In this document: positions 1-64,000 of the stretch, piece after piece
How positions within the stretch are numbered: the first letter of the stretch is position 1
Layout: each line of letters starts with the position of its first letter
Assembly (NCBI GenBank): GCA_016841965.1
Contig: JAEANN010000054.1
Coordinates: 1 to 64,000 of the forward strand
Reading direction: 5' to 3'
Origin: Candidatus Roseilinea mizusawaensis
Lineage (GTDB): Bacteria; Chloroflexota; Anaerolineae; J036; Brachytrichaceae
DNA: 64,000 bases
The notes under the pieces: generated by a model
Database searches by the model: none
The model's input: only the letters and a program-made list of their open reading frames with translations
Told to the model about the DNA's origin: nothing
Made by a program: the position numbers and the translations under genes

Positions 1-123
1 TTCCATTCCTCAATGTCAACCACAAAGAAACGAATAACACAAAGAAGAACTGCATACCCTCTTCCTTCGTGACCTTTGTCCCTTTGTGGTTCCATTCCTC
101 AATGTCAACCACAAAGAAACGAA
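1..123. repeat. AT-rich intergenic direct and inverted repeat
   Basis: A 34-base segment (1-34) recurs exactly at 90-123. It contains AACCACAAAG (18-27 and 108-117), whose reverse complement CTTTGTGGTT lies at 82-91, so the stretch can fold on itself. It is far more AT-rich than the neighbouring genes and reads as a non-coding repeat element upstream of the sugar kinase. The predicted ORFs that cross it are shadows. Confidence 0.7.
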
Positions 124-176
124 GAACATTTTGAATCGTTAATCCTGAATTTTGAATTGACAATCGTGACGCGCCA

Positions 177-1130
177 ATGGACAATCCAGAGATGCTGCTT
201 GTTTTCATCCCCCATCCCGCACTGGACAAGACGGTGGTGTTTCCGCATTTTGAAGTGGGGCGAACGTTTCGCACAACCGACATGCGCCAGCAGGCCGGCG
301 GCAAGGGCTACAACTTTGCGCGCGCCTTGCGTTGCTTGGGCGGTCAGTGCGTGGTCACCGGGCCGCTGGCCGGCCACATCGGCCACATGGTGCGCGATCT
401 GGCCGAAGCGGAGGGTATTGTCAGCGATCCGGTGTGGGTGGCCGGCCAGACCCGCGTGTGCCTCGACATCGTGGATGCCGGCAACGGCGTCATCACCGAG
501 GTGTACGAGAACGGCCCGCGCATCGATGCAAACGATTGGGCGCGCATTGCAGCGCATGTGGCGCTGCGTTGCAGCACTACGCGCGCCGGCGCGCTGGCGG
601 TGTGCGGCGGTTTTCTGCCCGGCGCCCCGCCACACGCCTTGCGCGACATCGTGGCCGGCGCGCATGCCGCCGGCATTCCGGCCTGGCTCGATACCTATGG
701 GCCGCAACTGGCCGGCGCGTTGGAACTGACTCCTGAACTGGTCAAGATCAACCAGCACGAAGCCGCTGATCTGGTCGAACACGCGGTAGATACGCCGGCC
801 GATGCTTTGCGCGCCGCGCGTGCGTTGCAACAGCGCGGCGCACAGGCCGTGCTCATCACACTGGGCAAGCTGGGCGCAGTGGGTCTCGATGCGCAGGGCC
901 AGAGGGTTGGCTGGGCCGCGCCAGACACAGGGGGCCTGTTCCCGGTGGGCAGCGGTGATTCGCTCTTCGCCGGCCTGGCATGGGGATTGCAGCAAGGCTG
1001 GTCGTTGCGCGACGCGCTGCGGCTGGGCATTGCAGCCGGCGCGGCCAACACCTTGCAGCCGGGCGCGGCCATCTTCGAGCGCGCCCAGGTCGAGGCGCTG
1101 TTGCCAAACGTTCAGCCGCTCTCAGCCTGA
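177..1130 (+). CDS. PfkB-family sugar kinase (1-phosphofructokinase-like)
   Basis: A 317-residue ribokinase/PfkB-fold kinase, predicted to phosphorylate a sugar or sugar phosphate in the cytoplasm with ATP. The N-terminal substrate-side signature is the QAGGKGYNFARAL segment (about residues 38-50). The C-terminal signature VGSGDSLFAGLAWG (about 258-271) carries the catalytic base Asp of the family's GAGD motif, here GSGD. GGKGxN is typical of the 1-phosphofructokinase/tagatose-6-phosphate kinase branch, but the exact sugar cannot be read from sequence. The start is the ATG after a short AT-rich leader; a GACAAT box lies 12 bases upstream. The last nine bases overlap the 3' end of the convergent thioredoxin gene. 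No sugar transporter or fru regulator is adjacent. Confidence 0.85.
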   Translation: MDNPEMLLVFIPHPALDKTVVFPHFEVGRTFRTTDMRQQAGGKGYNFARALRCLGGQCVVTGPLAGHIGHMVRDLAEAEGIVSDPVWVAGQTRVCLDIVDAGNGVITEVYENGPRIDANDWARIAAHVALRCSTTRAGALAVCGGFLPGAPPHALRDIVAGAHAAGIPAWLDTYGPQLAGALELTPELVKINQHEAADLVEHAVDTPADALRAARALQQRGAQAVLITLGKLGAVGLDAQGQRVGWAAPDTGGLFPVGSGDSLFAGLAWGLQQGWSLRDALRLGIAAGAANTLQPGAAIFERAQVEALLPNVQPLSA

Positions 1131-1883
1131 GTTCAACAGCCGCTCGACCCGCTGTGTCAGCACAGATTTGGGCGCAGCGCCGACAATGCGATCGGCCTCG
1201 CGCCCACGCTTGAAGAGGATGAGGGTGGGGATGCCCATGATGCTGAGCCGGCCGGCCCAGCGTGGATTCTCATCCGTGTTGACTTTGGCCACGCGCAACC
1301 GCCCGGCGTACTCCCGCGCGATTTCCTCAACCAGCGGCGACACCATGCGGCATGGCCCACACCACGGCGCCCAGAAATCCACCAGCACCGGCAGGGGCGA
1401 TTGCAGCACGCGCGTCTCGAAGGTGTCGTCGGTGACGATCATCACCTCATGGGCAGCATTCCCGCTTTGGGCGCTGCTGGGCGCGCCGATATCCGGCGCG
1501 CTTTTTAACAATCTGCTGGGACCGCTGGCGGGGCTGGGTTGCGGGCCACGTTCGAGAAGGTATTCCAGATGCGCGCGCACGGCGTCGATGTTGACCGCGC
1601 CTTCGATGCGGGCCTGCTCACGACCGCCGCGCCAGAACACTAGCGTCGGCACACGTGTGATGCGATAGCGTTCCATCAGCGCGCCATCTTTCACGTTTTC
1701 GACCCGCACGATCAGCGCCTGCCCGACATAGGCGCGCGCCAGCTCTTCAAGCGTCGGAATCATGGCCCGGCAGTGTTCGCACTCCGGCATCTCGAAGACC
1801 AGCAGCATGGGCAGGCCGGCCTTCAGCACACGCTCCAAATTTTGGGCGCTGGTTTTCACCGGGACATCGAAAACGGCAAGCAC
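1122..1883 (-). CDS. double-thioredoxin-domain protein
   Basis: A 253-residue protein with two thioredoxin folds in tandem. The N-terminal domain (about 15-110) has an atypical CEHC redox motif at C35/C38 and a cis-Pro in RVPTLVF. The C-terminal domain (about 145-250) has the canonical WCGPC at 174-178 with GIPTLILF. A Pro/Ser/Ala-rich linker (about 113-142) joins them. No signal peptide is visible, so it probably acts as a cytoplasmic disulfide reductase; which domain feeds which is unknown. The gene is divergent from rarA and converges on the sugar kinase, overlapping its stop by nine bases. Confidence 0.88.
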   Translation of the reverse strand: MLAVFDVPVKTSAQNLERVLKAGLPMLLVFEMPECEHCRAMIPTLEELARAYVGQALIVRVENVKDGALMERYRITRVPTLVFWRGGREQARIEGAVNIDAVRAHLEYLLERGPQPSPASGPSRLLKSAPDIGAPSSAQSGNAAHEVMIVTDDTFETRVLQSPLPVLVDFWAPWCGPCRMVSPLVEEIAREYAGRLRVAKVNTDENPRWAGRLSIMGIPTLILFKRGREADRIVGAAPKSVLTQRVERLLNSG

Positions 1884-2063
1884 GGTTCTCTCCTAATTAG
1901 CGCGGCCGGCCAGCAGACGGGTGGTATCCGCAATGCCAGGCCGGGCGACTTGCACAGCATGTTTCTAGTCGTTGTGCGTTCGGCTTGCCAGTGACATTTA
2001 GCCTGTTTTTGGGGCGAGGGGTCGCGCCGACGTGGATAGCATCTGCGCGCGCGACCGAGCGTG

Positions 2064-2069
2064 TATCAT
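2064..2069 (+). promoter_or_regulatory. putative -10 box of rarA, leaderless spacing
   Basis: TATCAT ends 7 bases before the chosen ATG of rarA (2077). With the usual distance from -10 box to transcription start, the mRNA would begin at or within a base or two of the start codon. There is no Shine-Dalgarno sequence here. Confidence 0.4.
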
Positions 2070-2076
2070 GCCTTGT

Positions 2077-3480
2077 ATGGCTGTGGACTTGTTCGACAGT
2101 GCGGCGGCAGAGCAGGCCAGACGTGAGGCGCCGCTGGCAGATCGCATGCGCCCGCGCACGCTGGATGAATTCATCGGTCAGGAGGACATCGTCGGGCCGG
2201 GCAAGCTGTTGCGCCGCGCGATCGAATCCGACCGACTGTTTTCGTCCATCATTTTTTGGGGGCCGCCCGGCACAGGCAAAACCACGCTGGCGCGCATCAT
2301 TTCTAATCGCACACAGAGCCATTTCGAGACGCTCAACGCCGTGATGGCCGGCGTGGCCGATATCCGCCGCGTGGTGGCCGAAGCCCGCGAGCGGCGGAAG
2401 CTATACCGCCGGCGCACCATTCTGCTCATCGATGAAATCCACCGCTTCAACAAAGCCCAGCAGGACGCCCTGTTGCCACATGTCGAAGATGGCACCCTCA
2501 TTCTCATCGGGGCAACCACCGAGAACCCCTACTTCGAAGTGAACAGCGCGCTTATTTCGCGCTCGCGCTTGTTCCATCTCAACGTATTGACCGACGCGCA
2601 GGTGCAGGAGCTGATGCGGCGCGCGCTGGCCGACCCGGAGCGAGGCTACGGCACGCGCCAGATTGCTGTCGATGAAGCGGCGTTGGCGCATCTGGCGCGT
2701 GTGGCCGGCGGCGATGCCCGCAATGCGCTCAACGCGCTTGAACTGGCGGTCGAATCGACGCCGCCCGCTCCCGATGGCGTGGTGCATATCGATCTGGCCG
2801 TGGCGCAAGACAGCATCCAGCGCCGGGCCATCCTGTACGACAAGGAAGGCGACGCGCATTACGACACGATCAGCGCATTCATCAAAAGTGTGCGCGGCAG
2901 CGACCCCGACGCCGCGCTGTACTGGCTGGCCAAGATGATTTATGCCGGCGAAGACCCGCGCTTCATCATGCGCCGGCTGCTCATTCTGGCCGGCGAGGAC
3001 ATCGGCCTAGCCGAGCCGATGGGACTGGTGGTGGCCGCCGCCGCTTCACAGGCGCTGGATTGGGTGGGCATGCCGGAGGGCATCTTTCCGCTGGTCGAGG
3101 CGACGTTGTTTCTGGCTACAGCCCCCAAGTCGAACACTGCCACACATTACTTCAATGCGCGCGCTCAGATCGAACGTGAGGGCGCCGGGGAAGTGCCCGA
3201 TCACCTCAAAGATGCCAACCGCGACGCAAAGGGGCTGGGCCACGGCAAGGGCTACGTGTACCCGCATGCTTTTGACGAGCACTGGACGCCGCAGAACTAT
3301 CTGCCGCGCGAGATTGCCGGCATGACGTTCTACACGCCCAGCGGGGTCGGCTATGAAGCAACGGTGGCCGAACGGTTGGAACGCTGGCGAGAGGCGCAAC
3401 GCCGGGCGCTGGGTATCGAGGGGCGCGCGGGGCCGCGCCTCGACCACGCCGAAGTGGAGCGCATGAAGCGCGAGCGATAG
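2077..3480 (+). CDS. rarA: replication-associated recombination protein RarA (MgsA)
   Basis: A 467-residue AAA+ ATPase of the RarA/MgsA/WRNIP1 family, which acts at stalled replication forks and is related to clamp-loader subunits. Walker A GPPGTGKTT lies at about 62-70. Walker B and its extension read LLIDEIHRFNKAQQDALLP, followed by the sensor segment GATTENPYFEVNSALISRS. The C-terminal tetramerisation region contains the family hallmark GEDPRFIMRRLLILAGEDIG. The ORF extends upstream to 2032, but the ATG at 2077 (MAVDLFD) fits family N-termini and follows a -10-like TATCAT. The TAG stop lies inside the first unit of a 13-bp tandem repeat. Confidence 0.95.
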   Translation: MAVDLFDSAAAEQARREAPLADRMRPRTLDEFIGQEDIVGPGKLLRRAIESDRLFSSIIFWGPPGTGKTTLARIISNRTQSHFETLNAVMAGVADIRRVVAEARERRKLYRRRTILLIDEIHRFNKAQQDALLPHVEDGTLILIGATTENPYFEVNSALISRSRLFHLNVLTDAQVQELMRRALADPERGYGTRQIAVDEAALAHLARVAGGDARNALNALELAVESTPPAPDGVVHIDLAVAQDSIQRRAILYDKEGDAHYDTISAFIKSVRGSDPDAALYWLAKMIYAGEDPRFIMRRLLILAGEDIGLAEPMGLVVAAAASQALDWVGMPEGIFPLVEATLFLATAPKSNTATHYFNARAQIEREGAGEVPDHLKDANRDAKGLGHGKGYVYPHAFDEHWTPQNYLPREIAGMTFYTPSGVGYEATVAERLERWREAQRRALGIEGRAGPRLDHAEVERMKRER

Positions 3481-3513
3481 CGGTTAACGATAGCGGTTAA
3501 CGATAGCGGTTAA
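3475..3513. repeat. 13-bp tandem repeat, three copies, spanning the rarA stop
   Basis: Three perfect head-to-tail copies of CGATAGCGGTTAA lie at 3475-3487, 3488-3500 and 3501-3513. The first copy contains the TAG stop of rarA. It looks like slippage or tandem duplication of the gene's last bases; no function is evident. Confidence 0.9.
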
Positions 3514-3543
3514 ATTGAGACCCGACTTGGTTGCGCACAACTA

Positions 3544-4500
3544 TCAAGGCGTCCAGCCGGCAACCTGCGCCATCAGCACCCAAAACGCCTTGGCCAGGCG
3601 CACTTTGCCCATGCTGTTCAGGTGGCCGGCGTTCATTTCTGTGGTGTAGTTTGGGCAGATAGCCGGGGCGCTGAACTTGTCGTCGGGGAAGTTCTCGCAC
3701 TTGGCGGCATTGTTCGGCTCGCAATAGCGCACGCCATCGCGATTGTCAAAGCATGGCTTGCCGGCCGGATCGTGCGCCTCGATGTCCGCCACATCGAACA
3801 GGATCTTGTTGTTGGCCCGCGCATAGGCGCGCATCTGGTTGTTAAAGTCGGTTGACGCGGCAGCGCCCACGCCGCGCGACAGGCTGGTCGTCCACAGGAT
3901 GAACTGCTTGCCAGGATGACGGGCCGCGAACGCTTCGTAGTCGTAGATGTCGTTGACGGCTGTGTTGTTAGCGAAAAAGCCGGCTGACTTGTCTGCGATG
4001 GTCGAGCCGGCCCCCACCTCGCCGTAGCTGAACTGAAACGACAGCACATCGTACTGAGCGGCAATTGGCCCGGCCTGCGCGATGAAGCAGGACACCAGCT
4101 CATACCACGCGCTGCAACCGCGCTGGGGCCACCATTGATAGCGCCAATTGCTGCGGTCGTATTTGGAGTTGGCTACCAGGCCGGTGGGGTTGCCGGTCAC
4201 CGGATCGGGCCGTTTGCAACCAATCGGCGCAGCATTGGCTGATGGGTATTGCAGACAATCCAGGCCGCCGTCGATATTTGCCCCTACTGACTTGTCAAAG
4301 TAGATCATGCGCAGTTCGCGCGCCGCCCGGATATAGCGATCGGGAATGCGGTCGAACAGGGCAAGCGATGTGTGGTCGACGATGATGGGCCGGGGCTGTG
4401 CAGGGGCGACTCGTGTATCGGGGCTGATTTCAAGCGGCGTCGCCCACGTGGTTAACGCCAGGATGCCGGTCAATGCCAATCCAAACATTCGCTTCATCAC
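3544..4500 (-). CDS. secreted SGNH/GDSL-hydrolase-like protein
   Basis: A 318-residue protein with a signal peptide (MMKRMFGLALTGILAL, cleavage near residue 20), so it is exported. The segment FDKSVGANIDGGLDCL (about 70-85) and the C-terminal AGHLNSMGKVRLAKAFW resemble the first block and the histidine block of SGNH-like esterase folds. A clear GDS triad is not obvious, so the family call is tentative and the substrate is unknown. Eight or more cysteines suggest disulfides outside the cell. The start could be either of two adjacent Met codons. The 143-base AT-rich stretch upstream separates it from the altronate dehydratase stop. Confidence 0.55.
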   Translation of the reverse strand: MMKRMFGLALTGILALTTWATPLEISPDTRVAPAQPRPIIVDHTSLALFDRIPDRYIRAARELRMIYFDKSVGANIDGGLDCLQYPSANAAPIGCKRPDPVTGNPTGLVANSKYDRSNWRYQWWPQRGCSAWYELVSCFIAQAGPIAAQYDVLSFQFSYGEVGAGSTIADKSAGFFANNTAVNDIYDYEAFAARHPGKQFILWTTSLSRGVGAAASTDFNNQMRAYARANNKILFDVADIEAHDPAGKPCFDNRDGVRYCEPNNAAKCENFPDDKFSAPAICPNYTTEMNAGHLNSMGKVRLAKAFWVLMAQVAGWTP

Positions 4501-4549
4501 GCCACCTCATTGCGGACAATCATTGCGTAGTCGAGAGAGCAGCAGAGCA

Positions 4550-4555
4550 AGTATA
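4550..4555 (-). promoter_or_regulatory. possible -10 box upstream of the secreted protein gene
   Basis: TATACT on the minus strand lies about 50 bases before the start at 4500, inside an AT-rich intergenic stretch (4501-4643). No convincing -35 box was found at the standard distance. Confidence 0.3.
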
Positions 4556-4643
4556 TCAATTTTTGTGCAAACCTGTTGTCCTGTCTTAATTTTACGCGAC
4601 GAATTGACACAAATTTTGAGACACAAGCGCAAGATGGGGCGGC

Positions 4644-6251
4644 CTACAACACGCCGCCCATCATCCAGGGGTTGAACTCGGCCTCCCCCACGTCCTGGGC
4701 CTCACTTTTGGTGGGCCGGCCCGACGCCACCGCGATCATCAGCTCGAACAGGTCATCTGCGACTTGCTGGATCGGTTCGCCGTCCAGGATGCGGCCGGCA
4801 TTCACATCCATGTCATCTTCCATGCGGCGGTATAGGTCAGAGTTGCTGGCAACTTTGATGCTGGGAGCCGGCTTGAACCCAAAGACCGAGCCACGACCGG
4901 TGGTGAACACAACCAGATTGCATCCGCCGGCCACTTGCCCGGTCACCGAAACCGGGTCATAGCCGGGCGAATCCATGAAACTGAACCCGCGCGCTGTCAC
5001 CGGCGCTGCATAGTCGAACACATCGACCAGGGGCATGCTGCCAGCTTTGGCAATCGCGCCGAGCGACTTTTCGTAGATCGTCGTTAACCCGCCTGCTTTG
5101 TTGCCGGGGCTGGGGTTGTTGTCGATTTCCAGGTTCAAGCGCGCAGCGTGCATTTCCCACCAGCGCACCTTCTGCCTCAACTTGGCGGCTACTTCGGCGC
5201 TGACAGCGCGCCGCACGAGCAGATGCTCTGCGCCATAGATTTCCGGCGTCTCAGCCAACACGACACTGCCGCCGTGCTGCACCAGGCGGTCGGCGGCTAG
5301 GCCAAGCGTCGGGTTGGCGGTCACACCGCTCCAGCCATCGCTGCCACCACACTGTAAGGCCACCATCAGCTCCGAGATCGGCTGCGGCGAGCGGGGGGTC
5401 GCATTCACCGCCGGCAGCAGCGCCTCGACGGCGGCAATGCCGGCTTGCACGGTCTTGCGAATCCCGCCTTCGTCCTGGATGTTCAGCATAACAGGCGATC
5501 GGCTCTCTGCTCCCTCTCCCTTCTCTCCTTGTGAGTTGAGATCGTAGTTGCGGATCAGGTCGGCCAACTGGTTCGCCTCGCAGCCGAGGCCGACCAGCAC
5601 ACAGGCGCCGACGTTGGGGTGGCGCGCCATGCCGGCCAGCACACGCTGCAATAACACATAGTCGGCCCCGCCCACGCGCGTCGCGCAGCCGGTGTGATGC
5701 GTCAGTGCGATGACGCCATCAACGTTGGGGTAGCCGGCCAATCGTTCGCGAGTGAAGTAGCGGGCGATCTCTCGGACGGTGTGGGCCGAGCAGTTGACGG
5801 TGCTGATGACGGCAATGACGTTGCGCGTGCCGGCGCGGCCACCGGGCCGGCGATACCCCATGAACAGCCGGCGCTCTGGCGCGGGGACGCAAGCAATTGG
5901 GTGTGCGTCTGCGCCCCATTCATCTGCCCGTTCAAACACATGAACGGCAAGATTGTGGGTATGAACATGTTCGCCCGGGGCGATGTTGGCGCTGGCTGCG
6001 CCGATGATCTGACCGTAGCGCCGGATTGTCTGGCCGGCCAGAATGGGGCGCAGGCTGAATTTGTGGCCGGAGGGGATCATCTGCTCAATCGTGATCGTCT
6101 GCGCGTCCGAGGTTCGCAGGGTCTGGCCGGGAGCAAGGGTGATCTTGGCGATGGCAACGTCATCGTCGGGGTGAAGACAGACGGCGGCCCGGTCAAATAA
6201 GATTTCACTCTCGCCGCTGGGCAAGATGAAGTTTAGCGTGTGAGTTGGCAT
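4644..6251 (-). CDS. uxaA: altronate dehydratase family protein (UxaA/GarD)
   Basis: A 535-residue single-chain dehydratase of the hexuronate/aldarate family. It removes water from altronate (or a related sugar acid) to give a 2-keto-3-deoxy acid. The N-terminal SAF domain (about 1-100) contains the metal-associated HTHNL segment after GEHV. The main domain begins at MGYRRPGGRAGTRN. Hallmarks are ALTHHTGC, VLVGLGCEANQ, QCGGSDGWSGVTANP and NPSPGNKAGGLTTIYEKS near the end. The ATG at 6251 (MPTHTLNF) was chosen over the long upstream extension, which is compositionally unlike the family and overlaps the divergent kinase gene. No partner uronate isomerase or reductase is adjacent, so the exact substrate is open. 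Confidence 0.88.
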   Translation of the reverse strand: MPTHTLNFILPSGESEILFDRAAVCLHPDDDVAIAKITLAPGQTLRTSDAQTITIEQMIPSGHKFSLRPILAGQTIRRYGQIIGAASANIAPGEHVHTHNLAVHVFERADEWGADAHPIACVPAPERRLFMGYRRPGGRAGTRNVIAVISTVNCSAHTVREIARYFTRERLAGYPNVDGVIALTHHTGCATRVGGADYVLLQRVLAGMARHPNVGACVLVGLGCEANQLADLIRNYDLNSQGEKGEGAESRSPVMLNIQDEGGIRKTVQAGIAAVEALLPAVNATPRSPQPISELMVALQCGGSDGWSGVTANPTLGLAADRLVQHGGSVVLAETPEIYGAEHLLVRRAVSAEVAAKLRQKVRWWEMHAARLNLEIDNNPSPGNKAGGLTTIYEKSLGAIAKAGSMPLVDVFDYAAPVTARGFSFMDSPGYDPVSVTGQVAGGCNLVVFTTGRGSVFGFKPAPSIKVASNSDLYRRMEDDMDVNAGRILDGEPIQQVADDLFELMIAVASGRPTKSEAQDVGEAEFNPWMMGGVL

Positions 6252-6447
6252 ATGCACCTGGCTGTGGCCTGCCCGGCCATGGAGCAGGCGCGATCTATTG
6301 TACGGGGTGCGATACTCGCAGCTTGTCCAAGGCATAGGGACTGCTTCGGCGGTTTCGACAAGCCTTGAAATCCGACGTGTGATTGCCCTGGCGTCTGGCA
6401 TGTCGCGTGTATCACATCTGATGGTGTAAGATTGCCCGCGATGATCT

Positions 6448-7443
6448 GTGGCCGATCCTCTTGACCTGAACAAACTGATTGATCTAATTGCCGGCGCGCT
6501 GCACGTTGAACCCTCGTCTACGCGGCTCACCCCTATCCCCACCGGCAAGCATAACCGCTCGTACTACGTCGAAAGCGCCGCCGGGGCGCATGTGCTGCGC
6601 ATTGCGCCGCCCGACGACGCCGGCTTCCTCTTCTACGAAGTGCGCATGATGCACCAGGAGCCGGCGCTTCACGCGCTCATTCGGCAACGCCTGCCGATCC
6701 CGGTTGCCGATGTGACGCACTATGACTTCAGCCGCGCGCGCCTCGAACGCGACTACCTCATCATGACGGCGCTGCCCGGCATCCCGCTCAGCGCAGCGAC
6801 CAATCTCACGCAAGCCCGGCTCGATCGCGCCCTGCGTCAGACGGGCGAGTGCCTGCGCCAGCTTCATTCCCTGACTGCTGAGGATTGCCTGGGCCGGCCA
6901 CTCTATGGCTATATCGGCGCGCATCACCCAATGGCCCCTCAATCCACATGGTGGGACGCCTTTCGCATCATGTGGCACAAGCTGCTGGATGATGTGGTTG
7001 CCTGCGCATCCTACTCACCGGACGAAGCTCAAGCCATGCGCGATCTGTTGGATTACTATCGCCGCTATTTCGACCGGCCTGTGACCGCACGCCTTTTGCA
7101 CATGGATGTGTGGGGCCAGAACATTTTGGTGGACGATTCCGGCAACGTGACCGGCCTGGTGGACTTCGACCGTGCGCTGTGGGGCGACCCGGAGATCGAA
7201 TTTGCCGTGCTCGACTACTGCGGCATCAGCGAGCCGGCCTTCTGGCAGGGTTATGGCCTTGTCCGCGACACGTCGACCGCCGCCGCAGTGCGCCGGCAGT
7301 TCTATCTGCTCTACGAAGTGCAGAAATACATGCCCATCGAAGTGTGGCGGCGCAACAATCACGCTGCCGCGCAGCGTTACAAGCGCCAGTGTCTGGCGCT
7401 GGCGGCTCAGTTGCTGCCGTCCAAATCACTCTCCACCAACTGA
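6448..7443 (+). CDS. APH/choline-kinase-fold phosphotransferase
   Basis: A 331-residue small-molecule kinase of the aminoglycoside phosphotransferase superfamily. The Brenner-type catalytic loop reads LLHMDVWGQNILVDD (about 215-229) with Asp and Asn, followed by the metal-binding Asp in GLVDFDRALWGDPEIEFA. The N-terminal lobe has GKHNRSYYV as a degenerate nucleotide loop. The start is GTG at 6448; the nearby ATG at 6441 is in another frame. Members phosphorylate hydroxyls on sugars, choline, fructosamines or antibiotics, and the substrate is not predictable here. The last 18 bases overlap the convergent ligase gene. Confidence 0.85.
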   Translation: MADPLDLNKLIDLIAGALHVEPSSTRLTPIPTGKHNRSYYVESAAGAHVLRIAPPDDAGFLFYEVRMMHQEPALHALIRQRLPIPVADVTHYDFSRARLERDYLIMTALPGIPLSAATNLTQARLDRALRQTGECLRQLHSLTAEDCLGRPLYGYIGAHHPMAPQSTWWDAFRIMWHKLLDDVVACASYSPDEAQAMRDLLDYYRRYFDRPVTARLLHMDVWGQNILVDDSGNVTGLVDFDRALWGDPEIEFAVLDYCGISEPAFWQGYGLVRDTSTAAAVRRQFYLLYEVQKYMPIEVWRRNNHAAAQRYKRQCLALAAQLLPSKSLSTN

Positions 7444-9126
7444 GGCCTGGCCGCGTGTTTCGGCCAGATATTTGTCACGGTTGGCCGAACGGGCGATCTT
7501 GCCGCTGCTCGTTTTCAGCAGCCACTTCGCGCCCACCACGTATGCGTCGCGCAACACCACGTCCGATCCCCGGCTGATCGCGGCGCGAATGGCATCGCCG
7601 ATGCGCAGCCGCTCGTCCTCGTGCTCGACATCAGCCTCTGCGACGATCACCACATCCTCGGTGCCGGCGGTCTCGTTGTACACGCCGAACGCGACGACGC
7701 GGCCCGGATGGACACCCGGCACCTCGCCGGCCACGCGCTCCAAATCCTGCGGCGCAATGTTCTTGCCGCCCACGATGATCACATCCTTCTTGCGGCCGGT
7801 CACGAACACTTCGCCCCCGGCGATATAACCCAGGTCGCCGGTAAGAAACCAGCCGTTGTGAAAAGCCTGCTCTGTCAAATCGTCGCGGTGGTAATAGCCG
7901 GTCAACATGCAGTCGCTTTGAATGGCCAGTTCGCCCACGCGACGCTCCGGCAGATCGCGGCGTTGCGCGTCCAATACACGCACGCGCGTGTTGGTGATAG
8001 GCCGGCCCGACGACACCATGCGTAGCCGGCCAGGATGATCGGGCGCCGGCTGCGCAATTCCATCTGTCACAAACGCGCGCGGGTCAATTTCGTCAATCAT
8101 CAGCGGCGCATCGATCCCGCCCTGTGTCACGCCAAACACATTCTCGGCCATCGCATACGAAGTGGCCAATGCGTCGGGCCGCAGGCCATATGGCGCGAAC
8201 TTTTCCACAAACATGTGATGGCTGCTCCAGTGAATCGGCTCGGAGCAATTGATCACTGCGCGCAGGCTGGACAGGTCAACACCCTCCAGATCGCGCGGGC
8301 GAATCTTTTGCGCGCAGAAGTTATAGGCAAAGTTGGGCAACCAGCACAATGTGCCGCGATGACGCGAAATAGCTTGCATCAGACGCGCCGGTGCGCGCAC
8401 CCAGTCAAACGGGGACATCATCACCACCGGCACGCGGCTGAGCACGGGCAGCACGAACGAGGCAATCAACCCCATGTCGTGATACAGGGGTAGCCAGCTT
8501 ACGATGACATCGTCTTGCGTGAGGCGGATGGCGCGGGCGTAAGCGTCCAACTGATTAAACACGGCGCGGTGCGACAGCGCCACACCTTTCTGCAAGCCGG
8601 TTGTGCCGCTGGAATGTTGCAACAACACAATATCGTCGGGCCGGCGCTCCAACCCCTGCCATGTCGTCCTATCTGGCTCGACCGGCGTCACGGTTTCACA
8701 ACACAGCACCCGTCGCACCGAGTTGCGCGCGCTGGCGCGCATTGCCTGTTCGACCTCTGGCGCAAAGGCTTGATCGGTGATCACCGCCGCCGGCGCCGTC
8801 ACGTCAATCAGCGCCGCAAGATCGCGCCGATACTTGTCCGGCGCCAGCTTCTCGGTGAGAAACGGCAGGATAGAGGGAATGGCGCCGCGCAAGACCGCGC
8901 CCCAGAAGGCGTAGATCAGCGGCTCGCCATGTTGCAAAATCGTGACCACCACGTCGCCCGGCCCAATGCCGGCCTGTGCCAATGCGTGGGCATAGCCGGC
9001 TGACCCGCGCGCCAACGCGCCGTAAGTTACCGGCATATCGGGCTGGCGCGCCAGCATCACCTGCGCGGCAACGCGATCAGGACACTCTTGAAAGAACTGA
9101 CACAGGACCTGAGCAAATGTGCGCAT
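7426..9126 (-). CDS. AMP-dependent acyl ligase (fatty acyl-AMP/CoA synthetase)
   Basis: A 566-residue ANL-superfamily adenylating enzyme. It carries the P-loop HSSGTTGLQKGVALSH (about 175-190), the core motif YAMAENVFG, the adenine-binding GWFLTGDLGYI, the hinge VTGRKKDVIIVGGKNI, and the catalytic lysine near the C-terminus in LKTSSGKIARS. The WLPLYHDMGLI segment is typical of fatty acyl-AMP ligases and long-chain FadD-like enzymes, so the acceptor may be CoA or a carrier protein. ATG 9126 (MRTFAQVL) was taken; ATG 9177 would add 17 residues. The reading frame stays open a further 880 bases upstream but is not coding-like there. It converges on the kinase gene with an 18-base overlap. Confidence 0.87.
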   Translation of the reverse strand: MRTFAQVLCQFFQECPDRVAAQVMLARQPDMPVTYGALARGSAGYAHALAQAGIGPGDVVVTILQHGEPLIYAFWGAVLRGAIPSILPFLTEKLAPDKYRRDLAALIDVTAPAAVITDQAFAPEVEQAMRASARNSVRRVLCCETVTPVEPDRTTWQGLERRPDDIVLLQHSSGTTGLQKGVALSHRAVFNQLDAYARAIRLTQDDVIVSWLPLYHDMGLIASFVLPVLSRVPVVMMSPFDWVRAPARLMQAISRHRGTLCWLPNFAYNFCAQKIRPRDLEGVDLSSLRAVINCSEPIHWSSHHMFVEKFAPYGLRPDALATSYAMAENVFGVTQGGIDAPLMIDEIDPRAFVTDGIAQPAPDHPGRLRMVSSGRPITNTRVRVLDAQRRDLPERRVGELAIQSDCMLTGYYHRDDLTEQAFHNGWFLTGDLGYIAGGEVFVTGRKKDVIIVGGKNIAPQDLERVAGEVPGVHPGRVVAFGVYNETAGTEDVVIVAEADVEHEDERLRIGDAIRAAISRGSDVVLRDAYVVGAKWLLKTSSGKIARSANRDKYLAETRGQASVGGE

Positions 9127-9219
9127 GGCAGAGGGTGCAGCCGAACAGCAATTCTCATCGATCAGCAGTCGGCACATTGTACCGGGCATGACGGCGTATG
9201 ATCGGCCCTGAGTTGCGCG

Positions 9220-9786
9220 ATGGTCGAAATCATCCCTTATCAAACACGCTGGCCGGCCGAGTTTCAGCAAATCGCCGCCGCCCAACGCCAGGCCCTCGGC
9301 GATCTGGCGCTGCGCATCGATCATATTGGCTCCACCGCGGTGCCCGGGCTGCCGGCCAAAGACGTGATCGACATTCAAATCACCGTGGCGCGATTGGATG
9401 AGGCCGTGATTGCCGCCCTCGAATCCGCCGGCTACACGCTGGTCGAGACAAACTGCAACGATCACCGCCCGCCCGGCGCACAGGGGCCAGACAGCGACTG
9501 GCAAAAGCTGTTCTTTCGCCCGCCGCCGGGCGGGCGGCGGACAAACACGCACGTGCGCACGGCGGGCCGGCCCAATCAGCGCTATGCCTTGTTGTTCCGC
9601 GACTATCTGCGCGCGCACCCCGCCAGCGCAGCCGCCTACGCCGAGTTGAAACGCCGGCTCGCAACACATCTGGCCGATCCACAGCGCTATCCCGAGGTCA
9701 AAGACCCGGCGGTGGATTTGATCTACTTGGCAGCCGAGGCATGGGCAGTAACAACTGCCTGGCAAGCCGGGCCGGCAGACGCATAG
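9220..9786 (+). CDS. GrpB family protein (UPF0157 nucleotidyltransferase fold)
   Basis: A 188-residue protein with the family's defining segments: YQTRWPAEFQQIAA near the N-terminus, DHIGSTAVPGLPAKDVIDIQI (about 30-50) carrying the GS and D-x-D like polymerase-beta features, and FRDYLRAHPASAAAYAELKRRLA near the C-terminus. The biochemical role of GrpB proteins is poorly established; some are fused to dephospho-CoA kinase. A TATGAT box lies 17 bases before the ATG. It stands alone between the divergent ligase gene and proA. Confidence 0.88.
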   Translation: MVEIIPYQTRWPAEFQQIAAAQRQALGDLALRIDHIGSTAVPGLPAKDVIDIQITVARLDEAVIAALESAGYTLVETNCNDHRPPGAQGPDSDWQKLFFRPPPGGRRTNTHVRTAGRPNQRYALLFRDYLRAHPASAAAYAELKRRLATHLADPQRYPEVKDPAVDLIYLAAEAWAVTTAWQAGPADA

Positions 9787-9813
9787 ACGCCCCGACATAC
9801 TGCCGCCATCTGC

Positions 9814-9819
9814 TAAGAT
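9814..9819 (+). promoter_or_regulatory. putative -10 box of proA, leaderless spacing
   Basis: TAAGAT (with an overlapping GATAAT at 9817-9822) ends 7 bases before the ATG at 9827. No Shine-Dalgarno sequence lies in between. Confidence 0.4.
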
Positions 9820-9826
9820 AATCTGT

Positions 9827-11095
9827 ATGTCTGACATGACCCTGCTCGGCGCGCAGGCCAAACAGGCAGCCCGCATCCTGGCCCGCGCCGGCACCGCCGA
9901 CAAAGACGCCGCGTTGCGCGCTATCGCCGAGGGCTTGACCGGCCGGCTCGACGACATCCTGGCCGCCAACGCCAGAGACATCGAGCATGCCACAGCCAAA
10001 GGCATGGCGCCCTATTTCATCGATCGGCTTACACTCAATGAAAAGCGCCTGCGCGCCATCGCCGGCGATGTGCTCCATGTGGCCGAGTTACCCGACCCGG
10101 TCGGCGAATCGTTCGATGCAGTGACCCTTGCAAACGGACTGCGCCTGCACAAACGGCGCATCCCGTTGGGCGTGCTGGGCGTAATCTACGAGTCGCGGCC
10201 TAATGTCACCATCGACATCGCTGCATTGGCGATCAAGAGCGGGAATGCCTGCATCCTGCGCGGCGGCAGCGAGACAATCCATTCCAACCGCGCTCTGGTC
10301 AGCATCGTGCATCAGGCGCTGGCCGCCAACGGACTGCCGCGCGAAGCCGTGTCGTTCGTCGATGACACCGACCGCGCCCGCATCATGGAACTGCTGCGGC
10401 TGAGCGACTATGTGGACCTCATCATCCCGCGCGGCGGGGCGGCGCTGCACGATCTGTGCCGCAAGAACAGCACCATTCCCGTCATCACCGGCGGCATGGG
10501 CATCAATCACATCTACGTGGATGAGAGCGCCGATCAGGACATGGCGCTCGACATCCTGTTCAATGCCAAAGTGCAAAAGCCCACAGTGTGCAACGCGCTG
10601 GGCACCGTGGTGGTTCACTGCGGCATTGCCGAGGATTTTCTGCCAAAGATGGCTCGGCGGTTGGGACAGGCCGGCGTCAGCTTCCGCTGCGACCCACGCG
10701 CGCATGATATCTTCAGCCGGCATGCGCCCGACGCCGATTTTCAGCCGGCTGCGCCGGCAGACTGGGACACCGAATGGCTCTCGCTGGTGGCCGGCGTAAA
10801 AATCGTCGATTCACTCGACGAAGCCATTGCCTTCATCGAGGCCCACTCGATGGATCACTCCGACGGCATCGTGTCGCACAACCCCGCTCACATAGCCCGC
10901 TTTGTGAACGAAGTAGATTCGTGCGGCGTGTTTGTCAACGCCAGCACACGTTTCAACGACGGTGGGCAATTCGGCCTCGGCGCAGAAGTCGCCATCAGCA
11001 CACAGCGCATTCACGCCAGAGGGCCGATGGGTCTGCGCGAACTCACCAGCTACAAGTGGGTCGTGGAGGGCAACGGGCACGTGCGGCCGGGGTGA
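9827..11095 (+). CDS. proA: glutamate-5-semialdehyde dehydrogenase
   Basis: A 422-residue gamma-glutamyl phosphate reductase, the second step of proline synthesis. It reduces gamma-glutamyl phosphate to glutamate semialdehyde with NADPH. Characteristic stretches are RIPLGVLGVIYESRPNVT, ILRGGSETIHSNRAL, LIIPRGGAALHDL, the catalytic cysteine region AKVQKPTVCNALGTVVV (Cys near 255), and the C-terminal GPMGLRELTSYKWVVEGNG. Length and start agree with the family. proB is not adjacent. The start codon is only 7 bases from a -10-like box. Confidence 0.97.
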   Translation: MSDMTLLGAQAKQAARILARAGTADKDAALRAIAEGLTGRLDDILAANARDIEHATAKGMAPYFIDRLTLNEKRLRAIAGDVLHVAELPDPVGESFDAVTLANGLRLHKRRIPLGVLGVIYESRPNVTIDIAALAIKSGNACILRGGSETIHSNRALVSIVHQALAANGLPREAVSFVDDTDRARIMELLRLSDYVDLIIPRGGAALHDLCRKNSTIPVITGGMGINHIYVDESADQDMALDILFNAKVQKPTVCNALGTVVVHCGIAEDFLPKMARRLGQAGVSFRCDPRAHDIFSRHAPDADFQPAAPADWDTEWLSLVAGVKIVDSLDEAIAFIEAHSMDHSDGIVSHNPAHIARFVNEVDSCGVFVNASTRFNDGGQFGLGAEVAISTQRIHARGPMGLRELTSYKWVVEGNGHVRPG

Positions 11096-11238
11096 TTGGG
11101 AACAGCAGCGCACAAGGCAAAACGGCGAGAGCGAAAGCAGGCACAGATCGCCGGCCGGCCCAAGCCGCATCAAGCAGCTCAAGCAACAGCGCGCACACCA
11201 ATGCGCAATATCCAACACGCAACACAGGAGGTTTCTTC

Positions 11239-12729
11239 ATGACATCGGTTGTGGTGATCGGGGCCGGCATCGGCGGGATTGCCGTTGCCGCCCGGCTGGC
11301 CCGACGCGGCTTTCGCGTCACCGTGCTGGAAAAGAACAGCGCCCCCGGTGGGCGCACGGCTGTGCTTGAACACGATGGCTTCAAATTCGATATGGGGCCT
11401 TCGTTGTTCCTCATGCCCGATGTGTTTCGCCAAACCTACGCTGCGCTGGGCGAGCGCATGGAAGATCATCTCGATCTGATCCGGCTCGACCCAACCTACC
11501 GCGTGCACTTTCACGACGGGACATGGATTGATCTGACGGGCGATCTGGTGCACATGCGCGAGCAGCTCAACGCCATCGAAGCCGGCGCCTTCGACGCTTA
11601 TCTGAGTTTCGTTCGCGATGGCTATGGGCACTACTGGAAGTCCATTCGTTATTTCGTCGACCGCAACTTCTACAGCCTGGGCGAATATCTTGCGCCGGCC
11701 AACCTGCCGCTATTGTTCGAGTTGAAAGCGCTGCAAAAGCACTATCCGCATGTCAGCCATTTCTTCAAGGATCAGCGGCTGCGCGCGGCGTTCTCGTTCC
11801 AGAATGTGTATCTGGGCACTAGCCCTTATCAGGCGATGGCCACCTACACGCTGCTGCAATACACCGAGCTGGGCGAGGGGGTGTGGTTTCCGCGCGGCGG
11901 AATGTATCGCGTGATCGAAAGCCTGGTTGGCATTGCGCACAAGCACGGCGTGACATTCCGCTACAACGCGCCGGCAGCGCGTATCGAGGTGGACGATCTG
12001 CGCCGGCGCGCCAGCGGCGTCACGCTGGCCGATGGCGAACACATCCCGGCTGACATCGTGATTGCCAACGCCGATCTGCCCTATGTGTACGACAAATTGC
12101 TGCCGGGCAGCCCCAAAGCCGAACGCCTGAAGCGCATGAAATACACCTCATCGGCCATCATGTTCTACTGGGGACTGAAAGGCCCGCGCACGCCGGCGCT
12201 GCTGCATCACAATGTCTTTCTGGCGGATCATGACTACAAGCGTAGCTTCAAGCGCATCTTTGACGACCTGACGTTGCCAGACGAGCCGTCGTTTTACGTG
12301 TGCGCGCCAACTCTTACCGATCCCGGCTTTGCGCCGCCCGGCTATGACAATATGATGGTGCTGGCGCCGGTAGGATACCTGAACGAGCAGCACCCACAGG
12401 ACTGGAACGCGCTCACCGACCGCGCACGCGAGGCGGTGCTGGGCCGGCTGGCCCGCGCCGGCGTGACCGGCTTGCGTCCACGTATCGTGTTCGAGCGCAC
12501 CCTAACCCCCTTAAACTACCGCGACGGTCTGAATCTGGCTAAAGGCGCTGCATTTGGGCTGAGTCACGATTTCCTGCAGGTGGGCTATCTGCGCCCGCAC
12601 AACCGGCATGCCCGCTATGGCAACCTGTACTTCGTCGGGGCCAGCACCCACCCCGGCACCGGCCTGCCGATCGTGCTGATCTCGGCCAGGCTGGCCGAGG
12701 AGCGGATTCTGAAAGAGCAACACGATTGA
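11239..12729 (+). CDS. crtI: phytoene desaturase family oxidoreductase (CrtI-type)
   Basis: A 496-residue FAD-dependent carotenoid desaturase/isomerase-type enzyme. The N-terminal Rossmann motif is VVVIGAGIGGIAVAARLARRG, followed by LEKNSAPGGRTAV. The C-terminal FAD segment is NLYFVGASTHPGTGLPIVLISARL, a CrtI hallmark. The ATG at 11239 follows an ideal AGGAGG at 11226-11231. The frame is open far upstream but overlaps proA there. Family members act on phytoene and related carotenes at the membrane; the number of desaturation steps cannot be told. No phytoene synthase gene is next to it, but a CarH-like regulator sits at 57-58 kb of the same window. Confidence 0.9.
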   Translation: MTSVVVIGAGIGGIAVAARLARRGFRVTVLEKNSAPGGRTAVLEHDGFKFDMGPSLFLMPDVFRQTYAALGERMEDHLDLIRLDPTYRVHFHDGTWIDLTGDLVHMREQLNAIEAGAFDAYLSFVRDGYGHYWKSIRYFVDRNFYSLGEYLAPANLPLLFELKALQKHYPHVSHFFKDQRLRAAFSFQNVYLGTSPYQAMATYTLLQYTELGEGVWFPRGGMYRVIESLVGIAHKHGVTFRYNAPAARIEVDDLRRRASGVTLADGEHIPADIVIANADLPYVYDKLLPGSPKAERLKRMKYTSSAIMFYWGLKGPRTPALLHHNVFLADHDYKRSFKRIFDDLTLPDEPSFYVCAPTLTDPGFAPPGYDNMMVLAPVGYLNEQHPQDWNALTDRAREAVLGRLARAGVTGLRPRIVFERTLTPLNYRDGLNLAKGAAFGLSHDFLQVGYLRPHNRHARYGNLYFVGASTHPGTGLPIVLISARLAEERILKEQHD

Positions 12730-12778
12730 CGCGCGCTGCAATCGACAGCGCGCAACACCAAGATCGTTCTGGGCGGCG

Positions 12779-13597
12779 CTATCGGCCCCCTGCAAGCCGC
12801 GCGCGGGCAATCTCAACAGCCTGTGGGTTGATGTCGATGCCGATCCAGCGCCGGCCCAGATGCGCTGCGGCCACCAGCGTCGTGCCGCTGCCGCAGAACG
12901 GATCGAGCACTACATCGCCCGCGTTGCTGGCCAGTTCAACGATCCGCGTCAGCAACGTCAACGGCTTTTGCGTCGGGTAATCCACGCGCTCGCCGGCGGT
13001 CGGCGCGATGGCCGGGATATCCCACACATCGTCCAGCAGCTTGCCGCCTTTCATCACGTAGCGTTTGCCATAGGCATTCATATAACGATTGCCCTGCGCG
13101 TCCACGTGGCGGTACTTGTCCAGCATGGCCGGCGTCGGTGCTTCGCGCAACAGGTTGAACACATAGTCGGGAGAACGGGCGTGCCAGAAGATCACATCGT
13201 GCTTGGTCAGCAGCCGGCGGCCGGCTTTGGATGCGCCCAGCCCATAATGCCAGATGATCTCATTCACAAAGACGCCTCGCGTGGCCTGATTGCGCGGGGG
13301 AGCGCTCAATCCGAACAGATCATCGAGCAACAGCCGGATGTGGTGGCTCATGCGCCAGTCACAGTGAAAGAACAGCGAGCCATCGGACGCCAGAACGCGC
13401 AGCATCGCTTCAAGGCGCGGGCGCATATAGGCCACATAGCCCGCCGGCGAGCCAAAGGCGTCTGCGTAGCTGCCGGCCCGCCCGCGCCGGCGCGCGCCGG
13501 TGTTGAACGGCGGGTCGAGATAGATCAGGCGTGCGCAGCCGGCCTTCAGGCGGGGCAAAACATCCAGACAGTCGCCGACGAACAGGCGGTTGCTCAT
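12779..13597 (-). CDS. DNA adenine/cytosine-N4 methyltransferase (beta class)
   Basis: A 272-residue site-specific DNA amino-methyltransferase. The catalytic motif IV DPPFNTG lies near the N-terminus (about 28-34). The AdoMet-binding motif I, DPFCGSGTTLVAAAHLGRRWIGID, lies near the C-terminus. This order defines the beta group (N6-adenine or N4-cytosine). YPTQKP before motif I is the standard motif X neighbourhood. No restriction endonuclease is adjacent, so it is an orphan methylase of unknown specificity. Its ATG overlaps the TGA of the upstream AmrS gene (ATGA), so translation is probably coupled. Confidence 0.9.
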   Translation of the reverse strand: MSNRLFVGDCLDVLPRLKAGCARLIYLDPPFNTGARRRGRAGSYADAFGSPAGYVAYMRPRLEAMLRVLASDGSLFFHCDWRMSHHIRLLLDDLFGLSAPPRNQATRGVFVNEIIWHYGLGASKAGRRLLTKHDVIFWHARSPDYVFNLLREAPTPAMLDKYRHVDAQGNRYMNAYGKRYVMKGGKLLDDVWDIPAIAPTAGERVDYPTQKPLTLLTRIVELASNAGDVVLDPFCGSGTTLVAAAHLGRRWIGIDINPQAVEIARARLAGGR

Positions 13598-14727
13598 GGG
13601 CAGGCCGGCGCGCGCCATATGCCTGCAATCCGCGTGCCGCAGTGCGGGCAAGTTCCTTCTGGCGTCAGGCGATTGCTGAACACGCGGAAGCCCAACCGCT
13701 CGATCACGGCAGCCCGGCAATTCGGGCAATACGTGTGCTCGAAGCGGGCCAGTCTGCCCGGCAGGTTGCCGGCGTACACATAGCGCAACCCTTCGGCATA
13801 GCCAATCTCGGCGGCGCGCGCTAGGGCGCGCGCGTCGGTGTTCTCGCGGTCAGTCATGCGATAGTCGGCGTGAAAGGCCGTGACATGCCAGGGGATGTCG
13901 GGCGAGAGCGAGCGGATGAACTGCGCTGCGTCGCGCAACTCTTCATCCGAGTCATTGAAGCCCGGCACAACCAGCGTGACGATCTCCAACCAGAAACCCA
14001 TCGCGTGCGCCATGCGTGCGCCCTCCAACACGCGATCAAGCGCCGCGCCGAGTTGACGGTAGTGTTTATCGCGCATCGACTTTAGGTCAATCTTGTAGCC
14101 GTCCAGCCAGGGCCGCAGATATTCCAACACCTCCGACGTGGCATAGCCGTTGGATACATACAAGCACACCAGGCCGGCGGCTCTGGTTTGCTTGAAAATG
14201 GCGGCTGCCCACTCGGAGGTAATGAGCGGTTCGTTATACGAGCTGACCAGGCTGCGCGCGCCCACGCGCTGCGCCAGCCCGATCATCTGCGCCGGCGTCA
14301 GAGCGAGCGGCGGAGCGCCGGCTGCAGCGTCGCGCAGGGCCTGCGAGATGTCCCAATTCTGGCAGTAATCACAGTGCAGGTTGCAACCCAGCATGCCGAA
14401 CGTCAACGCCACCGAGCCGGGCAGCACGTGATAGAAAGGCTTCTTCTCGATTGGGTCGGCGTGAACAGCGGAAGCGTAGCCCCACGGCGCATATAACACG
14501 CCGCCGGCGTTGAAGCGCACCTGACAGATGCCGCGCCCGCCGGGCTTGATGTGGCAACGATGCGCGCACGCCACACAGGTCACACTGCCATCGGGCAAGG
14601 GCTGATACAGCTCGGCTGGGCGGGTCAATCCGTCGAGCCGGCCGGCCAGCGCCACATCGCCGGCCAGCGGCGCGCGCACATTGCTGGAGGCGATTGAGGC
14701 AGCCGGTGAAGTTGGGATTGCGTTCAT
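13594..14727 (-). CDS. amrS: AmmeMemoRadiSam-system radical SAM enzyme AmrS
   Basis: A 377-residue radical SAM protein. The cluster motif is GCNLHCDYCQNWD (CxxxCxxC) at about residue 125. Upstream is the family-specific CxxCxHRCxIKPGGRGICQVR zinc/iron-like segment (about 52-72). The C-terminal CPNC...CPHCGT pairs resemble a zinc ribbon. AmrS proteins usually occur with AMMECR1 and Memo homologues, and the modification they catalyse is not settled. Neither partner is in this window. The ATG at 14727 (MNAIPT) was chosen; a Met 15 residues earlier is possible. The stop overlaps the methyltransferase start by four bases. It is divergent from the Nudix gene. Confidence 0.88.
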   Translation of the reverse strand: MNAIPTSPAASIASSNVRAPLAGDVALAGRLDGLTRPAELYQPLPDGSVTCVACAHRCHIKPGGRGICQVRFNAGGVLYAPWGYASAVHADPIEKKPFYHVLPGSVALTFGMLGCNLHCDYCQNWDISQALRDAAAGAPPLALTPAQMIGLAQRVGARSLVSSYNEPLITSEWAAAIFKQTRAAGLVCLYVSNGYATSEVLEYLRPWLDGYKIDLKSMRDKHYRQLGAALDRVLEGARMAHAMGFWLEIVTLVVPGFNDSDEELRDAAQFIRSLSPDIPWHVTAFHADYRMTDRENTDARALARAAEIGYAEGLRYVYAGNLPGRLARFEHTYCPNCRAAVIERLGFRVFSNRLTPEGTCPHCGTRIAGIWRAPACP

Positions 14728-14824
14728 ACGTCCCACTCCTAAGCGCCCGCATCGTACGGTTGCTCCACGCAATCATAGCGCATCAAGTCGCGCAGTGCGT
14801 GTTACTATTGTCGCCTCACATGCG

Positions 14825-15277
14825 ATGAAACATCGTTCCTTTGGCGTGATTCCCATCTACCAGCAGGACAGCCAGACGCGCTACCTGCTTATCCAGCACC
14901 GCGCCGGCCATTGGGCCTTTCCAAAAGGCCACCCCGAACCAGGCGAGAGCGAGACGCAGACTGCGCTGCGCGAATTACGCGAGGAAACTGGCATCCGCGA
15001 TGTGACGCTGCGCGCCGATTTACATGTCAGCGAGACCTACCGCTTCTTGCGCGACGGGCAGGTAGTGGAAAAGACCGTGCGTTACTTTGTGGGCCTGGTT
15101 CATCACGATGCCGTCCGCATCCAGATCGAGGAAGTACTCAGCTATCTTTGGGCCACTTTTGAAGAAGCGCAGGCCCTCATCACCTACGAAGAGACCCGCC
15201 ACCTACTTTCTGAAGCACGCCGGTTGCTCGATGGCGCTCAGCCTGCGCACAAGCCTGCCCAGACGCAGACCAAGTAG
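14825..15277 (+). CDS. Nudix hydrolase (diadenosine-polyphosphate type)
   Basis: A 150-residue protein with a perfect Nudix box, GHPEPGESETQTALRELREE followed by TGI, at about residues 40-62 (Gx5Ex7REUxEExGU). The preceding HRAGHWAFPKGHPE layout is the one seen in bacterial Ap4A hydrolase-like MutT proteins, so hydrolysis of a dinucleoside polyphosphate or damaged nucleotide is likely. The ATG at 14825 was chosen because the upstream extension runs into the divergent amrS gene. It converges on moeA with 8 bases between the two genes. Confidence 0.9.
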   Translation: MKHRSFGVIPIYQQDSQTRYLLIQHRAGHWAFPKGHPEPGESETQTALRELREETGIRDVTLRADLHVSETYRFLRDGQVVEKTVRYFVGLVHHDAVRIQIEEVLSYLWATFEEAQALITYEETRHLLSEARRLLDGAQPAHKPAQTQTK

Positions 15278-15285
15278 CCGTCCCT

Positions 15286-16542
15286 TCAATCAAACAAGCG
15301 CGCCTGAACGGTCGCGCCGGCGGCCAGCCGATCCACACCAATCGGGGCGCACACCAGCGCAGAGGCGCGCGCCAGGCTAAAAATCAGATTGCTTTTCGAG
15401 GGGATGGGTTGCGCGCGGTTGCCTTCGATCAGCCGAACAGGGAACCAGTGTTCCAGATCGCGCGGCGACCTGACATCGTGCGTCAGTTCAGCATTGACGA
15501 CCGCCGGCTGAGGTGGATTCGTTGCGCCTTGCCAGCGCCACAGGGTAGGAACGACGAACATCATCGCCGTCACCAGCGCGCTGATCGGATTGCCGGGCAG
15601 ACCAAACACCGGCTTGCCATCGCACACGGCGAACAGCGTGGGCTTGCCCGGCCGGAAGGCGATGCCGTGCACCAGAATGCCCGGCTTGCCCATGCCGTTG
15701 ACCACTTCCGGCGTGTAGTCACGCTCGCTCATGGAACTGCCGGCCATGAACACGACCACATCAGCTTCGCGCATGGCGCGCGCGGCGGCCTGCTCGAAAG
15801 CATCGAGCCGATCGGGCAGAATGCCAAAGTCGAGCGGGATGCCGCCATGCCGCTCGATTAGCGCAGAGAGCATGGGTGTGTTGATGTTGCGCACCTGGCC
15901 GGGGCGGGGCGCCGCATAGGCCGGCACAACTTCATCGCCGCTGGCAATCAGCGCCACGCGCGGCCGGCGGGTTACGGTCACTTCGGTGATGCCAAACGAC
16001 AGCAGACCGCCGATCTCTTGCTCGCGCAGGCGTGTGCCGGCAGCAATAACGACTTCGCCGGCTTTGACATCTTCGCCTTCCATGATGATGTTGTCGCCGG
16101 GCGCAAGCTGAACCTGCGTCTGAATCTTGCCGGCGAAGTTCTGGTCGATGGGCCGCGCCTGTTCTACCATCAACACCGCGTCGGCGCCTTCGGGCACGTT
16201 GCCGCCGGTGTGCACAATCGCTGCGTCGCCCAGCCGGATTCGCAGCGCAGCCAGCTCGCCCATCCGCACTTCGCCGATCACGCGCATGACGCCGGGCGTG
16301 GAGGCGGCGCGCACGGCATAGCCATCCACTGTGCTGCGCCGGAATTCCGGCAGCGGCGTGGGGGATACAACCTCTTGCGCCAACACACGGTTGCGGGCCG
16401 AAGCGGTCGGCACAGTCTCGACTGGCGTGGACAGCGCCCTGCGAGCCGCAAGGCGCGTGTCACCACCGACGCCGGCGTCATCCAACGCGCGATACAAACG
16501 CGCCAGGGCTTCCTGTGGCGAGAGCAAATCAAATGTGCGCAT
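15286..16542 (-). CDS. moeA: molybdopterin molybdotransferase MoeA
   Basis: A 418-residue enzyme that inserts molybdate into adenylylated molybdopterin to complete the molybdenum cofactor. Hallmarks are PEFRRSTVDGYAVRA near residue 70, NVPEGADAVLMVE, the GSSMSERDYTPEVV loop with GKPGILVHGIAFRPGKPT, and GLPGNPISALVTAM. The order of domains III, I, II and IV is intact and the length is normal. It looks functional although moaA and the only molybdoenzyme in this window are broken (25.3-29.5 kb). An upstream moaA/moaC/moaE set is not present here. Confidence 0.95.
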   Translation of the reverse strand: MRTFDLLSPQEALARLYRALDDAGVGGDTRLAARRALSTPVETVPTASARNRVLAQEVVSPTPLPEFRRSTVDGYAVRAASTPGVMRVIGEVRMGELAALRIRLGDAAIVHTGGNVPEGADAVLMVEQARPIDQNFAGKIQTQVQLAPGDNIIMEGEDVKAGEVVIAAGTRLREQEIGGLLSFGITEVTVTRRPRVALIASGDEVVPAYAAPRPGQVRNINTPMLSALIERHGGIPLDFGILPDRLDAFEQAAARAMREADVVVFMAGSSMSERDYTPEVVNGMGKPGILVHGIAFRPGKPTLFAVCDGKPVFGLPGNPISALVTAMMFVVPTLWRWQGATNPPQPAVVNAELTHDVRSPRDLEHWFPVRLIEGNRAQPIPSKSNLIFSLARASALVCAPIGVDRLAAGATVQARLFD

Positions 16543-16642
16543 AGCCCAATGGTAGCCGATCCGGCGCCAGCCCGACAGCGGGTATGCCAGAGTTTTCGCA
16601 TGGGTGAGATGTCGCGCCCGGTGCGCTTTTGCCCGAAAGTCC

Positions 16643-16666
16643 TTTTAACGTTTTAACGTTTTAACA
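16643..16666. repeat. 8-bp tandem repeat
   Basis: TTTTAACG, TTTTAACG and TTTTAACA follow one another at 16643-16666, in the intergenic space between the divergent moeA and the small membrane protein gene. Slippage is likely, and a regulatory role is possible since it sits about 30 bases upstream of a TATAAT box. Confidence 0.75.
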
Positions 16667-16696
16667 GGTTGCCTGTTAGGATACCCCGTTTGCAGT

Positions 16697-16702
16697 TATA
16701 AT
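16697..16702 (+). promoter_or_regulatory. -10 box TATAAT for the small membrane protein
   Basis: A perfect TATAAT lies 68 bases before the GTG start at 16771. The best -35-like TTGCCT (16669-16674) is 22 bases away, longer than normal, so the promoter class is uncertain. Confidence 0.45.
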
Positions 16703-16770
16703 AGTTTTGCCCAGTTGAATTAGATTGGTGATTGCATTGTGATTGCCACAGTTTTAAGGAGGAATTTCAA

Positions 16771-17091
16771 GTGTCGGCGCAACCTTCTGACTCCAATCAG
16801 AAACTCATAGCATTGCTCGCATACCTGCTCACGCCTATTGTGGGCATCGTCATCCTCGTATCAGAAAGCATGAAGAGCGACCCGGTGTTGCGCAAGCACG
16901 CTGTCCAAAGCATCGCCTATGCCATCGTGGCATTTGTGCTCTCTATGATTCTGACCTTTACCGTGGTGCTGTCTTGTCTGTTCTGGGTTCCCTACATCCC
17001 GCTCATCATCTGGGGCATTCAGGCCTACCAGGGTAAGGATGTCACTATCCCGGTCATCACCGACTTCTGCAAAAACCAGAATTGGATCTAG
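16771..17091 (+). CDS. small DUF4870-like membrane protein
   Basis: A 106-residue protein with three hydrophobic segments (about 12-30, 45-65 and 68-85). An amphipathic stretch with RKHAVQSIAYAIVAF resembles the 'K/R-x-H-x-x-Q' segment typical of DUF4870/Tic20-like small membrane proteins of unknown function. The start is GTG at 16771, set by an excellent AAGGAGG at 16756-16762, eight bases upstream. A strong terminator follows 33 bases after the stop, so it is a monocistronic gene. Confidence 0.75.
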   Translation: MSAQPSDSNQKLIALLAYLLTPIVGIVILVSESMKSDPVLRKHAVQSIAYAIVAFVLSMILTFTVVLSCLFWVPYIPLIIWGIQAYQGKDVTIPVITDFCKNQNWI

Positions 17092-17123
17092 GCAAATAGC
17101 TGGAAATCAGGAACCCAAGTTCA

Positions 17124-17160
17124 CAGCCCGCCTTCAGATAAGGCGGGCTGATTTGTTTCC
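17124..17160 (+). terminator. intrinsic terminator after the small membrane protein
   Basis: An 11-bp perfect stem CAGCCCGCCTT / AAGGCGGGCTG (17124-17134 and 17140-17150) with a 5-base loop CAGAT is followed by a T-rich ATTTGTTT. Confidence 0.85.
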
Positions 17161-17199
17161 CAGGCGCGCTGTACAATCCCAGCTCGGAGTAGACCACGC

Positions 17200-18984
17200 A
17201 TGACCGGCGTCGAAGCTATCCCACGATTGCCAGAGAAGCGACCCGCCCCTCGCATTCACAGCGAGTGGGTTGTAGCGCCGCGCGCCCCCGACGCGCTGTT
17301 CGCCGCCCTACCCGGCCTGCACCCGCTGCTCGCGCAGGTGCTGCACGCGCGCGGCTATCAGTCCCCGGAGCAGATCGCACAATTTCTCGACGACCCTACA
17401 ACTGACGGCAAGCCATTCCAACTGGCAGACATGGATCGCGCCGTTGCGCGCATCAGGCAGGCGATCCAGGCCGGCGAGAAGATGGCTATCTACGGCGACT
17501 ACGACTGCGATGGTGTGACCGCTTGCGCACTGTTGCGCACAACGCTCGACCGGCTGAGGGCCAGCGCGCGCGAATACTTCCCCGACCGCTTCGACGAAGG
17601 ATATGGCCTAAACGCCGCAGCGCTGGACAAACTCAAGGCCGAGGGCGTCAGCCTGGTCATCACGGTCGATTGCGGGGCGCGCGCCATGCGCGAGGCTGCT
17701 CATGCGCGCGCAATCGGTCTCGATCTGGTTATCACCGATCACCACGAGTTGGAGGCCGATGCGCTGCCGGATGCCTGCGCTGTGATCAACCCGAAGCGAC
17801 CCGATTGCCCCTATCCGCACAAGACATTGGCCGGCGTCGGTGTGGCGTATCGCCTGGCGCAGGCGCTCAGCGGCGCCTTGACCGGCGCGCCGGTAGATGA
17901 TCTCCTCGACCTGGTTGCGCTGGGCACGATTGCCGATGTTGTGCCGCTGACCGGCGAAAACCGCCGGCTGGTGCGCGAGGGACTGCGGCGCATGAACAAC
18001 CAGCCCCGCCTCGGGCTGAAGGCGTTGATGGATGTCGCCGGCGTTGCTCCCGGCGCCATCACTGCGACGACAGTGGGCTTTACCCTTGCCCCCCGGCTCA
18101 ATGCGGCCGGCCGGCTAGACACCGCCCGCAACGCCTATGACCTACTGATGGCCGACAAGGCTGAGTGGGCCAGCGAACTGGCCGGCGCGCTGAACAAGCG
18201 CAACACGCAGCGTCAGACAATCACCGCACAGACTGCCCGACTAGCCGAAGAGCAGTTCATCCACAGCGATGCAGACGACCTGCCGCCCCTGTTGTTTGCC
18301 ATGCTCGATGACGCTGCCGAAGACCGCGACCAGCGCATTGCCGGCGTGATCGGCCTGGCAGCCGCGCGGCTGGTCGAGCGCTATCACCGGCCGGCTATCG
18401 TGGTGGCCCTGGCGAACGGCGAAGGTCGCGGCTCGTGCCGCAGCATCGAGGGCTTTCATATCACAGCCGCGCTGGATGAATGTCATGATCTGCTGCTGCG
18501 CTATGGCGGCCACGCGGCGGCAGCCGGCTTCACGACCCGTGTCCAGTGTTTGCCCGATCTGCGCAACCGGCTGCTGGAGGTTGCAGCGCGCAACCAGCCA
18601 GAGGCCGGCTGGTCGCGCATCATTCGCGCCGACGCGGAAATCCGGCTGGAGAAATTCACCTTCGAGACGTTCGAGGCGCTGCAACATCTGGAGCCGCACG
18701 GCATGGGCAACCCCAGGCCGGTGTTCGTCGCGCGCGGCCTTGTCGTGCGCGATGTGCAACGCATGGGCCGCGCCGAGGATGGCCACTTGCCGCCCCATGC
18801 GCGCCTGCGCCTGCACGATGGACGCGGCGCTACGTGGACTGCTGTGGGTTGGCGCATGGGTGAGCGCGTCGATGAACTTGCCAACGCATCCCGCATCGAT
18901 TTGGCCTTTCAGGTGAATGTGAACGAGTGGCAGGGCGACAAGCGCCTGCAATTGACCATTGTTGATTGGCGATTGAGCGATTGA
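17200..18984 (+). CDS. recJ: single-stranded-DNA-specific exonuclease RecJ
   Basis: A 594-residue 5'-3' ssDNA exonuclease of the DHH phosphoesterase superfamily, acting in recombination and mismatch repair. Motif I YGDYDCDGVTACALL (about 97-111), motif III DHHELEAD, motif IV NPKRPDCPYPHKTLAGVGVAYRL and DHHA1-domain GGHAAAAGF are all visible. The catalytic Asp/His residues are intact. The C-terminal OB-like domain ends in LQLTIVDWRLSD. A TACAAT box lies 22 bases upstream of the ATG. The TGA stop is inside the 5' arm of a large hairpin, and mutL follows 69 bases later, so the pair probably forms a repair operon. Confidence 0.95.
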   Translation: MTGVEAIPRLPEKRPAPRIHSEWVVAPRAPDALFAALPGLHPLLAQVLHARGYQSPEQIAQFLDDPTTDGKPFQLADMDRAVARIRQAIQAGEKMAIYGDYDCDGVTACALLRTTLDRLRASAREYFPDRFDEGYGLNAAALDKLKAEGVSLVITVDCGARAMREAAHARAIGLDLVITDHHELEADALPDACAVINPKRPDCPYPHKTLAGVGVAYRLAQALSGALTGAPVDDLLDLVALGTIADVVPLTGENRRLVREGLRRMNNQPRLGLKALMDVAGVAPGAITATTVGFTLAPRLNAAGRLDTARNAYDLLMADKAEWASELAGALNKRNTQRQTITAQTARLAEEQFIHSDADDLPPLLFAMLDDAAEDRDQRIAGVIGLAAARLVERYHRPAIVVALANGEGRGSCRSIEGFHITAALDECHDLLLRYGGHAAAAGFTTRVQCLPDLRNRLLEVAARNQPEAGWSRIIRADAEIRLEKFTFETFEALQHLEPHGMGNPRPVFVARGLVVRDVQRMGRAEDGHLPPHARLRLHDGRGATWTAVGWRMGERVDELANASRIDLAFQVNVNEWQGDKRLQLTIVDWRLSD

Positions 18985-19022
18985 GTCATTGGGCCATTGA
19001 GCAATGACCCGATGACTCAATC
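18979..19022. repeat. 44-base hairpin between recJ and mutL
   Basis: A 15-bp stem (18979-18993 with 19008-19022, one G-T wobble) encloses a second 5-bp inverted repeat CATTG/CAATG at 18995-19006. The 5' arm contains the recJ stop codon. No T-tract follows, so it is not a standard terminator. A REP-like or RNA-processing element is possible. Confidence 0.75.
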
Positions 19023-19053
19023 ACACAATCAATCCAGAATCCAAAATCCGAAG

Positions 19054-20883
19054 ATGGCTATTCAACTGCTCCCCGAAGATCTGGTAGCCCGCATCGCCGC
19101 CGGCGAGGTAGTCGAACGGCCATCGTCGGTGGTCAAGGAGATGATCGAGAATGCCATCGACGCCGGCGCGCGCGATATCCGCGTCGAGTGCGTCGAAGGC
19201 GGCCGGCGCCTGATCCGCATTGCCGACGACGGCAGCGGCATCCGCGCCGAGGAGGCCGCGCTGGCTTTTGCCCACCATGCCACCAGCAAACTGCGCAGCG
19301 TTGATGACCTGTCGCGCATTGTCACACTGGGGTTTCGCGGCGAGGCGCTGGCAAGCATCGCCTCGGTCAGTCAGGTGACCTGCGCCACGCGCCATATCGA
19401 CGAGGAAACCGGCGCCCTGGTGCGCATCGACAACGGCAAGATCATGACCCACGAGCGCATCGGGCGTCCACCGGGCACAACCATGACGGTCGAGCATTTG
19501 TTCGCCAAAGTGCCGGCCCGCTTGAAGTTTCTCAAATCGGTGCAAACCGAGCGCGGCCACATCGACGGCATCGTGACCCGCTATGCGATGGCCTACCCCC
19601 ATATCCGGTTTACCCTGACACACGATGGCCGGCAGAGTTTCCAGTCGCTGGGCAACGGCAACCTGCGCGATGTGTTGCTTGAGGTATATGGCGCGCCGGC
19701 GGTGGAAAAGATGATTGCGGTCGGCGATGCAGCCGGCGCAGATGCCGATCAGGCGCGCGACGCGGCAACCTCGATTCGCGTGCGCGGCTATGCGGCGCTG
19801 CCCGAATATGACCACGCCAATCGCAGCAAGATCACTTTGTTTGTGAATGGGCGGCCGGTGCAAGACGCCAAACTGGCCTATGCCGTCATTCAGGCTTATC
19901 ACACATTGTTGATGACCGGGCGCTATCCGGTGGCTGTGATCGTGGTCGATGTGCCGCCCGAAGACGTGGACGTGAACGTGCACCCGGCCAAAGCCGAGGT
20001 GCGCTTCCGCGAAGCCGAGGCCGTGTTCAGCGCAGTGCAGCGCGCCGTAAGACAAGCCTTGCTGGCCGCGCTGCCGGTTCCACAGCCGCCCAGCGTGTTT
20101 GTTGATCGCCGGGTCGAGTTGAACGTGTCTCCGCCGGCTGCCGGCGCTTCGCCCACCGCCAGCCGGTCGCCGGCTCAATCGCCCCTGAGCGGCGCGGAAA
20201 CCTGGGAGCGCGTGGGCATTGCGCGCAACGCCGGCCCATTGGCTGCGCCCACCGCCGATGCAGCGCCCTCGTCCTCAATCCCACAGCCAATCCAAAATCG
20301 CCAATTGCCGGCATTGCGCATTCTGGGTCAGTTAGCCGCCACCTACATCATCGCCGAAGGTCCAGAAGGGCTGTATCTGATCGATCAGCACGCCGCCCAC
20401 GAGCGCATCTTATATGAGCGGATGCTGGCCGCGCGCGAACTGGGCCAGACGGCGTCGCAACAATTACTCGACCCTGTGCCGGTGGATGTGCCGGCCGACA
20501 GTGCACGACTGCTCGAAGCAGAGCTGGAGATGCTTCAGGGGCTAGGATTTCACATCGACCCTTTCGGCGGCAACACGTTCCTGGTGCGGGCCGTGCCGGC
20601 GGTGATGGTTCAGGACGACATTGCCGCCGCCCTGCGCGAGATCATCGCCGACTTGGAAATAGGGGATGCACCGCTGCGGCGCGACCTGGAAGCGCGCGTA
20701 TTGCGCCGGGTGTGCAAACGCATGGCCATTAAGGCCGGGCGGGTACTGACATACCCAGAGATGGCTGCCCTGGTGCGCGATCTGGAAAGCTGCGAATTGC
20801 CCCGCACCTGCCCACATGGCAGGCCAACCATGATCCAGATCGGCGTCAGCCAACTGGAGCGAGAGTTCGGGCGCATCGTGTAG
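19054..20883 (+). CDS. mutL: DNA mismatch repair protein MutL
   Basis: A 609-residue GHKL ATPase. The N-terminal domain has the conserved RIAAGEVVERPSSVVKEMIENAIDAGA and DDGSGI, then FRGEALASIASV. The C-terminal domain carries the endonuclease motif DQHAAHERILYE starting at D444 (DQHA-x2-E-x4-E), and CPHGRP near the end, so it is predicted to be a nicking MutL. ATG 19054 (MAIQLLPED) matches family N-termini; earlier TTG/ATG codons lie in the recJ-mutL hairpin. The variable linker (about 360-430) contains an AT-rich AATCCAAAATC segment that also occurs just before the start codon. Confidence 0.95.
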   Translation: MAIQLLPEDLVARIAAGEVVERPSSVVKEMIENAIDAGARDIRVECVEGGRRLIRIADDGSGIRAEEAALAFAHHATSKLRSVDDLSRIVTLGFRGEALASIASVSQVTCATRHIDEETGALVRIDNGKIMTHERIGRPPGTTMTVEHLFAKVPARLKFLKSVQTERGHIDGIVTRYAMAYPHIRFTLTHDGRQSFQSLGNGNLRDVLLEVYGAPAVEKMIAVGDAAGADADQARDAATSIRVRGYAALPEYDHANRSKITLFVNGRPVQDAKLAYAVIQAYHTLLMTGRYPVAVIVVDVPPEDVDVNVHPAKAEVRFREAEAVFSAVQRAVRQALLAALPVPQPPSVFVDRRVELNVSPPAAGASPTASRSPAQSPLSGAETWERVGIARNAGPLAAPTADAAPSSSIPQPIQNRQLPALRILGQLAATYIIAEGPEGLYLIDQHAAHERILYERMLAARELGQTASQQLLDPVPVDVPADSARLLEAELEMLQGLGFHIDPFGGNTFLVRAVPAVMVQDDIAAALREIIADLEIGDAPLRRDLEARVLRRVCKRMAIKAGRVLTYPEMAALVRDLESCELPRTCPHGRPTMIQIGVSQLEREFGRIV

Positions 20884-20930
20884 ACAAGCCAGAATGCTTC
20901 TCGGCGTCGATGCGCTTGCAGGCCGGCCCG

Positions 20931-21509
20931 CTACAACTCGGAGGGGGTCCAGGTGCGGCGGACGGGCGCCTGCGAGGTACGTTTGGCCCGGCCAAACTTC
21001 TCTTCGGCTTCTTTGATCAGACGGTCGCGTTCGATGTCGGCGTCGCGGCGGGCGCGCTTCCACGCTTCCTCGATGTTGCGCCTGGCGCGGTTGTACTCTA
21101 TCTCGGCCTCGCGCAAGGCGCGGTCCCGTTCGATATCGGCGTTGCGGATGGCCTGGCGATAAGCATCTTCGGCGGTGCGAATAGCCCGGTTGCGCTCCAG
21201 CTCAGCCTCGCGCAAATCATATTCTTTCAGGTCGGACGAAGGGGTGTTGCTATTGGCGGGCCGGCTGTGGTCGGCGCCGATGCCAAGCCCCTGACGGGCG
21301 CGGTCGAAGGCAGCGCGCTGCACGGGGTTGGAGAGCACTTCGTAAGCCTCATTAATCCGGCGCATACGGGCCTCAGCATCCGGCGACTTGTTGGTGTCAG
21401 GATGGTATTTGAAGGCCAGCCGGCGGTAGGCCGCCGTGATCACTTCCGGCTCAGCGGAGGGATCGACCTGCAGCACTTTGTAATAGTCCTCTTTTGGCTT
21501 CATCGGCAC
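20931..21509 (-). CDS. J-domain protein with hendecad-repeat helical tail
   Basis: A 192-residue DnaJ-type cochaperone. The J-domain occupies about 7-70, with the HPD motif at H36-P37-D38 that stimulates Hsp70 ATPase. After a polar linker (71-98), residues 99-175 consist of seven consecutive 11-residue units, starting with LREAELERNRA and ending with IKEAEEKFGRA. Position 11 is Ala in six of seven units, and the units are rich in Arg and Glu. No Gly/Phe region or zinc fingers are present, so it is a class III (type C) J-protein. The tail is predicted to be one long charged alpha-helix or right-handed coiled coil. Its client is unknown. Confidence 0.88.
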   Translation of the reverse strand: MPMKPKEDYYKVLQVDPSAEPEVITAAYRRLAFKYHPDTNKSPDAEARMRRINEAYEVLSNPVQRAAFDRARQGLGIGADHSRPANSNTPSSDLKEYDLREAELERNRAIRTAEDAYRQAIRNADIERDRALREAEIEYNRARRNIEEAWKRARRDADIERDRLIKEAEEKFGRAKRTSQAPVRRTWTPSEL

Positions 21510-21523
21510 ACTCGAAGCAAGGA

Positions 21524-21903
21524 TTATAAGGCAGTCGGCGCGGCGGTTCGCTCGGAGCGATAGATGGATGCGCCAAACACCACGCGATAGGCCGGCCGGC
21601 TGAGCATCAGATTGGCGCGCCGTTCGGCAGGGCCGGCAGACGACGCCCTTCCAGGCGCGCGCCCAGAATCAACAGGCCCACCAGCACAAAGGCGAGGTTG
21701 GAATAGGCGTTGGCCAGCTGCGCGATGGCTCTTGGCCGGATCGCCTCGCAGAAACAATCGGCAGGCATGCACGTCGCCGGCTGCCAGCCGGCCCACGACA
21801 CATCGGCCTGGCTAAAAGCTGCCGACGCCAGCGCGATCAACGCAAACACGCCCCATGCCCATGGCCGCGCCACGCGCCACAGTGAGATTGCCCGCGCCAT
21901 CAC
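21524..21903 (-). pseudogene. ceramidase-family membrane protein remnant
   Basis: An open frame of 98 codons from 21903 reads like the N-terminus of bacterial ceramidase-family (alkaline ceramidase/PAQR-like) proteins: one membrane segment, then CFCEAIRPRAIAQLANAYSNLAFVLVGLLILG. Its frame ends at 21607, but a second frame over 21524-21640 continues the homology with NLMLSRPAYRVVFGASIY and then stops before the histidine-bearing catalytic part. It therefore looks frameshifted and truncated to about 40 percent of family length. The family call rests on pattern recognition. It is divergent from the GT4 gene, with only 18 bases between the starts. Confidence 0.5.
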
Positions 21904-21907
21904 AGGC

Positions 21908-21913
21908 TATGAT
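21908..21913 (+). promoter_or_regulatory. putative -10 box of the GT4 gene, leaderless spacing
   Basis: TATGAT ends 8 bases before the ATG at 21922, with no Shine-Dalgarno sequence between them. Confidence 0.4.
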
Positions 21914-21921
21914 AGCGCCGA

Positions 21922-23133
21922 ATGGCTCAACCACTGTCTTCGCAATCCCGACGCACAGACGCAGCGCCGTCGGTGCTGATCGATATCTCGCCCGCAGTGC
22001 ATCGCAAAGCCGGCCTGGGCCGCTATGCCCAGGAACTGACCACCGCGCTGACCGCCGACGCTGACCGGCGCAACGACTATGCGGTGTTCTATCATGCGGC
22101 CGGGCAGCTCGACCCCCACGCGCCGTCACCGCCGTTGCCGGCGCTGACAAGCGCCGAATCTCACTACCGCTGGCGCTTGCGCGCGCTGCTGGCCCAACTC
22201 GCCAACCTCAATCAAGATCGGCTGCTGGCGCAAATGCCGTCCATCCGCCTCTTCCACGCGACAGAACACCTATTGCCGCGCTTCAGGCGCATCCGCACGG
22301 TGTTCACGCTGCACGACTTGATTTTCAAGCTCTACCCGCAACACCACCTGCCGCGCAACTGGATCTACCTGCAACTGGCGATGCCGTTGTTTCTGCGCCG
22401 GGCCGACGCAGTGATCTGCGTCTCCAAGCAAACCCGACACGACGCGCAACGTTTCTATGGCGTGCCAGATAGCAAGCTGCGCGTGATTTATGAAGGGGTC
22501 GATCCACGCTTTCGACGTGTCACCGACCCGGCAGAATGCCGTCGCGCGCGGGACAGGCTGCAACTGCCGGAGCGTTACGTGCTGGCCGTCGGCACGATCG
22601 AGCCGCGCAAAAATCTGACCACGCTGTTTCAGGCTTATCGGGCTTATCTCGACGCGCACGCCGACAGCAGCGCCGAACCCCCACCGATCCTTGTGGCCGG
22701 CAAACAGGGCTGGCTGGAAGCCGATAGCTATCGCGCGGCGCGCACCCAGCGGCTGGAGGGGCTGGTGCGCTTCCTGGGCTTTGTGGATGACGCCGACCTG
22801 CCGGCCCTGTACAGCATGGCAACCGTGTTCGTGATGCCTTCGGTCTATGAAGGGTTCGGATTGCCGGCGCTGGAGGCGATGGCGTGCGGCGCGCCGGTGA
22901 TCTGCTCGGATGCGTCATCCTTGCCCGAAGTGGTTGGCGATGCAGGGCTGCTGGTCGCCCCAACTGATGTGGCCGACTGGGCGGCCGCCCTGGGGCGTGC
23001 GCTTGGCGATGCGGCGCTGCGCGCTGACCTGTCGGCGCGCGGACAGCGCCGGGCAGCGCAGTTCACGTGGGCCGAAACCGCCTGCCAGACACGCGCCGTT
23101 TACGACCAGATCCTGTCTGCTGCGCGCGGCTGA
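21922..23133 (+). CDS. GT4-family glycosyltransferase
   Basis: A 403-residue retaining glycosyltransferase with the GT-B fold. The N-terminal domain has the glycine loop [13 protein letters not shown]. The C-terminal nucleotide-sugar domain has [17 protein letters not shown] and the E-x7-E motif in [22 protein letters not shown] (about 300-321). Family members transfer mannose, glucose or similar sugars in polysaccharide or glycolipid synthesis. The donor and acceptor are unknown, and no polysaccharide cluster surrounds it. Confidence 0.9.
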
Positions 23134-23215
23134 TGCGAAGTTGCCGGCTTCTGCCTAACATGTGCCATACTAGCGCCGGCCATAGGCCAATCACATATCT
23201 CGCAAGGTGATCTCG

Positions 23216-24697
23216 ATGCGTCTTTTCATGTCAAACCCGCGCACGCTGCTGCGCACGCTGCTGCGCACGCTGCTGCGCACAGCCGCTGTGCTGGCCAGCC
23301 TGTGTGTGGTGGGTGTGTGGGTGGCCGGCTTGACGCCGGCGCGCGCAGATGCGCAGGTCAGCGCGACCAATCGGGCCGTGATCTACTTTTTTTGGGGAGA
23401 TGGCTGCCCCCACTGCGCTGCTGCCAAACCGTTCCTGCAAACGCTGACCGAGAAATACCCCGACGTCGAAGTGCGCGCGTATGAGGTCTGGAACAGCGCA
23501 GAGAACCGGGTCTTGTTCTCCAAGATGGCCGCTGCATATGGCTTCGAGCCACAAGCTGTGCCCACGATCTTTCTGGGAGATCAGCACTGGGTGGGCTACG
23601 CCGAGCGCATCGCTCAGGACATCGAAGCGGCGGTGCAGGACTGTCTGGCAACCGGCTGCCGCAATGCCGGCGCCGGCGTCATCGAGCCAGCAGAAGCCGT
23701 GGTCACGATTCAGCCCACACCGGCTGCCCTGGCCGCCGCGCAGGACGCCGCAGCAGCTCCGCCAACCAACGGCGATGCCAACCCGGCTGCGCCGCAAGCC
23801 GCCGTGCTCGATCTGCCGCTGATCGGCGCCGTCAGCCTCGAACACCAATCGTTGCTGATGAGCACGGCGCTGATCGCGTTTGTGGATGGCTTCAATCCGT
23901 GCTCGGTGTGGGTGCTGACCATGCTGCTGGCCATCACCCTGCACACCGGCTCGCGCAGGAAGGTGCTGGTCATCGGTCTGGTATTCGTGACCGTCACCGC
24001 ATTCATCTATGCCTTGTTCATTGCCGGCCTGTTCACCATGTTCACGTTCGTCGCCATCACCGACTGGGTGCGCTTGCTGGTGGCGCTGATTGCCCTGTTC
24101 TTTGCTGCAATCAACATCAAGGATTATTTCTGGTACAAGGAGGGCGTCTCGCTGACCATTGCGGATGAAGCCAAGCCCGGCCTCTTTCAACGCATGCGCC
24201 GGCTGGTCGATGCCAGCCAATCATTTGGGGGGCTGGTCGCTGCCACAGTCGCGTTGGCTGCCGGCGTGTCGCTGGTCGAGTTCTCCTGCACCGCCGGCTT
24301 CCCCATGTTGTGGACCAACCTGCTGGCATCGCAGCAGGTCGGCACGGTGACGTTCCTGGCCCTGCTGGCCGTCTATATGCTCATCTACCAGCTCGATGAG
24401 CTGGGCATTTTCCTTGGCTCGGTTGTGACGCTGAAGGCGTCGCGCCTGGAAGAGAAGCACGGGCGCATCCTCAAACTGGTGGGCGGCATGTTGATGCTGA
24501 CGCTGGCCATTGTCATGCTCATCGATCCGAGCTTGATGAACACCCTGGGCAACTCGCTGCTCATCTTCGGGGCAGCCATTGGCGCAGCGCTGCTGGTGCT
24601 GGTGGTTCATCGTCGTGTGCTGCCGCGACTGGGCATCGTCATCGGCAGCGAAGCTGGCCTGCAGAAAGACCAGCCTCGCAAGCGCCGCGTGCGATAG
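23216..24697 (+). CDS. thioredoxin-fused CcdA/DsbD-like membrane oxidoreductase
   Basis: A 493-residue protein. An N-terminal anchor or signal (about 20-42) precedes an exported thioredoxin-like domain with CPHC at C64-C67 and cis-Pro in AVPTIFLG (P116). An Ala/Pro linker (about 160-197) leads to six or more membrane segments. Two intramembrane cysteines sit in conserved-looking settings, GFNPCSVWVL (C229) and VEFSCTAGFP (C358), as in CcdA/DsbD electron carriers. It may pass electrons across the membrane to its own thioredoxin domain. ATG 23216 is preferred over 23207. The signal region contains a threefold 12-bp repeat encoding Leu-Leu-Arg-Thr. mobA follows after 12 bases. Confidence 0.8.
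   Translation: MRLFMSNPRTLLRTLLRTLLRTAAVLASLCVVGVWVAGLTPARADAQVSATNRAVIYFFWGDGCPHCAAAKPFLQTLTEKYPDVEVRAYEVWNSAENRVLFSKMAAAYGFEPQAVPTIFLGDQHWVGYAERIAQDIEAAVQDCLATGCRNAGAGVIEPAEAVVTIQPTPAALAAAQDAAAAPPTNGDANPAAPQAAVLDLPLIGAVSLEHQSLLMSTALIAFVDGFNPCSVWVLTMLLAITLHTGSRRKVLVIGLVFVTVTAFIYALFIAGLFTMFTFVAITDWVRLLVALIALFFAAINIKDYFWYKEGVSLTIADEAKPGLFQRMRRLVDASQSFGGLVAATVALAAGVSLVEFSCTAGFPMLWTNLLASQQVGTVTFLALLAVYMLIYQLDELGIFLGSVVTLKASRLEEKHGRILKLVGGMLMLTLAIVMLIDPSLMNTLGNSLLIFGAAIGAALLVLVVHRRVLPRLGIVIGSEAGLQKDQPRKRRVR
23243..23278. repeat. 12-bp in-frame tandem repeat in a signal-anchor
   Basis: ACGCTGCTGCGC is repeated three times at 23243-23254, 23255-23266 and 23267-23278. It encodes three Leu-Leu-Arg-Thr units just before the hydrophobic core of the membrane anchor. 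Confidence 0.9.
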
Positions 24698-24709
24698 TAC
24701 AGGGCTGAG

Positions 24710-25333
24710 ATGCGTTCCGGCATCGCATGCAATCTGACCCTGGTGATCCAAGCCGGCGGCGCATCGCGCCGCATGGGTCAGGACAAGGCCCTCATGTCAT
24801 TTCTGGGCCGGCCGCTCATCCAGCGCATCCTCGACCGGGCCGGCCCAATCGCCGATGAGACCATCGTCGTGGCCAATCAGCTGGAGCGATATGCTTTTCT
24901 CTCTTGTCGCATTGTTTCGGATGTGCGATCTGGTCGCGGCGCATTGGGCGGGTTGCATACCGCCCTGACGGTCGCCCGGCATCCATTGGTGGCGGTGACT
25001 GCCTGCGACATGCCGTTTGTCAGCGCGCCCGTGCTGGTATTCCTGCGCGACGTGTTGATCCGCGAGCAGGCCGATGCCGCCGTGCCGGAGACCGAAGCCG
25101 GCCTGGAGCCATTTCACGCGGTGTACCGGCGCAGCGCGTGCCTGCCGGCGGTCGAAACAGCGCTGGACGCCGGACGGTGGCGCGCAAGTGAATGGCTGGA
25201 CGCTGTGCGCGTCAGACGTGTCGGCCGGCATGAAATTGCGATGCACGATCCGCGTGGGGCAGCTTTTCGTAATGTGAACACGCCAGAGGCATTCGCGCAG
25301 GCTGAGGCCGATGCCCGCGCCTGGGAATCCTGA
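24710..25333 (+). CDS. mobA: molybdenum cofactor guanylyltransferase MobA
   Basis: A 207-residue nucleotidyltransferase that attaches GMP to molybdopterin. The N-terminal GTP-binding signature IQAGGASRRMGQDKALM (about 13-29), the VTACDMPFVSAPVL segment with the metal-binding Asp, and the C-terminal FRNVNTPEAFAQAEAD are all in place. It looks intact. It starts 12 bases after the thioredoxin-fusion gene, so co-transcription is likely. Its stop is separated by a single base from the stop of a ruined moaA on the other strand. Confidence 0.92.
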   Translation: MRSGIACNLTLVIQAGGASRRMGQDKALMSFLGRPLIQRILDRAGPIADETIVVANQLERYAFLSCRIVSDVRSGRGALGGLHTALTVARHPLVAVTACDMPFVSAPVLVFLRDVLIREQADAAVPETEAGLEPFHAVYRRSACLPAVETALDAGRWRASEWLDAVRVRRVGRHEIAMHDPRGAAFRNVNTPEAFAQAEADARAWES

Positions 25334-25334
25334 C

Positions 25335-25832
25335 TTACCCGCCGATCTGGCACATCATGCGGTCGGTGGGGCCGGCTGCGGTGGACAGCGCATGGCCAGA
25401 TGGCTTGCGCTGCACAGCGAGATGAATCAACGCCGCCATATCTCCCCCCTGGCGCGCTACATCGCGCGCATCGATTTCGCCCTCATGTCAACAGACAGGG
25501 CCTCAGCCGGCCATCTGCCGTTTGCCAACCGGCATCAATTCGATGAAACGAACGTGCCATGGGCGTGACCGGGCGAGCGCAGCCAAGATACACTTGAGGC
25601 CGGCTGCAGCCAGCGGGACGGCCAGCCGCTCGAGCAACATGCCGTTGGTGGTCAGGCTGACATCCTCGATGCCATCAATCTGCGCGATGGCGCGCACCAG
25701 GTCAACCAGATCAGGGCGCGTCAGCGGTTCGCCCCCGGTCAGCCGCACATTGCGGATGCCCAACGCGGCTGCAGCCCGCACGACCCGCTCGATTTCTGAG
25801 GCGCTCAACAAGTCATGGCGCGGTTTCCCGCC
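25335..25832 (-). pseudogene. moaA: decayed moaA (GTP 3',8-cyclase) with several deletions
   Basis: Four pieces of MoaA appear in the correct order. (1) KPRHDLLSASEIERVV through VRLTGGEPLTRPDLV and SLTTNGMLLERLA to AAGLK, about 25605-25830. (2) An internal jump leads to RPWHVRFIELMPVG, near 25525-25570. (3) A frame change leads to TADGRLRPCLL, near 25480-25515. (4) Another shift leads to EGEIDARDVARQGGDMAALIHLA and the true C-terminus ending RMMCQIGG, stop at 25335. The N-terminal CxxxCxxC cluster, the middle of the barrel and most of the second cluster are gone. It cannot be a functional cyclase. Confidence 0.85.
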
Positions 25833-25836
25833 CAGC

Positions 25837-26157
25837 CGCGCAGAGGATCATGTGTCGTACACGTTTGAACGCAATATCGTCCTCACCCACGGCCAGCCCA
25901 TCTTCATCGGCGGCTATTCGAACGACTTTGCGAAGCACAGCGTCATCAGCGACCTCAACCTGTTTTGGGATGCGGCCGGCGGCGAGCTGACGTTGATGGC
26001 CATGCAGCGGGACGGACGCCTCCACCCCGCGCCGTCGTTCGGCCTGGCGCAAGGGCAAGCCGCCACCGGCAACGACCGGCACTCCATCGTGGCCGATCCG
26101 GGGTTCACCGATCCGGCCCGCGACCGGTGGCTCGGCGGGAGTGATTCCGGATTCTGA
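25837..26157 (+). pseudogene. C-terminal fragment of a parallel beta-helix protein
   Basis: An open stretch without its own start encodes VSYTFERNIVLTHGQPIFIG, then DLNLFWDAAGGEL, and DRHSIVADPGFTDPARD before a stop at 26155-26157. This is the usual ending of right-handed parallel beta-helix (pectate-lyase-like) proteins: N-x-x-F/Y-W, then H/S-I-x-A-D-P-x-F-x-D-P. The family's final 'FRL-PGSPA' turn is missing. It abuts the moaA relic head to head, with no N-terminal part upstream, so it is a truncated fragment. Confidence 0.6.
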
Positions 26158-26401
26158 GACTCGCATGCCGGGCGTTTTGATTGTGTTGTCCGCTTGCGCA
26201 GTTGCTGCTCCATCAGAGGAGCGCACCCCTGGGTTGCTACTTAGGCATGGCAGTTGAGCGCCTGTGGACTTGAGCTGAGCTTGCCGGCACGACGCGATCT
26301 GCATGGCGCCGTGTGGTGGGAACATTGACGGCAACCTGCTGACGCGCGTGATCGCGCGAGTTAGGGTGCAGCGCGGCCGGGCGAATGGCCAAGTTAAGAG
26401 C
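26158..26401. other. non-coding stretch, nothing recognised
   Basis: No ORF with coding character, RNA fold or repeat was recognised here. It lies between the beta-helix fragment and the 132-residue hypothetical gene and is probably further decayed DNA. Confidence 0.5.
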
Positions 26402-26800
26402 TTATCGCTTGAGTGAGTTGATGAGCGCCTGTGGATCGGTCGTCCGTTCGTCGGGAATGAATAGCAAAAGAATATGCAAGCGCGTCTTGTCTGGATCGGC
26501 ATCGGCCCACGGCTTGAGGGAGAGGTGATGCATCCGGCCATGGGGATCAGGGATCTCGATCTCATCACCACCGAACAATTCACGCGCCTGCCGGAGCGTG
26601 ACCGCACCGACCGGTTTGCCCTGCGTCAATTGCTGCAGATCCGCATCTGCGAAAGCCCGGCTACCCTCGGGAAGTCGCCACTGTAGACGCGCGCCGGAGC
26701 GAGATTCGATCGTCACCGCTTGGCCGGCTGCGACGACGACTGCACGATATTCTCCCGGCAGGCTCTTGGTTATCTCATTAAATTTGAGTTTTGTGTTCAT
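26402..26800 (-). CDS. hypothetical protein
   Basis: A 132-residue soluble protein of unknown family, without signal peptide or membrane segments. It begins MNTKLKFNEITKSLPGEYRA, looks mixed alpha/beta, and has PDPHGRMHHLSLKPWADADP before a hydrophobic strand LHILLLFIPDE. No catalytic motif is recognisable. It stands alone in a gene-poor, decayed region, so expression is uncertain, but its frame is intact and its amino acid composition is protein-like. Confidence 0.5.
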   Translation of the reverse strand: MNTKLKFNEITKSLPGEYRAVVVAAGQAVTIESRSGARLQWRLPEGSRAFADADLQQLTQGKPVGAVTLRQARELFGGDEIEIPDPHGRMHHLSLKPWADADPDKTRLHILLLFIPDERTTDPQALINSLKR

Positions 26801-26835
26801 CGCTTCTCGACCTCATACATCAGCGGATGCTGATT

Positions 26836-26871
26836 AACTCACATTACACAGCAAACTCACATTACACAGCA
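26836..26871. repeat. 18-bp tandem duplication
   Basis: AACTCACATTACACAGCA occurs twice in tandem at 26836-26853 and 26854-26871, upstream of the 132-residue hypothetical gene on the minus strand. Confidence 0.85.
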
Positions 26872-26995
26872 ATTGGCAATCGCGCTACGCACAGCCAACT
26901 CGCCCCTCGGCGACTGATGAGCCACTCCCCGAAGGCGGATGTTGTCTTGAGTTGCCCGCAACTTGAAGTCGCTGGGTAGAGTTGCGTGTTTGTCA

Positions 26996-27238
26996 TTAAA
27001 CTTCACATTCTCCGTTTTCGAGCACATCCACGACGATGAAGGAGCAATCGCTAAAGAGGATCAGATAAGTCACAATGCGCTGGCCATTATTGAGCGGGAC
27101 ACAGCCCAGTCTGTAAATAGCAGGCCGGCACTGACAACTGCTGCATTGTGCCTCGGAGGATGTTGAGTGAATCGGCGCTGCTAAACCTGATACCGCCAAC
27201 ATGGCTGCGGCTTTTACAAACGCACGACGGCTGACCAT
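26996..27238 (-). CDS. small Tat-exported cysteine-rich protein
   Basis: An 80-residue protein beginning with a twin-arginine-type signal (SRRAFVKAAAMLAVSGLAAP). The mature part of about 55 residues carries six cysteines, including CSSCQC. An AAGGAGG-type ribosome site lies about 11 bases before the ATG at 27238. The family is not recognised. A disulfide-stabilised or metal-binding secreted peptide is possible. The gene is isolated, about 130 bases beyond the 3' end of the LuxR-type gene on the same strand. Confidence 0.55.
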   Translation of the reverse strand: MVSRRAFVKAAAMLAVSGLAAPIHSTSSEAQCSSCQCRPAIYRLGCVPLNNGQRIVTYLILFSDCSFIVVDVLENGECEV

Positions 27239-27365
27239 ATAACCTTTGCCCTCCTTGTCTCTGACCTAAACAAAGTGCAAGCATCGTTAGATCTGCCTGT
27301 CGTTTTACATCCCTAGTTAGTGCCTGTCATGAACCAGGATTCCTATTCCGACTAGGATTCTTGGT

Positions 27366-28025
27366 CTACTCCTTCTCACGTTGCACCAAGCCGTTCATCC
27401 AGGCCCACGCAATTGCTTCTCGAGTAGAGTGCACCGCAAGTTTTGCATAGATGCTGGTGATATGGTTCTTCACAGTTGCCGGACTAATCATCAGTTTCTT
27501 TGCGATTTGCACGTTGCTTAAACCGAGCGCCATCCAACGCAGCACATCTCGCTCACGCACGCTGAGGTCCTCGTTCGTGGATGTGCCTGCGGTGAACGAG
27601 GTAATCCAGTCGGTGGGTCGTTTAGTGCAGCGATGTTGCACGGCGGGGCTAAAACACACGAGGCCGGAATAAACAGCGCGAATCGCCTGAAGGAGCAGTG
27701 AAGATGCATCATTATGCAGGAAATAGCCACTCGCCCCGGCTCGTAACGCATCCAAAACTGCGCGCAGTTCGCCATCTAATGCGAGGATGATAATTTGTAA
27801 CGAATTCGTCGTAGCGCGCAGTTGAGTAATTAGGAGAGAAGTGGGGATGGACGGAAGGGTTTCGTCGAGTAGAACGACATCCGGCTGGAGCTTTGCGGTC
27901 AAGATGACTGCCATCTGGCTGTTATCCGCTTCACCAACCACATCTGCATCGTTTGTTGCGGACAATTTGGATCTCAGGTCTTTTCGAACAACGACATCGT
28001 CATGCGCAATCAGGAGTCGAATCAT
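27366..28025 (-). CDS. NarL/LuxR-type response regulator with atypical receiver
   Basis: A 219-residue two-domain regulator. The receiver domain (about 1-120) keeps the acidic pair D9-D10 and the phospho-acceptor D54 in VLLDETLPS. The conserved Thr/Ser after the fourth strand is Ala (A82 in IIILALDG), and the conserved Lys in the usual GYLLKDA is replaced (GYFLHNDA, about 100-107). The LuxR HTH domain (about 155-210) is canonical: LSVRERDVLRWMALGLSNVQIAKKLMISPATVKNHI. ATG 28025 follows a GGAGG; the frame is open further upstream. No sensor kinase is adjacent. Signalling by phosphorylation may be altered. Confidence 0.85.
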   Translation of the reverse strand: MIRLLIAHDDVVVRKDLRSKLSATNDADVVGEADNSQMAVILTAKLQPDVVLLDETLPSIPTSLLITQLRATTNSLQIIILALDGELRAVLDALRAGASGYFLHNDASSLLLQAIRAVYSGLVCFSPAVQHRCTKRPTDWITSFTAGTSTNEDLSVRERDVLRWMALGLSNVQIAKKLMISPATVKNHITSIYAKLAVHSTREAIAWAWMNGLVQREKE

Positions 28026-28222
28026 CAAGCGCCTCCTATCTTTAGGTAGGGAGCTGTTTTGATGATGACGTGACGTTCTATGCTCGTGCCCGCCGGCGCG
28101 AAAGCCTACACAAAGATAGCCACGATGCATGAGAATTACCTGAGCTATCCATGCCGAGCCAGCACACCCGAACAACGATTACAGGTATCATCCTCAGCAA
28201 CAATTCGGAGTGCAAAACGACT

Positions 28223-28350
28223 ATGGTCTCTTCCGATGCTTTCAAGCAGGTGATGCGGCGCTGGGCCAGCACCGTCACCATCATCACCACCAAGGCCGGC
28301 GACACGATCTACGGGCTGACGGCGACCGCGTTCTCATCGCTCAGCGTCAA
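28223..28350 (+). pseudogene. N-terminal fragment of a flavin reductase-like protein
   Basis: From ATG 28223 the frame reads MVSSDAFKQVMRRWASTVTI, then TIYGLTATAFSSLSV. This is the standard N-terminus of FMN-binding flavin reductase-like proteins, up to the point where 'DPPLVLVC' should follow. Instead the sequence runs into the inverted relic of a molybdoenzyme subunit. About 40 of roughly 165 residues remain. Confidence 0.7.
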
Positions 28351-28351
28351 A

Positions 28352-28632
28352 CCACTCCAGATACAAGTTGATCAGCTTGCCGAACTTCACGCCGGTCGGG
28401 ATGACGTACGCCTCATCAAAAGAGCCGGGGCGTACACCGTCGCCGGGGTAGCTTTTTCGTAAGCCTGGAAACGTCCGCCCCGGCTGAGCACGGTGACGAC
28501 CTTCGGCCACATGGCGTCGCCGGCGATGGCGCGCCAGCGGTCGGGGTCAAACACACCTTTGGGCAGATGCCGGCGCGCCTCGATGAACAGACGAATTTCT
28601 TCGGCATCGGCATCGGGCACGGCATCGCTCCC
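28352..28632 (-). pseudogene. fragment of molybdopterin oxidoreductase catalytic subunit (TtrA-like)
   Basis: The minus strand encodes EEIRLFIEARRHLPKGVFD, DPDRWRAIAGDAMWPKVV and LSRGGRFQAYEKA. After a one-base frame change it continues PGDGVRPGSFDEAYVIPTGV and KFGKLINLYLEWF. This pattern belongs to the large catalytic subunit of tetrathionate-reductase-like molybdoenzymes. Only about 90 of roughly 1,000 residues survive, and both ends are cut. Confidence 0.7.
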
Positions 28633-28633
28633 A

Positions 28634-28837
28634 TCAGCCTTTTCGCCAAATGCGCTCCTCGTGTCCCAGATCGAAGGCGATGGTGATGAGCGCCGCCGGC
28701 ATGGTCACCAGCGCGCCCCACAGGGCATATTTGCCGACGGCCTTGAACAGGCGAGAGTAGAACCCATACAGGCCCAGCAATAGCGCCAACGCGCCCAGGC
28801 CGTACACGACTTTTTGATCATGGCGCTCCTCCCTCAC
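28634..28837 (-). pseudogene. fragment of NrfD/PsrC-type membrane subunit (TtrC-like)
   Basis: About 65 codons remain of a quinol-interacting membrane subunit: VVYGLGALALLLGLYGFYSR fused directly to ALVTMPAALITIAFDLGHEE and a stop. Whole helices between these two segments are missing compared with roughly 300-400 residue NrfD proteins. The natural ATG downstream of a GGGAGGAG site (around 28820) is out of frame with the surviving coding part. Confidence 0.65.
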
Positions 28838-29512
28838 ACGATGTAATACACGCGCGGCCTGGTGCCCAACTCTTCCTTCAGCCGGATGACATTCGGGCAG
28901 TGAATCAGTTGGGCCACCACGCTATCGGGGTCGTTGGCGTCGCCGAACGCCGTAGGGGCAGGCGGTCAGGCAGGCGCGGCAACCGATGCACTGCTCGTAG
29001 TTCACCTCGACCACGCCCTCGGCATTGGTGTAGGTGGCGTACACCGGGCACACCGGCACGCAGGGTGGGTTCTCGCACTGCATACACGGGCGCGGAATGA
29101 ACCGGCGCGTCACGTTGGGATACTCGCCGATCTCCTCCTCGATCACCGGCCGATACACCACGCCGGGTGGCAGCTTGTTCTCGGCCACACAGGCAATCGT
29201 GCAGGCATGGCAGCCCACACACTTGCGCAGATCGATCACCATGACCCAGCGACGCTCGGCCGGCTGTTTCTTCAGCGCGCGGGCCAGGTCGGCCTGCATC
29301 CGAATGAGCACGTCGGCGTTGTCGCCGGCCTCGGTGACTGTCTGCGGCACGGTTGCTGCAGCGCGCGCCAGCGCGGCTGCAGCGTGCTCCGGCTCGGCCT
29401 CCAGCCGATCGAGCGCGGCAAATGCCGCGGCTGCGCCGCCGGCGCCGGCCAACCCGCGCAGAAAGTTGCGGCGTCGCAGATCATCTGGCTTTTCGCTCGG
29501 CCTTTTACTCAT
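28834..29512 (-). pseudogene. frameshifted iron-sulfur subunit (TtrB-like)
   Basis: This is the best preserved relic. A GGAGG site and ATG 29512 open a Tat signal ([20 protein letters not shown]). Three ferredoxin-type cysteine clusters follow: [25 protein letters not shown] and [14 protein letters not shown]. At that point (near 28950) the frame breaks. The other frame resumes at [20 protein letters not shown] and runs to the family C-terminus RPRVYYIV, stop at 28834. The fourth cluster is deleted. Order B-C-A matches ttrBCA operons. Confidence 0.8.
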
Positions 29513-29523
29513 GCTCTACCTCC

Positions 29524-29552
29524 ATCAAAATCAAGGCTGGCACAACCAGCCT
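29524..29552 (-). terminator. intrinsic terminator downstream of the CLC-F gene
   Basis: On the minus strand AGGCTGG / CCAGCCT (29546-29552 and 29534-29540) forms a 7-bp stem with a TTGTG loop, followed by TGATTTTGAT. It lies between the transporter stop (29690) and the TtrB-like relic. Confidence 0.65.
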
Positions 29553-29689
29553 GCAGGTGGATGGTAGTCAGGGCAGGATGGGAAATCTAGCGGGCGAATC
29601 CCGCATGGTCAGGGCCGGCCTGTCGGGAATTGCCTGACAAAAGCGCGCGACCCTACCCTGCGTTGGAGCGGCAATGTATTGTCTGCCAT

Positions 29690-31891
29690 TCATCCGCCAC
29701 CGTTGGCAACGGCCCGCAGCATATCTTGACGGTCGATCATGCCTTTCAAATGATTGTCGTGGTCCACCACGACCAGGCGTTTGACCCGCCGCCGAATCAT
29801 GGTCTGTATGGCATCGATTGGCCGGTCGTCATCGAACACAGTGTACACGGTGGGCGACATCACATCCTCAGCCGTGATCTCGTCCAGCAGATCGTGGTCC
29901 GCGGCAGCTTCTCCGCGCAACCAGTGGCGCACGGTGGCCTGAAACGCCTCGTCCGGCATGCCACTCACCCAGTCGAGCAAGTCTCTGTCGATGATGATCC
30001 CGACAACGCGCTGCGCGTCATCCACGACCACCACGCGCCGCAGCGGGTCCGACACCAGCCGTTCGAGCACGGTCGCAAAGGCGTCGTCGGGATTGACCGT
30101 CGCCACGCTGGTGCGCATCCAGCCGCGCACGCGGGCGCGGTCAGTCGGCTCTATGGTGGTCAGATGAGGCGTCTCGACGCGCAGATGCGCTTCCTCGGCG
30201 ATGCAGCGCAAAATATCCGAGCGCGCAACGACGCCTACCAGCGCGCCCTCAGCGTTGATCACCGGCAACCGCTTCAGGCGCTGCTGCGTCATCAGTTGGG
30301 CCGCTTCATCCAGCGAGGCGTTTTCGTCCACCACCTGTGGGTCTGGGGTCATCACATCGCGGGCGGTCATGCTGTGCGACACCCTCAGCGCGCGCTCTGG
30401 ATCGTCTGTCAAAGCCAATCCGCCACGCCGGAACAGATCGCCGGCAGTGACGATGCCGATCACGCGCGATATCGGCACGCCGGCATCTTCGAGCACGATA
30501 ACTGATTTGACCTGCCGCTGCTGAAGTAGGGCCAGTACGTCGGGCAGGGGGGTGTCGGGCGAGGCGATAGCCGGGGCGCGGGTCATGATGTCGCGCACGG
30601 CAAAACGGCGCGGCACTTCAAAGATGAATTTGGGCGTGTCCAGGCGCTGAGCGCTATAGATGCTGCGATGGCCGGAGAACACGTAGCTGACCACTGCGCC
30701 GATCAACATGTACTCGACGCCGACACCGCCGAATAACTCGGCGCCCATCAGCGTCGAAGCCAACGGCGTGTTTGACGCGCCGGCAAACACGGACACAAAT
30801 CCCACCGCTGCCAGCAACAGCGGCGGAACACCCAGCGCCGGCGCCAGCGCGTAGCCCAGTGTGGCGCCGATGATAAACAGTGGCGTGATCTCGCCGCCTT
30901 TGAAGCCAGATCCGACCGTCAGCGCGGTGAAGATGAGCTTGAATAGAAAAGCCAGGGGAACGATCGCAGCGCCACGCCAGATCGCCGCCAACAACGGCTC
31001 GCTGAGGCCCAAATATTCCTGCGTGCCCAACAACCGCGCCAGCGCGATAATGGCAACGCCGCCCAGCGCCGGCCTGAGCCACCCACGCCGGCCGGCCAGC
31101 CGGTTCAGCGCCTGGCTGATGGCGTGCGTCAGTTCGATGAACATCAGGCTGCACACCCCGAACGCCACGCCGGCTACAGCCACGCGCAGCGCCAGCAGTG
31201 GTTCGAGTGGCATGGCCGGCAGAAGCGGGTACGTTTTGGCGTACACGCCCAGCGCCGACACCATTTCGTAGCCCACCACAGACGCAACCAAACAGGGCAC
31301 CAGACCCTCGTAACGCACACGGCCCACGCTCTGCACTTCCATGCCAAACACAGCGCCGGAGATGGGCGCTCCGATCACTGCGCCGAATCCACCGCTCAGG
31401 CCGGCCATCAACAGGATGCGCCGCTCCTCTTTGCTCAGACGCAACAGACGGGCGATCCAGTCGGCCAGTGCGCCGCCCATCTGCACCGCCGTGCCCACGC
31501 TGGCAATGGAGCCGCCGAAGAATAGGGTGACCACCGGCGCCAGAAAGCTGAGCGGGATCATCCGCAATGGCACAGGCCGGCGATTCAGGTGTACTTCCTC
31601 GATCAACAGGTTGTTGCCGCGTTCTGCCGCGCCACCCAGACGCGCGTAAGCCCAATAAATGGCGATGCCGGCGAGCGGCAGGAAGAAAAGCAAATCGAGG
31701 TTGCGCGCATGAACGCTCGACGCCCAGCGCAGCGTGACAAGGAAGATGGCGGCAGCCAGCCCCGCCAGCAGGCCGGCCATCGCGCCGAGCAGCGCCCAAC
31801 GCGCAAATGTGGCGACGATGACCCCATACTGGCGCGGATTGAGATGCGCCACACCAATGCCAACCCGATTCAGGCGTTCGCGCCAATCCAT
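29690..31891 (-). CDS. CLC-F-type fluoride/chloride transporter with CBS domains
   Basis: A 733-residue CLC transporter. The membrane domain (about 25-430) carries CLC-F signatures: GNN (92-94) in place of GSGIP, TAVQMGGALAD (134-144), and GSGFKGGEITPLFIIGATLG (327-346). Four CBS domains follow (about 440-733), unusual in number. At the selectivity helix the family's G-R-E-G-T reads A-S-V-G-T (130-134), so the gating glutamate position is V132. ATG 31891 is set by AAGGAG seven bases upstream; Met codons further up would read through a 16-bp tandem repeat. A fluoride riboswitch controls it, so fluoride export is the inferred role. Confidence 0.88.
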   Translation of the reverse strand: MDWRERLNRVGIGVAHLNPRQYGVIVATFARWALLGAMAGLLAGLAAAIFLVTLRWASSVHARNLDLLFFLPLAGIAIYWAYARLGGAAERGNNLLIEEVHLNRRPVPLRMIPLSFLAPVVTLFFGGSIASVGTAVQMGGALADWIARLLRLSKEERRILLMAGLSGGFGAVIGAPISGAVFGMEVQSVGRVRYEGLVPCLVASVVGYEMVSALGVYAKTYPLLPAMPLEPLLALRVAVAGVAFGVCSLMFIELTHAISQALNRLAGRRGWLRPALGGVAIIALARLLGTQEYLGLSEPLLAAIWRGAAIVPLAFLFKLIFTALTVGSGFKGGEITPLFIIGATLGYALAPALGVPPLLLAAVGFVSVFAGASNTPLASTLMGAELFGGVGVEYMLIGAVVSYVFSGHRSIYSAQRLDTPKFIFEVPRRFAVRDIMTRAPAIASPDTPLPDVLALLQQRQVKSVIVLEDAGVPISRVIGIVTAGDLFRRGGLALTDDPERALRVSHSMTARDVMTPDPQVVDENASLDEAAQLMTQQRLKRLPVINAEGALVGVVARSDILRCIAEEAHLRVETPHLTTIEPTDRARVRGWMRTSVATVNPDDAFATVLERLVSDPLRRVVVVDDAQRVVGIIIDRDLLDWVSGMPDEAFQATVRHWLRGEAAADHDLLDEITAEDVMSPTVYTVFDDDRPIDAIQTMIRRRVKRLVVVDHDNHLKGMIDRQDMLRAVANGGG

Positions 31892-31931
31892 ATCGCTCCT
31901 TGAATCCTTTCCAGCTTCGTCATTTGTCATT

Positions 31932-31963
31932 GCCACGGGCGCACGGCGCCACGGGCGCACGGC
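31932..31963. repeat. 16-bp tandem duplication in the 5' leader of the CLC-F gene
   Basis: GCCACGGGCGCACGGC is duplicated exactly (31932-31947 and 31948-31963), between the riboswitch terminator and the start codon of the transporter. Confidence 0.9.
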
Positions 31964-31966
31964 AAC

Positions 31967-32003
31967 AAAAAAGCTTCTACCGCGCACACATACGGTAGAA
32001 GCT
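31967..32003 (-). terminator. riboswitch expression-platform terminator
   Basis: Minus strand: an 11-bp perfect inverted repeat AGCTTCTACCG / CGGTAGAAGCT (31993-32003 with 31972-31982, 10-base loop) is followed by a run of six T. The 5' arm shares GCTTCTACC with the 3' strand of the fluoride aptamer, so ligand-bound aptamer and terminator exclude one another. This is the standard ON switch of this riboswitch class. Confidence 0.88.
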
Positions 32004-32084
32004 ATCAGTCGAATCGACGGTTATTGCCCGGGCTTCAAGCCCCGGCAACAGGGACAACATCCCTTGGCGAGCTTCATCGCCTGA
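31994..32084 (-). ncRNA. fluoride riboswitch (crcB motif)
   Basis: Read on the minus strand, the leader starts with the class signature GGCGATGAAGCTCGCC (32067-32082). It ends with AACCGTC, a GATT loop and CGACTGATAGCTTCTACC (31994-32018), matching the consensus AACCG...CUGAUGRCUUCUACC. Between them is an extra hairpin (32021-32047; TTGCC...GGCAA arms with one mismatch), larger than in most members. It sits directly behind a strong promoter and before a CLC-F transporter gene, the classic target. Confidence 0.88.
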
Positions 32085-32090
32085 CAAAAA

Positions 32091-32118
32091 TTTTACGCCG
32101 GCCACACAGGATGTCAAG
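32091..32118 (-). promoter_or_regulatory. sigma-70 promoter of the fluoride riboswitch operon
   Basis: TTGACA (32113-32118) and TAAAAT (32091-32096) are separated by 16 bases on the minus strand. Transcription would start near 32084, at the first bases of the aptamer. Confidence 0.8.
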
Positions 32119-32228
32119 AACAGTTTCTATTGGTTTATGGTATCGTTTGTTGGGCAATCAAGTTGTAACCGGCCCGCTTTGGGGCGGGTAATTTCTGCCT
32201 CTTGGCACCTTGACGGTGGCTCTCGACT

Positions 32229-33566
32229 ATGGACATCAACCAACTGGCAACCCTGATTCAATTCGTGGATGAGGAGCGGCGCAAGGACCGCGCCCAGATC
32301 ATTCAGTTGCAGGAAAAGGTAGACGCCCTGACCCGCGAAAATGAGTTGCGCGCCCGCTATGCTCAAGCTGTCGAGTCTCAATTGAATGAGTTGAAGCAGA
32401 CGGTTCAGAAGGCCATGGGGTGGACGTCGGTGGTCGAGCAGGTGCGCCTCGAGTTTGGCCAGATGATCGAGCGGATTGAGGATCAGCGCGCCAAGTCCGA
32501 GCGCGAGTCGGCCCGCATCCGACAGATCGAGATCGAGGCGCTGGTGCGTCAATTGAATGAGCAGAAGCGCGAGATCAAACCCTATGCTCGCTACGCCGAT
32601 GAGTTCGAGGCGCTGAAGCAGGAAGACGCCCGCCTGAATGAGGCCATCAGCCGGGCGCAATCGACCGTGCTCGACATCGAACGTCGGCTCGACATTCCCG
32701 CCGCCTCTATTTCTTACCTCGAAGAGCAGCGCCGGCAGGACAACAAGCGCATCGTAGCCCTTGAACAGGAACTGCCCGACATCCGAAAGCGTATCGAGCA
32801 GTTCCCGCCCCAGTTGCTGCTGCTCGACGAAGCGATCCGCCGCAAACAAGCCGAATTGGAGGAAGCCGCTCGCATTTTGGAGGCCCAGAGTCAGGTAATC
32901 GAAGCGCAGCGTGTGGCCGACATTCGCCGCGAGCGCCAATTCGCCGAGTACGCCGAAATTGTCGAGCGGCTCAAAGAGCGGGCTGATGCTGTGGCCGCAC
33001 AGATCACCGGCTTTGTGCAGATGCGCGAGGAAGTGCGCCGCGCGCTCAACGAGATTCCATCCTCCCTCGAGCGCTTCGAGGTGCGGCTGAATGAGGTGAT
33101 CGAAATCCAGCGCGACAACGAAGCGCGCGCCAAGCGCCAGGCCGACGAGTTCCGCGACGCGATCGAGAAGAACTGGAAGGGATTCGTTGTGTCGCAAGAG
33201 GAGAAGTGGCACGATCGCGACCGGCGCATCGCCGATTACGAGCCGCGACTCAACGCGATCGAAGAAGAGCTGCCCAAGTACCAGCCACAGATTCTGGCTC
33301 TCTACGAATTTGTCGAAGCATTCAGCAAAGCCTATGCTGCCGCCGGCCGCGAATGGCTGTCTCAGGCCAACCAGATGCTGGAAAAGGCGCGCCTGCTCCT
33401 GCCGTCTGAGGTCAACCTGTCTCGCCGGCAGCGCCGCAAGCTGAAAGCCCAGGCCGAGGCCGAAGCCGCCGGCGGCATTCCCCCGAACGGGGCCGCCCAT
33501 GATGAAGCGGAGGGCAACACCCCCGACGATGGCCCCGATAACCTGGATCAAGACCTGATCGCGTAA
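32229..33566 (+). CDS. coiled-coil protein of unknown function
   Basis: A 445-residue, highly charged protein without signal peptide, membrane segment or recognised domain. Nearly the whole length from residue 5 to about 400 is heptad-like (for example EERRKDRAQIIQLQEKVDAL and ADEFEALKQEDARLNEAISR), broken by a few proline-containing turns such as LDIPAASISYLEE and ELPKYQPQ. The last 45 residues are acidic and disordered. Its TAA overlaps the ATG of selB by one base, so the two are co-translated; a structural or scaffold role linked to translation is only a guess. It is divergent from the fluoride riboswitch. Confidence 0.75.
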   Translation: MDINQLATLIQFVDEERRKDRAQIIQLQEKVDALTRENELRARYAQAVESQLNELKQTVQKAMGWTSVVEQVRLEFGQMIERIEDQRAKSERESARIRQIEIEALVRQLNEQKREIKPYARYADEFEALKQEDARLNEAISRAQSTVLDIERRLDIPAASISYLEEQRRQDNKRIVALEQELPDIRKRIEQFPPQLLLLDEAIRRKQAELEEAARILEAQSQVIEAQRVADIRRERQFAEYAEIVERLKERADAVAAQITGFVQMREEVRRALNEIPSSLERFEVRLNEVIEIQRDNEARAKRQADEFRDAIEKNWKGFVVSQEEKWHDRDRRIADYEPRLNAIEEELPKYQPQILALYEFVEAFSKAYAAAGREWLSQANQMLEKARLLLPSEVNLSRRQRRKLKAQAEAEAAGGIPPNGAAHDEAEGNTPDDGPDNLDQDLIA

Positions 33567-35542
33567 TGTCTCGATCTCAGCCGGCATCTGGCCGTTTTGT
33601 CGCGCGCGTGGTGGCCACCGCCGGCCATGTCGATCACGGCAAGTCAACGCTGGTGCGCGCGCTCACCGGCACCGACCCCGACCGCCTGCGCGAAGAACAG
33701 GCCCGTCAGATGACCATCGACCTCGGCTTTGCCTGGTTCGATCTTCCGCCGTCTGACGCGACCGGCGGCGCAGCCGAAACCCAAAGTGTCGGGCTGATCG
33801 ATGTGCCCGGCCACATCGACTTCATCGAAAACATGCTGGCCGGCGTGGGCGGCATCGACGCCGCGCTGATCGTCATCGCCGCCGACGAAGGGCCGATGCC
33901 GCAGACCTACGAGCATCTGGCGATCCTCGATTTGCTGCGCGTCCCGGCTGCGGTGGTGGCCCTCACCAAAGTCGATCTGTTGCCGGCGCCTGCCGACGAA
34001 TGGATCGCGCTGTTGCGCGCAGACGTGGCAGGGCTGCTCAACCGCACCCGCTTCGCCGGCGCGCCCATCGTGCCGGTCAGCGCCCGTGCCGGCCTGGGGC
34101 TGGAAGACCTGCTGGCTGCCTTGGGGCGCATATTACAAGACTCGCCCCGCCGCCAAGACACCGGCCGGGCGCGCCTGCCGATCGATCGCGTCTTCAGCAT
34201 GGCCGGCTTTGGCACCGTGGTCACCGGCACGCTGCTCGGCGCGCCGCTGGCAGTTGGCGACGACGTGGAGATATTGCCCAGGCGGCGTCTTGCGCGCGTG
34301 CGCGGCCTGCAAACCCACAAACATTCGCTCGAGGTGGCCTTGCCCGGCAGTCGCGTTGCCGTCAATCTGGCCGGGGTAGATGTCGCCGACCTGGTGCGGG
34401 GCGATGTCATAGCGTCGCCGGGGTGGCTTCAGCCTTGCACACGGCTCGACGCGCAGATCGAACTGCTGGGCGAAGAAGCCGGCCGGCAGGTCTCGGCCAT
34501 GCGCCGGCCCTTTGCGCTGAAGCACAACGCCGAGGTCAAACTATTCTGCAGCACGAGCGAGCGCCTGGCGCGTGTCCGGTTGCTCGAAGGCAACGAGCTG
34601 GCCCCAGGCGCGGCGGGCTGGGCGCAATTGGAACTTGCCGCACCGGTAGCAGTCGCGGCGGGCGACCGTTTCATCCTTCGGCTGCCTTCGCCATCGATCA
34701 CACTGGGGGGCGGCACCATTGTCGATCCGCAGCCGGCCGGGCGGTATCGCCGGCGAGCCGGCCACGCTGACCCCGACGTGTTGGCCCGCCTGCGCGCGCG
34801 GCTACACGGCGCGCCGGCCCAGCAACTTGAAAGCGCGCTGGCGCGCCTGGGATTTGCCACCCGCGCCGAAGCAGCGCAACAATCCGCTCTTGCGCCAGAG
34901 GCGTTTGCGACGGCCTGGCAGGAACTGATTGCAGCAGATGTGGCGCGCACAGCCGGCGAGGTGATCGCGCTGACGACTGTCTGGCAGCGCGTCGTCGCTG
35001 CGGCAGTGCAGCACACACGCGCCTATCATGCCGCGCAGCCACTGGCCGCCGGCATCCCGCGCGAATCGTTGCGCAGCAAGCTTCACCTGTCGCCGCGCGA
35101 TTTCAATGCCGCGCTGGCCATTGCGACTGCTGAACGCGCGCTGATAGACGAGGGCGACACGGTGCGGCTGCCGGAATTCGAGATCCGCTTCACGCCCGAT
35201 CAGCAGCGCGCGGTGGATGCGTTGCTGGCGCAGATGCGGATCGCTCCGTGGAACACGCCGTCTGTCAAAGAATGCCGGGCGGCGCTGGGGGAAGCTGTCT
35301 TTGATGTTCTGCTGCGCCGCCAGGTGCTGACACAAGTCAGCCCTGATGTGACGCTGCTGCATGAGACTTACGAGCAGGCCGTCGAGCAGGTCAAACACAT
35401 CATCCGGCGCGATGGCCAGATCACCGTGGCCGGCCTGCGCGACGCCTTGGGTACCACACGTAAGTATGCGCTGGCGTTGCTCGAGCACCTCGACCAGATC
35501 GGCGTCACACGACGCGAAGGCGATGCGCGGGTGCTGCGCTAG
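33566..35542 (+). CDS. selB: selenocysteine-specific elongation factor SelB
   Basis: A 658-residue translational GTPase that delivers Sec-tRNA to recoded UGA codons. G1 is GHVDHGKST (20-28), and the T-rich switch I and DxPGH G3 (LIDVPGHIDFIENMLAG) follow. G4 is LTKVD, then EF-Tu-like domains II-III with FSMAGFGTVVTGTL. The C-terminal third consists of winged-helix repeats (PSVKECRAALGEAVFDVLLRR and later DGQITVAGLRDALGTTRKYA), which bind the SECIS hairpin. The ATG overlaps the stop of the coiled-coil gene. selA, selC and selD are not in this window, and no UGA-containing reading frame was recognised. Confidence 0.93.
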   Translation: MSRSQPASGRFVARVVATAGHVDHGKSTLVRALTGTDPDRLREEQARQMTIDLGFAWFDLPPSDATGGAAETQSVGLIDVPGHIDFIENMLAGVGGIDAALIVIAADEGPMPQTYEHLAILDLLRVPAAVVALTKVDLLPAPADEWIALLRADVAGLLNRTRFAGAPIVPVSARAGLGLEDLLAALGRILQDSPRRQDTGRARLPIDRVFSMAGFGTVVTGTLLGAPLAVGDDVEILPRRRLARVRGLQTHKHSLEVALPGSRVAVNLAGVDVADLVRGDVIASPGWLQPCTRLDAQIELLGEEAGRQVSAMRRPFALKHNAEVKLFCSTSERLARVRLLEGNELAPGAAGWAQLELAAPVAVAAGDRFILRLPSPSITLGGGTIVDPQPAGRYRRRAGHADPDVLARLRARLHGAPAQQLESALARLGFATRAEAAQQSALAPEAFATAWQELIAADVARTAGEVIALTTVWQRVVAAAVQHTRAYHAAQPLAAGIPRESLRSKLHLSPRDFNAALAIATAERALIDEGDTVRLPEFEIRFTPDQQRAVDALLAQMRIAPWNTPSVKECRAALGEAVFDVLLRRQVLTQVSPDVTLLHETYEQAVEQVKHIIRRDGQITVAGLRDALGTTRKYALALLEHLDQIGVTRREGDARVLR

Positions 35543-35570
35543 AGACGCACGGGTGAACAGCCGTTTGCCC

Positions 35571-36467
35571 CTACCGCGCGCGCTGGGCCGCTGCGTTCGT
35601 TACAATAGCGCGGAACCAAGTGTCCTGTGCGCGGATGAACCGGCGGGTGTCGCGCTGGATGGCGGCGATGGCCTCTTCCAACGTCATTTGGCCGCGCACC
35701 ACTGCGATCATCTGACGATAGCCCAGCGCCGACATGGCCGGCAACCTCAGCGCAGCGTCGGGATCGATGCCCTGACTGCCCAGGTAGTCTAACAGCGCGC
35801 GTGTCTCTTCCAGCCAGCCCTGCTCGATCATATCGCGCAAGCGGGCATCGGCGCGGGCATAGAGGGCCGGCCTGGGCAGGTTGATGTAGAGAATGCTGAC
35901 GGCGCGCAGGTCGGGCGGCTCGCGGCGCTGCAATTCGCTCCAGCGCGCGCCGGTGATCTCCATCACCTCTAGCGCGCGGATGACACGGCGCGTATTGCGA
36001 GGGTCGATGGTCGTCAGCGCTGCCGGATCGCGGGCTTCGAGTTCGCGGCGCAGGGCGTCCTGTCCGTGCAGCGCCAGGAACTCTTGCCAGCGACGGCGGA
36101 TGTCCTCGCGCGGGGGCGCTTCGGGCACACGCCAGCCTTCCAGCAGCGCCCGCACATATTGGCCGGTTCCGCCTACCAGCAGGGGAACTTTGCCGCGCGC
36201 GCGAACGTCTGCAATAGCTGCGCGCGCCAACCGCACATACTCGCCCAGCGAGAAAGATTCCTGTGGCTCGCGCAGGTCGATCAGGTGATGTGGCACAATG
36301 GAGCAATCCATGCGCGTCGGCTTATTCGTGCCGATGTCCATGCGCCGGTAAATGTGGCGCGAGTCGGCAGAGATAATTTCACCGTCAACCTCGGCCGCCA
36401 GCGTCATGGCGCGAGCAGACTTGCCCGCGGCGGTCGGGCCGATAATGACGATCAGTTCGGAGCGCAT
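35571..36467 (-). CDS. miaA: tRNA dimethylallyltransferase MiaA
   Basis: A 298-residue enzyme that transfers an isopentenyl group to N6 of A37 in tRNAs reading U-starting codons. P-loop GPTAAGKSA lies at 10-18. ISADSRHIYRRMDIGTNKP (family: SADSxQVYRxMDIGTAKP) and PLLVGGTGQYVRALLEG are present. The C-terminus keeps the AxDTWFR segment (RRFIRAQDTWFR, as in RQxTWFR). A TAAGAT box lies 9 bases upstream of the ATG. It converges on selB with 28 bases between stops and is divergent from the macroglobulin gene. Confidence 0.95.
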   Translation of the reverse strand: MRSELIVIIGPTAAGKSARAMTLAAEVDGEIISADSRHIYRRMDIGTNKPTRMDCSIVPHHLIDLREPQESFSLGEYVRLARAAIADVRARGKVPLLVGGTGQYVRALLEGWRVPEAPPREDIRRRWQEFLALHGQDALRRELEARDPAALTTIDPRNTRRVIRALEVMEITGARWSELQRREPPDLRAVSILYINLPRPALYARADARLRDMIEQGWLEETRALLDYLGSQGIDPDAALRLPAMSALGYRQMIAVVRGQMTLEEAIAAIQRDTRRFIRAQDTWFRAIVTNAAAQRAR

Positions 36468-36476
36468 CGGAATGCA

Positions 36477-36482
36477 ATCTTA
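36477..36482 (-). promoter_or_regulatory. putative -10 box of miaA
   Basis: TAAGAT on the minus strand ends 9 bases before the miaA start codon at 36467, close to leaderless spacing. Confidence 0.35.
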
Positions 36483-36591
36483 AAGCGGTTAGCGCGAAAT
36501 GCAAAGCAGCGCAGGACGTTGTCGGCAATGGATATCTTGCGCACGTCGTTGCCAAGCTGTTCCAGCACGGCATGTTGAAAGGGAGAAGATC

Positions 36592-39500
36592 ATGATGCAA
36601 GGACGTGTCTACCGGAAATTCGTGACACTGATTGTGCTCGCTGGGATGGCATTAAGCGCCTGCCAGGAAGCACCCCAACAGCCGGCGCCCGTGACGCCGG
36701 CTGCGCAGACAGAGCAACCGGCCCAGCCTGTGGAGGCGACATCGACGCCCGGCCCAACGGCCACACCGCGCCCGCCCGGCAGCCCGGTAGTCGTTGACCG
36801 CCAGCCAGCGCAGGGCGAGGAGCTGGCAGTTGACCAGCCGATTGTCCTGACCTTCGACCAGGCAATGGACCGCACCTCGGTGGAGCAAGCGTTGCGTGTC
36901 GAGGCCGGCGACGGCCCTGTGGCCGGCGTGTTCGATTGGCAACGCGACAACGTGGTCGCGTTCAGGCCGGCCCAGGGATGGGAGCGCGCCGCGCGTTACC
37001 GCGTCAGCCTGCAAGACACGGCCAAAAGTGTGCGCGGCCTGCCGCTGGCCCGCCCGGCCCAGTTTCAGGTCAGCACGATCGGCTATCTGGCCGTGGCGCA
37101 AACCATCCCTGCCGACGGCGCCAATGATGTTAGCGCCGACAGTCTGATCACCGTGCTGTTCAATCGCCCGGTTGTGCCGCTGACCGGCCTGGAGCAGCAG
37201 GCATCTTTGCCGGGGCCGGTGTCATTCGAGCCGGCCATCGAGGGCGCCGGCGAATGGCTGAACACCAGCATCTACGTATTCCGCCCCTCCAGACCGCTGG
37301 CTGCCGGCGTGACGTATGTGGGCCGGGTTGCGGCAGGTCTGCAAGACACTACCGGCGCGCTGTTGCAGGAAGACTATACCTGGTCTTTCAGCGTGGCTGC
37401 GCCGGTGGTCAAATCGTTCGAGCCATCCAACGGCAGCGCGGACGTGGACCTGCGCCGGCCCATCAGCATCACCTTCAGCCAAAAGATGGATCGCGCCTCT
37501 GCCGAAGCCGCTTTCAGCATCGATCCGCCGGTGCAGGGGACGTTTCGCTGGGCGGATGAAGTGGTGGAAGCGCCGGCCAACACGGGCTACAGCGAGCAGG
37601 ATCAGCCGGCGATGGTGGGCGTGATGCCGCAGGGCATTGCGCCGGCCGGCGAGGTGATGGCCTTCGTGCCGGGTGAGGACTATCAGCGCGGCGTCAATTA
37701 TCGTGTGACGATTGCTGCTACAGCCCGCGCCGCCCTGGGCGGCGCAGCCTTGCGCGCGCCGGCTGCTTTGAGCTTCCGCAGCATCGAGACTCCCGCTGTG
37801 GCAGCTACTCTCCCTGCCGATGGCGCCGATCAGGCAGAATCCACGGCCGGTTTCAACATTCGCTTCACCGCGCCGGTGCTGCCGGAAACGATTTTGCCCA
37901 ACCTGACGTTCGATCCGCCCGTCTCGCTGACGCGCGTGTACACCTACTATGACCCGTTCGAGAAACGCTTTTACCTCAACGTTGATTTCAAACCGTCCAC
38001 AGCTTATCGCGTGACGATTGGCGGCGCCATCGCCGACAAATACGGCGTCCAGATCGGGCGCGACACGGTGGTGCGCTTCACCACTGCCGCGTTGTCGCCC
38101 TATGCGGCGCTGCGCACCCAGGGTCAGATCGGCACCTACAACGCCGGCCAGCCCACGCGCCTGTTCGCCACATATCGCAACGTCAGCCGGCTTAACTTCG
38201 AACTGGCCCGCCTGTCGCTGCGCGACTTCTACCTGCTGACCGGCAGCCCAACCGCCTGGCAGAACCTGCGCGATTTCAAGCCTGCTCCCGGCCAAGTGGT
38301 GCGCGCCTGGTCGGCCCGTGCGCAGCGCGAGTTGGACGCTACCTTCCTGTATGAAATCGATCTGCCAGAGAAGGGCCAATCTCTGGCGCCGGGGGTGTAT
38401 CTGCTGACCTTGAGCGCGCCAGAGCCGGCTGCGCGCTCGCGCGATTACCAGCCAGAACGTCATCTGCTGGTGGTGACCAATCAACATGTCGCGTTGAAGC
38501 AGGGCGAGTATGAGGCGCTGGCCTGGGTGACCGATTTGAATAGTGGCCGGCCGGTGGCCGGCGCGCCGGTGACCTTCTATGATCGGGCCTTCACAGAACT
38601 GGCAACGACGCAGACTGACCCAGATGGCCGGGCGCTCGTGCGCACCGACTTGCCTATGCCGTTGTACGAAGCGTTTTATGCCGTGATCGGCCAGCCAGGC
38701 CAGGACGTGTTCAGCGTTGGCTACAACAACTGGGATCTCGGCATTGCGCCGTGGGACTTCAACCTGAACAGCCGGTACACAGGCGATCCGTTCAATGTGT
38801 ATCTGTACACCGACCGCCCGATCTATCGCCCCGGCCAGATGGTGTACTTCAAAGGCATCGCCCGCGCGGATGATGACGCCCGTTATCGCCTGATCGACGA
38901 CCTGAGCGCGGTGAACTACACGATTAGCAACGATCAAGGACAACAAGTGTTCAGCGCCACGGCGCGGCTGGATGAGTATGGCGCGTTCACCGGCGCGTTT
39001 GCGCTCGACAACAGCGCTGCCACCGGCTTCTACTACATCAATGTGTGCGTGCCGGATCCGAGAAACTTTGCTGTGGGCTATGCCGGCGCGCCGCGCAAGG
39101 GCGGCGGGATCTATGCGCCGGCGACAACCCCATCGACGCAGCCCGATCAAAACTGCCGTTTGTACAGCGTTGGCTTTCAGGTGGCGGCCTATCGCGCGCC
39201 AGACTTTGAAGTGACGGTGACGACGGACAAAAGCGACTATCAGGCCGGCGACACGCTCGAAGCCACGCTCGACGCGCGCTACTTCTTCGGCGGCGCTGTG
39301 GCGAACGCCAAAGTGGAATGGACGTTGTACGCGCGCGACTACTTCTTCGACCGCTACAGCGGCGAAGGCCGGTACTCCTGGGGCGACTACGATTTCTTCT
39401 CCTATCGCGGAGTCGGCTTTAACGAACAGGTCGCCAACGGCAGCGGCACGACCGACGCCGCTGGCCGGCTCTCGTTGCGCCTGCCGGCCGACCTCAGCCA

Positions 39501-42500
39501 GCGCCAGAACAGCGCCGTGTTCTCGCTGGAAGTCAGCGTGACCGACCTGAACGATCAAAGCGTGTCAGCCCGCGCGTCGGCCATCGTGCACAAGAGCGCG
39601 TACTACGTGGGCATCGCGCCCGAAGTGTACGTGGGCGCAACGGGCGAGCCGGCGCAAATGAATCTCATCACGGTGGACTGGCAAGGCCGGCCTCTGGCAG
39701 GCAAGCCGGTCGCCGTCACGTTCTACCAGCGCGAGTGGTACACCACACAGACCGAGGACGCCGCCGGCTACCGCGAGTTCAACTCGGTGCCCAGCGACAC
39801 CGAAGTGTCGCAGGTATCGATCACCACCGGCCCCGACGGCAAAGCCATAGCTGTGTTCACGCCGACCCTGGGCGGCGAGTATTACATCAAAGCAACCGGG
39901 GCCGATAAAGGGACGAACGGCCGTTCCCCCGCGTATCCGGTTGCCTCCACGTCCTTCTACGTGTCTGCCCAGGACGCTTACGTGTCGTGGCGTGTCGCCA
40001 ATAACGACCGCATTGAACTGCGCACAGACAAGCAGGATTACAGAGTGGGCGAGACCATCCGGCTGCTGGTGCCGTCTCCGTTTAGCGGCACCGTGTATGC
40101 GCTGGTCACCGTCGAGCGCGGGCGCGTCCTGTCCAGCCGCGTCGTAACCTTGCAGAGCAACAGCGCCATCATCGAAGTGCCGGTTGAATCCACTTTTGCG
40201 CCGAATGCCTATCTGTCGGTCTTGCTGGTGAAAGGCGTGGACGAGTCGAACGATGTGCCCGCGTATCGGCTTGGCTACGCCGGCATCACGGTGGACCCCG
40301 GCGAGTTCAGGTTGAACGTGGAGATCAAGACCGACAAGACAACCTACAAGCCACGCGACACGGTGACCTATGATATCCGCGTGACCGACGCAGCCGGCCG
40401 GCCTGTGCAGGCGCAGGTGTCGTTGGCAGTGGTGGATAAAGCTGTGCTGAGCCTGGCCGACCCCAACACCTTGCCGATCGAGCAGGCGTTCTATGGCGCG
40501 CGTGGGCTGGGCATTCGCACGGCCGACAGCCTGAGCGTCAATGTGGATCGCATCACGTCCATGATTGTGGCAGAGACGGGCAAGGGCGGCGGGGGCGGCG
40601 ATCTGGCGGGCGCGCTCGAGGGCCTGTTCGTGCGCCAGAACTTCAAAGACACGGCAGCCTGGGAAGGCGTCATCACCACCGATGCCAATGGCGTTGCGCG
40701 CGTCCAGGTCACGCTGCCGGATAACCTGACCACTTGGGTGGCCGACGCGCGGGCTGTCACCCGCGATACACAAGTCGGAGAGGCCAGGCAAGAGATTCTC
40801 TCGACCAAAGCGCTGCTGGTGCGACCGGTGACGCCGCGCTTCTTTGTGGTGGGCGATTCGGTCACGCTGGGCGCGGTGGTCAACAACAACACAGACAACG
40901 CAATCAGCGCGGAGGTGTCGTTGGCGGCGCGCGGCGTGCGCATCGACACGCCGGCCTCGGCTACGGTCAACGTGCCGGCCAAAGGCAGCGCGCGTGTGGA
41001 CTGGAGCGTGACAGTCGAAGATGCACCCAGCGCAGAGTTGACGTTCACAGCGCGCGGCGGCGGGCTGGAAGACAGCAGCAAGCCTGGGTTGGCCACAGCG
41101 CCCAATCAGGGGATTCCCATCCTGCGCTATGTGGCGCCGGAGACGGTGGCCACAGCGGGCGACGTCAGCGAGCCGGGTCGCAAGTTGGAGGTGATCGCCC
41201 TGCCGGCGCGTCTCGACACTGGCCGGGGCAGCCTCGATATCGAGGTCAACCCCTCGCTGGCAGCGGTGATCGACAACACGCTGGATCGCCTACGTGAGTA
41301 TCCATATGAGGACGCAGAGACCATTGCTTCGCGTCTGCTGGTCAGCCTGGCGCTGGGGGAGGACGCTGCGGCCGATGTGGCGCGCTATGTGCAGCGCCTG
41401 ATGGGCAGCCAGCGCAACGATGGCGGTTGGGGCTGGTGGGTGACGGATGGCAGCAATGCCAACATCACGGCCTATGTCCTGCTGGCGCTGGCGCGCGCGC
41501 AACAGGCCGGCTACCCGGTAGATGTCAACATGACAACCCGCGCGCGCGAATTTCTGACCAACGCGCTGATCGCACCGAACTGGATCAGGGACGCGGGCGT
41601 GGCCAATCAACAGGCTTTCATGCTTTATGCGCTGACCGAGGCCGGCGTGGAAGATAGTGGCCGGCTGGGCGCACTGTATGAAAACCGCGAGAAGCTGGGC
41701 CACTATGGCAAGGCATTGCTGGCGATGAGTCTTGAGATCGTTCAGCCCGGCGACGCGCGCATTCAGACTCTGCTGAGCGATATCGCCGGCGCAGCCATCG
41801 CCGGCGCGAGCGGCGTGTTCTGGCAAGAGGCGCGCTACGACTTCTTCAGCTTCGACAGCACCCCGCGCAGCACGGCTATCGTGCTGCAGGCGCTGGCCCG
41901 GCTCGACCCGAACAGCGCGCTGACCACAAATGCAGTGCGCTGGCTGATGGCAGCGCGCAAGGGCAGCGCCTGGGAAACGAACCAGGAGAATGCCTGGGCA
42001 GTCATGGCGTTGACGGCCTGGCGCGACGCAGTAGGTGACGCTGCGCCGGCATACACCTGGCGCGTGCTGCTGAACGATGCCAGTGTGTTGAACGGGGCGG
42101 CCAGTCCGGACAATGCAGCGCGCAGCGCATCGTTGAGCGTGCCGGTGGCACAACTGGCGCGCAATCAGGGCAATGACCTGGTGTTTGAGCGCGGCGCGGG
42201 CGCGGGCCGGCTGTATTACACGGCGCGGCTGCAGGTGTTCCTGCCGGCCAGTGAGGTGAAGGCGCTCAACCGGGGCATCGTCATCGCACGTAAATATGAG
42301 TTGGCGGAGTGCCAGCCCAAACCCGGTCAGCCCTGCCCGGCCATCACGGGCGCGGCCATCGGGCAAAACGTGCGCGTGCGGCTGACCCTTGTCGCGCCAA
42401 CCGATCTGTACTTTGTCAAGGTGACCGACCCCCTGCCGGGCGGCGCAGAGGCGGTCGACACATCGTTGAAGACCAGCCAGCAGGTCGCAGCGGAAAGGGA

Positions 42501-42741
42501 AATGCCTTTCCTCGGCGGGCCTAGCGGTTGGGGCTGGTGGTGGTTCAGCCACAGCGAGTTGCGCGACGATCACGCGGCGGTGTTTGCCAGTTATCTGCCG
42601 GCAGGGACGTATGAGTACACCTACCTGATCCGCCCCAGCATCGCCGGGGTGTTCCAGGTGATGCCGGCGCATGTGGAGCAGACGTACTTCCCAGAGACAT
42701 TTGGGCGCAGCGATGGCGCGCAGTTTAGCGTGAGCCGGTAA
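36592..42741 (+). CDS. alpha-2-macroglobulin family lipoprotein lacking the thioester
   Basis: A 2,049-residue exported lipoprotein. Lipobox LSAC places the lipid on C24, followed by a Pro/Thr-rich linker. Three or so SbsA/Big_5-type Ig domains (about 60-500, with ITFSQKMDRAS-like repeats) precede the macroglobulin domains. YTDRPIYRPGQMVYFKG (about 739-755) is the MG signature and LPDNLTTWVADARAVT marks the A2M domain. At the thioester site the expected YPYGCxEQ reads YPYEDAET (about 1570-1577), so no thioester can form. GSQRNDGGWGWW continues the helical domain. It probably acts as a periplasmic or surface protease trap without covalent capture. GGGAG precedes ATG 36592. Confidence 0.88.
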   Translation: MMQGRVYRKFVTLIVLAGMALSACQEAPQQPAPVTPAAQTEQPAQPVEATSTPGPTATPRPPGSPVVVDRQPAQGEELAVDQPIVLTFDQAMDRTSVEQALRVEAGDGPVAGVFDWQRDNVVAFRPAQGWERAARYRVSLQDTAKSVRGLPLARPAQFQVSTIGYLAVAQTIPADGANDVSADSLITVLFNRPVVPLTGLEQQASLPGPVSFEPAIEGAGEWLNTSIYVFRPSRPLAAGVTYVGRVAAGLQDTTGALLQEDYTWSFSVAAPVVKSFEPSNGSADVDLRRPISITFSQKMDRASAEAAFSIDPPVQGTFRWADEVVEAPANTGYSEQDQPAMVGVMPQGIAPAGEVMAFVPGEDYQRGVNYRVTIAATARAALGGAALRAPAALSFRSIETPAVAATLPADGADQAESTAGFNIRFTAPVLPETILPNLTFDPPVSLTRVYTYYDPFEKRFYLNVDFKPSTAYRVTIGGAIADKYGVQIGRDTVVRFTTAALSPYAALRTQGQIGTYNAGQPTRLFATYRNVSRLNFELARLSLRDFYLLTGSPTAWQNLRDFKPAPGQVVRAWSARAQRELDATFLYEIDLPEKGQSLAPGVYLLTLSAPEPAARSRDYQPERHLLVVTNQHVALKQGEYEALAWVTDLNSGRPVAGAPVTFYDRAFTELATTQTDPDGRALVRTDLPMPLYEAFYAVIGQPGQDVFSVGYNNWDLGIAPWDFNLNSRYTGDPFNVYLYTDRPIYRPGQMVYFKGIARADDDARYRLIDDLSAVNYTISNDQGQQVFSATARLDEYGAFTGAFALDNSAATGFYYINVCVPDPRNFAVGYAGAPRKGGGIYAPATTPSTQPDQNCRLYSVGFQVAAYRAPDFEVTVTTDKSDYQAGDTLEATLDARYFFGGAVANAKVEWTLYARDYFFDRYSGEGRYSWGDYDFFSYRGVGFNEQVANGSGTTDAAGRLSLRLPADLSQRQNSAVFSLEVSVTDLNDQSVSARASAIVHKSAYYVGIAPEVYVGATGEPAQMNLITVDWQGRPLAGKPVAVTFYQREWYTTQTEDAAGYREFNSVPSDTEVSQVSITTGPDGKAIAVFTPTLGGEYYIKATGADKGTNGRSPAYPVASTSFYVSAQDAYVSWRVANNDRIELRTDKQDYRVGETIRLLVPSPFSGTVYALVTVERGRVLSSRVVTLQSNSAIIEVPVESTFAPNAYLSVLLVKGVDESNDVPAYRLGYAGITVDPGEFRLNVEIKTDKTTYKPRDTVTYDIRVTDAAGRPVQAQVSLAVVDKAVLSLADPNTLPIEQAFYGARGLGIRTADSLSVNVDRITSMIVAETGKGGGGGDLAGALEGLFVRQNFKDTAAWEGVITTDANGVARVQVTLPDNLTTWVADARAVTRDTQVGEARQEILSTKALLVRPVTPRFFVVGDSVTLGAVVNNNTDNAISAEVSLAARGVRIDTPASATVNVPAKGSARVDWSVTVEDAPSAELTFTARGGGLEDSSKPGLATAPNQGIPILRYVAPETVATAGDVSEPGRKLEVIALPARLDTGRGSLDIEVNPSLAAVIDNTLDRLREYPYEDAETIASRLLVSLALGEDAAADVARYVQRLMGSQRNDGGWGWWVTDGSNANITAYVLLALARAQQAGYPVDVNMTTRAREFLTNALIAPNWIRDAGVANQQAFMLYALTEAGVEDSGRLGALYENREKLGHYGKALLAMSLEIVQPGDARIQTLLSDIAGAAIAGASGVFWQEARYDFFSFDSTPRSTAIVLQALARLDPNSALTTNAVRWLMAARKGSAWETNQENAWAVMALTAWRDAVGDAAPAYTWRVLLNDASVLNGAASPDNAARSASLSVPVAQLARNQGNDLVFERGAGAGRLYYTARLQVFLPASEVKALNRGIVIARKYELAECQPKPGQPCPAITGAAIGQNVRVRLTLVAPTDLYFVKVTDPLPGGAEAVDTSLKTSQQVAAEREMPFLGGPSGWGWWWFSHSELRDDHAAVFASYLPAGTYEYTYLIRPSIAGVFQVMPAHVEQTYFPETFGRSDGAQFSVSR

Positions 42742-42742
42742 T

Positions 42743-42770
42743 GGGCGCGGGGCGCGGGGCGCGGGGCGCG
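42743..42770. repeat. 7-bp tandem repeat, four copies, just after a stop codon
   Basis: GGGCGCG is repeated four times exactly at 42743-42770, beginning two bases after the TAA of the macroglobulin gene. Confidence 0.9.
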
Positions 42771-42909
42771 TAACCTTTGTCGGGCAAGTTCGCAGGGCGT
42801 CCCGGCCAGGAGATGCGCCCCGCAACATGTCCCAGGCCGGGGTTGTGCTACAATCTTCAGCCTGCGGGCCGTCGATATGGCAAGTTCTGTCGTGTCGGGA
42901 GGCACGTTG

Positions 42910-42984
<75 letters not shown>

Positions 42985-42992
42985 CTGAAACG

Positions 42993-43030
42993 AAACCCGA
43001 AGGGTTGGGCCAACCCTTCGGGTTTGTGCT
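42993..43030 (+). terminator. hairpin terminator after tRNA-Pro
   Basis: Perfect 16-bp inverted repeat arms (42993-43008 and 43010-43025; AAACCCGAAGGGTTGG and its complement) with essentially no spacer. The sequence downstream is only moderately T-rich (GTGCTTGTTC). It probably ends or processes the tRNA transcript. Confidence 0.75.
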
Positions 43031-43243
43031 TGTTCGGGTTCCCCTGCGATGAGGGCTTGCGCGCCGCTCACAAGCCCTCACGCTCAGGAGAAGTAAGGAG
43101 GAGAAGCCCGATCGGACTGAGAATACAATAACGTATTCTGTGGCAACAACTTGACGATTTGCCTGTGACACAGACCCGCTTGTCCAACGCAGCATGCACG
43201 CACACCTGACGATTTGCCTACGCAGCAATTTCGACCTTTGGGC

Positions 43244-44017
43244 ATGTCAACTCAGATTACCTTGGGCCAGGTCTCTCTGAGCAGCTATACATTCTGGATC
43301 GGGCTATGCGCGTTACCTGGACTTGCATGGTGCATCTGGCGGGCAGGTGCATCGTGGCGAGAACGACTACGCGCGCTCGATGGGCTATTGCTGATTGGGG
43401 CGTGCGCGTTGGCAGCCGGCCGCACCGGTTACATCATGCTCAACCTCACGTACTTCACCGAGCGCCCGGCCGAGATCACCCTGGCGCCGGCCAGTGGCAT
43501 CTCGGAGCACGCCGCCATTGTGGGCATGCTGATCGGGTGGTGGCTGTCGAAGCAGCTCAAACAGCCTTACCCGATGACTGTTGCAGCACTGGCATCGCTG
43601 ATCGGGATAGGCGCATCGATTGGGTGCATCTCCAACGCGTGCGCTTACGGCAAAGAGGTGTTTTGGACAGATGGGCTACTGTGGCATCTGCGCGTGGACT
43701 GGCCCGACGCTTACCGAATGAGTAATCCGCGCTTGCCAACGCAAATCTTGATGGCCGGCTGGCTAATCGTATGTATGATCGGCGCAGCAGTCGCCTCGCG
43801 TCGCACCAAGGGCGCGATGCAAGGGCTGGCAGTCTGGCTGGCGCTGTTCAGCAGCGGCGATTTCTTGCTTCAGTTTGGCCGGGCCGACACATCCGCCCTA
43901 TTGGCCGGCTTGTGCGTGCAACAGGGGCTAGATATCGCCCTGCTTGCGCTGGCGTTTGGATTGGGGGCAGCGAGCGGATCAGCGCGCCCCCCACACCGTC
44001 TGCGACGACTGGAGTAG
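43244..44017 (+). CDS. divergent Lgt-like (prolipoprotein diacylglyceryl transferase family) membrane protein
   Basis: A 257-residue polytopic membrane protein with about seven hydrophobic segments. AAGRTGYIMLNLTYF resembles the Lgt GRxGNFxN motif. GISEHAAIVGMLIGWW stands where Lgt has its SxHG-like histidine segment. GCISNACAYGKE with PRLPTQILMAG resembles the GC-x-YG / PTQL tail of Lgt. The match is partial: several canonical residues differ, so it may be an Lgt paralogue rather than the housekeeping enzyme. Four lipobox proteins in the window show that lipidation does occur. ATG 43244 was preferred over the upstream GTG/TTG options. Confidence 0.6.
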   Translation: MSTQITLGQVSLSSYTFWIGLCALPGLAWCIWRAGASWRERLRALDGLLLIGACALAAGRTGYIMLNLTYFTERPAEITLAPASGISEHAAIVGMLIGWWLSKQLKQPYPMTVAALASLIGIGASIGCISNACAYGKEVFWTDGLLWHLRVDWPDAYRMSNPRLPTQILMAGWLIVCMIGAAVASRRTKGAMQGLAVWLALFSSGDFLLQFGRADTSALLAGLCVQQGLDIALLALAFGLGAASGSARPPHRLRRLE

Positions 44018-44094
44018 AATCCCTCCCCTACAGGTCAATAGTCGGCTGTACCAACCCACCAGCGGTGGTCAAAAAATAAATCGAACAGCAGGCC

Positions 44095-45171
44095 GTGCGC
44101 CGTACTCGCCAGCTTTTGTATCAAACTGAAACGCTCAAGCTCGAACTGTTGAACACACCGATCAACGAGCTGGGGCTGTCCATCGAGGGAACCTACCTCG
44201 AGGAGGCAATCGCCATCGTGCGCGCCGACCTGAAGCGAGCCGGCATTCGACGCCTGGAGCCGGTGTTCTACCTGTCTACCGGTTATGGATGCATCGCCGG
44301 CTCGCCCATCATCTCAGTTGGGTTCTACGACGCACACCCACTGCTGAAAGAATTGAACGCCGAGTTTCGCGGGTGGCAATATAGCGAGCAGCAGATCGTG
44401 GATGTGCTGCGACACGAAGTGGGCCATGCTTTCTGCTACGTGTACAAACTCTATCGCACCCCGGAATTTCGCCGGCTTTTCGAAGTGCAGGGCAACTTCT
44501 TCGGCACATATCCCGACACCGACGAGTTTGACTACAACCCCTGGAGCCGGAGCTACGTCAACCCTAACGGCGACCACTATGCCCAGAAGCACCCAGACGA
44601 GGACTTTGCCGAGACGTTCTGTGTGTGGCTGACACCACGATCGGGCTGGCGGCGCAAGTACAAGAAGCGCCCATTGGCGCTTGAAAAGCTCAGTTACGTC
44701 GACCGGATCATCCACGATCTGGGCCGGCAGGAACCTCTGATCGAAACCAAAACTTCGTGGATGTACGAGCGGGTCGAAGAAGTCAAAGAGACGGTGGCCC
44801 AGTTCATGCGCGCCAAGCCGGCGCGCTACTATCGGAAGGCCACCGGCTACCTTGATCCCGACTTGAAAGCGCTGTTCCGAAAGCAACCCCGCAGCGCCGG
44901 CCGGCGCGCGCTGTTCCGGGATTACGAGCGGGCCGAGAATTTCATCCGCGCTCAAAAAGTGCCGCTGATCAACCGAGTGGCATATTGGGTCGGCGTCGAC
45001 AGCGTTGTTCCCCACGATTTGATCGACAAGTGCATGCAGCGGGCCAGGTCGCTCAATCTGTGGATCGCGCGAGAACAGCGCGAGAAAAAGCTGATGGAGT
45101 TTACCGCCTACATCACAACCTTGTGCGTCAACTACAAGAACACCGGCTATTACCTGCGTCCCGATCGCTAG
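44095..45171 (+). CDS. putative zinc metallopeptidase (HExxH)
   Basis: A 358-residue soluble zincin-like protein. The zinc site is RHEVGHAFCYVY with H107, E108 and H111, and a likely third ligand lies in HPDEDFAETFCVWL (E173 or D170). This spacing resembles the putative zinc-binding metallopeptidase group (Peptidase_Mx-like). The C-terminal half is basic and helical with no known domain. No signal peptide is visible. The start is GTG at 44095; the gene sits 77 bases after the Lgt-like gene and converges on the ABC exporter. The substrate is unknown. Confidence 0.65.
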   Translation: MRRTRQLLYQTETLKLELLNTPINELGLSIEGTYLEEAIAIVRADLKRAGIRRLEPVFYLSTGYGCIAGSPIISVGFYDAHPLLKELNAEFRGWQYSEQQIVDVLRHEVGHAFCYVYKLYRTPEFRRLFEVQGNFFGTYPDTDEFDYNPWSRSYVNPNGDHYAQKHPDEDFAETFCVWLTPRSGWRRKYKKRPLALEKLSYVDRIIHDLGRQEPLIETKTSWMYERVEEVKETVAQFMRAKPARYYRKATGYLDPDLKALFRKQPRSAGRRALFRDYERAENFIRAQKVPLINRVAYWVGVDSVVPHDLIDKCMQRARSLNLWIAREQREKKLMEFTAYITTLCVNYKNTGYYLRPDR

Positions 45172-45183
45172 CAGGGCTTGCGG

Positions 45184-47007
45184 TCAATGTGCCATCGCCG
45201 GTTCGGGTGCAACAGGTAATTCCCCACCCTCGTCGAGCAGATCCCGGCGACGCGCTTCCTGTTCACGGTACTGCAATTCGTACAGCCGGGTGTATTCGCC
45301 GCCCAGGGCCAGCAACTCTTCGTGCGTGCCCGCCTCGGCCACGCGCCCGTCCTTCAAGACCACGATGCGATCGGCGTTCTTCATCGTGCTGAGGCGTTGC
45401 GCCACAATAATCGAGGTGCGGCCGCGCATGACCTCTGCCAGCGCCAACTGGATGGCGTCCTCGGTAGCCGTGTCGACGGCCGAGGTGGCCTCGTCCAGAA
45501 TCAAGATGCGCGGATTCATCAGCACGGCACGCGCCAGCGCCACGCGCTGGCGCTGTCCTCCGCTCAGGCCGATGCCGCGCTCGCCGATGCGCGTGTCATA
45601 CCCTTTGGGCATCGCCCGCGCAAAGTCATCCACCTGGGCAACACGGGCTGCGGCGATCACTTCGTCTTCGGTTGCATCAGGCTTGCCAAAAGCGATGTTC
45701 TCGCGCAGAGAGGCCGAGAACAGAAATGTCTCTTGCGGCACGATTCCGATCTGTGCGCGTAGTTGCTTGAGGGGGATGTCGCGCACATCAACCCCATCGA
45801 TCATCACCCGTCCGCCGGTCACGTCGTAGAAGCGCGGGATGAGGTTGATGACCGAAGATTTACCGGAGCCGGTGCCGCCCAAAATGGCCACCGTCTGCCC
45901 CGGCTCAATCGAGAAGGTCAGCCCGTTCAACACCGGCGTGGCCGGATCGTCCGGGAACGCAAACGTCACGTTGTCGAACTCGACCCGCGCCGGGCCTGCG
46001 GCGCTCTGGCGTTGTTCGGCTGAAGCGCCGGCTTGCGGCGCGGCATCGCGGATGGTCTCCTCAGCCTGCAAGATGGCCCACAGGCGGGGGATAGACGCCA
46101 CGGCCTGGCGCATGATGCTCACCAGCCAGCCGGTGATGCGCACCGGCCAGATGATCGACCAGATATACCATGTAAACGAAAAGAAGACACCCAGACTGAG
46201 CGAGCCGTCAATCAGTCGCACTGCGCCCACGGCCAGCATGACCACAAATGACAGGCCCGACACAAAATCCATCATCGGGAAAGCGCCGGCTTCCAGGCGG
46301 GTGCGATCAACATTGCGCGCGCGATTGAGCGCGTTTTGTTCGTCAAATCGGCGCATGGCATACGGTTCGCGGGCAAACGCCTTGACAACGCGCACGCCGG
46401 CGATGTTTTCCTGCAACACCGTCGTCAGGCGGCCCATCTGCTCGCGCACCGCCGCCCAGGCCGGGTCGATCTTCAAGCGGAAGCGAACGATAGCGATGGC
46501 CATAAGCGGCATCGGTGCGAGCACAGCCAGCGTCAGTTGCCAGTCCAGCGTCAGCAGGATAACGAATGTCAGGACAAAGGTGGCGCCCTCGGTGAGCATG
46601 GTGGTGAAGCCCCAAGCGACAAACTGCTCGACGGCGTCCATGTCGCTTAACATGCGCGACATGATCTGGCCGGTGGGCATGCTGGTGTACCAGCTAAACG
46701 GCAGATATTGCAGCTTGCGATACAGCGCATTGCGCAGATCGCGCACTACATCCGCCGCCACAATGCCTTGCAACAAGGACTTAATGTAGTTTCCCGCGCT
46801 GAAAACAATGGCTGACCCGATCAGCAATCCACAATAGAGGATCACGGCTTCCATATTCTGTTTGGCGATGCCTTGATCGACTGCCAAGCCAAAAAAGTAC
46901 GGCTCGAGGAGCATCCCGACCAGGGAGACGATGGCAACCAGGGCCAACAACGCCAGTCTGCCCCGATAGGGCCAGACGAACGGTAGAAGTTTCTTTAATT
47001 CATTCAT
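45184..47007 (-). CDS. ABC exporter (fused permease-ATPase, MsbA/MDR type)
   Basis: A 607-residue half-transporter. The type I exporter transmembrane domain (six helices, about 15-310) starts right at the N-terminus. The nucleotide-binding domain has Walker A LGGTGSGKSS (about 380-389), Q-loop PQETFLFSAS, signature LSGGQRQRVALARA, Walker B ILILDEAT and the H-loop region IIVAQRLST. It is probably homodimeric, since no second half-transporter is adjacent. Upstream on the same strand are a consensus promoter, a 37-codon ORF and a terminator, suggesting attenuation control. The substrate (drug, lipid or peptide) is unknown. Confidence 0.93.
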   Translation of the reverse strand: MNELKKLLPFVWPYRGRLALLALVAIVSLVGMLLEPYFFGLAVDQGIAKQNMEAVILYCGLLIGSAIVFSAGNYIKSLLQGIVAADVVRDLRNALYRKLQYLPFSWYTSMPTGQIMSRMLSDMDAVEQFVAWGFTTMLTEGATFVLTFVILLTLDWQLTLAVLAPMPLMAIAIVRFRLKIDPAWAAVREQMGRLTTVLQENIAGVRVVKAFAREPYAMRRFDEQNALNRARNVDRTRLEAGAFPMMDFVSGLSFVVMLAVGAVRLIDGSLSLGVFFSFTWYIWSIIWPVRITGWLVSIMRQAVASIPRLWAILQAEETIRDAAPQAGASAEQRQSAAGPARVEFDNVTFAFPDDPATPVLNGLTFSIEPGQTVAILGGTGSGKSSVINLIPRFYDVTGGRVMIDGVDVRDIPLKQLRAQIGIVPQETFLFSASLRENIAFGKPDATEDEVIAAARVAQVDDFARAMPKGYDTRIGERGIGLSGGQRQRVALARAVLMNPRILILDEATSAVDTATEDAIQLALAEVMRGRTSIIVAQRLSTMKNADRIVVLKDGRVAEAGTHEELLALGGEYTRLYELQYREQEARRRDLLDEGGELPVAPEPAMAH

Positions 47008-47111
47008 AGCAGGCGCAACAGCTTAGTTTCAAGGAAACAGATCGGATTACGGATGCGGCGCAACACGGGCGATGTGGATGGGGCCGGTGGCAAACCCAGG
47101 CCCGCAACAAC

Positions 47112-47145
47112 AAAAAGGCCATGAGCAACCTCGCTGCTCATGGCC
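47112..47145 (-). terminator. intrinsic terminator between leader ORF and ABC exporter
   Basis: Minus strand: GGCCATGAGCA / TGCTCATGGCC, an 11-bp perfect stem (47135-47145 with 47117-47127) and 7-base loop, then five T and TGTTG. It lies 27 bases after the leader ORF stop and about 105 bases before the exporter start. Confidence 0.9.
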
Positions 47146-47172
47146 TCTCGAAGTCCGGGGGCGTGTCGGCGG

Positions 47173-47286
47173 TTAGAGTTCTGCCGGCAAGTCGGGTTCG
47201 CCTTGCAGGGCGTCGAGGGGAGAGCAAGCATACGCGAAGCTGCCGTATAGCTGCTTCGGCCCGTGTTGGTTGTTTCGTCGGATCAT
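47173..47286 (-). CDS. 37-residue small ORF, candidate leader peptide
   Basis: ATG 47286 is preceded at a 7-base distance by a perfect GAGGAGG (47294-47300), and a consensus promoter lies just upstream. The peptide starts MIRRNNQHGPKQLYGSFAYA and ends EPDLPAEL. It has no signal peptide or membrane segment and no family I recognise. It is too short for normal gene finders. It is followed by a strong terminator and then an ABC exporter on the same strand, so it may be a ribosome-sensing leader. An independent small protein is the alternative. Confidence 0.6.
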   Translation of the reverse strand: MIRRNNQHGPKQLYGSFAYACSPLDALQGEPDLPAEL

Positions 47287-47311
47287 GCTCGCGCCTCCTC
47301 GTAGGGACGGG

Positions 47312-47341
47312 ATTATAGCGTGCACAGCACGCGTGTGTCAA
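47312..47341 (-). promoter_or_regulatory. consensus promoter with internal dyad (candidate operator)
   Basis: TTGACA (47336-47341) and TATAAT (47312-47317) are perfect matches to both boxes, 18 bases apart on the minus strand. The spacer contains a perfect dyad GCGTGC-ACA-GCACGC (47318-47332), well placed for a repressor or a MerR-type activator. It drives the 37-codon ORF and probably the ABC exporter. Confidence 0.8.
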
Positions 47342-47359
47342 CTGCAGTGGCCTATTCGC

Positions 47360-48286
47360 CTATTCGTCTGTGAACAAATCTTGCAGCCCGCGCTCCCATA
47401 CGTCGAGCGGCATGAAGGGCTTCTCGGTAAACTCGGCCCCTACCCTGGCCATAAACTCGTGAATGCCCAGTTGGGGCAGCCGGCGATCAATCTCCTCGAT
47501 CTTCGCCGCGATCGAGGCGGTCAGTTCATTGCTGCGCCGTTCGAGGTCAGACAAATCAAGCCCCAGCCTGAACATGTGATTGATCCGGCGCATCAGCTCG
47601 TGCCAGGCTTTGAAGTCATTCTCGATGCGCATACCTTGCAATTTGTCGCTCAGTTGCGAGAAGTCATAAGCCGGCACAAAGGCATATAACGACACCAGCG
47701 GCACGCCGGCTGCCTGGGCATGGTGAGCCATGTATGTGCCAATGCTGACGCCCCCCTCGTAGTTCGAGAAGTTGACGGCATAGCTCTCCAATTCCTCTTT
47801 CATGCCGGGTAGGCTGTACACACAGGAAACCGCCCGGTCTCGGTCATAGGGCATGGCCCCGTACACGCCGCCGACCACCACGACTCGCTTGACGCCCAGC
47901 GCCTTGACAACGCTGAGAAATTTGTCTGCGTATCGTTCGCCATCCATGTGCGGCTCGCGACCCAGAAAGATGACCAGGCCACGCTGCTCGTCGCCGGTGT
48001 AGTAGAACTCGTTCGTGTTCGAAGACATGCTTTTGCGAAAGCCGTCTTGCAGCTTGACTTCTGGCCTCAGGAAGCCATGCGTGCCCGGAATCTGGAAAAG
48101 GTAGAACCCGTGTGGCTGAATCTCAGCGATCTTGCGGGCGCCGGTCAGGCTGATCAGATACTGGGGCAGCGCCGATGAAATCGCGCCGGCATCTGCCCAC
48201 TGATACCAGCCGGCCACCATGTAGATCTCGTCGGCGCGAGGGTTTTCATAGATGCGGATGCCATCCGCGTCGCTCTGCTTATCCAT
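47360..48286 (-). CDS. PAC2 family protein
   Basis: A 308-residue protein of the PAC2 superfamily (proteasome-assembly-chaperone-like fold), common in actinobacteria and Chloroflexota with no settled bacterial role. Family features are MVAGWYQWADAGAISSALPQYL near the N-terminus, GLVIFLGREPHMDGERYADKFL, VVVVGGVYGAMPYDRDR, and NYEGGVSIGTYMAHHAQAAGVPL. The C-terminal 80 residues are helical (LERRSNELTASIAAKIEEID). It stands alone, 75 bases beyond the ABC-exporter promoter region. Confidence 0.85.
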   Translation of the reverse strand: MDKQSDADGIRIYENPRADEIYMVAGWYQWADAGAISSALPQYLISLTGARKIAEIQPHGFYLFQIPGTHGFLRPEVKLQDGFRKSMSSNTNEFYYTGDEQRGLVIFLGREPHMDGERYADKFLSVVKALGVKRVVVVGGVYGAMPYDRDRAVSCVYSLPGMKEELESYAVNFSNYEGGVSIGTYMAHHAQAAGVPLVSLYAFVPAYDFSQLSDKLQGMRIENDFKAWHELMRRINHMFRLGLDLSDLERRSNELTASIAAKIEEIDRRLPQLGIHEFMARVGAEFTEKPFMPLDVWERGLQDLFTDE

Positions 48287-48441
48287 ATTGCATCCCCTTG
48301 CTTGACGTGCGCCGGCTTCGGTGTGGATCGCTACAACTGCTGCCGGCCTGGCAAGCTGCTTTTACTTTACCGGCGCTTACTGAGCGATTGCCGAGCGCAG
48401 CATGATGAGAGCGTGATGAGCTTCGGGCGCCGGGACTGCCC

Positions 48442-50424
48442 TCAGCGCCGCCACTCCCACGCATTCCAGGTAAGTGTGCCAAACCCGGCATAGCGTAGCC
48501 CCACCACCTCACGCGTCGGCAACAGCCACAGCGGTGAATACAGGGGCACAATCGGCGCTACATCGGACAGCGCGGCCAACACGGCTGTGATGGCTTGCAC
48601 GCGCCCTTGTTCCGAGATCACAGGCTCGCCTTCCTCGGCCTCTGCGATCAAAGCATCGGTAGCCAGGTCGCAATATCCGCCCGCGTTGCCCTGCGCGGGG
48701 CTATGATTTGTTTGATCGGGAATGCTGGCGCAGTCAAACACACCGCTCAAGCTCGTCAGCGATGGCATCTGGTACATCGCGGCATCGAAATCGCGCGTGA
48801 GCAAGATGCCGCCGGCCTCGTAGGGCGCGAACAATTTGCTTGCGCGGCCCAGTCCGCTGACAATGCGCAGATCAACCGCAAAACCGGCAGCCGCCAGTTG
48901 TTTCTGAATGATCTGACTGATGGCATTGCGCGGGGCGCGCTGATTAGTCACCAGCGTGAATTCGAGTGTGCGCGTGATGACTTTGCCATTCGGTTGCTGT
49001 TCCGGCTTGACACACGGCCATGCGCCACATTGCCAGCCGGCTTCTTGTAGCAGCGCGCGCGCCTGCTGCAGATCGTGATTCACGGCGAGCGCATTGGGCG
49101 CAATTGCATAGAACAAGCCGGCCGGGTTGAGCGCCAGCGGCATGGTGACCAACCCTGTGGCCGGGTCGGTTAGGATGGCCTGCACGTCGATTGCCAGTCG
49201 CAGCGCCTGGCGCACCTTCACATCATCCAGCGGCGGTCGGCTGACATTCAGCAGAATCTGTTCGAACAGCGGAATGGGCAACACAGACGACATGCGCAAG
49301 AGCGCGTCGAAATCCGGCGCGTCGAGGGCGGAGCGAATCGATTCGACCGACAGCGGCTGACTGAGCTGCGCGTCACCACGCAAGACCCACCGGGCCGCCG
49401 TAGCTTCATCGGGTGCGAATTTGAAAATGACCCCCGGCACATTGCCAGCCGGCTCGAGCGGAAAGGGCTGCGCAGCGCGCGCCAGGGTCAGATCGGCGCC
49501 CGTGTTCCAAGACACCACCTCAAATGCGCCGTCGCCCACCGGCCGGCTGGCAAAGGCGCTGTTCAGTTGGTCGCGCGCCGGCACATCGGCCAGCAGATGC
49601 GCGGGCAGCCAGCGCACGACTGCCCAGTAGCGCGCATCAGAGAGCGGGGCCGATTGCCCGGCATAGCGGGCGTAATCGCCCTGCTGACTAAAATACTCGA
49701 AGGCCACATCGCCTTGCAGCGCGCCAGCAGCAGCTGCGCGCGCCTGAGCTGCGCTCATGAAGCGCACCACAACCGTGCGCTCGTCAGGGGCGGTCATGGC
49801 GAAGACCTTCTGCGCCAGCGGATCACGCACCTGCGCTTCTGGCGCCATGATCAGTTGCCAGGCATACACGGCGTCTTGAGCAGTCACGGGCCGGCCATCC
49901 GTCCAGCGCCAGCCGGGGCGAATGCGAAAAGTGACTTCGAGATAGCGCGCGTCGCCCTCGCCAATAAAGCGGGCATCGCCGTTTTCGAGTGTTGGCACGC
50001 GCTCGCAGCCCAGCGCAACCGGCGCGCCAGTTTCGTCCTGACCAATGCACCCTACGAAGATAGGGGCCAACACAGCACGAGCGGCTTGCGTCGTTGCATA
50101 CAGAGGGTGCAGGGTCTGCGGTTCACCGATGACAGCCATGACAACCGGCTGGGGGGGTGGCGTGGGCGAAGGAGCCGGCGTGGGCATCGGTGCTGCAGCC
50201 AGGCTAGACGGAGTCTGGGTCGGCAGGTCGAAGACCGTGGCTTTCAAAACAACTGTGGGGGTCTCGGCCGGCGCAGCGCCAGGCACGGCAGACGGCGCGC
50301 GCGAAAGATCTGCGCAGCCGGCGATTGCCAGCGCGCCAACCATCAGGGCAGAGGCTGCGGCGCACAACCGCGCCGCACAACACCCAAAACGAAACAGAAG
50401 TGCAAGCGCTCGACGATCCTTCAT
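48442..50424 (-). CDS. family 5 solute-binding lipoprotein (oligopeptide type)
   Basis: A 660-residue extracellular binding protein of the OppA/DppA class. The signal ends in a lipobox, ALAIAGC (C near residue 37), followed by a Pro/Thr/Ala-rich tether (about 40-95). The SBP_bac_5 core begins [19 protein letters not shown] and includes [38 protein letters not shown] and LLQEAGWQ. No Opp permease or ATPase genes are adjacent, so the partner is elsewhere or it has another role. ATG 50424 overlaps the trmD stop (ATGA), so translation is coupled. Confidence 0.88.
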
Positions 50425-51089
50425 TCGTGTCCTGTCTTTCGTCTTTTCGTGCGCAGCTCTGACTGCTCTTGCCGCCAGCGAGCAATCGCAGCATGATTGC
50501 CGCTGAGCAGCACGTCGGGCACGCGCCAACCGCGAAACTCGGCCGGGCGCGTGTAGTGTGGATACTCGATCATGCCGTTGACGTGCGATTCGTTCTCCGG
50601 GGCCCAGTGTGGCAGCACACCTGGCACCAGCCGCGACACGGCATCGATGATGACCATGGCCGGCAACTCGCCGCCGGTGAGCACATAGTCGCCAATGCTG
50701 ATTTCGTCGGTGCACAGATGCTCGCGCACGCGCTCATCCACACCTTCATAATGGCCACACACCAGGGCGATGCGCGGATGCTGGGCCAGTTCTTTTGCCA
50801 CCGCGTGGGTGAACAGGCGACCGCCAGCCGACATGAGAATGACTGGCACATTTTCCAGGCCGGCCAGCACCGACTCGACCGCCGCGAAGATCGGCTCTGG
50901 CTTCATCACCATCCCGCCGCCCCCCCCATAGGCATAGTCATCGGTGATTTGGTGCTTATCGGTGGCGTAGTCGCGGATGTTATGGGTATATAGCTCAATC
51001 AGCCCGGCGTCCAGCGCACGACGCAGGATGCTTTCCCCAAACGGACTGACGAACATGTTGGGGAACAGGCTAAACACATCAAAACGCAT
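50421..51089 (-). CDS. trmD: tRNA (guanine(37)-N(1))-methyltransferase TrmD
   Basis: A 222-residue SPOUT-class methyltransferase that makes m1G37 and prevents frameshifting, for example on tRNA-Pro, one of whose genes (GGG) lies at 42.9 kb. The knot region is intact: [62 protein letters not shown] is the TrmD hallmark at about 50-67. Length is slightly short but normal. The usual rpsP/rimM/rplS neighbours are absent. A tandem repeat lies just upstream of its ATG. Confidence 0.95.
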
Positions 51090-51127
51090 GGGGCCTCTGG
51101 CGCGCAGTGCAGATTGCTGATGGGTAG

Positions 51128-51167
51128 GAACGGGCCGAGAACGGGCCGAGAACGGGCCGAGAACGGG
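51128..51167. repeat. 11-bp tandem repeat upstream of trmD
   Basis: GAACGGGCCGA occurs three times exactly (51128-51160), followed by a seven-base partial copy, between the yajC stop and the trmD start. Confidence 0.9.
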
Positions 51168-51185
51168 GCGGCAATAGCGGGTCAG

Positions 51186-51518
51186 TCATTTGGCGCCCGG
51201 CTTGGCCTGGCCGGCGCGCTTGTCTCGCTGCACACGCTGCATAAAGTCAAGCGGATGGCTGATGGCGGCAGGAATGATGCGCACTTCCACACCCTTGGCC
51301 ACCTCGATCCGCGCAATGTCCTCGTCACGGTTAAGGTAAGTCAGTTTGCCAATCACGCCCCCCACCGTCACAATTTCCTCACCGATCTTCAAATCGCTGA
51401 CCACCTGCTCTTGATTTTTGCGTGCGCGGTTCTGGGGCACGATAACGACAAGCCACACCAGCAGAAAAACGAAAGCGACGGTCGAGAAAAAGACAATTAC
51501 GGCGAACCCTGCATCCAT
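51186..51518 (-). CDS. yajC: preprotein translocase subunit YajC
   Basis: A 110-residue single-pass membrane protein that associates with SecDF-YidC. One N-terminal membrane helix (VIVFFSTVAFVFLLVWLVVIVP) is followed by the family core KIGEEIVTVGGVIGKLTYLN and IARIEVAKGVEVRIIPAAI. The ATG at 51518 (MDAGF) follows a GGAG about 10 bases upstream. The open frame continues upstream but loses coding character. It is probably co-transcribed with trmD and the binding protein (97-base gap). Confidence 0.9.
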   Translation of the reverse strand: MDAGFAVIVFFSTVAFVFLLVWLVVIVPQNRARKNQEQVVSDLKIGEEIVTVGGVIGKLTYLNRDEDIARIEVAKGVEVRIIPAAISHPLDFMQRVQRDKRAGQAKPGAK

Positions 51519-51658
51519 TGAAACCGCATCTCCATTCTTAGCATGTATCCTAGCATGAGCGCCCCAGCGAGACAGCATTGTGCGTGGCAAATTCATGTAC
51601 GCGGCGCAGGGTGATGGGGAACTGCCTGCACAATTGCTGTCCGGCAGTGCTGGCAGCG

Positions 51659-51689
51659 CTGACAGACTTTGTTTGGGCCACATTATACT
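51659..51689 (+). promoter_or_regulatory. possible promoter of the 160-residue membrane protein
   Basis: CTGACA (51659-51664) and TATACT (51684-51689) are 19 bases apart, upstream of the ATG at 51710. Confidence 0.35.
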
Positions 51690-51709
51690 TGGGCAGCAAG
51701 GACGCAGCG

Positions 51710-52192
51710 ATGACACAACGCAGATATGGGACACTTCGCTTGGTGATCTTTGTGCTGCAGGTGCTGGCGTGGGTGTCTTTGATTCTCGGCTTGTTGATCG
51801 CGCTGGGCACTTTTCTGACCATTGCACTGGGCTTGGCGCAACTGCCGGCGCCGAACCAGCCCGCCGAGCCCCCAACAGCAAGCCTGCTTGCCGGCAGTAT
51901 CGGCGCTGTGACCAGCCTGATTGTCACCATCATCTTGTTTGTTGGCTTTATGGCTACCAGCCAGATCATTCATCTGTTGATTGAGATGGAGCAGAACACT
52001 CGCATCAGCGCTGATGCCTTGCAGCGTTTGCTTACGCTCCAGTTTGCTCGCCTGGACAATCCTGTCGCGGCCATAGATATTGCTGCATCCCCCGACAACG
52101 ACCAGAATGACCAGCCGGACACCCCAATCGCGACCGACCGGCCGGCAGAACCGACCATTACCACTTCTGCGCCCCCGTTGAGCACGCCGTGA
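51710..52192 (+). CDS. small two-helix membrane protein, function unknown
   Basis: A 160-residue protein with two transmembrane helices (about 10-40 and 58-82). A Pro-rich loop lies between them, then a short amphipathic stretch (IIHLLIEMEQNTRISADALQ) and an acidic, Pro/Thr-rich tail. No family is recognised. ATG 51710 is chosen over the longer frame because the first helix then sits at the N-terminus. The TGA lies in the first unit of a 15-bp tandem duplication. It may be co-transcribed with the following LysM-M23 gene. Confidence 0.6.
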   Translation: MTQRRYGTLRLVIFVLQVLAWVSLILGLLIALGTFLTIALGLAQLPAPNQPAEPPTASLLAGSIGAVTSLIVTIILFVGFMATSQIIHLLIEMEQNTRISADALQRLLTLQFARLDNPVAAIDIAASPDNDQNDQPDTPIATDRPAEPTITTSAPPLSTP

Positions 52193-52219
52193 CCAGGCAC
52201 GCCGTGACCAGGCACGCCG
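52182..52219. repeat. 15-bp tandem duplication spanning a stop codon
   Basis: GCACGCCGTGACCAG at 52182-52196 is repeated at 52197-52211, plus an 8-base partial third copy. The first unit contains the stop of the 160-residue membrane protein. Confidence 0.9.
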
Positions 52220-52311
52220 CGCAGCCCCGCAGCAACAGAACGGCCCTCAGCATGGCTTTGCGGCAGGCGCCTGGGCCGAAGTCAGTATAATCGCCGATGA
52301 TAGGAACTTGA

Positions 52312-53505
52312 ATGCGTTATGACAATCAGCGCTGGAAGCCGGGCAGACCCCGCAGGTGGTATCGGCCTCGCCCTAGCAGAGGCGTGCTGTCCGGGCTGAC
52401 AGGGGCTTCTCGCTACATCACTCACCTGATCATTCTGGTTATCACTGTGGCTGCGGTGTTGCTTGCTACGACCCAACTGCCCAGCTTCACCGACGACCAG
52501 AATCAGGCCCAGGATGAAGGCGCGCTCATCAAGACCAATCAGCTCAATGTGCTGCGGGTGCCTCAGCGTAGTGACGGAGGCATAACCAGCAACGAGGATG
52601 CGATCGTTCGCAATTTTGCACCGATGACTGAGACCGGGCAGACCGGCGATGACTCGGTCTCGGGAAGATCGGGGCGGGGCCTGATCTACTACTCTGTCCA
52701 GGCCGGGGACACCCTGTTCGGCATCGCCGGCGCTTTCGGCCTGACGCCGGAAACGGTCTTGTGGTCGAACTACAAGGCGCTGAAGGACAACCCCGACCTA
52801 CTGTCGATCGGCATGGAACTGGTGATTCCACCATCGAATGGGCTGGTGGTCGATGTGGAAGCCGGCGACACAATCGAAGCGATTGCCCGGCGTTTTCAAG
52901 TGTCGCCGGAATCGATCGTCGAGCAGCCGGTCAACAATCTAAGCAGTGTCAATCAGTTATTACAGGTCGGCCAGACGCTGTTCGTGCCCGGCGGCCAACG
53001 CGAAACCGTGATCTGGCAGGTGCCCAAGCCCGTGCAAGTCAGCCGCAATCCGGCTACCGGCGTGTCTGTCTATCGGGTTGGGCGCTGCGGCGAGGTGGCC
53101 ATCCCACCCCTGGGCACGGGCACGTTTATCTACCCTACCAACCGGCGCTATCTGTCGGGCTACAACTTCACTAACTGGCATCCGGGGCTGGACTTCGCCG
53201 GCCGGCTGGGCGAGCCGATCTATGCCGTAGACAGCGGCACTGTGATCTACGCCGGCTACTCGCTGAATGCCGCAGGCATCCCAGTGGGCTATGGGCAATA
53301 TGTCGTGCTGGATCATGGCAATGGCTATCAGACACTGTACGCTCATGCCAGTCAGCTCTATGTAAGCTGCGGGCAACAGGTGCTGCAAGGAACGGTCATC
53401 GCTGCCGTCGGGTCGGTAGGCCGATCGACCGGTCCGCACCTGCACTTCGAGATTCGGGCCGGGGGTACGGCCATTAACCCCTGGAGTGTGCTGCCGGCCC
53501 CCTAG
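52312..53505 (+). CDS. LysM-M23 peptidoglycan endopeptidase, membrane-anchored (copy 1)
   Basis: A 397-residue envelope protein. A basic cytoplasmic N-terminus and one membrane helix (about 36-55) precede two LysM repeats (YYSVQAGDTLFGIAGAFGL, about 125-168, and VDVEAGDTIEAIARRFQV). A LytM/M23 metallopeptidase domain (about 255-395) has zinc ligands in NWHPGLDF and GPHLHFE. The catalytic residues look intact. A TATAAT box lies 20 bases before the ATG. It is followed by a paralogue of nearly the same size and layout, so the pair arose by tandem duplication. Its role is inferred as wall cleavage or an activator function. Confidence 0.9.
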   Translation: MRYDNQRWKPGRPRRWYRPRPSRGVLSGLTGASRYITHLIILVITVAAVLLATTQLPSFTDDQNQAQDEGALIKTNQLNVLRVPQRSDGGITSNEDAIVRNFAPMTETGQTGDDSVSGRSGRGLIYYSVQAGDTLFGIAGAFGLTPETVLWSNYKALKDNPDLLSIGMELVIPPSNGLVVDVEAGDTIEAIARRFQVSPESIVEQPVNNLSSVNQLLQVGQTLFVPGGQRETVIWQVPKPVQVSRNPATGVSVYRVGRCGEVAIPPLGTGTFIYPTNRRYLSGYNFTNWHPGLDFAGRLGEPIYAVDSGTVIYAGYSLNAAGIPVGYGQYVVLDHGNGYQTLYAHASQLYVSCGQQVLQGTVIAAVGSVGRSTGPHLHFEIRAGGTAINPWSVLPAP

Positions 53506-53598
53506 ATTCAACCGCGCAAGCCCTTCGAGACGCGATGCGCGGCGGGTTGATTATGCCGGTGTACTATACTCGCCCTCCAAGACTCTAGCGTGCTACCG

Positions 53599-54783
53599 AT
53601 GCAACGACGAAACGCACTCATCATGCTTCGGGACTCGGCGCAGGTGGTTACGCGCGCGCGCGCGACACGGCGTCTCGTCCGGCAACATCTTCGCTCAGAA
53701 GAGATTCGCTGGCGATTGCTGGTACTTGTCAGCCGATATACCTCGCACATTGCCATCGTGGCCGTGGCGCTGCTGGCCGTCGCCCTGGCCGGCGCACAGA
53801 TAACCAATCGCACAGTTGTAGCCAGAACGTTGGCTTCGGGCCAGCCGGCGGCAGCCTTGCCGGACAAGGCAGATGACCGCAAGACCGACGACCAGATCGG
53901 CGGCAGCGCTGTGTACTCGCCAGGGCAGTATCAGATTTACGCCGCAGTCAACAACCAAGATGGCGGGCTGCTCTCGCGGCTGGCTGTGGCCGACACAACC
54001 GAGCCAAGCGATGTGCGCACCGGCATCATCACTTATACCGTTCAGCCGGGTGATACCGTGGAAGCCATTGCAGTCCGATTCGGCTTGCAACCCTCGACCC
54101 TGGTCTGGTCGAACGAGGCTGTGGAAGAAACACCCGACCGGCTGGACATCGGCCAGGTGCTGTACGTGTTGCCTGTGGACGGCATTTGGTACACCGTGCA
54201 GGAAGAGGATACCCTAGACGGCATTGCCGCCAAGTTCAAAGCGAAGGTAGAAGATATTATCGCCTCGCCGCTGAACGGGCTATCAGATTCCTCGAACCTC
54301 CTGCCGGGACAGAAGATCGTCGTCCCGAAGGGCGTCAAACCCTTTGTGCCGCGCGCTGCACCACAGCCGGCCAACACCTACACAGCCGGCGCATACGCCG
54401 GCGCCCCTGTCGGGGTAGCAGCCAGTGGCACATTTCAGTGGCCAACCAACGGGTATATCTCGCAGGGGTATTGGTGGGGCCACCGGGCTGTGGATATCGC
54501 GAACGCTGTCGGCATTCCCATCGCCGCAGCCGACAGCGGGTACGTCAGTTTTGCCGGCTGGGATAACACCGGCTACGGGTACATGGTCATGATCAATCAT
54601 GGCAACGGCTTCACAACCGTGTATGCCCACCTCAGCGCCTATTACGTTGACCCCGGCCAGCCGGTGTCGCGCGGCCAGATCATTGCCGCCATGGGCAGCA
54701 CCGGTCGCTCCACCGGCCCGCACCTGCACTTCGAGATTCGATATGGCGGAGTGCTCCAGAACCCCTTGTACTATCTGCCATAG
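53599..54783 (+). CDS. LysM-M23 peptidoglycan endopeptidase, membrane-anchored (copy 2)
   Basis: A 394-residue paralogue of the preceding gene with the same order: basic N-terminus, one membrane helix (IAIVAVALLAVALAGAQI), two LysM repeats (YTVQPGDTVEAIAVRFGL and YTVQEEDTLDGIAAKFKAKV), and an M23 domain with GHRAVDIA and GPHLHFE zinc ligands. Here the metal-site His-x3-Asp is preceded by WW rather than NW, and the linker between LysM and M23 differs strongly from copy 1. A TATACT box lies 19 bases upstream of the alternative GTG start at 53590. ATG 53599 was preferred. Confidence 0.9.
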   Translation: MQRRNALIMLRDSAQVVTRARATRRLVRQHLRSEEIRWRLLVLVSRYTSHIAIVAVALLAVALAGAQITNRTVVARTLASGQPAAALPDKADDRKTDDQIGGSAVYSPGQYQIYAAVNNQDGGLLSRLAVADTTEPSDVRTGIITYTVQPGDTVEAIAVRFGLQPSTLVWSNEAVEETPDRLDIGQVLYVLPVDGIWYTVQEEDTLDGIAAKFKAKVEDIIASPLNGLSDSSNLLPGQKIVVPKGVKPFVPRAAPQPANTYTAGAYAGAPVGVAASGTFQWPTNGYISQGYWWGHRAVDIANAVGIPIAAADSGYVSFAGWDNTGYGYMVMINHGNGFTTVYAHLSAYYVDPGQPVSRGQIIAAMGSTGRSTGPHLHFEIRYGGVLQNPLYYLP

Positions 54784-54810
54784 CCGGCAACCGCCGATGT
54801 GTGTCTCGTC

Positions 54811-54816
54811 TACAAT
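54811..54816 (+). promoter_or_regulatory. putative -10 box of the histidine phosphatase, leaderless spacing
   Basis: TACAAT ends exactly 7 bases before the GTG start at 54824, with no Shine-Dalgarno sequence. Confidence 0.4.
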
Positions 54817-54823
54817 AGCGCCC

Positions 54824-55537
54824 GTGCCTGTACTACTTCTGATCCGACACGCAACAAACGACTTTGTGAAAACGGGCCGGCTGCCGGGCCATATTGCCAA
54901 CATCCACCTGAATGCAGAAGGCAAGGCGCAAGCCGAGTCGTTGGGGCGCTCGCTCAAAAACCAAAAGCTGGATGCTGTCTACGCCAGCCATCTCGAACGC
55001 GCCATCGAGACCGCCTGGCGGGTGGCTGCCCCCCACGGCCTCAGCATTACTGTTCGGCCCGATCTGGCCGACACAGATACAGGCGACCTAACCGGCCGGC
55101 TCACCCAAGAGTTGGGCAATGCGCCGGACACCCGAGATTTGTGGAAGGTCGTGCAGACCAAGCCCTCGGAAGCCTGTTTTCCGAATGGCGAGTGTCTGGC
55201 CGGCATGCAACAACGGGTCGTGGCGGCGCTGGAAGACATAGCTGCCCAGCACCCAGACCCCGAACCGCCGCCGGCAGACGCAAAACAGCAAGAGGGCACT
55301 GTCAGCGCCGGCGCCCCCCTGCAGCCGAACCTGCCGCTGCCGGTGCTCGCCGTCGTCATGCACGCCGACCCAATCCGCGCTGCGCTGGCCCACTTCCTCG
55401 GCATGCCATTCGACAATTTCCAGCGTCTGAGCATCTCGCCGGCATCGATCAGCGCGGTGATGATCGGCACAGACTCAAAGGCCGGCCACCGGTTCGTCAG
55501 CGTCTTGAGTGTGAACCAGGTTGTGCAGGCAGGATAA
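54824..55537 (+). CDS. histidine phosphatase family protein
   Basis: A 237-residue phosphoglycerate-mutase-like phosphatase. The phospho-acceptor motif is LLLIRHATND (H9; RHA instead of the usual RHG), SHLERAIETAWRVA follows, and the second histidine lies in AVVMHADPIRAALAHFLG. A Pro/Gln-rich insert (about 153-175) separates the halves. The start is GTG at 54824 because the family's N-terminus begins directly at VLLLIRH. Sugar-phosphate or alpha-ribazole phosphate are typical substrates; this one is undetermined. Confidence 0.85.
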   Translation: MPVLLLIRHATNDFVKTGRLPGHIANIHLNAEGKAQAESLGRSLKNQKLDAVYASHLERAIETAWRVAAPHGLSITVRPDLADTDTGDLTGRLTQELGNAPDTRDLWKVVQTKPSEACFPNGECLAGMQQRVVAALEDIAAQHPDPEPPPADAKQQEGTVSAGAPLQPNLPLPVLAVVMHADPIRAALAHFLGMPFDNFQRLSISPASISAVMIGTDSKAGHRFVSVLSVNQVVQAG

Positions 55538-55585
55538 GCCAGACCGTGGCCCGCGACCCTTCCAAGGCACACTGCCTCGCCCGAC

Positions 55586-56995
55586 ATGAAGCCTGATCGC
55601 CTCGACCGCGCCGCTCTATCTGCGATGGCCGCCATCGCCTGCGGGATCGGCATCATGCTGTGGCGCGGCGATCAGGTAGGCGTGCAAATCACACGCGCCG
55701 CGCCCGCAGCCGGGGCTGAAGGTGTCCCCATCCGATCTCCCCTCTCATTCACCTTCAGCGAAGCGATGATCACCGAATCGCTGGAGGGCCGGGTCAGTCT
55801 GTCGCCACAGATATCGGGCAGCCTGCATTGGAATGGCGCTACGGCTTTTTTTACGCCGGCCGGCCCCCTACAACCCGATACAGCCTATACTGTAACCATC
55901 GTGGCCGGCGCGCGCAGCCAACGCGGACGACTGTTCTTGCGCGACGCGCAATGGTCTTTTCGCACCGGCCACCCGCGCGTGGTATACCTCTCGCCCGCAC
56001 TCGAGGTCGGCAACCTCTACCTGGCCGAGATAGACGGCGCAACCCCACCCCGCCCGATCACGTCCGAGCCATACGGCGTGTTCGACTTTGCGATCAGCCC
56101 AGACGGCACACGTATTGTGTACAGCGCCAACCGCGACGAGTCTGGCGCACGGGATTTGTGGCTGATCAATCTGGACGGCAGCCGGCGCGACCTGCTGGTG
56201 GCTTGTGATCAGCAGGTCTGCCAGTCGCCCACGTGGGCTGCCGATAGCCTGCGTGTCGCATTCGAGCGACGCACCCTGATCGACGGGGCAGTGGGCCGGT
56301 CGCCTGGGCCGGCGCGCATCTGGCTGATCGATATCGCAACGCGACAGGCTGCGCCGCTATTCCCTCAAACAGGCGATGCTGCAGGGCAGAAACTCGGCGC
56401 CTTGCCGCGTTGGGCGCCGGTAGGTGACCGGCTCTCCTACTACGACCCCCTCGAAAGCGCTATCAGTATTGTAGACACGCGGTCGGGTGAGATCGTCCAG
56501 GTTCCCAGTGTGCTAGGTGATTCTGGCGCCTGGTCGCCCGACGGTAACCAGTTGATCTACTCTGAGCTGGTAGCTGTAGACGCAGGACAGTTCAGCCAGA
56601 TGCTACGCGCTGACCTGACGACAAACGTGATTACTCCGCTCACGGCGCTGACGACGACCAATGACATGTCGATTGCCTGGTCACCTTCCGGCACGTGGAT
56701 TGCGTTCAGCCGTCAGTCGATCCGAAACGGGGCCGGCTTTGTGTCGCTAGGGCCGCAGGTATGGGTGAGTCGAGCCGACAGCGGCGAGGCGCGCCCGCTC
56801 ACAGACCAGCCGGAATATAGTTACGGTGGCCTGCGGTGGAGCCCAGATGAAACATGGATCGCGGTCGTGCGCACCAATCTGGGCACGCCCAATCCGCGAC
56901 CGGAGGTGTGGTTGATTCGAGCCGGACTGGGGCCGGGTCTTGCCGAGCAGCGCTTGCTGGCCACCGACGCAACGATTCCTGCCTGGACGCCGTGA
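55586..56995 (+). CDS. exported TolB-like beta-propeller protein with Ig-like domain
   Basis: A 469-residue protein. An N-terminal hydrophobic segment (about 9-27) acts as signal or anchor. A SbsA/Big_5-type Ig domain (about 40-130; SPLSFTFSEAMITESLEGRV) is followed by a WD40-like propeller with PD40 blades: FAISPDGTRIVYSANRDE, AWSPDGNQLIYSEL, AWSPSGTWIAFSRQ and RWSPDETWIAVVRT. There is no catalytic domain, so a binding or scaffolding role in the envelope is likely. The Ig domain type is shared with the macroglobulin lipoprotein at 36.6-42.7 kb. It sits 48 bases after the phosphatase gene. Confidence 0.82.
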   Translation: MKPDRLDRAALSAMAAIACGIGIMLWRGDQVGVQITRAAPAAGAEGVPIRSPLSFTFSEAMITESLEGRVSLSPQISGSLHWNGATAFFTPAGPLQPDTAYTVTIVAGARSQRGRLFLRDAQWSFRTGHPRVVYLSPALEVGNLYLAEIDGATPPRPITSEPYGVFDFAISPDGTRIVYSANRDESGARDLWLINLDGSRRDLLVACDQQVCQSPTWAADSLRVAFERRTLIDGAVGRSPGPARIWLIDIATRQAAPLFPQTGDAAGQKLGALPRWAPVGDRLSYYDPLESAISIVDTRSGEIVQVPSVLGDSGAWSPDGNQLIYSELVAVDAGQFSQMLRADLTTNVITPLTALTTTNDMSIAWSPSGTWIAFSRQSIRNGAGFVSLGPQVWVSRADSGEARPLTDQPEYSYGGLRWSPDETWIAVVRTNLGTPNPRPEVWLIRAGLGPGLAEQRLLATDATIPAWTP

Positions 56996-57017
56996 GGGTA
57001 GCCGGCCTGGTCATTCA

Positions 57018-58142
57018 TTACGACAGCAGCCGCTCGATCTGGGCAATCCCATCGACGATGTCTGTGACCACAATGCTGTCATCGAGCTGGGCTGCAAGAT
57101 CGCGGTTCGTGGAGAATGCCCGGCCGCCGAACACAAGCCGGGTGTGGGGCGCCTCGTGCGCCAGATAGTGCGGCAGGTGCAGCAACAACTGCGCCGATTC
57201 GGACATCATGGCGGACACAGCAAGCACCCGGGGCTTCAACTCTCGCACCGTGCGCACCAGTTCCATCAACGGGATGTCCGAGCCGAGGTAGCGCACGTTA
57301 TAGCCTGCACGCCGCAGCAGCAACGCCACCATCACCGCTCCGACTTCACGTCGCTCGGCAGACGCGCACCCGATGAGGGCAAGGGGTCCTTGATGAATCG
57401 GCTGCGCGTTCAGCAACGCCAGCAGCCGGCCCATCAGATACGCCGTGGCAAAGTGCTCGATCGCCACAGAGATTTTGCCGTCGAGCCAGTCCTGGCCGAT
57501 TGCCGCCATGCAAGGCGTAATGACACGCACACACACAATTTCGATCGGGTACAGCGCAAACGCCTCGGCCAAGATGACACTGGCCGCTTGCTCATCCATG
57601 TTGATCAGCGCGTCGTGCAGCGTGGCCTGCAGACGGTCGCAGCTCTCGGCCATGGCAGCGTCGAGCTTGTTCATCCATGTGCGCAAGACATGCGCTGCCC
57701 GGCTTGTCTGGGACGTGGCAGGGATTGCCGAGCCAGAGGCCAGCTCATCGCCAGCCGCCGGCAGCGCCCTGATGTCCTCGCGTAAGCGTTCCAGTAGTGC
57801 AACCGCCCGACTGATGCTCAAGCCTGCATCGAGCTGCGTTTTGAGCCAGATCAAAATGGCAATGTCGCGGTCAGAGTACAGCCGATAGTTACCGCCGGTG
57901 CGGCCAGGTTCCAACACTTTATAGCGCCGCTTATAGCGCCGCTCATAGCGTCGCTTATAGCGCCGCTCATAGCGCCGCTCATAGCGCCGCTCATAGCGCC
58001 GCTCCCAGGCGCGCAGCGTTGCCGCCGGAATGCCCGTGCGCTGGGTGACCGCTTTGATGTTGTAGACAGGTGTGTCCGAATAGGCCGTCAGTGCAAATTC
58101 GCGGTCGATTGTCTTGTGCCTCGCCCCAAGCAGGTTGCCCAT
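57018..58142 (-). CDS. MerR-family regulator with cobalamin-binding domains (CarH/LitR-like)
   Basis: A 374-residue repressor-type regulator. The MerR helix-turn-helix begins YNIKAVTQRTGIPAATLRAWERRY (about 26-50). The wing then reads VLEPGRTGGNYRLYSDRD (76-93), but residues 47-75 are seven (E/K)RRY units, an insertion of about 24 residues. The B12-binding part keeps the W-x9-EH signature of adenosylcobalamin photoreceptors (W219, E229-H230). The ExHxxG motif that supplies the lower His ligand reads ERREVG (263-268). CarH/LitR proteins control carotenoid genes in light. A crtI gene lies 45 kb away. ATG 58142 was chosen; a TTG 12 residues upstream is possible. Confidence 0.85.
   Translation of the reverse strand: MGNLLGARHKTIDREFALTAYSDTPVYNIKAVTQRTGIPAATLRAWERRYERRYERRYERRYKRRYERRYKRRYKVLEPGRTGGNYRLYSDRDIAILIWLKTQLDAGLSISRAVALLERLREDIRALPAAGDELASGSAIPATSQTSRAAHVLRTWMNKLDAAMAESCDRLQATLHDALINMDEQAASVILAEAFALYPIEIVCVRVITPCMAAIGQDWLDGKISVAIEHFATAYLMGRLLALLNAQPIHQGPLALIGCASAERREVGAVMVALLLRRAGYNVRYLGSDIPLMELVRTVRELKPRVLAVSAMMSESAQLLLHLPHYLAHEAPHTRLVFGGRAFSTNRDLAAQLDDSIVVTDIVDGIAQIERLLS
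57921..58004. repeat. 12-bp tandem repeat, seven copies, inside the MerR wing
   Basis: Seven consecutive 12-bp units of the form ATAGCGCCGCTY fill 57921-58004; the third unit differs by one base. Read on the minus strand they encode (E/K)RRY seven times. The Y position alternates between E and K codons. Confidence 0.97.
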
Positions 58143-58205
58143 CCACCCTACCGAATTGCGCGCATCTCGGACGGACAAATTGACCAGCGTTGCACGATAC
58201 CAAGT

Positions 58206-59528
58206 CTATTGCAGCGAGCAGTCGAAGTCAATCTGATACTGCGCCGTAGACTGCGCAACCTGCAAGGTGTCTGTGACCGGCTGACCATCAAACACCTGGC
58301 GCAGGCTGTTGGCAAGCACACCCTGGATACATCCCCACCCGCCGATCAGTGGCTCTGGTTGAGCAGCCGGCGCAATAATCTTCAGCACTGACGCCGTGGC
58401 CTGATCCACAGACACCTGATCAGCCAGCGCATTGATAGCCGAGACGCGGGCCGGCAATTCACCGGTCTGAATAGCCCATTCGGCAGTCTGTGGCGTATCG
58501 GTCAGCCAGCGGATGAAGCGCCAGGCGGCCAACTGTCGCGCGTCGTCGGTTTTGGTCACCACCCACAAGGGAGCGCGCAAGGCCGTTCTGGGTTCCGGCA
58601 GGGTTGCGGGCAGCAAGCCGATATCCCAGGTGAAATTGGCTCGCTCGCGGATCAGGTCGCGGTACACTCCGACCTGATCGCTCCAGTCGAATGCAAATAT
58701 CACCCGGCCGGCTGTGAAGTCATCCCGGCTCTGGCGCTGGCTGTTCACCCGATAAGCTTGATTGTCGCGCACGTAGGCGCTGAGTCGCCCGAGCGCTTCG
58801 CTGGCTGCCGGCGCCAACAGTTGCATAGCCTCTTCATCCTGCACCACAAGCCGCCCGCCATGCGCATACAGCCATTCTTCAAACACGGCGCTGCTGGTGT
58901 CGGCGCCAAAGCACAACGTGCCCCTCAAGCGGTCGGTGGCGCCGGCGCATGCCGCGTTCAATCCCTCCCAGTCCGCCGGCATGGCATCAATGTTGATCGA
59001 CCGCAGCCAGTCCAGATTGGCAAACATGACGCGCGCGACGCCGCCAAATGGTATTCCGATCGTCGCGTTGTTTGCGTCGGGTGTGCGGCCGGCTGCAAGG
59101 ATGAACGGATACAGATCACTGCGATCCGACGCATCCCATCCAATCGTGGGATCATCGTTCGAGAGGTATGCGTCCAGCGGGGCGAGGATGCCGCGCCGGT
59201 AGTACACAGCAGCCTGAGCGGGCGACGCCAACAGCAAACTCGGCAGCGCATTCCGCGCTGCGCCATTCAAGACGGCGCTGTGCAAGGCGGGCAGGTCGCG
59301 CCGCTCCGGCGCCACGACAATCCCATGCGGGTTGTGGCGATTCCAGCGGTCGATCAGGTATAACAAGGCTCGTTCGCGCCGGTCTGACAAGGTATGCCAC
59401 AGGATGACGACCTGCCCAGCCGGCAAAGCCGGCGCACATGCCGCCACACTCACGGCGACCGCGATTGCCAGAAGCAATCGCCAAGACATAGATCGACCCG
59501 GCGCTGCCCGTCTGTTCGTGTGCTTCAT
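58206..59528 (-). CDS. family 1 solute-binding lipoprotein (sugar type)
   Basis: A 440-residue extracellular binding protein. The signal MSWRLLLAIAVAVSVAAC ends in a lipobox (Cys near residue 31). The core is SBP_bac_1-like: VVILWHTLSDRRERALLYLI near the start, IGIPFGGVARVMFANLDWL, RVIFAFDWSDQVGVYRDL and an AWRFIRWLTDTPQTAEWAI segment near the C-terminus. No sugar ABC permeases or ATPase are adjacent. The start could also be Met14. It lies upstream of the MerR regulator on the same strand (63-base gap), so the two may be co-transcribed. Confidence 0.87.
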   Translation of the reverse strand: MKHTNRRAAPGRSMSWRLLLAIAVAVSVAACAPALPAGQVVILWHTLSDRRERALLYLIDRWNRHNPHGIVVAPERRDLPALHSAVLNGAARNALPSLLLASPAQAAVYYRRGILAPLDAYLSNDDPTIGWDASDRSDLYPFILAAGRTPDANNATIGIPFGGVARVMFANLDWLRSINIDAMPADWEGLNAACAGATDRLRGTLCFGADTSSAVFEEWLYAHGGRLVVQDEEAMQLLAPAASEALGRLSAYVRDNQAYRVNSQRQSRDDFTAGRVIFAFDWSDQVGVYRDLIRERANFTWDIGLLPATLPEPRTALRAPLWVVTKTDDARQLAAWRFIRWLTDTPQTAEWAIQTGELPARVSAINALADQVSVDQATASVLKIIAPAAQPEPLIGGWGCIQGVLANSLRQVFDGQPVTDTLQVAQSTAQYQIDFDCSLQ

Positions 59529-59564
59529 ACTGTCTCAAAGGCGCTCGGCGATCGCGCGCCGGCT

Positions 59565-60119
59565 TCAGTACACGAAATTGTGATCGGCGTCTTTGAGCGC
59601 CGGCAGCGCAGCGTCCCTGACTGAGAGGATCGGGCTGTTCACCGGCCATGCCACGCCGATTTGTGGGTCATCCCAGCGCACGCCGGCCTCCAGCGCGCCA
59701 TCCCACTCGGCCGTGACCTTATAAAGCACGCTGGCCGTGTCGCTCAACACGCAAAAGCCGTGCGCAAAGCCAGGCGGAATGTACAGCAACCGCCCGTTAT
59801 CGGCTGATAGTGTTTCAGCCACCCATTGCCCATAGGTGGGTGATCCGCGGCGAATATCGACGGCGACATCATAAATTTCGCCGTGCACCACACAGATCAG
59901 TTTGCCCTGCGCGCGCGGCGCTTTCTGATAGTGCAGGCCACGCAATACACCGTGAACGGAATGCGAGAAGTTGTCCTGGACAAAATGAGCCGGCAACCCC
60001 AACCCGGCAAACGCCGATACCTTGAACAGCTCGCGGAAGAATCCCCGGCTGTCGGGAAAGGTACGGGCTTGAAGCAGCACAACTTCAGGAATCGCAAGGG
60101 GGATGGTCTGGAATGACAT
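59565..60119 (-). CDS. rfbC: dTDP-4-dehydrorhamnose 3,5-epimerase
   Basis: A 184-residue cupin epimerase, the third step from glucose-1-phosphate to dTDP-L-rhamnose. It has DSRGFFRELF (about 22-31), the catalytic-His segment VLRGLHYQ (about 55-62), KLICVVHGEIYDVAVDIRRGSPTYG and the second conserved part LLYIPPGFAHGFCVLSDTA. All active-site positions appear intact. rfbA, rfbB and rfbD are not adjacent. ATG 60119 (MSFQTI) was preferred over the upstream extension that overlaps the next gene. Confidence 0.93.
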   Translation of the reverse strand: MSFQTIPLAIPEVVLLQARTFPDSRGFFRELFKVSAFAGLGLPAHFVQDNFSHSVHGVLRGLHYQKAPRAQGKLICVVHGEIYDVAVDIRRGSPTYGQWVAETLSADNGRLLYIPPGFAHGFCVLSDTASVLYKVTAEWDGALEAGVRWDDPQIGVAWPVNSPILSVRDAALPALKDADHNFVY

Positions 60120-60148
60120 GATGCAATCAAAAAAGAGGGGCGGCCCGC

Positions 60149-61015
60149 TCACAGCGCCGCAGGTTGAACATCAAAGAAACCTTTGTCTGTTTTCACCAGC
60201 CGACCGACCGGTATCTGTGTGTCGTGTGGCGAGATCAGGGCAGCCTGGTGCGCGTGTGCCCAGTGCTGCCAGGCACGCTTAGTCTCGATGGTGACCAGCG
60301 GCAGCACATCGTAGGCTGTCACCCATGGCAGTCGGGCAAACTGGATCATGTAGGTCGCCAGGTCGCCCAGAATCAGCACAGGCGGATGTCCCACAGGCTC
60401 GACCACCACCGACTGGTGGCCTGCCGTGTGACCCGGCGTGGGCACAGCGCGCACCCCTGGCGCGATTTCTGCCTCGCCGTCCAGCAGCGTGAATACGCCG
60501 GCCTGCATAAGGGGCGCGTAGTTTTCGGGGAAGTAGGTGTTGCGCGTGCGTTCATTGGTATGCGTTGCGTCGTGATACTCCTGACGTTGCGCATAGTATC
60601 GCGCACGTGGGAAGGTGGGCGCACAGATGGACGGGTTGCCGGTCATCCGGGTGGCCCAGCCGGCATGGTCGCCGTGTAGATGGGTAAACACCACTGCGTG
60701 GATATCTTCGGGGGCCAAGCCGTGCCGCGCCAGGTCATCGAGCAGATGCCCACGTGGTCGGCGTACTTCATACTGCGCGGCGATCACGTCGTTGGGCTTA
60801 TTGCCCACGCCGCAATCAACCAGAATGTTTTGCCCGTCGGTCTGGATGAGCACGCTGCGCAGTTCTTGCGGCACGCGATTGTGCTCGTCTGGCGGCAGGA
60901 TCTTGCTCCATTTCACACGCGGCACCAGACCGAATGCCCCGCCGCCGTCCCAATAGCTGACGCCATCACTCAGCAAGTGAACAGCGCAAGCAGGAGTGTG
61001 CAGTACATCTGGCAT
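60149..61015 (-). CDS. metallo-beta-lactamase-fold hydrolase
   Basis: A 288-residue MBL-superfamily hydrolase. The zinc motif is VFTHLHGDHAGWAT (about 105-118; HxHxDH, with additional ligands in TPGHTAGHQS and LILGDLATY). The layout, with NILVDCGVGNK preceding, resembles AHL-lactonase/arylsulfatase-like or quinone-dependent MBL proteins, so the substrate is open. The start MPDVLHTP at 61015 was chosen. It lies 36 bases beyond the 3' end of secA and 29 bases upstream of rfbC, all on the same strand, so the three may form one transcript. Confidence 0.87.
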   Translation of the reverse strand: MPDVLHTPACAVHLLSDGVSYWDGGGAFGLVPRVKWSKILPPDEHNRVPQELRSVLIQTDGQNILVDCGVGNKPNDVIAAQYEVRRPRGHLLDDLARHGLAPEDIHAVVFTHLHGDHAGWATRMTGNPSICAPTFPRARYYAQRQEYHDATHTNERTRNTYFPENYAPLMQAGVFTLLDGEAEIAPGVRAVPTPGHTAGHQSVVVEPVGHPPVLILGDLATYMIQFARLPWVTAYDVLPLVTIETKRAWQHWAHAHQAALISPHDTQIPVGRLVKTDKGFFDVQPAAL

Positions 61016-61050
61016 GGATCTATGCGACAGCAACGCGCGAATGGGTGGGG

Positions 61051-64000
61051 CTAAATCTCGCCTCTGAACTTGCGGGCGCCTTCACAAGAGCAATGCTTGA
61101 CTTTCTTGCCGCTATCGCACCACGGGCAGATATCATTGCGGCCGACTTTCTGGCCGGCCGGCACTTTCACCGGCGCCGGCTTGGTGGCCGATGCGGCGCT
61201 GCCGCCCGAAGCGCGCAAGTTCTGTGGCCGGCTGGCCGCTGCGCGCTGCACCTGTTGCACTGCCTGGCGCTGCTGCCGTTGGGCCTGCTGCGGCACGTTG
61301 AACTGAATGTTGAAGATGCGCTGCGACACCTGCCGTCGCACGGCATCCAGCATGTCGGCGTACATATTGCTGGCTTCGGTGCGGAACGACACTAGCGGAT
61401 CGCGTTGCGCGTAGGCGCGCAGGCCAATGCCCTCGCGCAGCTCATCCAGATCGGTCAAGTGACGCACCCAGAGCTGATCGACGGTCTGAATCAGGATCAG
61501 TCGATCGCGCGTCAGGCGCACGCCGTCGGTGAAAGCCTTATTGATAGCCTCGGCATAGTCGGCAGGAATGTCGTTTAATGACAGCGCTTCTAGGTCTGGC
61601 GTCAGCGCCTCACCCAGGTGGATTCTGGCCCAGGTGTAGATGTTGCGCATGAATGGGTCGCGGCTCTCACGCATAGTTGCCAGCGAGACGTTGGACAGCT
61701 TCATCTGCGTCAACAAGACCTGACCGAACTCTTTCAGGCCGGCGTCGTAGCGCGTGGCTGCCATGGCTTTAAGGTCACGCAACATCTCATCGCGGGTGCC
61801 TTTCTTCCATTTCTCGGCGTCGAAATCTCTGGGAATGGGCACAATCAGGCGTGCTTCGTTCAGCAAGCCGGTCAGGTCCCAGTCTTCAGTAGCCTCATCC
61901 GAGGCGTGCGCATCGACGATGGCTTTGAGCTCGTCATTCACCATGCCCATCACAGTCTCGCGCAGGTCGTTCTTTTCGAGAATCATGCGGCGCTGGGCGT
62001 AGATCACTTCGCGCTGCTTATTGACTACATCGTCATACTTGATGACGTGCTTGCGCAGGTCAAAGTTATAGCCTTCTACCTTTTCCTGCGCCTGTTCGAT
62101 GCTCTTGCTGAGGATGCCGTATTCGAGCGGCACATCGTCCTCGATGTTTAGGCGAGTCATCAGCGCTTTGACGCGCTCGCCGCCGAAGCGTTGCATAAGC
62201 TCATCTTCGAGTGACACGTAGAAACGGGTGGAGCCGGGGTCGCCCTGGCGGGCGCAGCGGCCGCGCAACTGATTGTCGATACGCCGCGCCTCGTGCCGTT
62301 CAGTGCCGATGACATGCAGGCCGCCCAGTTCGAGCACTTTCTTCTTCTGTGCGCTGGTTTCGGCTTCAGCTTCGGCCAGCGCAGCCTGCCAGATTTCCCT
62401 GGGCGCCTGGGTCAGGTCAAGGCCCTGTTTGCGCAACCGCTCGCGGGCGATGCCCTCTGGGTTGCCGCCAAGCAGGATGTCCACGCCGCGGCCGGCCATG
62501 TTGGTGGCGATCGTCACCGCGCCCAGCCGGCCGGCCTGCGCAATAATGAGCGCTTCTTTCTCGTGCTGCTTGGCGTTCAGCACCTGATGTTCGATGCCTT
62601 TGCGGCGCAGCATCTCACTCAGCATTTCGCTTGTCTCGATGGCAATCGTGCCGACCAAGATCGGGCGACCGGTCTTATGCACCTCGGCGATCTCATTGAC
62701 CACTGCTTTGAACTTGGCGTCGCGCGTCTTGTACACCAAGTCGGCATAGTCCAGCCGGCGGAAGTATTTGCGCTGCGGGTTCTTGGGGTCGATAAAGACG
62801 GTGATGGGCGAGCCGTCCACGAATTTGTCTTTCTGCTCGACCAGCTTCTTTTGCATGGCCTGATACTCAATATTCGTCGGCAACGGGACCACTTCGAGGT
62901 TGTAAATCTTGAAGAATTCCTCTGCCTCGGTCATGGCTGTGCCGGTCATGCCAGATAGCTTGTCGTACATGCGGAAGAAATTTTGGAAGGTGATGGTGGC
63001 GTAAGTCAACGATTCACGCTGCACCTTCACGCCTTCTTTGGCTTCAATGGCCTGGTGCAGGCCCTCGCTGAAGCGCCGGCCATACATCAGGCGGCCGGTG
63101 AATTCGTCCACAATGATGATCTCGCGTTTGTCGCTGACCACATAATCCCGGTCGCGCTCGTAGATGGCATGGGCGCGCAGTGCGTTGTCCAGATAGGGCG
63201 TCATCTCGGCATGCTCGGCCGAGTACAAGTTCTCGATCCCCAGCATCTTCTCGATGTGGATGATGCCCTGTTCGGTCAATGTCACGTTTTTGGTTTTGGC
63301 TTCGACGATATAGTCGCCATCGGGATTTTTGGGGTCGTTGTTCTTGCTCGGCTCCAGCCGGCGCACCAGCTCCGCAAATCGCTTGTACAGCGGCGATGGC
63401 TCATCGGCCTGCCCGCTAATGATGAGCGGCGTGCGCGCCTCGTCGATCAGCAAGTTGTCCACTTCGTCGATTACGGCGAAGTGCAACAAGGGTTGGCCGT
63501 CTTCGTCCACACGCTGCACGCACTCGCTCAAGTCTTGGGTCATGTTGTCGCGCAGGTAGTCGAAGCCGTACTCATTGTTGGTGCCATAGGTAATGTCTGC
63601 GCGATAGCAGTCGGCGCGTTTGACCGGCCGCAAGTTGAGCAGCCGGTCATCTTTCGAAGGGTACGTCGGGTCGTACAGGTAAGAGGCGTCGTCGGGGCGG
63701 CCCTCGCCGGCGCTTTGGATGATTCCCACGCTGAGGCCGAGCGCGTGATACACCGCGCCCATCCACTGCGCGTCGCGTTTGGCCAAGTAGTCGTTCTGGG
63801 TCACCAGATGCGCCCCCAGTCCGGCCAGCGCGTTCAAGTACAGCGGCAGGGTAGCAACCAATGTTTTGCCTTCGCCGGTGCGCATTTCGGCAATCTTGCC
63901 CTGATGCAGCAACGCCCCACCGACCAATTGCACATCGTAGTGGCGCATGCCCAGGGTACGCCGGGCAGCTTCGCGCACGGCCGCGAACGCTTCGGGCATT
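61051..64000 (-). CDS. secA: preprotein translocase ATPase SecA (5' end outside window)
   Basis: About 982 C-terminal residues of SecA, the motor of Sec export; some 80 N-terminal residues lie beyond the right edge. The first visible family block is MPEAFAAVREAARRTLGMRHYDVQLVG. Walker A is EMRTGEGKT. Other blocks are TYGTNNEYGFDYLRDNM, the DEVDN motif and VTIATNMAGRGVDILLGGNPEGI. The C-terminal zinc-binding tail reads NDICPWCDSGKKVKHCSCEGARKF, with a CPWC spacing instead of the usual CPCGSGKK-x-K-x-CCG. It is otherwise normal, with the long pre-helicase segment common in this lineage. Confidence 0.95.
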   Translation of the reverse strand, partial: MPEAFAAVREAARRTLGMRHYDVQLVGGALLHQGKIAEMRTGEGKTLVATLPLYLNALAGLGAHLVTQNDYLAKRDAQWMGAVYHALGLSVGIIQSAGEGRPDDASYLYDPTYPSKDDRLLNLRPVKRADCYRADITYGTNNEYGFDYLRDNMTQDLSECVQRVDEDGQPLLHFAVIDEVDNLLIDEARTPLIISGQADEPSPLYKRFAELVRRLEPSKNNDPKNPDGDYIVEAKTKNVTLTEQGIIHIEKMLGIENLYSAEHAEMTPYLDNALRAHAIYERDRDYVVSDKREIIIVDEFTGRLMYGRRFSEGLHQAIEAKEGVKVQRESLTYATITFQNFFRMYDKLSGMTGTAMTEAEEFFKIYNLEVVPLPTNIEYQAMQKKLVEQKDKFVDGSPITVFIDPKNPQRKYFRRLDYADLVYKTRDAKFKAVVNEIAEVHKTGRPILVGTIAIETSEMLSEMLRRKGIEHQVLNAKQHEKEALIIAQAGRLGAVTIATNMAGRGVDILLGGNPEGIARERLRKQGLDLTQAPREIWQAALAEAEAETSAQKKKVLELGGLHVIGTERHEARRIDNQLRGRCARQGDPGSTRFYVSLEDELMQRFGGERVKALMTRLNIEDDVPLEYGILSKSIEQAQEKVEGYNFDLRKHVIKYDDVVNKQREVIYAQRRMILEKNDLRETVMGMVNDELKAIVDAHASDEATEDWDLTGLLNEARLIVPIPRDFDAEKWKKGTRDEMLRDLKAMAATRYDAGLKEFGQVLLTQMKLSNVSLATMRESRDPFMRNIYTWARIHLGEALTPDLEALSLNDIPADYAEAINKAFTDGVRLTRDRLILIQTVDQLWVRHLTDLDELREGIGLRAYAQRDPLVSFRTEASNMYADMLDAVRRQVSQRIFNIQFNVPQQAQRQQRQAVQQVQRAAASRPQNLRASGGSAASATKPAPVKVPAGQKVGRNDICPWCDSGKKVKHCSCEGARKFRGEI

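Follow-up and report, generated by a model that had tools for sequence, protein, structure and literature searches.

A CLC-F-derived lineage with valine in place of the external glutamate, found behind a fluoride riboswitch in Thermoflexales-type genomes

The window, by which is meant the entire 64,000-nucleotide stretch of Candidatus Roseilinea mizusawaensis DNA that was analysed, carries a gene for a CLC-F-like protein in which the external glutamate (Gluex) has given way to valine. By descent and by fold the protein belongs with CLC-F, and the glutamate is absent, its absence fixed under purifying selection, in a lineage of six Thermoflexales-type genomes that includes the window genome, whose own placement in the Thermoflexales group of Chloroflexota was judged from its near relatives. 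Because of its riboswitch leader, the lack of CRCB and the mutual exclusion of CLC-F-like and CRCB genes, the Glu-less protein appears to occupy the place of a fluoride exporter, and to be the sole recognisable one of the lineage. The balance of evidence leans modestly toward a CLC-F-derived, fluoride-induced fluoride exporter no longer coupled to protons.

The gene (29690..31891, minus strand) encodes 733 aa from an ATG at 31891, with a Shine-Dalgarno sequence (AAGGAG) upstream, a start with which the numbering of V132 agrees. A mechanical ORF call gave a longer frame opening at a GTG at 31987, a codon that falls within the riboswitch terminator hairpin. Pfam recognises only Voltage_CLC (residues 75-406; 8.3e-60) and four CBS domains (8.1e-49), a CRCB domain being absent. 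The closest PDB sequences are those of CLC-F fluoride/proton antiporters, 6d0j, 6d0k and 6d0n (E about 1e-50). A structure model built from 35 homologs, with a mean pLDDT of 87.9 and values >90 around the gate, matches 6d0j at Z 59.2 and 2.0 A over 394 residues, in a comparison that covers mostly the CLC domain and in which chloride CLCs reach 42 and below; Foldseek matched the model to CLC-F with a TMt of 0.94. The published definition of CLC-F uses three signatures, of which GREGT/V is one and GNNLI/GMGLI another (PMC11139923). GNN, TAVQMGG and GSGFKGGEITP, which the first-pass annotation had listed as intact, are all found in the protein: GNN lies in RGNNLLIEE at residues 91-99, and the GEVTP signature takes the form GEITP, with E334 and T336 conserved. 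The fold, the GNN-type motif, G-E-[VI]-T-P and a central tyrosine are shared with CLC-F antiporters such as CLC-F-Eca of Enterococcus casseliflavus (6d0j) and S. mutans ORF 1289. Antiporters of this kind exchange F- and H+ 1:1 and favour F- over Cl- by more than 80-fold. The signature that fails is GREGT/V with its Gluex, in place of which all six lineage members have ASVGT. Since one feature of the three-signature definition is missing, the protein is described here, on its sequence, as belonging to a CLC-F-derived lineage and is not called a CLC-F antiporter.

The replacement of G-R-E-G-T by A130-S131-V132-G133-T134, read from translation and alignments, lies at 31490..31504 on the minus strand, the V132 codon GTG being at 31496-31498; the motif had been recognised correctly in the earlier reading and placed one base off, at 31491-31505. 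The assignment of V132 to the external glutamate holds, as the residue aligns by sequence with E118 (Gluex) of 6d0j and 6d0k, A-S-V-G-T facing G-R-E-G-V in the 6d0j-type alignment, and the whole-fold match agrees. In the predicted structure V132 is the first residue of a helix spanning 132-149. The first-pass annotation had allowed that another acidic residue might stand at the gate; none has been gained in the membrane core across the lineage. New acids particular to the lineage are limited to E155, which opens the helix 154-173 past a short loop, and D418, beyond the last membrane helix, and both were rejected as substitutes since they lie outside the membrane core. Lineage changes at otherwise conserved sites cluster near the gate (T105P, H109L, G116A, R117S and E118V), with V319I in addition; these are given in Eca positions, from outgroup consensus to lineage, the chain numbering of the source alignment being three higher. 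Retained are N93 (the Asn of GNN), E334 (equivalent to Gluin E318), T336 (T320) and Y412 (Y396, the central or inner tyrosine). T320 is counted as important because S. mutans ORF 1290, with Met at that position, does not transport (PMC11077948). The lineage is set apart from CLC-F antiporters by ASVGT for GREGT/V, by the changed positions T105, H109 and R117, and by its four CBS domains.

The leader of the gene holds a fluoride riboswitch aptamer, RF01734 (31989..32090, minus strand; 38.6 bits against a gathering score of 34), the sole one detected in the genome. The 3' end of the aptamer is overlapped by the 5' arm of an intrinsic terminator (31964..32003, minus strand; an 11 bp stem, AGCTTCTACCG / CGGTAGAAGCT, followed by a U-tract; -19.5 kcal/mol, z -4.9), the predicted expression platform. 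A riboswitch with overlapping terminator also precedes four lineage relatives, scoring 35.6 bits at L004 and 31.1, 27.7 and 25.1 bits at L007, L005 and L006, the last three below the curated cut-off but in the right place and on the right strand; none was found by Rfam at a permissive threshold near the sixth member, L008, or near L014, a divergent relative described below. Some CLC-F members are likewise under fluoride riboswitch control. CRCB/Fluc was found neither in the window genome, where 10 of 14 controls were detected, nor in the remaining five genomes with ASV. Within the order, 28 genomes were compared: a CLC-F-like gene is present in 12 and CRCB in 15, with both in none and neither in one. 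Simple counting that ignores kinship gives this exclusion a p of about 4e-7, and of 0.005 when the ASV subset is taken by itself. This pattern is again a likeness to CLC-F antiporters, whose mutual exclusivity with Fluc has been published in general (PMC11139923). A fluoride operon was considered and rejected: no gene adjoining the CLC-F-like gene is common to the relatives' contigs, and only distant flanking matches occur, in L015. Two observations from related genomes belong here. A second strong fluoride riboswitch (L055, G008:C137:2426-2497; 36.8 bits) precedes an aldo/keto reductase-like ORF by about 400 bases, with no known exporter adjoining, and G027, a genome of the window's genus that is 93% complete, has neither a CRCB nor a CLC-F-like match.

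The proposed pathway would begin with binding of fluoride by the leader riboswitch, which would block the terminator and turn the gene on in a fluoride-ON sense. The protein, which keeps CLC-F fluoride-site residues, would take fluoride as its substrate and let F- exit without coupling, as a conductor or a uniporter, with the inside-negative membrane potential as the driving force, as in Fluc; H+ coupling would be absent, and the four CBS domains would probably tune activity. Loss of proton coupling is expected because Gluex is missing and no replacement acid lies near the gate, by reference to published CLC mutants and to ClC-K V166. In chloride CLCs, exchange becomes uncoupled and flow passive once Gluex is neutralised (PMC5362633), and ClC-Ka and ClC-Kb naturally carry V166 at Gluex (PMC10135884). 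With these kidney chloride channels the window protein shares its valine and the presence of CBS domains, and by analogy passive conduction would be expected, that of ClC-K being also insensitive to voltage; they differ in being chloride-selective, barttin-dependent and eukaryotic, with two CBS domains, and the valine is of independent origin. A passive channel using the membrane potential suffices for F- export in the case of Fluc (PMC11139923), and passive, potential-driven export under a fluoride riboswitch is the role proposed here, although Fluc/CRCB has an unrelated fold and is missing from the window genome.

Fluoride conduction does not follow automatically from the loss of Gluex. Last and colleagues are said to have found in 2018 that E118Q or E118A in CLC-F-Eca abolished both F- and H+ transport and permitted fast uncoupled Cl- flux, so that fluoride conduction in the lineage would depend on its other changes at the gate. 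The earlier proposal of a passive channel in place of an antiporter survives in part: loss of coupling is to be expected, given the missing Gluex, the purifying selection and the lack of a substitute acid, but the same reported mutants tell against fluoride flow as its automatic consequence. They also lend weight to an unlikely alternative, in which loss of Gluex reversed selectivity and the protein conducts chloride, or anions with weak selectivity, in uncoupled fashion and would help only indirectly under fluoride stress, e.g. by charge shunting. Simulations that give deprotonated E118 a role in F-/Cl- selectivity point the same way (PMC12035849). Against this, no other CLC-F-like gene and no Fluc gene was found in these genomes, the gene stands under a fluoride riboswitch, the fluoride-site residues are conserved, and a constitutive Cl- leak induced by fluoride alone would bring no clear benefit. 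Within the preferred reading of an uncoupled fluoride exporter, it is possible, though doubtful, that the lineage is a natural fluoride channel on the CLC fold, an antiporter turned passive conductor by Gluex loss in which the CBS domains serve as an integral gate; a slow uncoupled carrier would be at least as likely as a true channel, because Y412 is kept.

Retention of E334, the Gluin equivalent, also bears on the view that the protein is still a fluoride/proton antiporter whose proton takes another route, through water wires, through E334 itself or with HF as the co-transported species. QM/MM work, as cited in PMC12035849, does propose proton release as HF. Gluex is used in all known CLC coupling schemes, its motion being described as conserved in every known CLC type (PMC7253180), and in the lineage no new acid lies near the gate, T105, H109 and R117 (Eca numbering) having been lost together with E118; a surviving proton pathway is therefore quite unlikely.

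The six lineage members are 71-84% identical over the membrane domain, and ASV is present in 6/6 of them versus GRE in 35/35 aligned non-clade homologs, a split that exceeds chance. A wider homolog set divides in the same way, the sole other sequence that covers the site and lacks Gluex being L014. The valine codon varies across the lineage (GTG, GTC, GTT) and dN/dS is 0.09-0.22 at dS 0.7-1.5, from which it is concluded that the valine is held by selection. Open frames of five lineage genes run to 753-776 codons from stop to stop, and the sixth (L008) ends at a contig edge. A tree made without the motif columns united the ASV lineage and Anaerolineae CLC-F at 100/97, the lineage having a long stem (0.62) and the rest of the Anaerolineae CLC-F lying next to it. 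Such a stem might mark a CLC-F relic that transports nothing or is strongly throttled, mainly a CBS-linked sensor, with fluoride handled by an unrecognised exporter, and S. mutans ORF 1290 is a precedent for an inactive CLC-F paralog (PMC11077948). Unlike ORF 1290, the lineage protein is not accompanied in the genome by an active CLC-F, and it keeps T336; its fluoride riboswitch and purifying selection also speak against a relic, which is very unlikely. Sequencing error or pseudogene formation, which the draft state of the assembly (59 contigs) might suggest, is effectively refuted already by the recurrence of ASVGT in six genomes, the variation of the valine codon, the full-length frames and a dN/dS well <1. 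L014 (G006:C30:10552-11736) is a very divergent Glu-less CLC, with AASITG at the gate and GTP replacing GNN, CBS domains absent and no CRCB in its genome; it is fast-evolving, and the tree without motif columns attaches it to the ASV lineage at 100/100 by a branch of 2.28.

The cytosolic tail carries four CBS domains (about residues 431-729, 29705..30601, minus strand), identified by Pfam with outer bounds from the predicted model. The same number occurs in each of the other four members that are complete, L008 being cut by the contig end. The first-pass annotation counted four correctly; its remark that this is unusual for CLC-F is weakened by L087, which has four by Pfam and an intact GREG, and by L110-L113, which also have GREG and match L087 over nearly its whole length. 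The comparison it had suggested, of the gate position in CBS-fused Chloroflexota CLC-F, likewise yields proteins with Gluex intact (L087 and L110-L113), and the CBS tail was dropped as a marker of the Glu-less form. These CBS-tailed proteins, of about 800 aa or more and scattered in other Anaerolineae, are about 50% identical to the window protein in the membrane domain, and L087 shares the leader of riboswitch and terminator; unlike the window lineage they have Gluex, and they sit apart from it in the tree. An AU test of both CBS groups as one clade was borderline (p 0.055). The first CBS domain of the window protein carries a G-h-x-[ST]-x-x-D motif. This motif is frequent in adenosine-nucleotide sites, and nucleotide regulation through the CBS domains may be guessed at. 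According to a 2024 review, no case of a fluoride channel regulated at the protein level in nature has been identified (PMC11139923). A literature search, conducted outside the primary CLC-F papers, found neither a description of CBS-fused CLC-F nor a report of a natural Glu-less CLC-F.

A fluoride-controlled lineage without Gluex offers a direct test of whether a CLC-F pore carries fluoride when deprived of its proton-carrying glutamate. It bears also on how coupled exchangers become passive conductors, and on a possible second evolution of a regulated bacterial fluoride channel outside the Fluc fold.

Elsewhere in the window, a gene for the selenocysteine elongation factor SelB lies at 33566-35542 on the plus strand (TIGR00475, above cut-off). 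No tRNA other than tRNA-Pro was detected in the window, so the remaining selenocysteine machinery is elsewhere or absent. The other CLC of the window genome (L002, G000:C41:73707-74303) is of the chloride type, with GSGIP and GREGPTVQ; its open frame amounts to no more than 348 aa and aligns to just the first 204 family positions, so that it may be broken or split.

Follow-up and report, generated by a model that had tools for sequence, protein, structure and literature searches.

A gene for a MerR-type regulator carries seven tandem 12-bp units at a position where its relatives have one, and sequence comparison indicates that 72 bp (24 amino acids) were gained in its own lineage. We regard the expansion as genuine, in frame, specific to this lineage and strikingly placed; with somewhat more confidence than doubt, it is best explained by a general background of short-repeat slippage. 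Features of the locus are listed in Table 1; the window is the whole stretch of 64,000 nucleotides that was analysed.

Table 1. The regulator locus: features with positions in the window.
Feature	Positions	Strand	Basis
MerR + B12-binding_2 + B12-binding regulator gene, 386 aa	57018..58178	-	ORF; Pfam above cut-offs
Seven 12-bp tandem units, residues 59-86	57921..58004	-	TRF, unit reading, single unit at same site in relatives
Helix-turn-helix, residues 39-58, VYNIKAVTQRTGIPAATLRAW	58005..58064	-	phmmer to CarH; domain-model helices 41-48, 52 onwards
Wing, residues 87-101, KVLEPGRTGGNYRLY	57876..57920	-	phmmer to CarH; domain-model strands 92-94, 98-101
Wx9EH motif, W231 to H242, kept	57453..57488	-	Alignment
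ExHxxG B12 motif reading ERREVG, Arg277 for lower-axial His	57339..57356	-	Alignment, codon comparison
Substrate-binding-protein-like gene (name by eye)	58206..59528	-	ORF; same neighbour in L032, L033

The array has a period of 12, 7.0 copies, 93% matches and a TRF score of 147. Its units read, on the minus strand, four times GAGCGGCGCTAT, then AAGCGACGCTAT, GAGCGGCGCTAT and AAGCGGCGCTAT, and are translated in frame to ERRY (four times), KRRY, ERRY and KRRY, with Trp58 immediately before and KVLEPGR after the array. TRF and the reading of the units confirm what an earlier note on this DNA had described, namely a row of seven near-identical 12-bp units, each translated in frame to (E/K)RRY, and the insert is as basic as that note had claimed: the seven units have a net charge of +11, a single ERRY of +1. 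The highest TRF score was 72 among 100 third-order Markov versions of the window and 56 among 200 codon shuffles of the gene. It is extremely unlikely that the true gene has one or few units and that the remainder is an artefact of assembly: the genome assembly does consist of 59 contigs, but the units are not identical, the frame is kept, the assembly has many like arrays and an array of 84 bp is shorter than common short reads.

The protein has three Pfam domains, all above the cut-offs: MerR_1 (42.9 bits, cut-off 21.6), B12-binding_2 (45.5, cut-off 23) and B12-binding (55.6, cut-off 32.1); the start of the gene as listed is a TTG and the true start may be further in. The MerR_1 match is split by the array, and the best MerR stretch starts inside it, at residue 80. 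The first phmmer matches, 3whp ('probable transcriptional regulator') and 5c8d (CarH), are both of the CarH type, and the alignment to CarH is broken at the array, with one segment for the helix ahead of it and another for the wing behind it. The contiguous MerR winged helix with one WERRY turn, as expected of CarH, is replaced by one with seven units. The site is indeed that of the single WERRY turn of MerR proteins, since relatives read ...LRxWERRY... with one unit. The wing had been described as expanded: the units do lie between recognition helix and wing, but the insert is at the C-terminal end of the recognition helix, ahead of the wing strands and outside the wing itself.

Alignment with orthologues, which the earlier note had proposed as a check, found one unit in every orthologue that could be read, and the expansion in none of them. 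A homologue search of 60 genomes, including the own genome, matched 49. The helix region was readable in 30 of 33 loci (all but L002, L009 and L030), which are the own locus and 29 others; L032 and L003 lie on contigs of equal length and give an identical protein stretch, as do L033 and L004, and with each pair counted once, all 27 distinct relatives have a single ERRY unit. At the DNA level, the difference from the aligned relatives, including DNA of the same genus, is 72 bp: 84 bp here against 12 bp in the nearest relative, G001, a difference that is a multiple of 12. The pattern W-E-R-R-Y-x-R-R-Y was found only in the own genome among 396 genomes of the class, a number that refers to the genomes searched, not to carriers of a single unit, and the pattern would miss other kinds of insert at the site. 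It is on the 27 single-unit relatives and on this pattern search that the assignment of the gain to the own lineage is based.

Structure models had to be built from three sequences (whole protein) and five sequences (DNA-binding domain), because three viral_contigs scans for additional homologues returned 0, 0 and 2 loci. For the whole protein the model has a poor mean pLDDT of 48, and in it a single helix, residues 52-85, runs through the array. The DNA-binding domain modelled alone is better (mean pLDDT 71): after renumbering by +27 it has helices at residues 41-48 and 52-74 (an extended second helix), a break and a further helix at 79-85, followed after the array by strands at 92-94 and 98-101 and helices at 103-117 and 122-138. 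The two models thus disagree on whether the arm is one helix (whole protein) or two (domain), and in the domain model the confidence for the array falls, in blocks of ten residues, from about 72 to 61 and 48. The best Foldseek matches of the domain model are GlnR-DNA and CarH, with a probability of 1.00 and E-values of about 0.002; no match was below 0.001. The models suggest that the MerR fold can carry a helical excursion, with low to moderate confidence for the array, and that the regulator probably still is a folded MerR protein. They do not favour the proposal that the insert uncouples the wing: at low to moderate confidence, the domain model keeps helix-turn-helix and wing and shows the insert as a helical excursion that is poorly defined.

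The second part of the protein has its own peculiarity. The Wx9EH motif of the CarH photoreceptors is intact (W231-x9-E241-H242; 24 of 26 other sequences share its EH). For D/ExHxxG the own protein has ERREVG: where all 26 other distinct sequences that cover the site have the lower-axial histidine, it has Arg277, and its codon CGT differs from the CAC of G001 in two bases. The histidine of D/ExHxxG is described as the lower axial ligand of cobalamin and Wx9EH as a CarH motif (PMC9304148). This private loss of the histidine is independent of the repeat. The label 'CarH-like' given to the regulator has to be qualified at the B12 lower-axial position. By its sequence, the regulator is a member of the MerR-B12 architecture that we do not file as a B12-dependent photoreceptor, because arginine replaces the cobalt-ligand histidine; its B12 chemistry is doubtful.

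Two private changes at functionally central places could mean that the regulator is losing its function, the 24-residue insertion and the loss of the histidine being early lesions under relaxed constraint. With array divergence left out of all these figures, comparison with G001 gives a dN/dS of 0.21 over the whole gene; by part, it is 0.11 (MerR), 0.49 (linker) and 0.16 (B12). Values for six neighbouring genes lie between 0.07 and 0.24, and that of the regulator is the second highest of the seven genes compared. When G002 serves as outgroup, 351 columns contain 22 residues found in the own protein alone and 17 found in that of G001 alone (B12 part: 15 and 10). The rank of the gene and the 15 unique residues of the B12 part point towards relaxed constraint; the low ratios of the MerR and B12 parts, the open frame and an overall number of unique residues that gives no clear acceleration argue against it, and we consider loss of function unlikely. 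The ratios indicate that the rest of the gene, outside the array, is under purifying selection and that there is no visible decay. A pseudogene was ruled out by this selection and by the absence of any stop or frameshift. The array itself has one synonymous change (CGA) at 21 synonymous sites, where about six would have accumulated in an array as old as the split from G001 (estimated from a dS of about 0.6), which suggests that the array is young if homogenisation between units is ignored.

The gene order of the window at this locus, with names assigned by eye from the translations, is PGM-like, WD40-like, regulator, substrate-binding protein, RfbC-like, MBL-fold hydrolase and SecA, and from the PGM-like gene to SecA it is the same in both same-genus loci (L032 and L033); on the far side of the PGM-like gene, an M23-peptidase-like gene has a counterpart at the corresponding position in L032 but not in L033. 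The substrate-binding-protein-like gene ends 27 nucleotides before the listed start of the regulator, on the same strand, and is possibly co-transcribed with it. No carotenoid genes were recognised by eye beside the regulator in the window, L032 or L033; each of the three same-genus genomes has a gene of the phytoene/squalene-synthase family on a contig other than that of the regulator.

The array is one of many in this genome. TRF (score of 50 or more, period up to 60) identified 160 tandem arrays in 929 kb of the own genome (G000), compared to 10, 13 and 13 in three Markov controls. Among the 63 arrays with at least three copies and 85% matches, period 12 accounts for 18 and period 7 for 17. 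When masked bases are excluded (one fetched stretch, L062, contains 12,360 of these), there are 18 period-12 arrays with at least three copies in 916 kb of the own genome, six in 774 kb of G001 and none in 776 kb of six further genomes of the family, G002, G004, G007, G010, G017 and G021, combined. The comparison with G001 gives p 0.042 and that with all others combined p 0.0002, and the excess over this nearest relative is modest. We rejected the idea that 12-bp arrays are private to the own genome: a smaller sample of G001 (435 kb) had three, one of them with at least three copies, and the 774 kb have 11, including the six above. Arrays with a period of 7 are common in G000, G001 and G021 (17, 31 and 7 with at least three copies) and scarce or missing in what was sampled of G002, G004, G007, G010 and G017. 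The window has a further 12-bp array at 23239-23280 (plus strand), GCGCACGCTGCT repeated 3.5 times near the N-terminal end of a 503-aa frame, where the resulting (RTLL)n just precedes a likely membrane or signal stretch; perfect short arrays are at 3475-3513 (period 13), 42743-42770 (period 7), 51128-51167 (period 11) and 52182-52219 (period 15).

Frame-keeping selection was rejected as the general cause of period 12. The 12-bp arrays that were classified (28, with at least 2.2 copies and 85% matches) divide into 14 in coding sequences, 12 between genes and two on edges, although 88% of the sampled DNA was called coding; the genes were called by a crude codon-usage caller and some of the 'intergenic' arrays may sit in missed genes. 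Arrays of the same kind within and between genes mean that the keeping of a reading frame is not the general cause. Those in real genes are, judged by eye, mostly in low-complexity or terminal stretches. One 12-bp array in a called coding sequence (L035:6161-6228, corresponding to G000:C34:70161-70228) encodes (EAAH)n in what, named by eye, appears to be the C-terminal remnant of an FtsX/MacB-type permease with the upstream part out of frame.

This distribution also bears on the suggestion that the array is a tuning dial or contingency locus, in which the copy number would change often and DNA affinity, and hence the output of the regulon, would depend on how long and how charged the basic arm is. 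Seven units of which four are identical, a four-codon unit that keeps the frame and a net charge of +11 beside a DNA-contacting helix would fit, and there are reported precedents in tuberculosis promoters (PMC12817950) and in the in-frame tandem duplications that toggle a beta-lactamase (PMC4169377). The units are, however, interrupted (E/K and CGA), and an array that is one of many, within and between genes, gives the suggestion no support; we consider it very unlikely. About as improbable, and if anything a little more so, is a reading in which (ERRY)n forms a working basic helix of variable length that strengthens DNA binding next to the recognition helix; with the cobalt ligand lost, a light-released repressor would then have become a light-independent one whose strength is set by the repeat number.

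The array sites can be compared directly with G001. Both flanks were found in the sampled G001 for 28 of the 103 own arrays with at least 2.2 copies and 85% matches; ten of these 28 are 12-bp arrays. The gap sequences of G001, printed for these ten sites, contain the same 12-bp array in no case. Between the two genomes the length differs by an exact multiple of 12 at five of the sites (72 at the regulator, then 24, 12, 36 and 36) and by some other number at the remaining five (49, -27, 63, -9 and -28). G001 has two GCGCCGC-bearing copies at different spacing at the site of C34:109929 and a different repeat at that of L069:10731. The arrays at 51128 and 52182 of the window, for which both flanks were found, are also not present as the same array in G001; the positions of heptamer arrays are, by eye, partly shared. 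Sequence comparison thus indicates that the tendency to form arrays is common to both genomes and that array sites are, where compared, lineage-specific.

Many of the 12-bp units have a common core. GCGCCGC is present in 12 of 29 units, compared to 1.8 on average in GC-matched genomic 12-mers, and in 500 control sets no 7-mer exceeded 7. Two cores 12 bp apart occur, genome-wide, 70 times in the own genome, 31 times in G001 and 20 times in G002 (14, 13 and 1 times with a reversed-pattern control), many of those in G002 being single pairs rather than arrays. Numbers are also raised in G006 (16 versus 7), G014 (7 versus 1) and G033 (23 versus 12), and at or near the control in the rest of the 28 other genomes, for example 17 versus 17 in G037. 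In G014, a more distant member of the family, GCGCCGC-cored 12-bp arrays are found at C80:34390-34528, C95:324-366, C96:3-33 and C168:192-222. Cores are also spaced 13, 15 and 17 bp apart (seen among about the first 100 of 319 places), and the own genome has GCGCCGC-cored arrays with periods of 13 (C16:105047-105170, about ten copies) and 17 bp (C17:17912-18094); the core is therefore not tied to period 12. In genes it often encodes Ala-Ala or Arg-Arg recurring every four residues, and helix periodicity may supply the first 12-bp spacing.

As GCGCCGC is an odd palindrome, hairpin-aided slippage is plausible. Hairpin measures are raised over the genomic control for all 29 units (arms p 0.013, dimer energy p 0.003) and not significantly for the 17 units that lack GCGCCGC (p 0.21 and 0.15); hairpin-stabilised slippage was therefore dropped as the whole mechanism and kept as a possibility. 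Loss of repair genes was rejected too: SbcD is present in eight of ten genomes including the own (it is absent from G002 and G014) and MutS_V in all ten.

We consider it more probable than not that fast, lineage-specific slippage, often around a GCGCCGC core, happened to strike the regulator gene. Repeated tandem duplication, slipped-strand or unequal, would have raised the number of ERRY quartets at the recognition helix's end from an ancestral one to seven, in a lineage that seems to gain and lose short tandem arrays fast and in which period 12 is prominent; the GCGCCGC/GCGGCGC core, which the regulator gene has in GAGCGGCGCTAT, would be a favoured seed, the four-codon unit would let the frame survive and the extra 24 residues would form a basic, probably helical arm, with helix-turn-helix and wing kept on either side. 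This reading is supported by the expansion, its absence in relatives, the array background, the ten arrays absent from G001 and purifying selection; what we infer is that slippage is the mechanism, that the arm is helical and that the cell continues to make a protein able to bind DNA. Against it count the 12-bp arrays that G001 has as well, hairpin measures that are only modestly raised, the presence of SbcD and MutS, which leaves no simple repair defect, and the position of the array in a conserved fold, unlike that of most genic 12-bp arrays, so that selection for the array is possible.

If the slippage reading holds, complete helical turns can be added to a conserved DNA-binding domain by background slippage of short repeats, with the gene left unbroken, and the regulator would be a natural experiment on how far the recognition helix and the wing of a MerR protein can be separated. 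In this uncultured Chloroflexota lineage, whose relatives are named Anaerolineae/Thermoflexales, 12-bp in-frame expansions appear frequent enough for a comparison between two species.

No tandem expansion in the DNA-binding domain of a MerR or CarH protein was found in the literature searched by titles and abstract openings. Among the closest in kind are the in-frame tandem duplications reported inside a structured, functional region, the omega loop of a beta-lactamase; these arose under selection and were shown to revert (PMC4169377). Satellite-rich Chloroflexota are already known, as Chloroflexus aurantiacus is reported to have the most satellites among the bacteria tabulated, plus a 14-bp family of its own (PMC6749651). 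The likeness lies in many short arrays scattered in one lineage: arrays with at least four copies and a unit of at least 10 bp number 27.3 per Mb in the own genome and 16.8 in G001, against 14.4 per Mb reported, by a different method, for C. aurantiacus (PMC6749651). The family of C. aurantiacus is, as described there, one sequence, whereas the own units vary between arrays and share at most a 7-bp core.

At the level of the protein, the B12-dependent MerR photoregulators of the CarH/LitR type are closest, with CarH of Thermus thermophilus (5c8d/5c8e, 3whp) giving the best PDB sequence matches. Common to both are the layout of MerR, four-helix and Rossmann B12 domains and the kept Wx9EH motif, and the domain model matches CarH chains by fold. 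The own protein differs by 24 extra residues between recognition helix and wing, by the change of the lower-axial histidine to arginine and by the lack of carotenoid genes among the neighbours seen. Myxococcus xanthus CarA (2jml), a B12-independent paralogue of CarH, likewise has the MerR and B12-binding layout and is reported to use it without B12 (PMC9304148). The two proteins differ in what they have kept: CarA has the B12 motif and lacks the tryptophan of Wx9EH, whereas the own protein has the tryptophan and has lost the histidine of the B12 motif.
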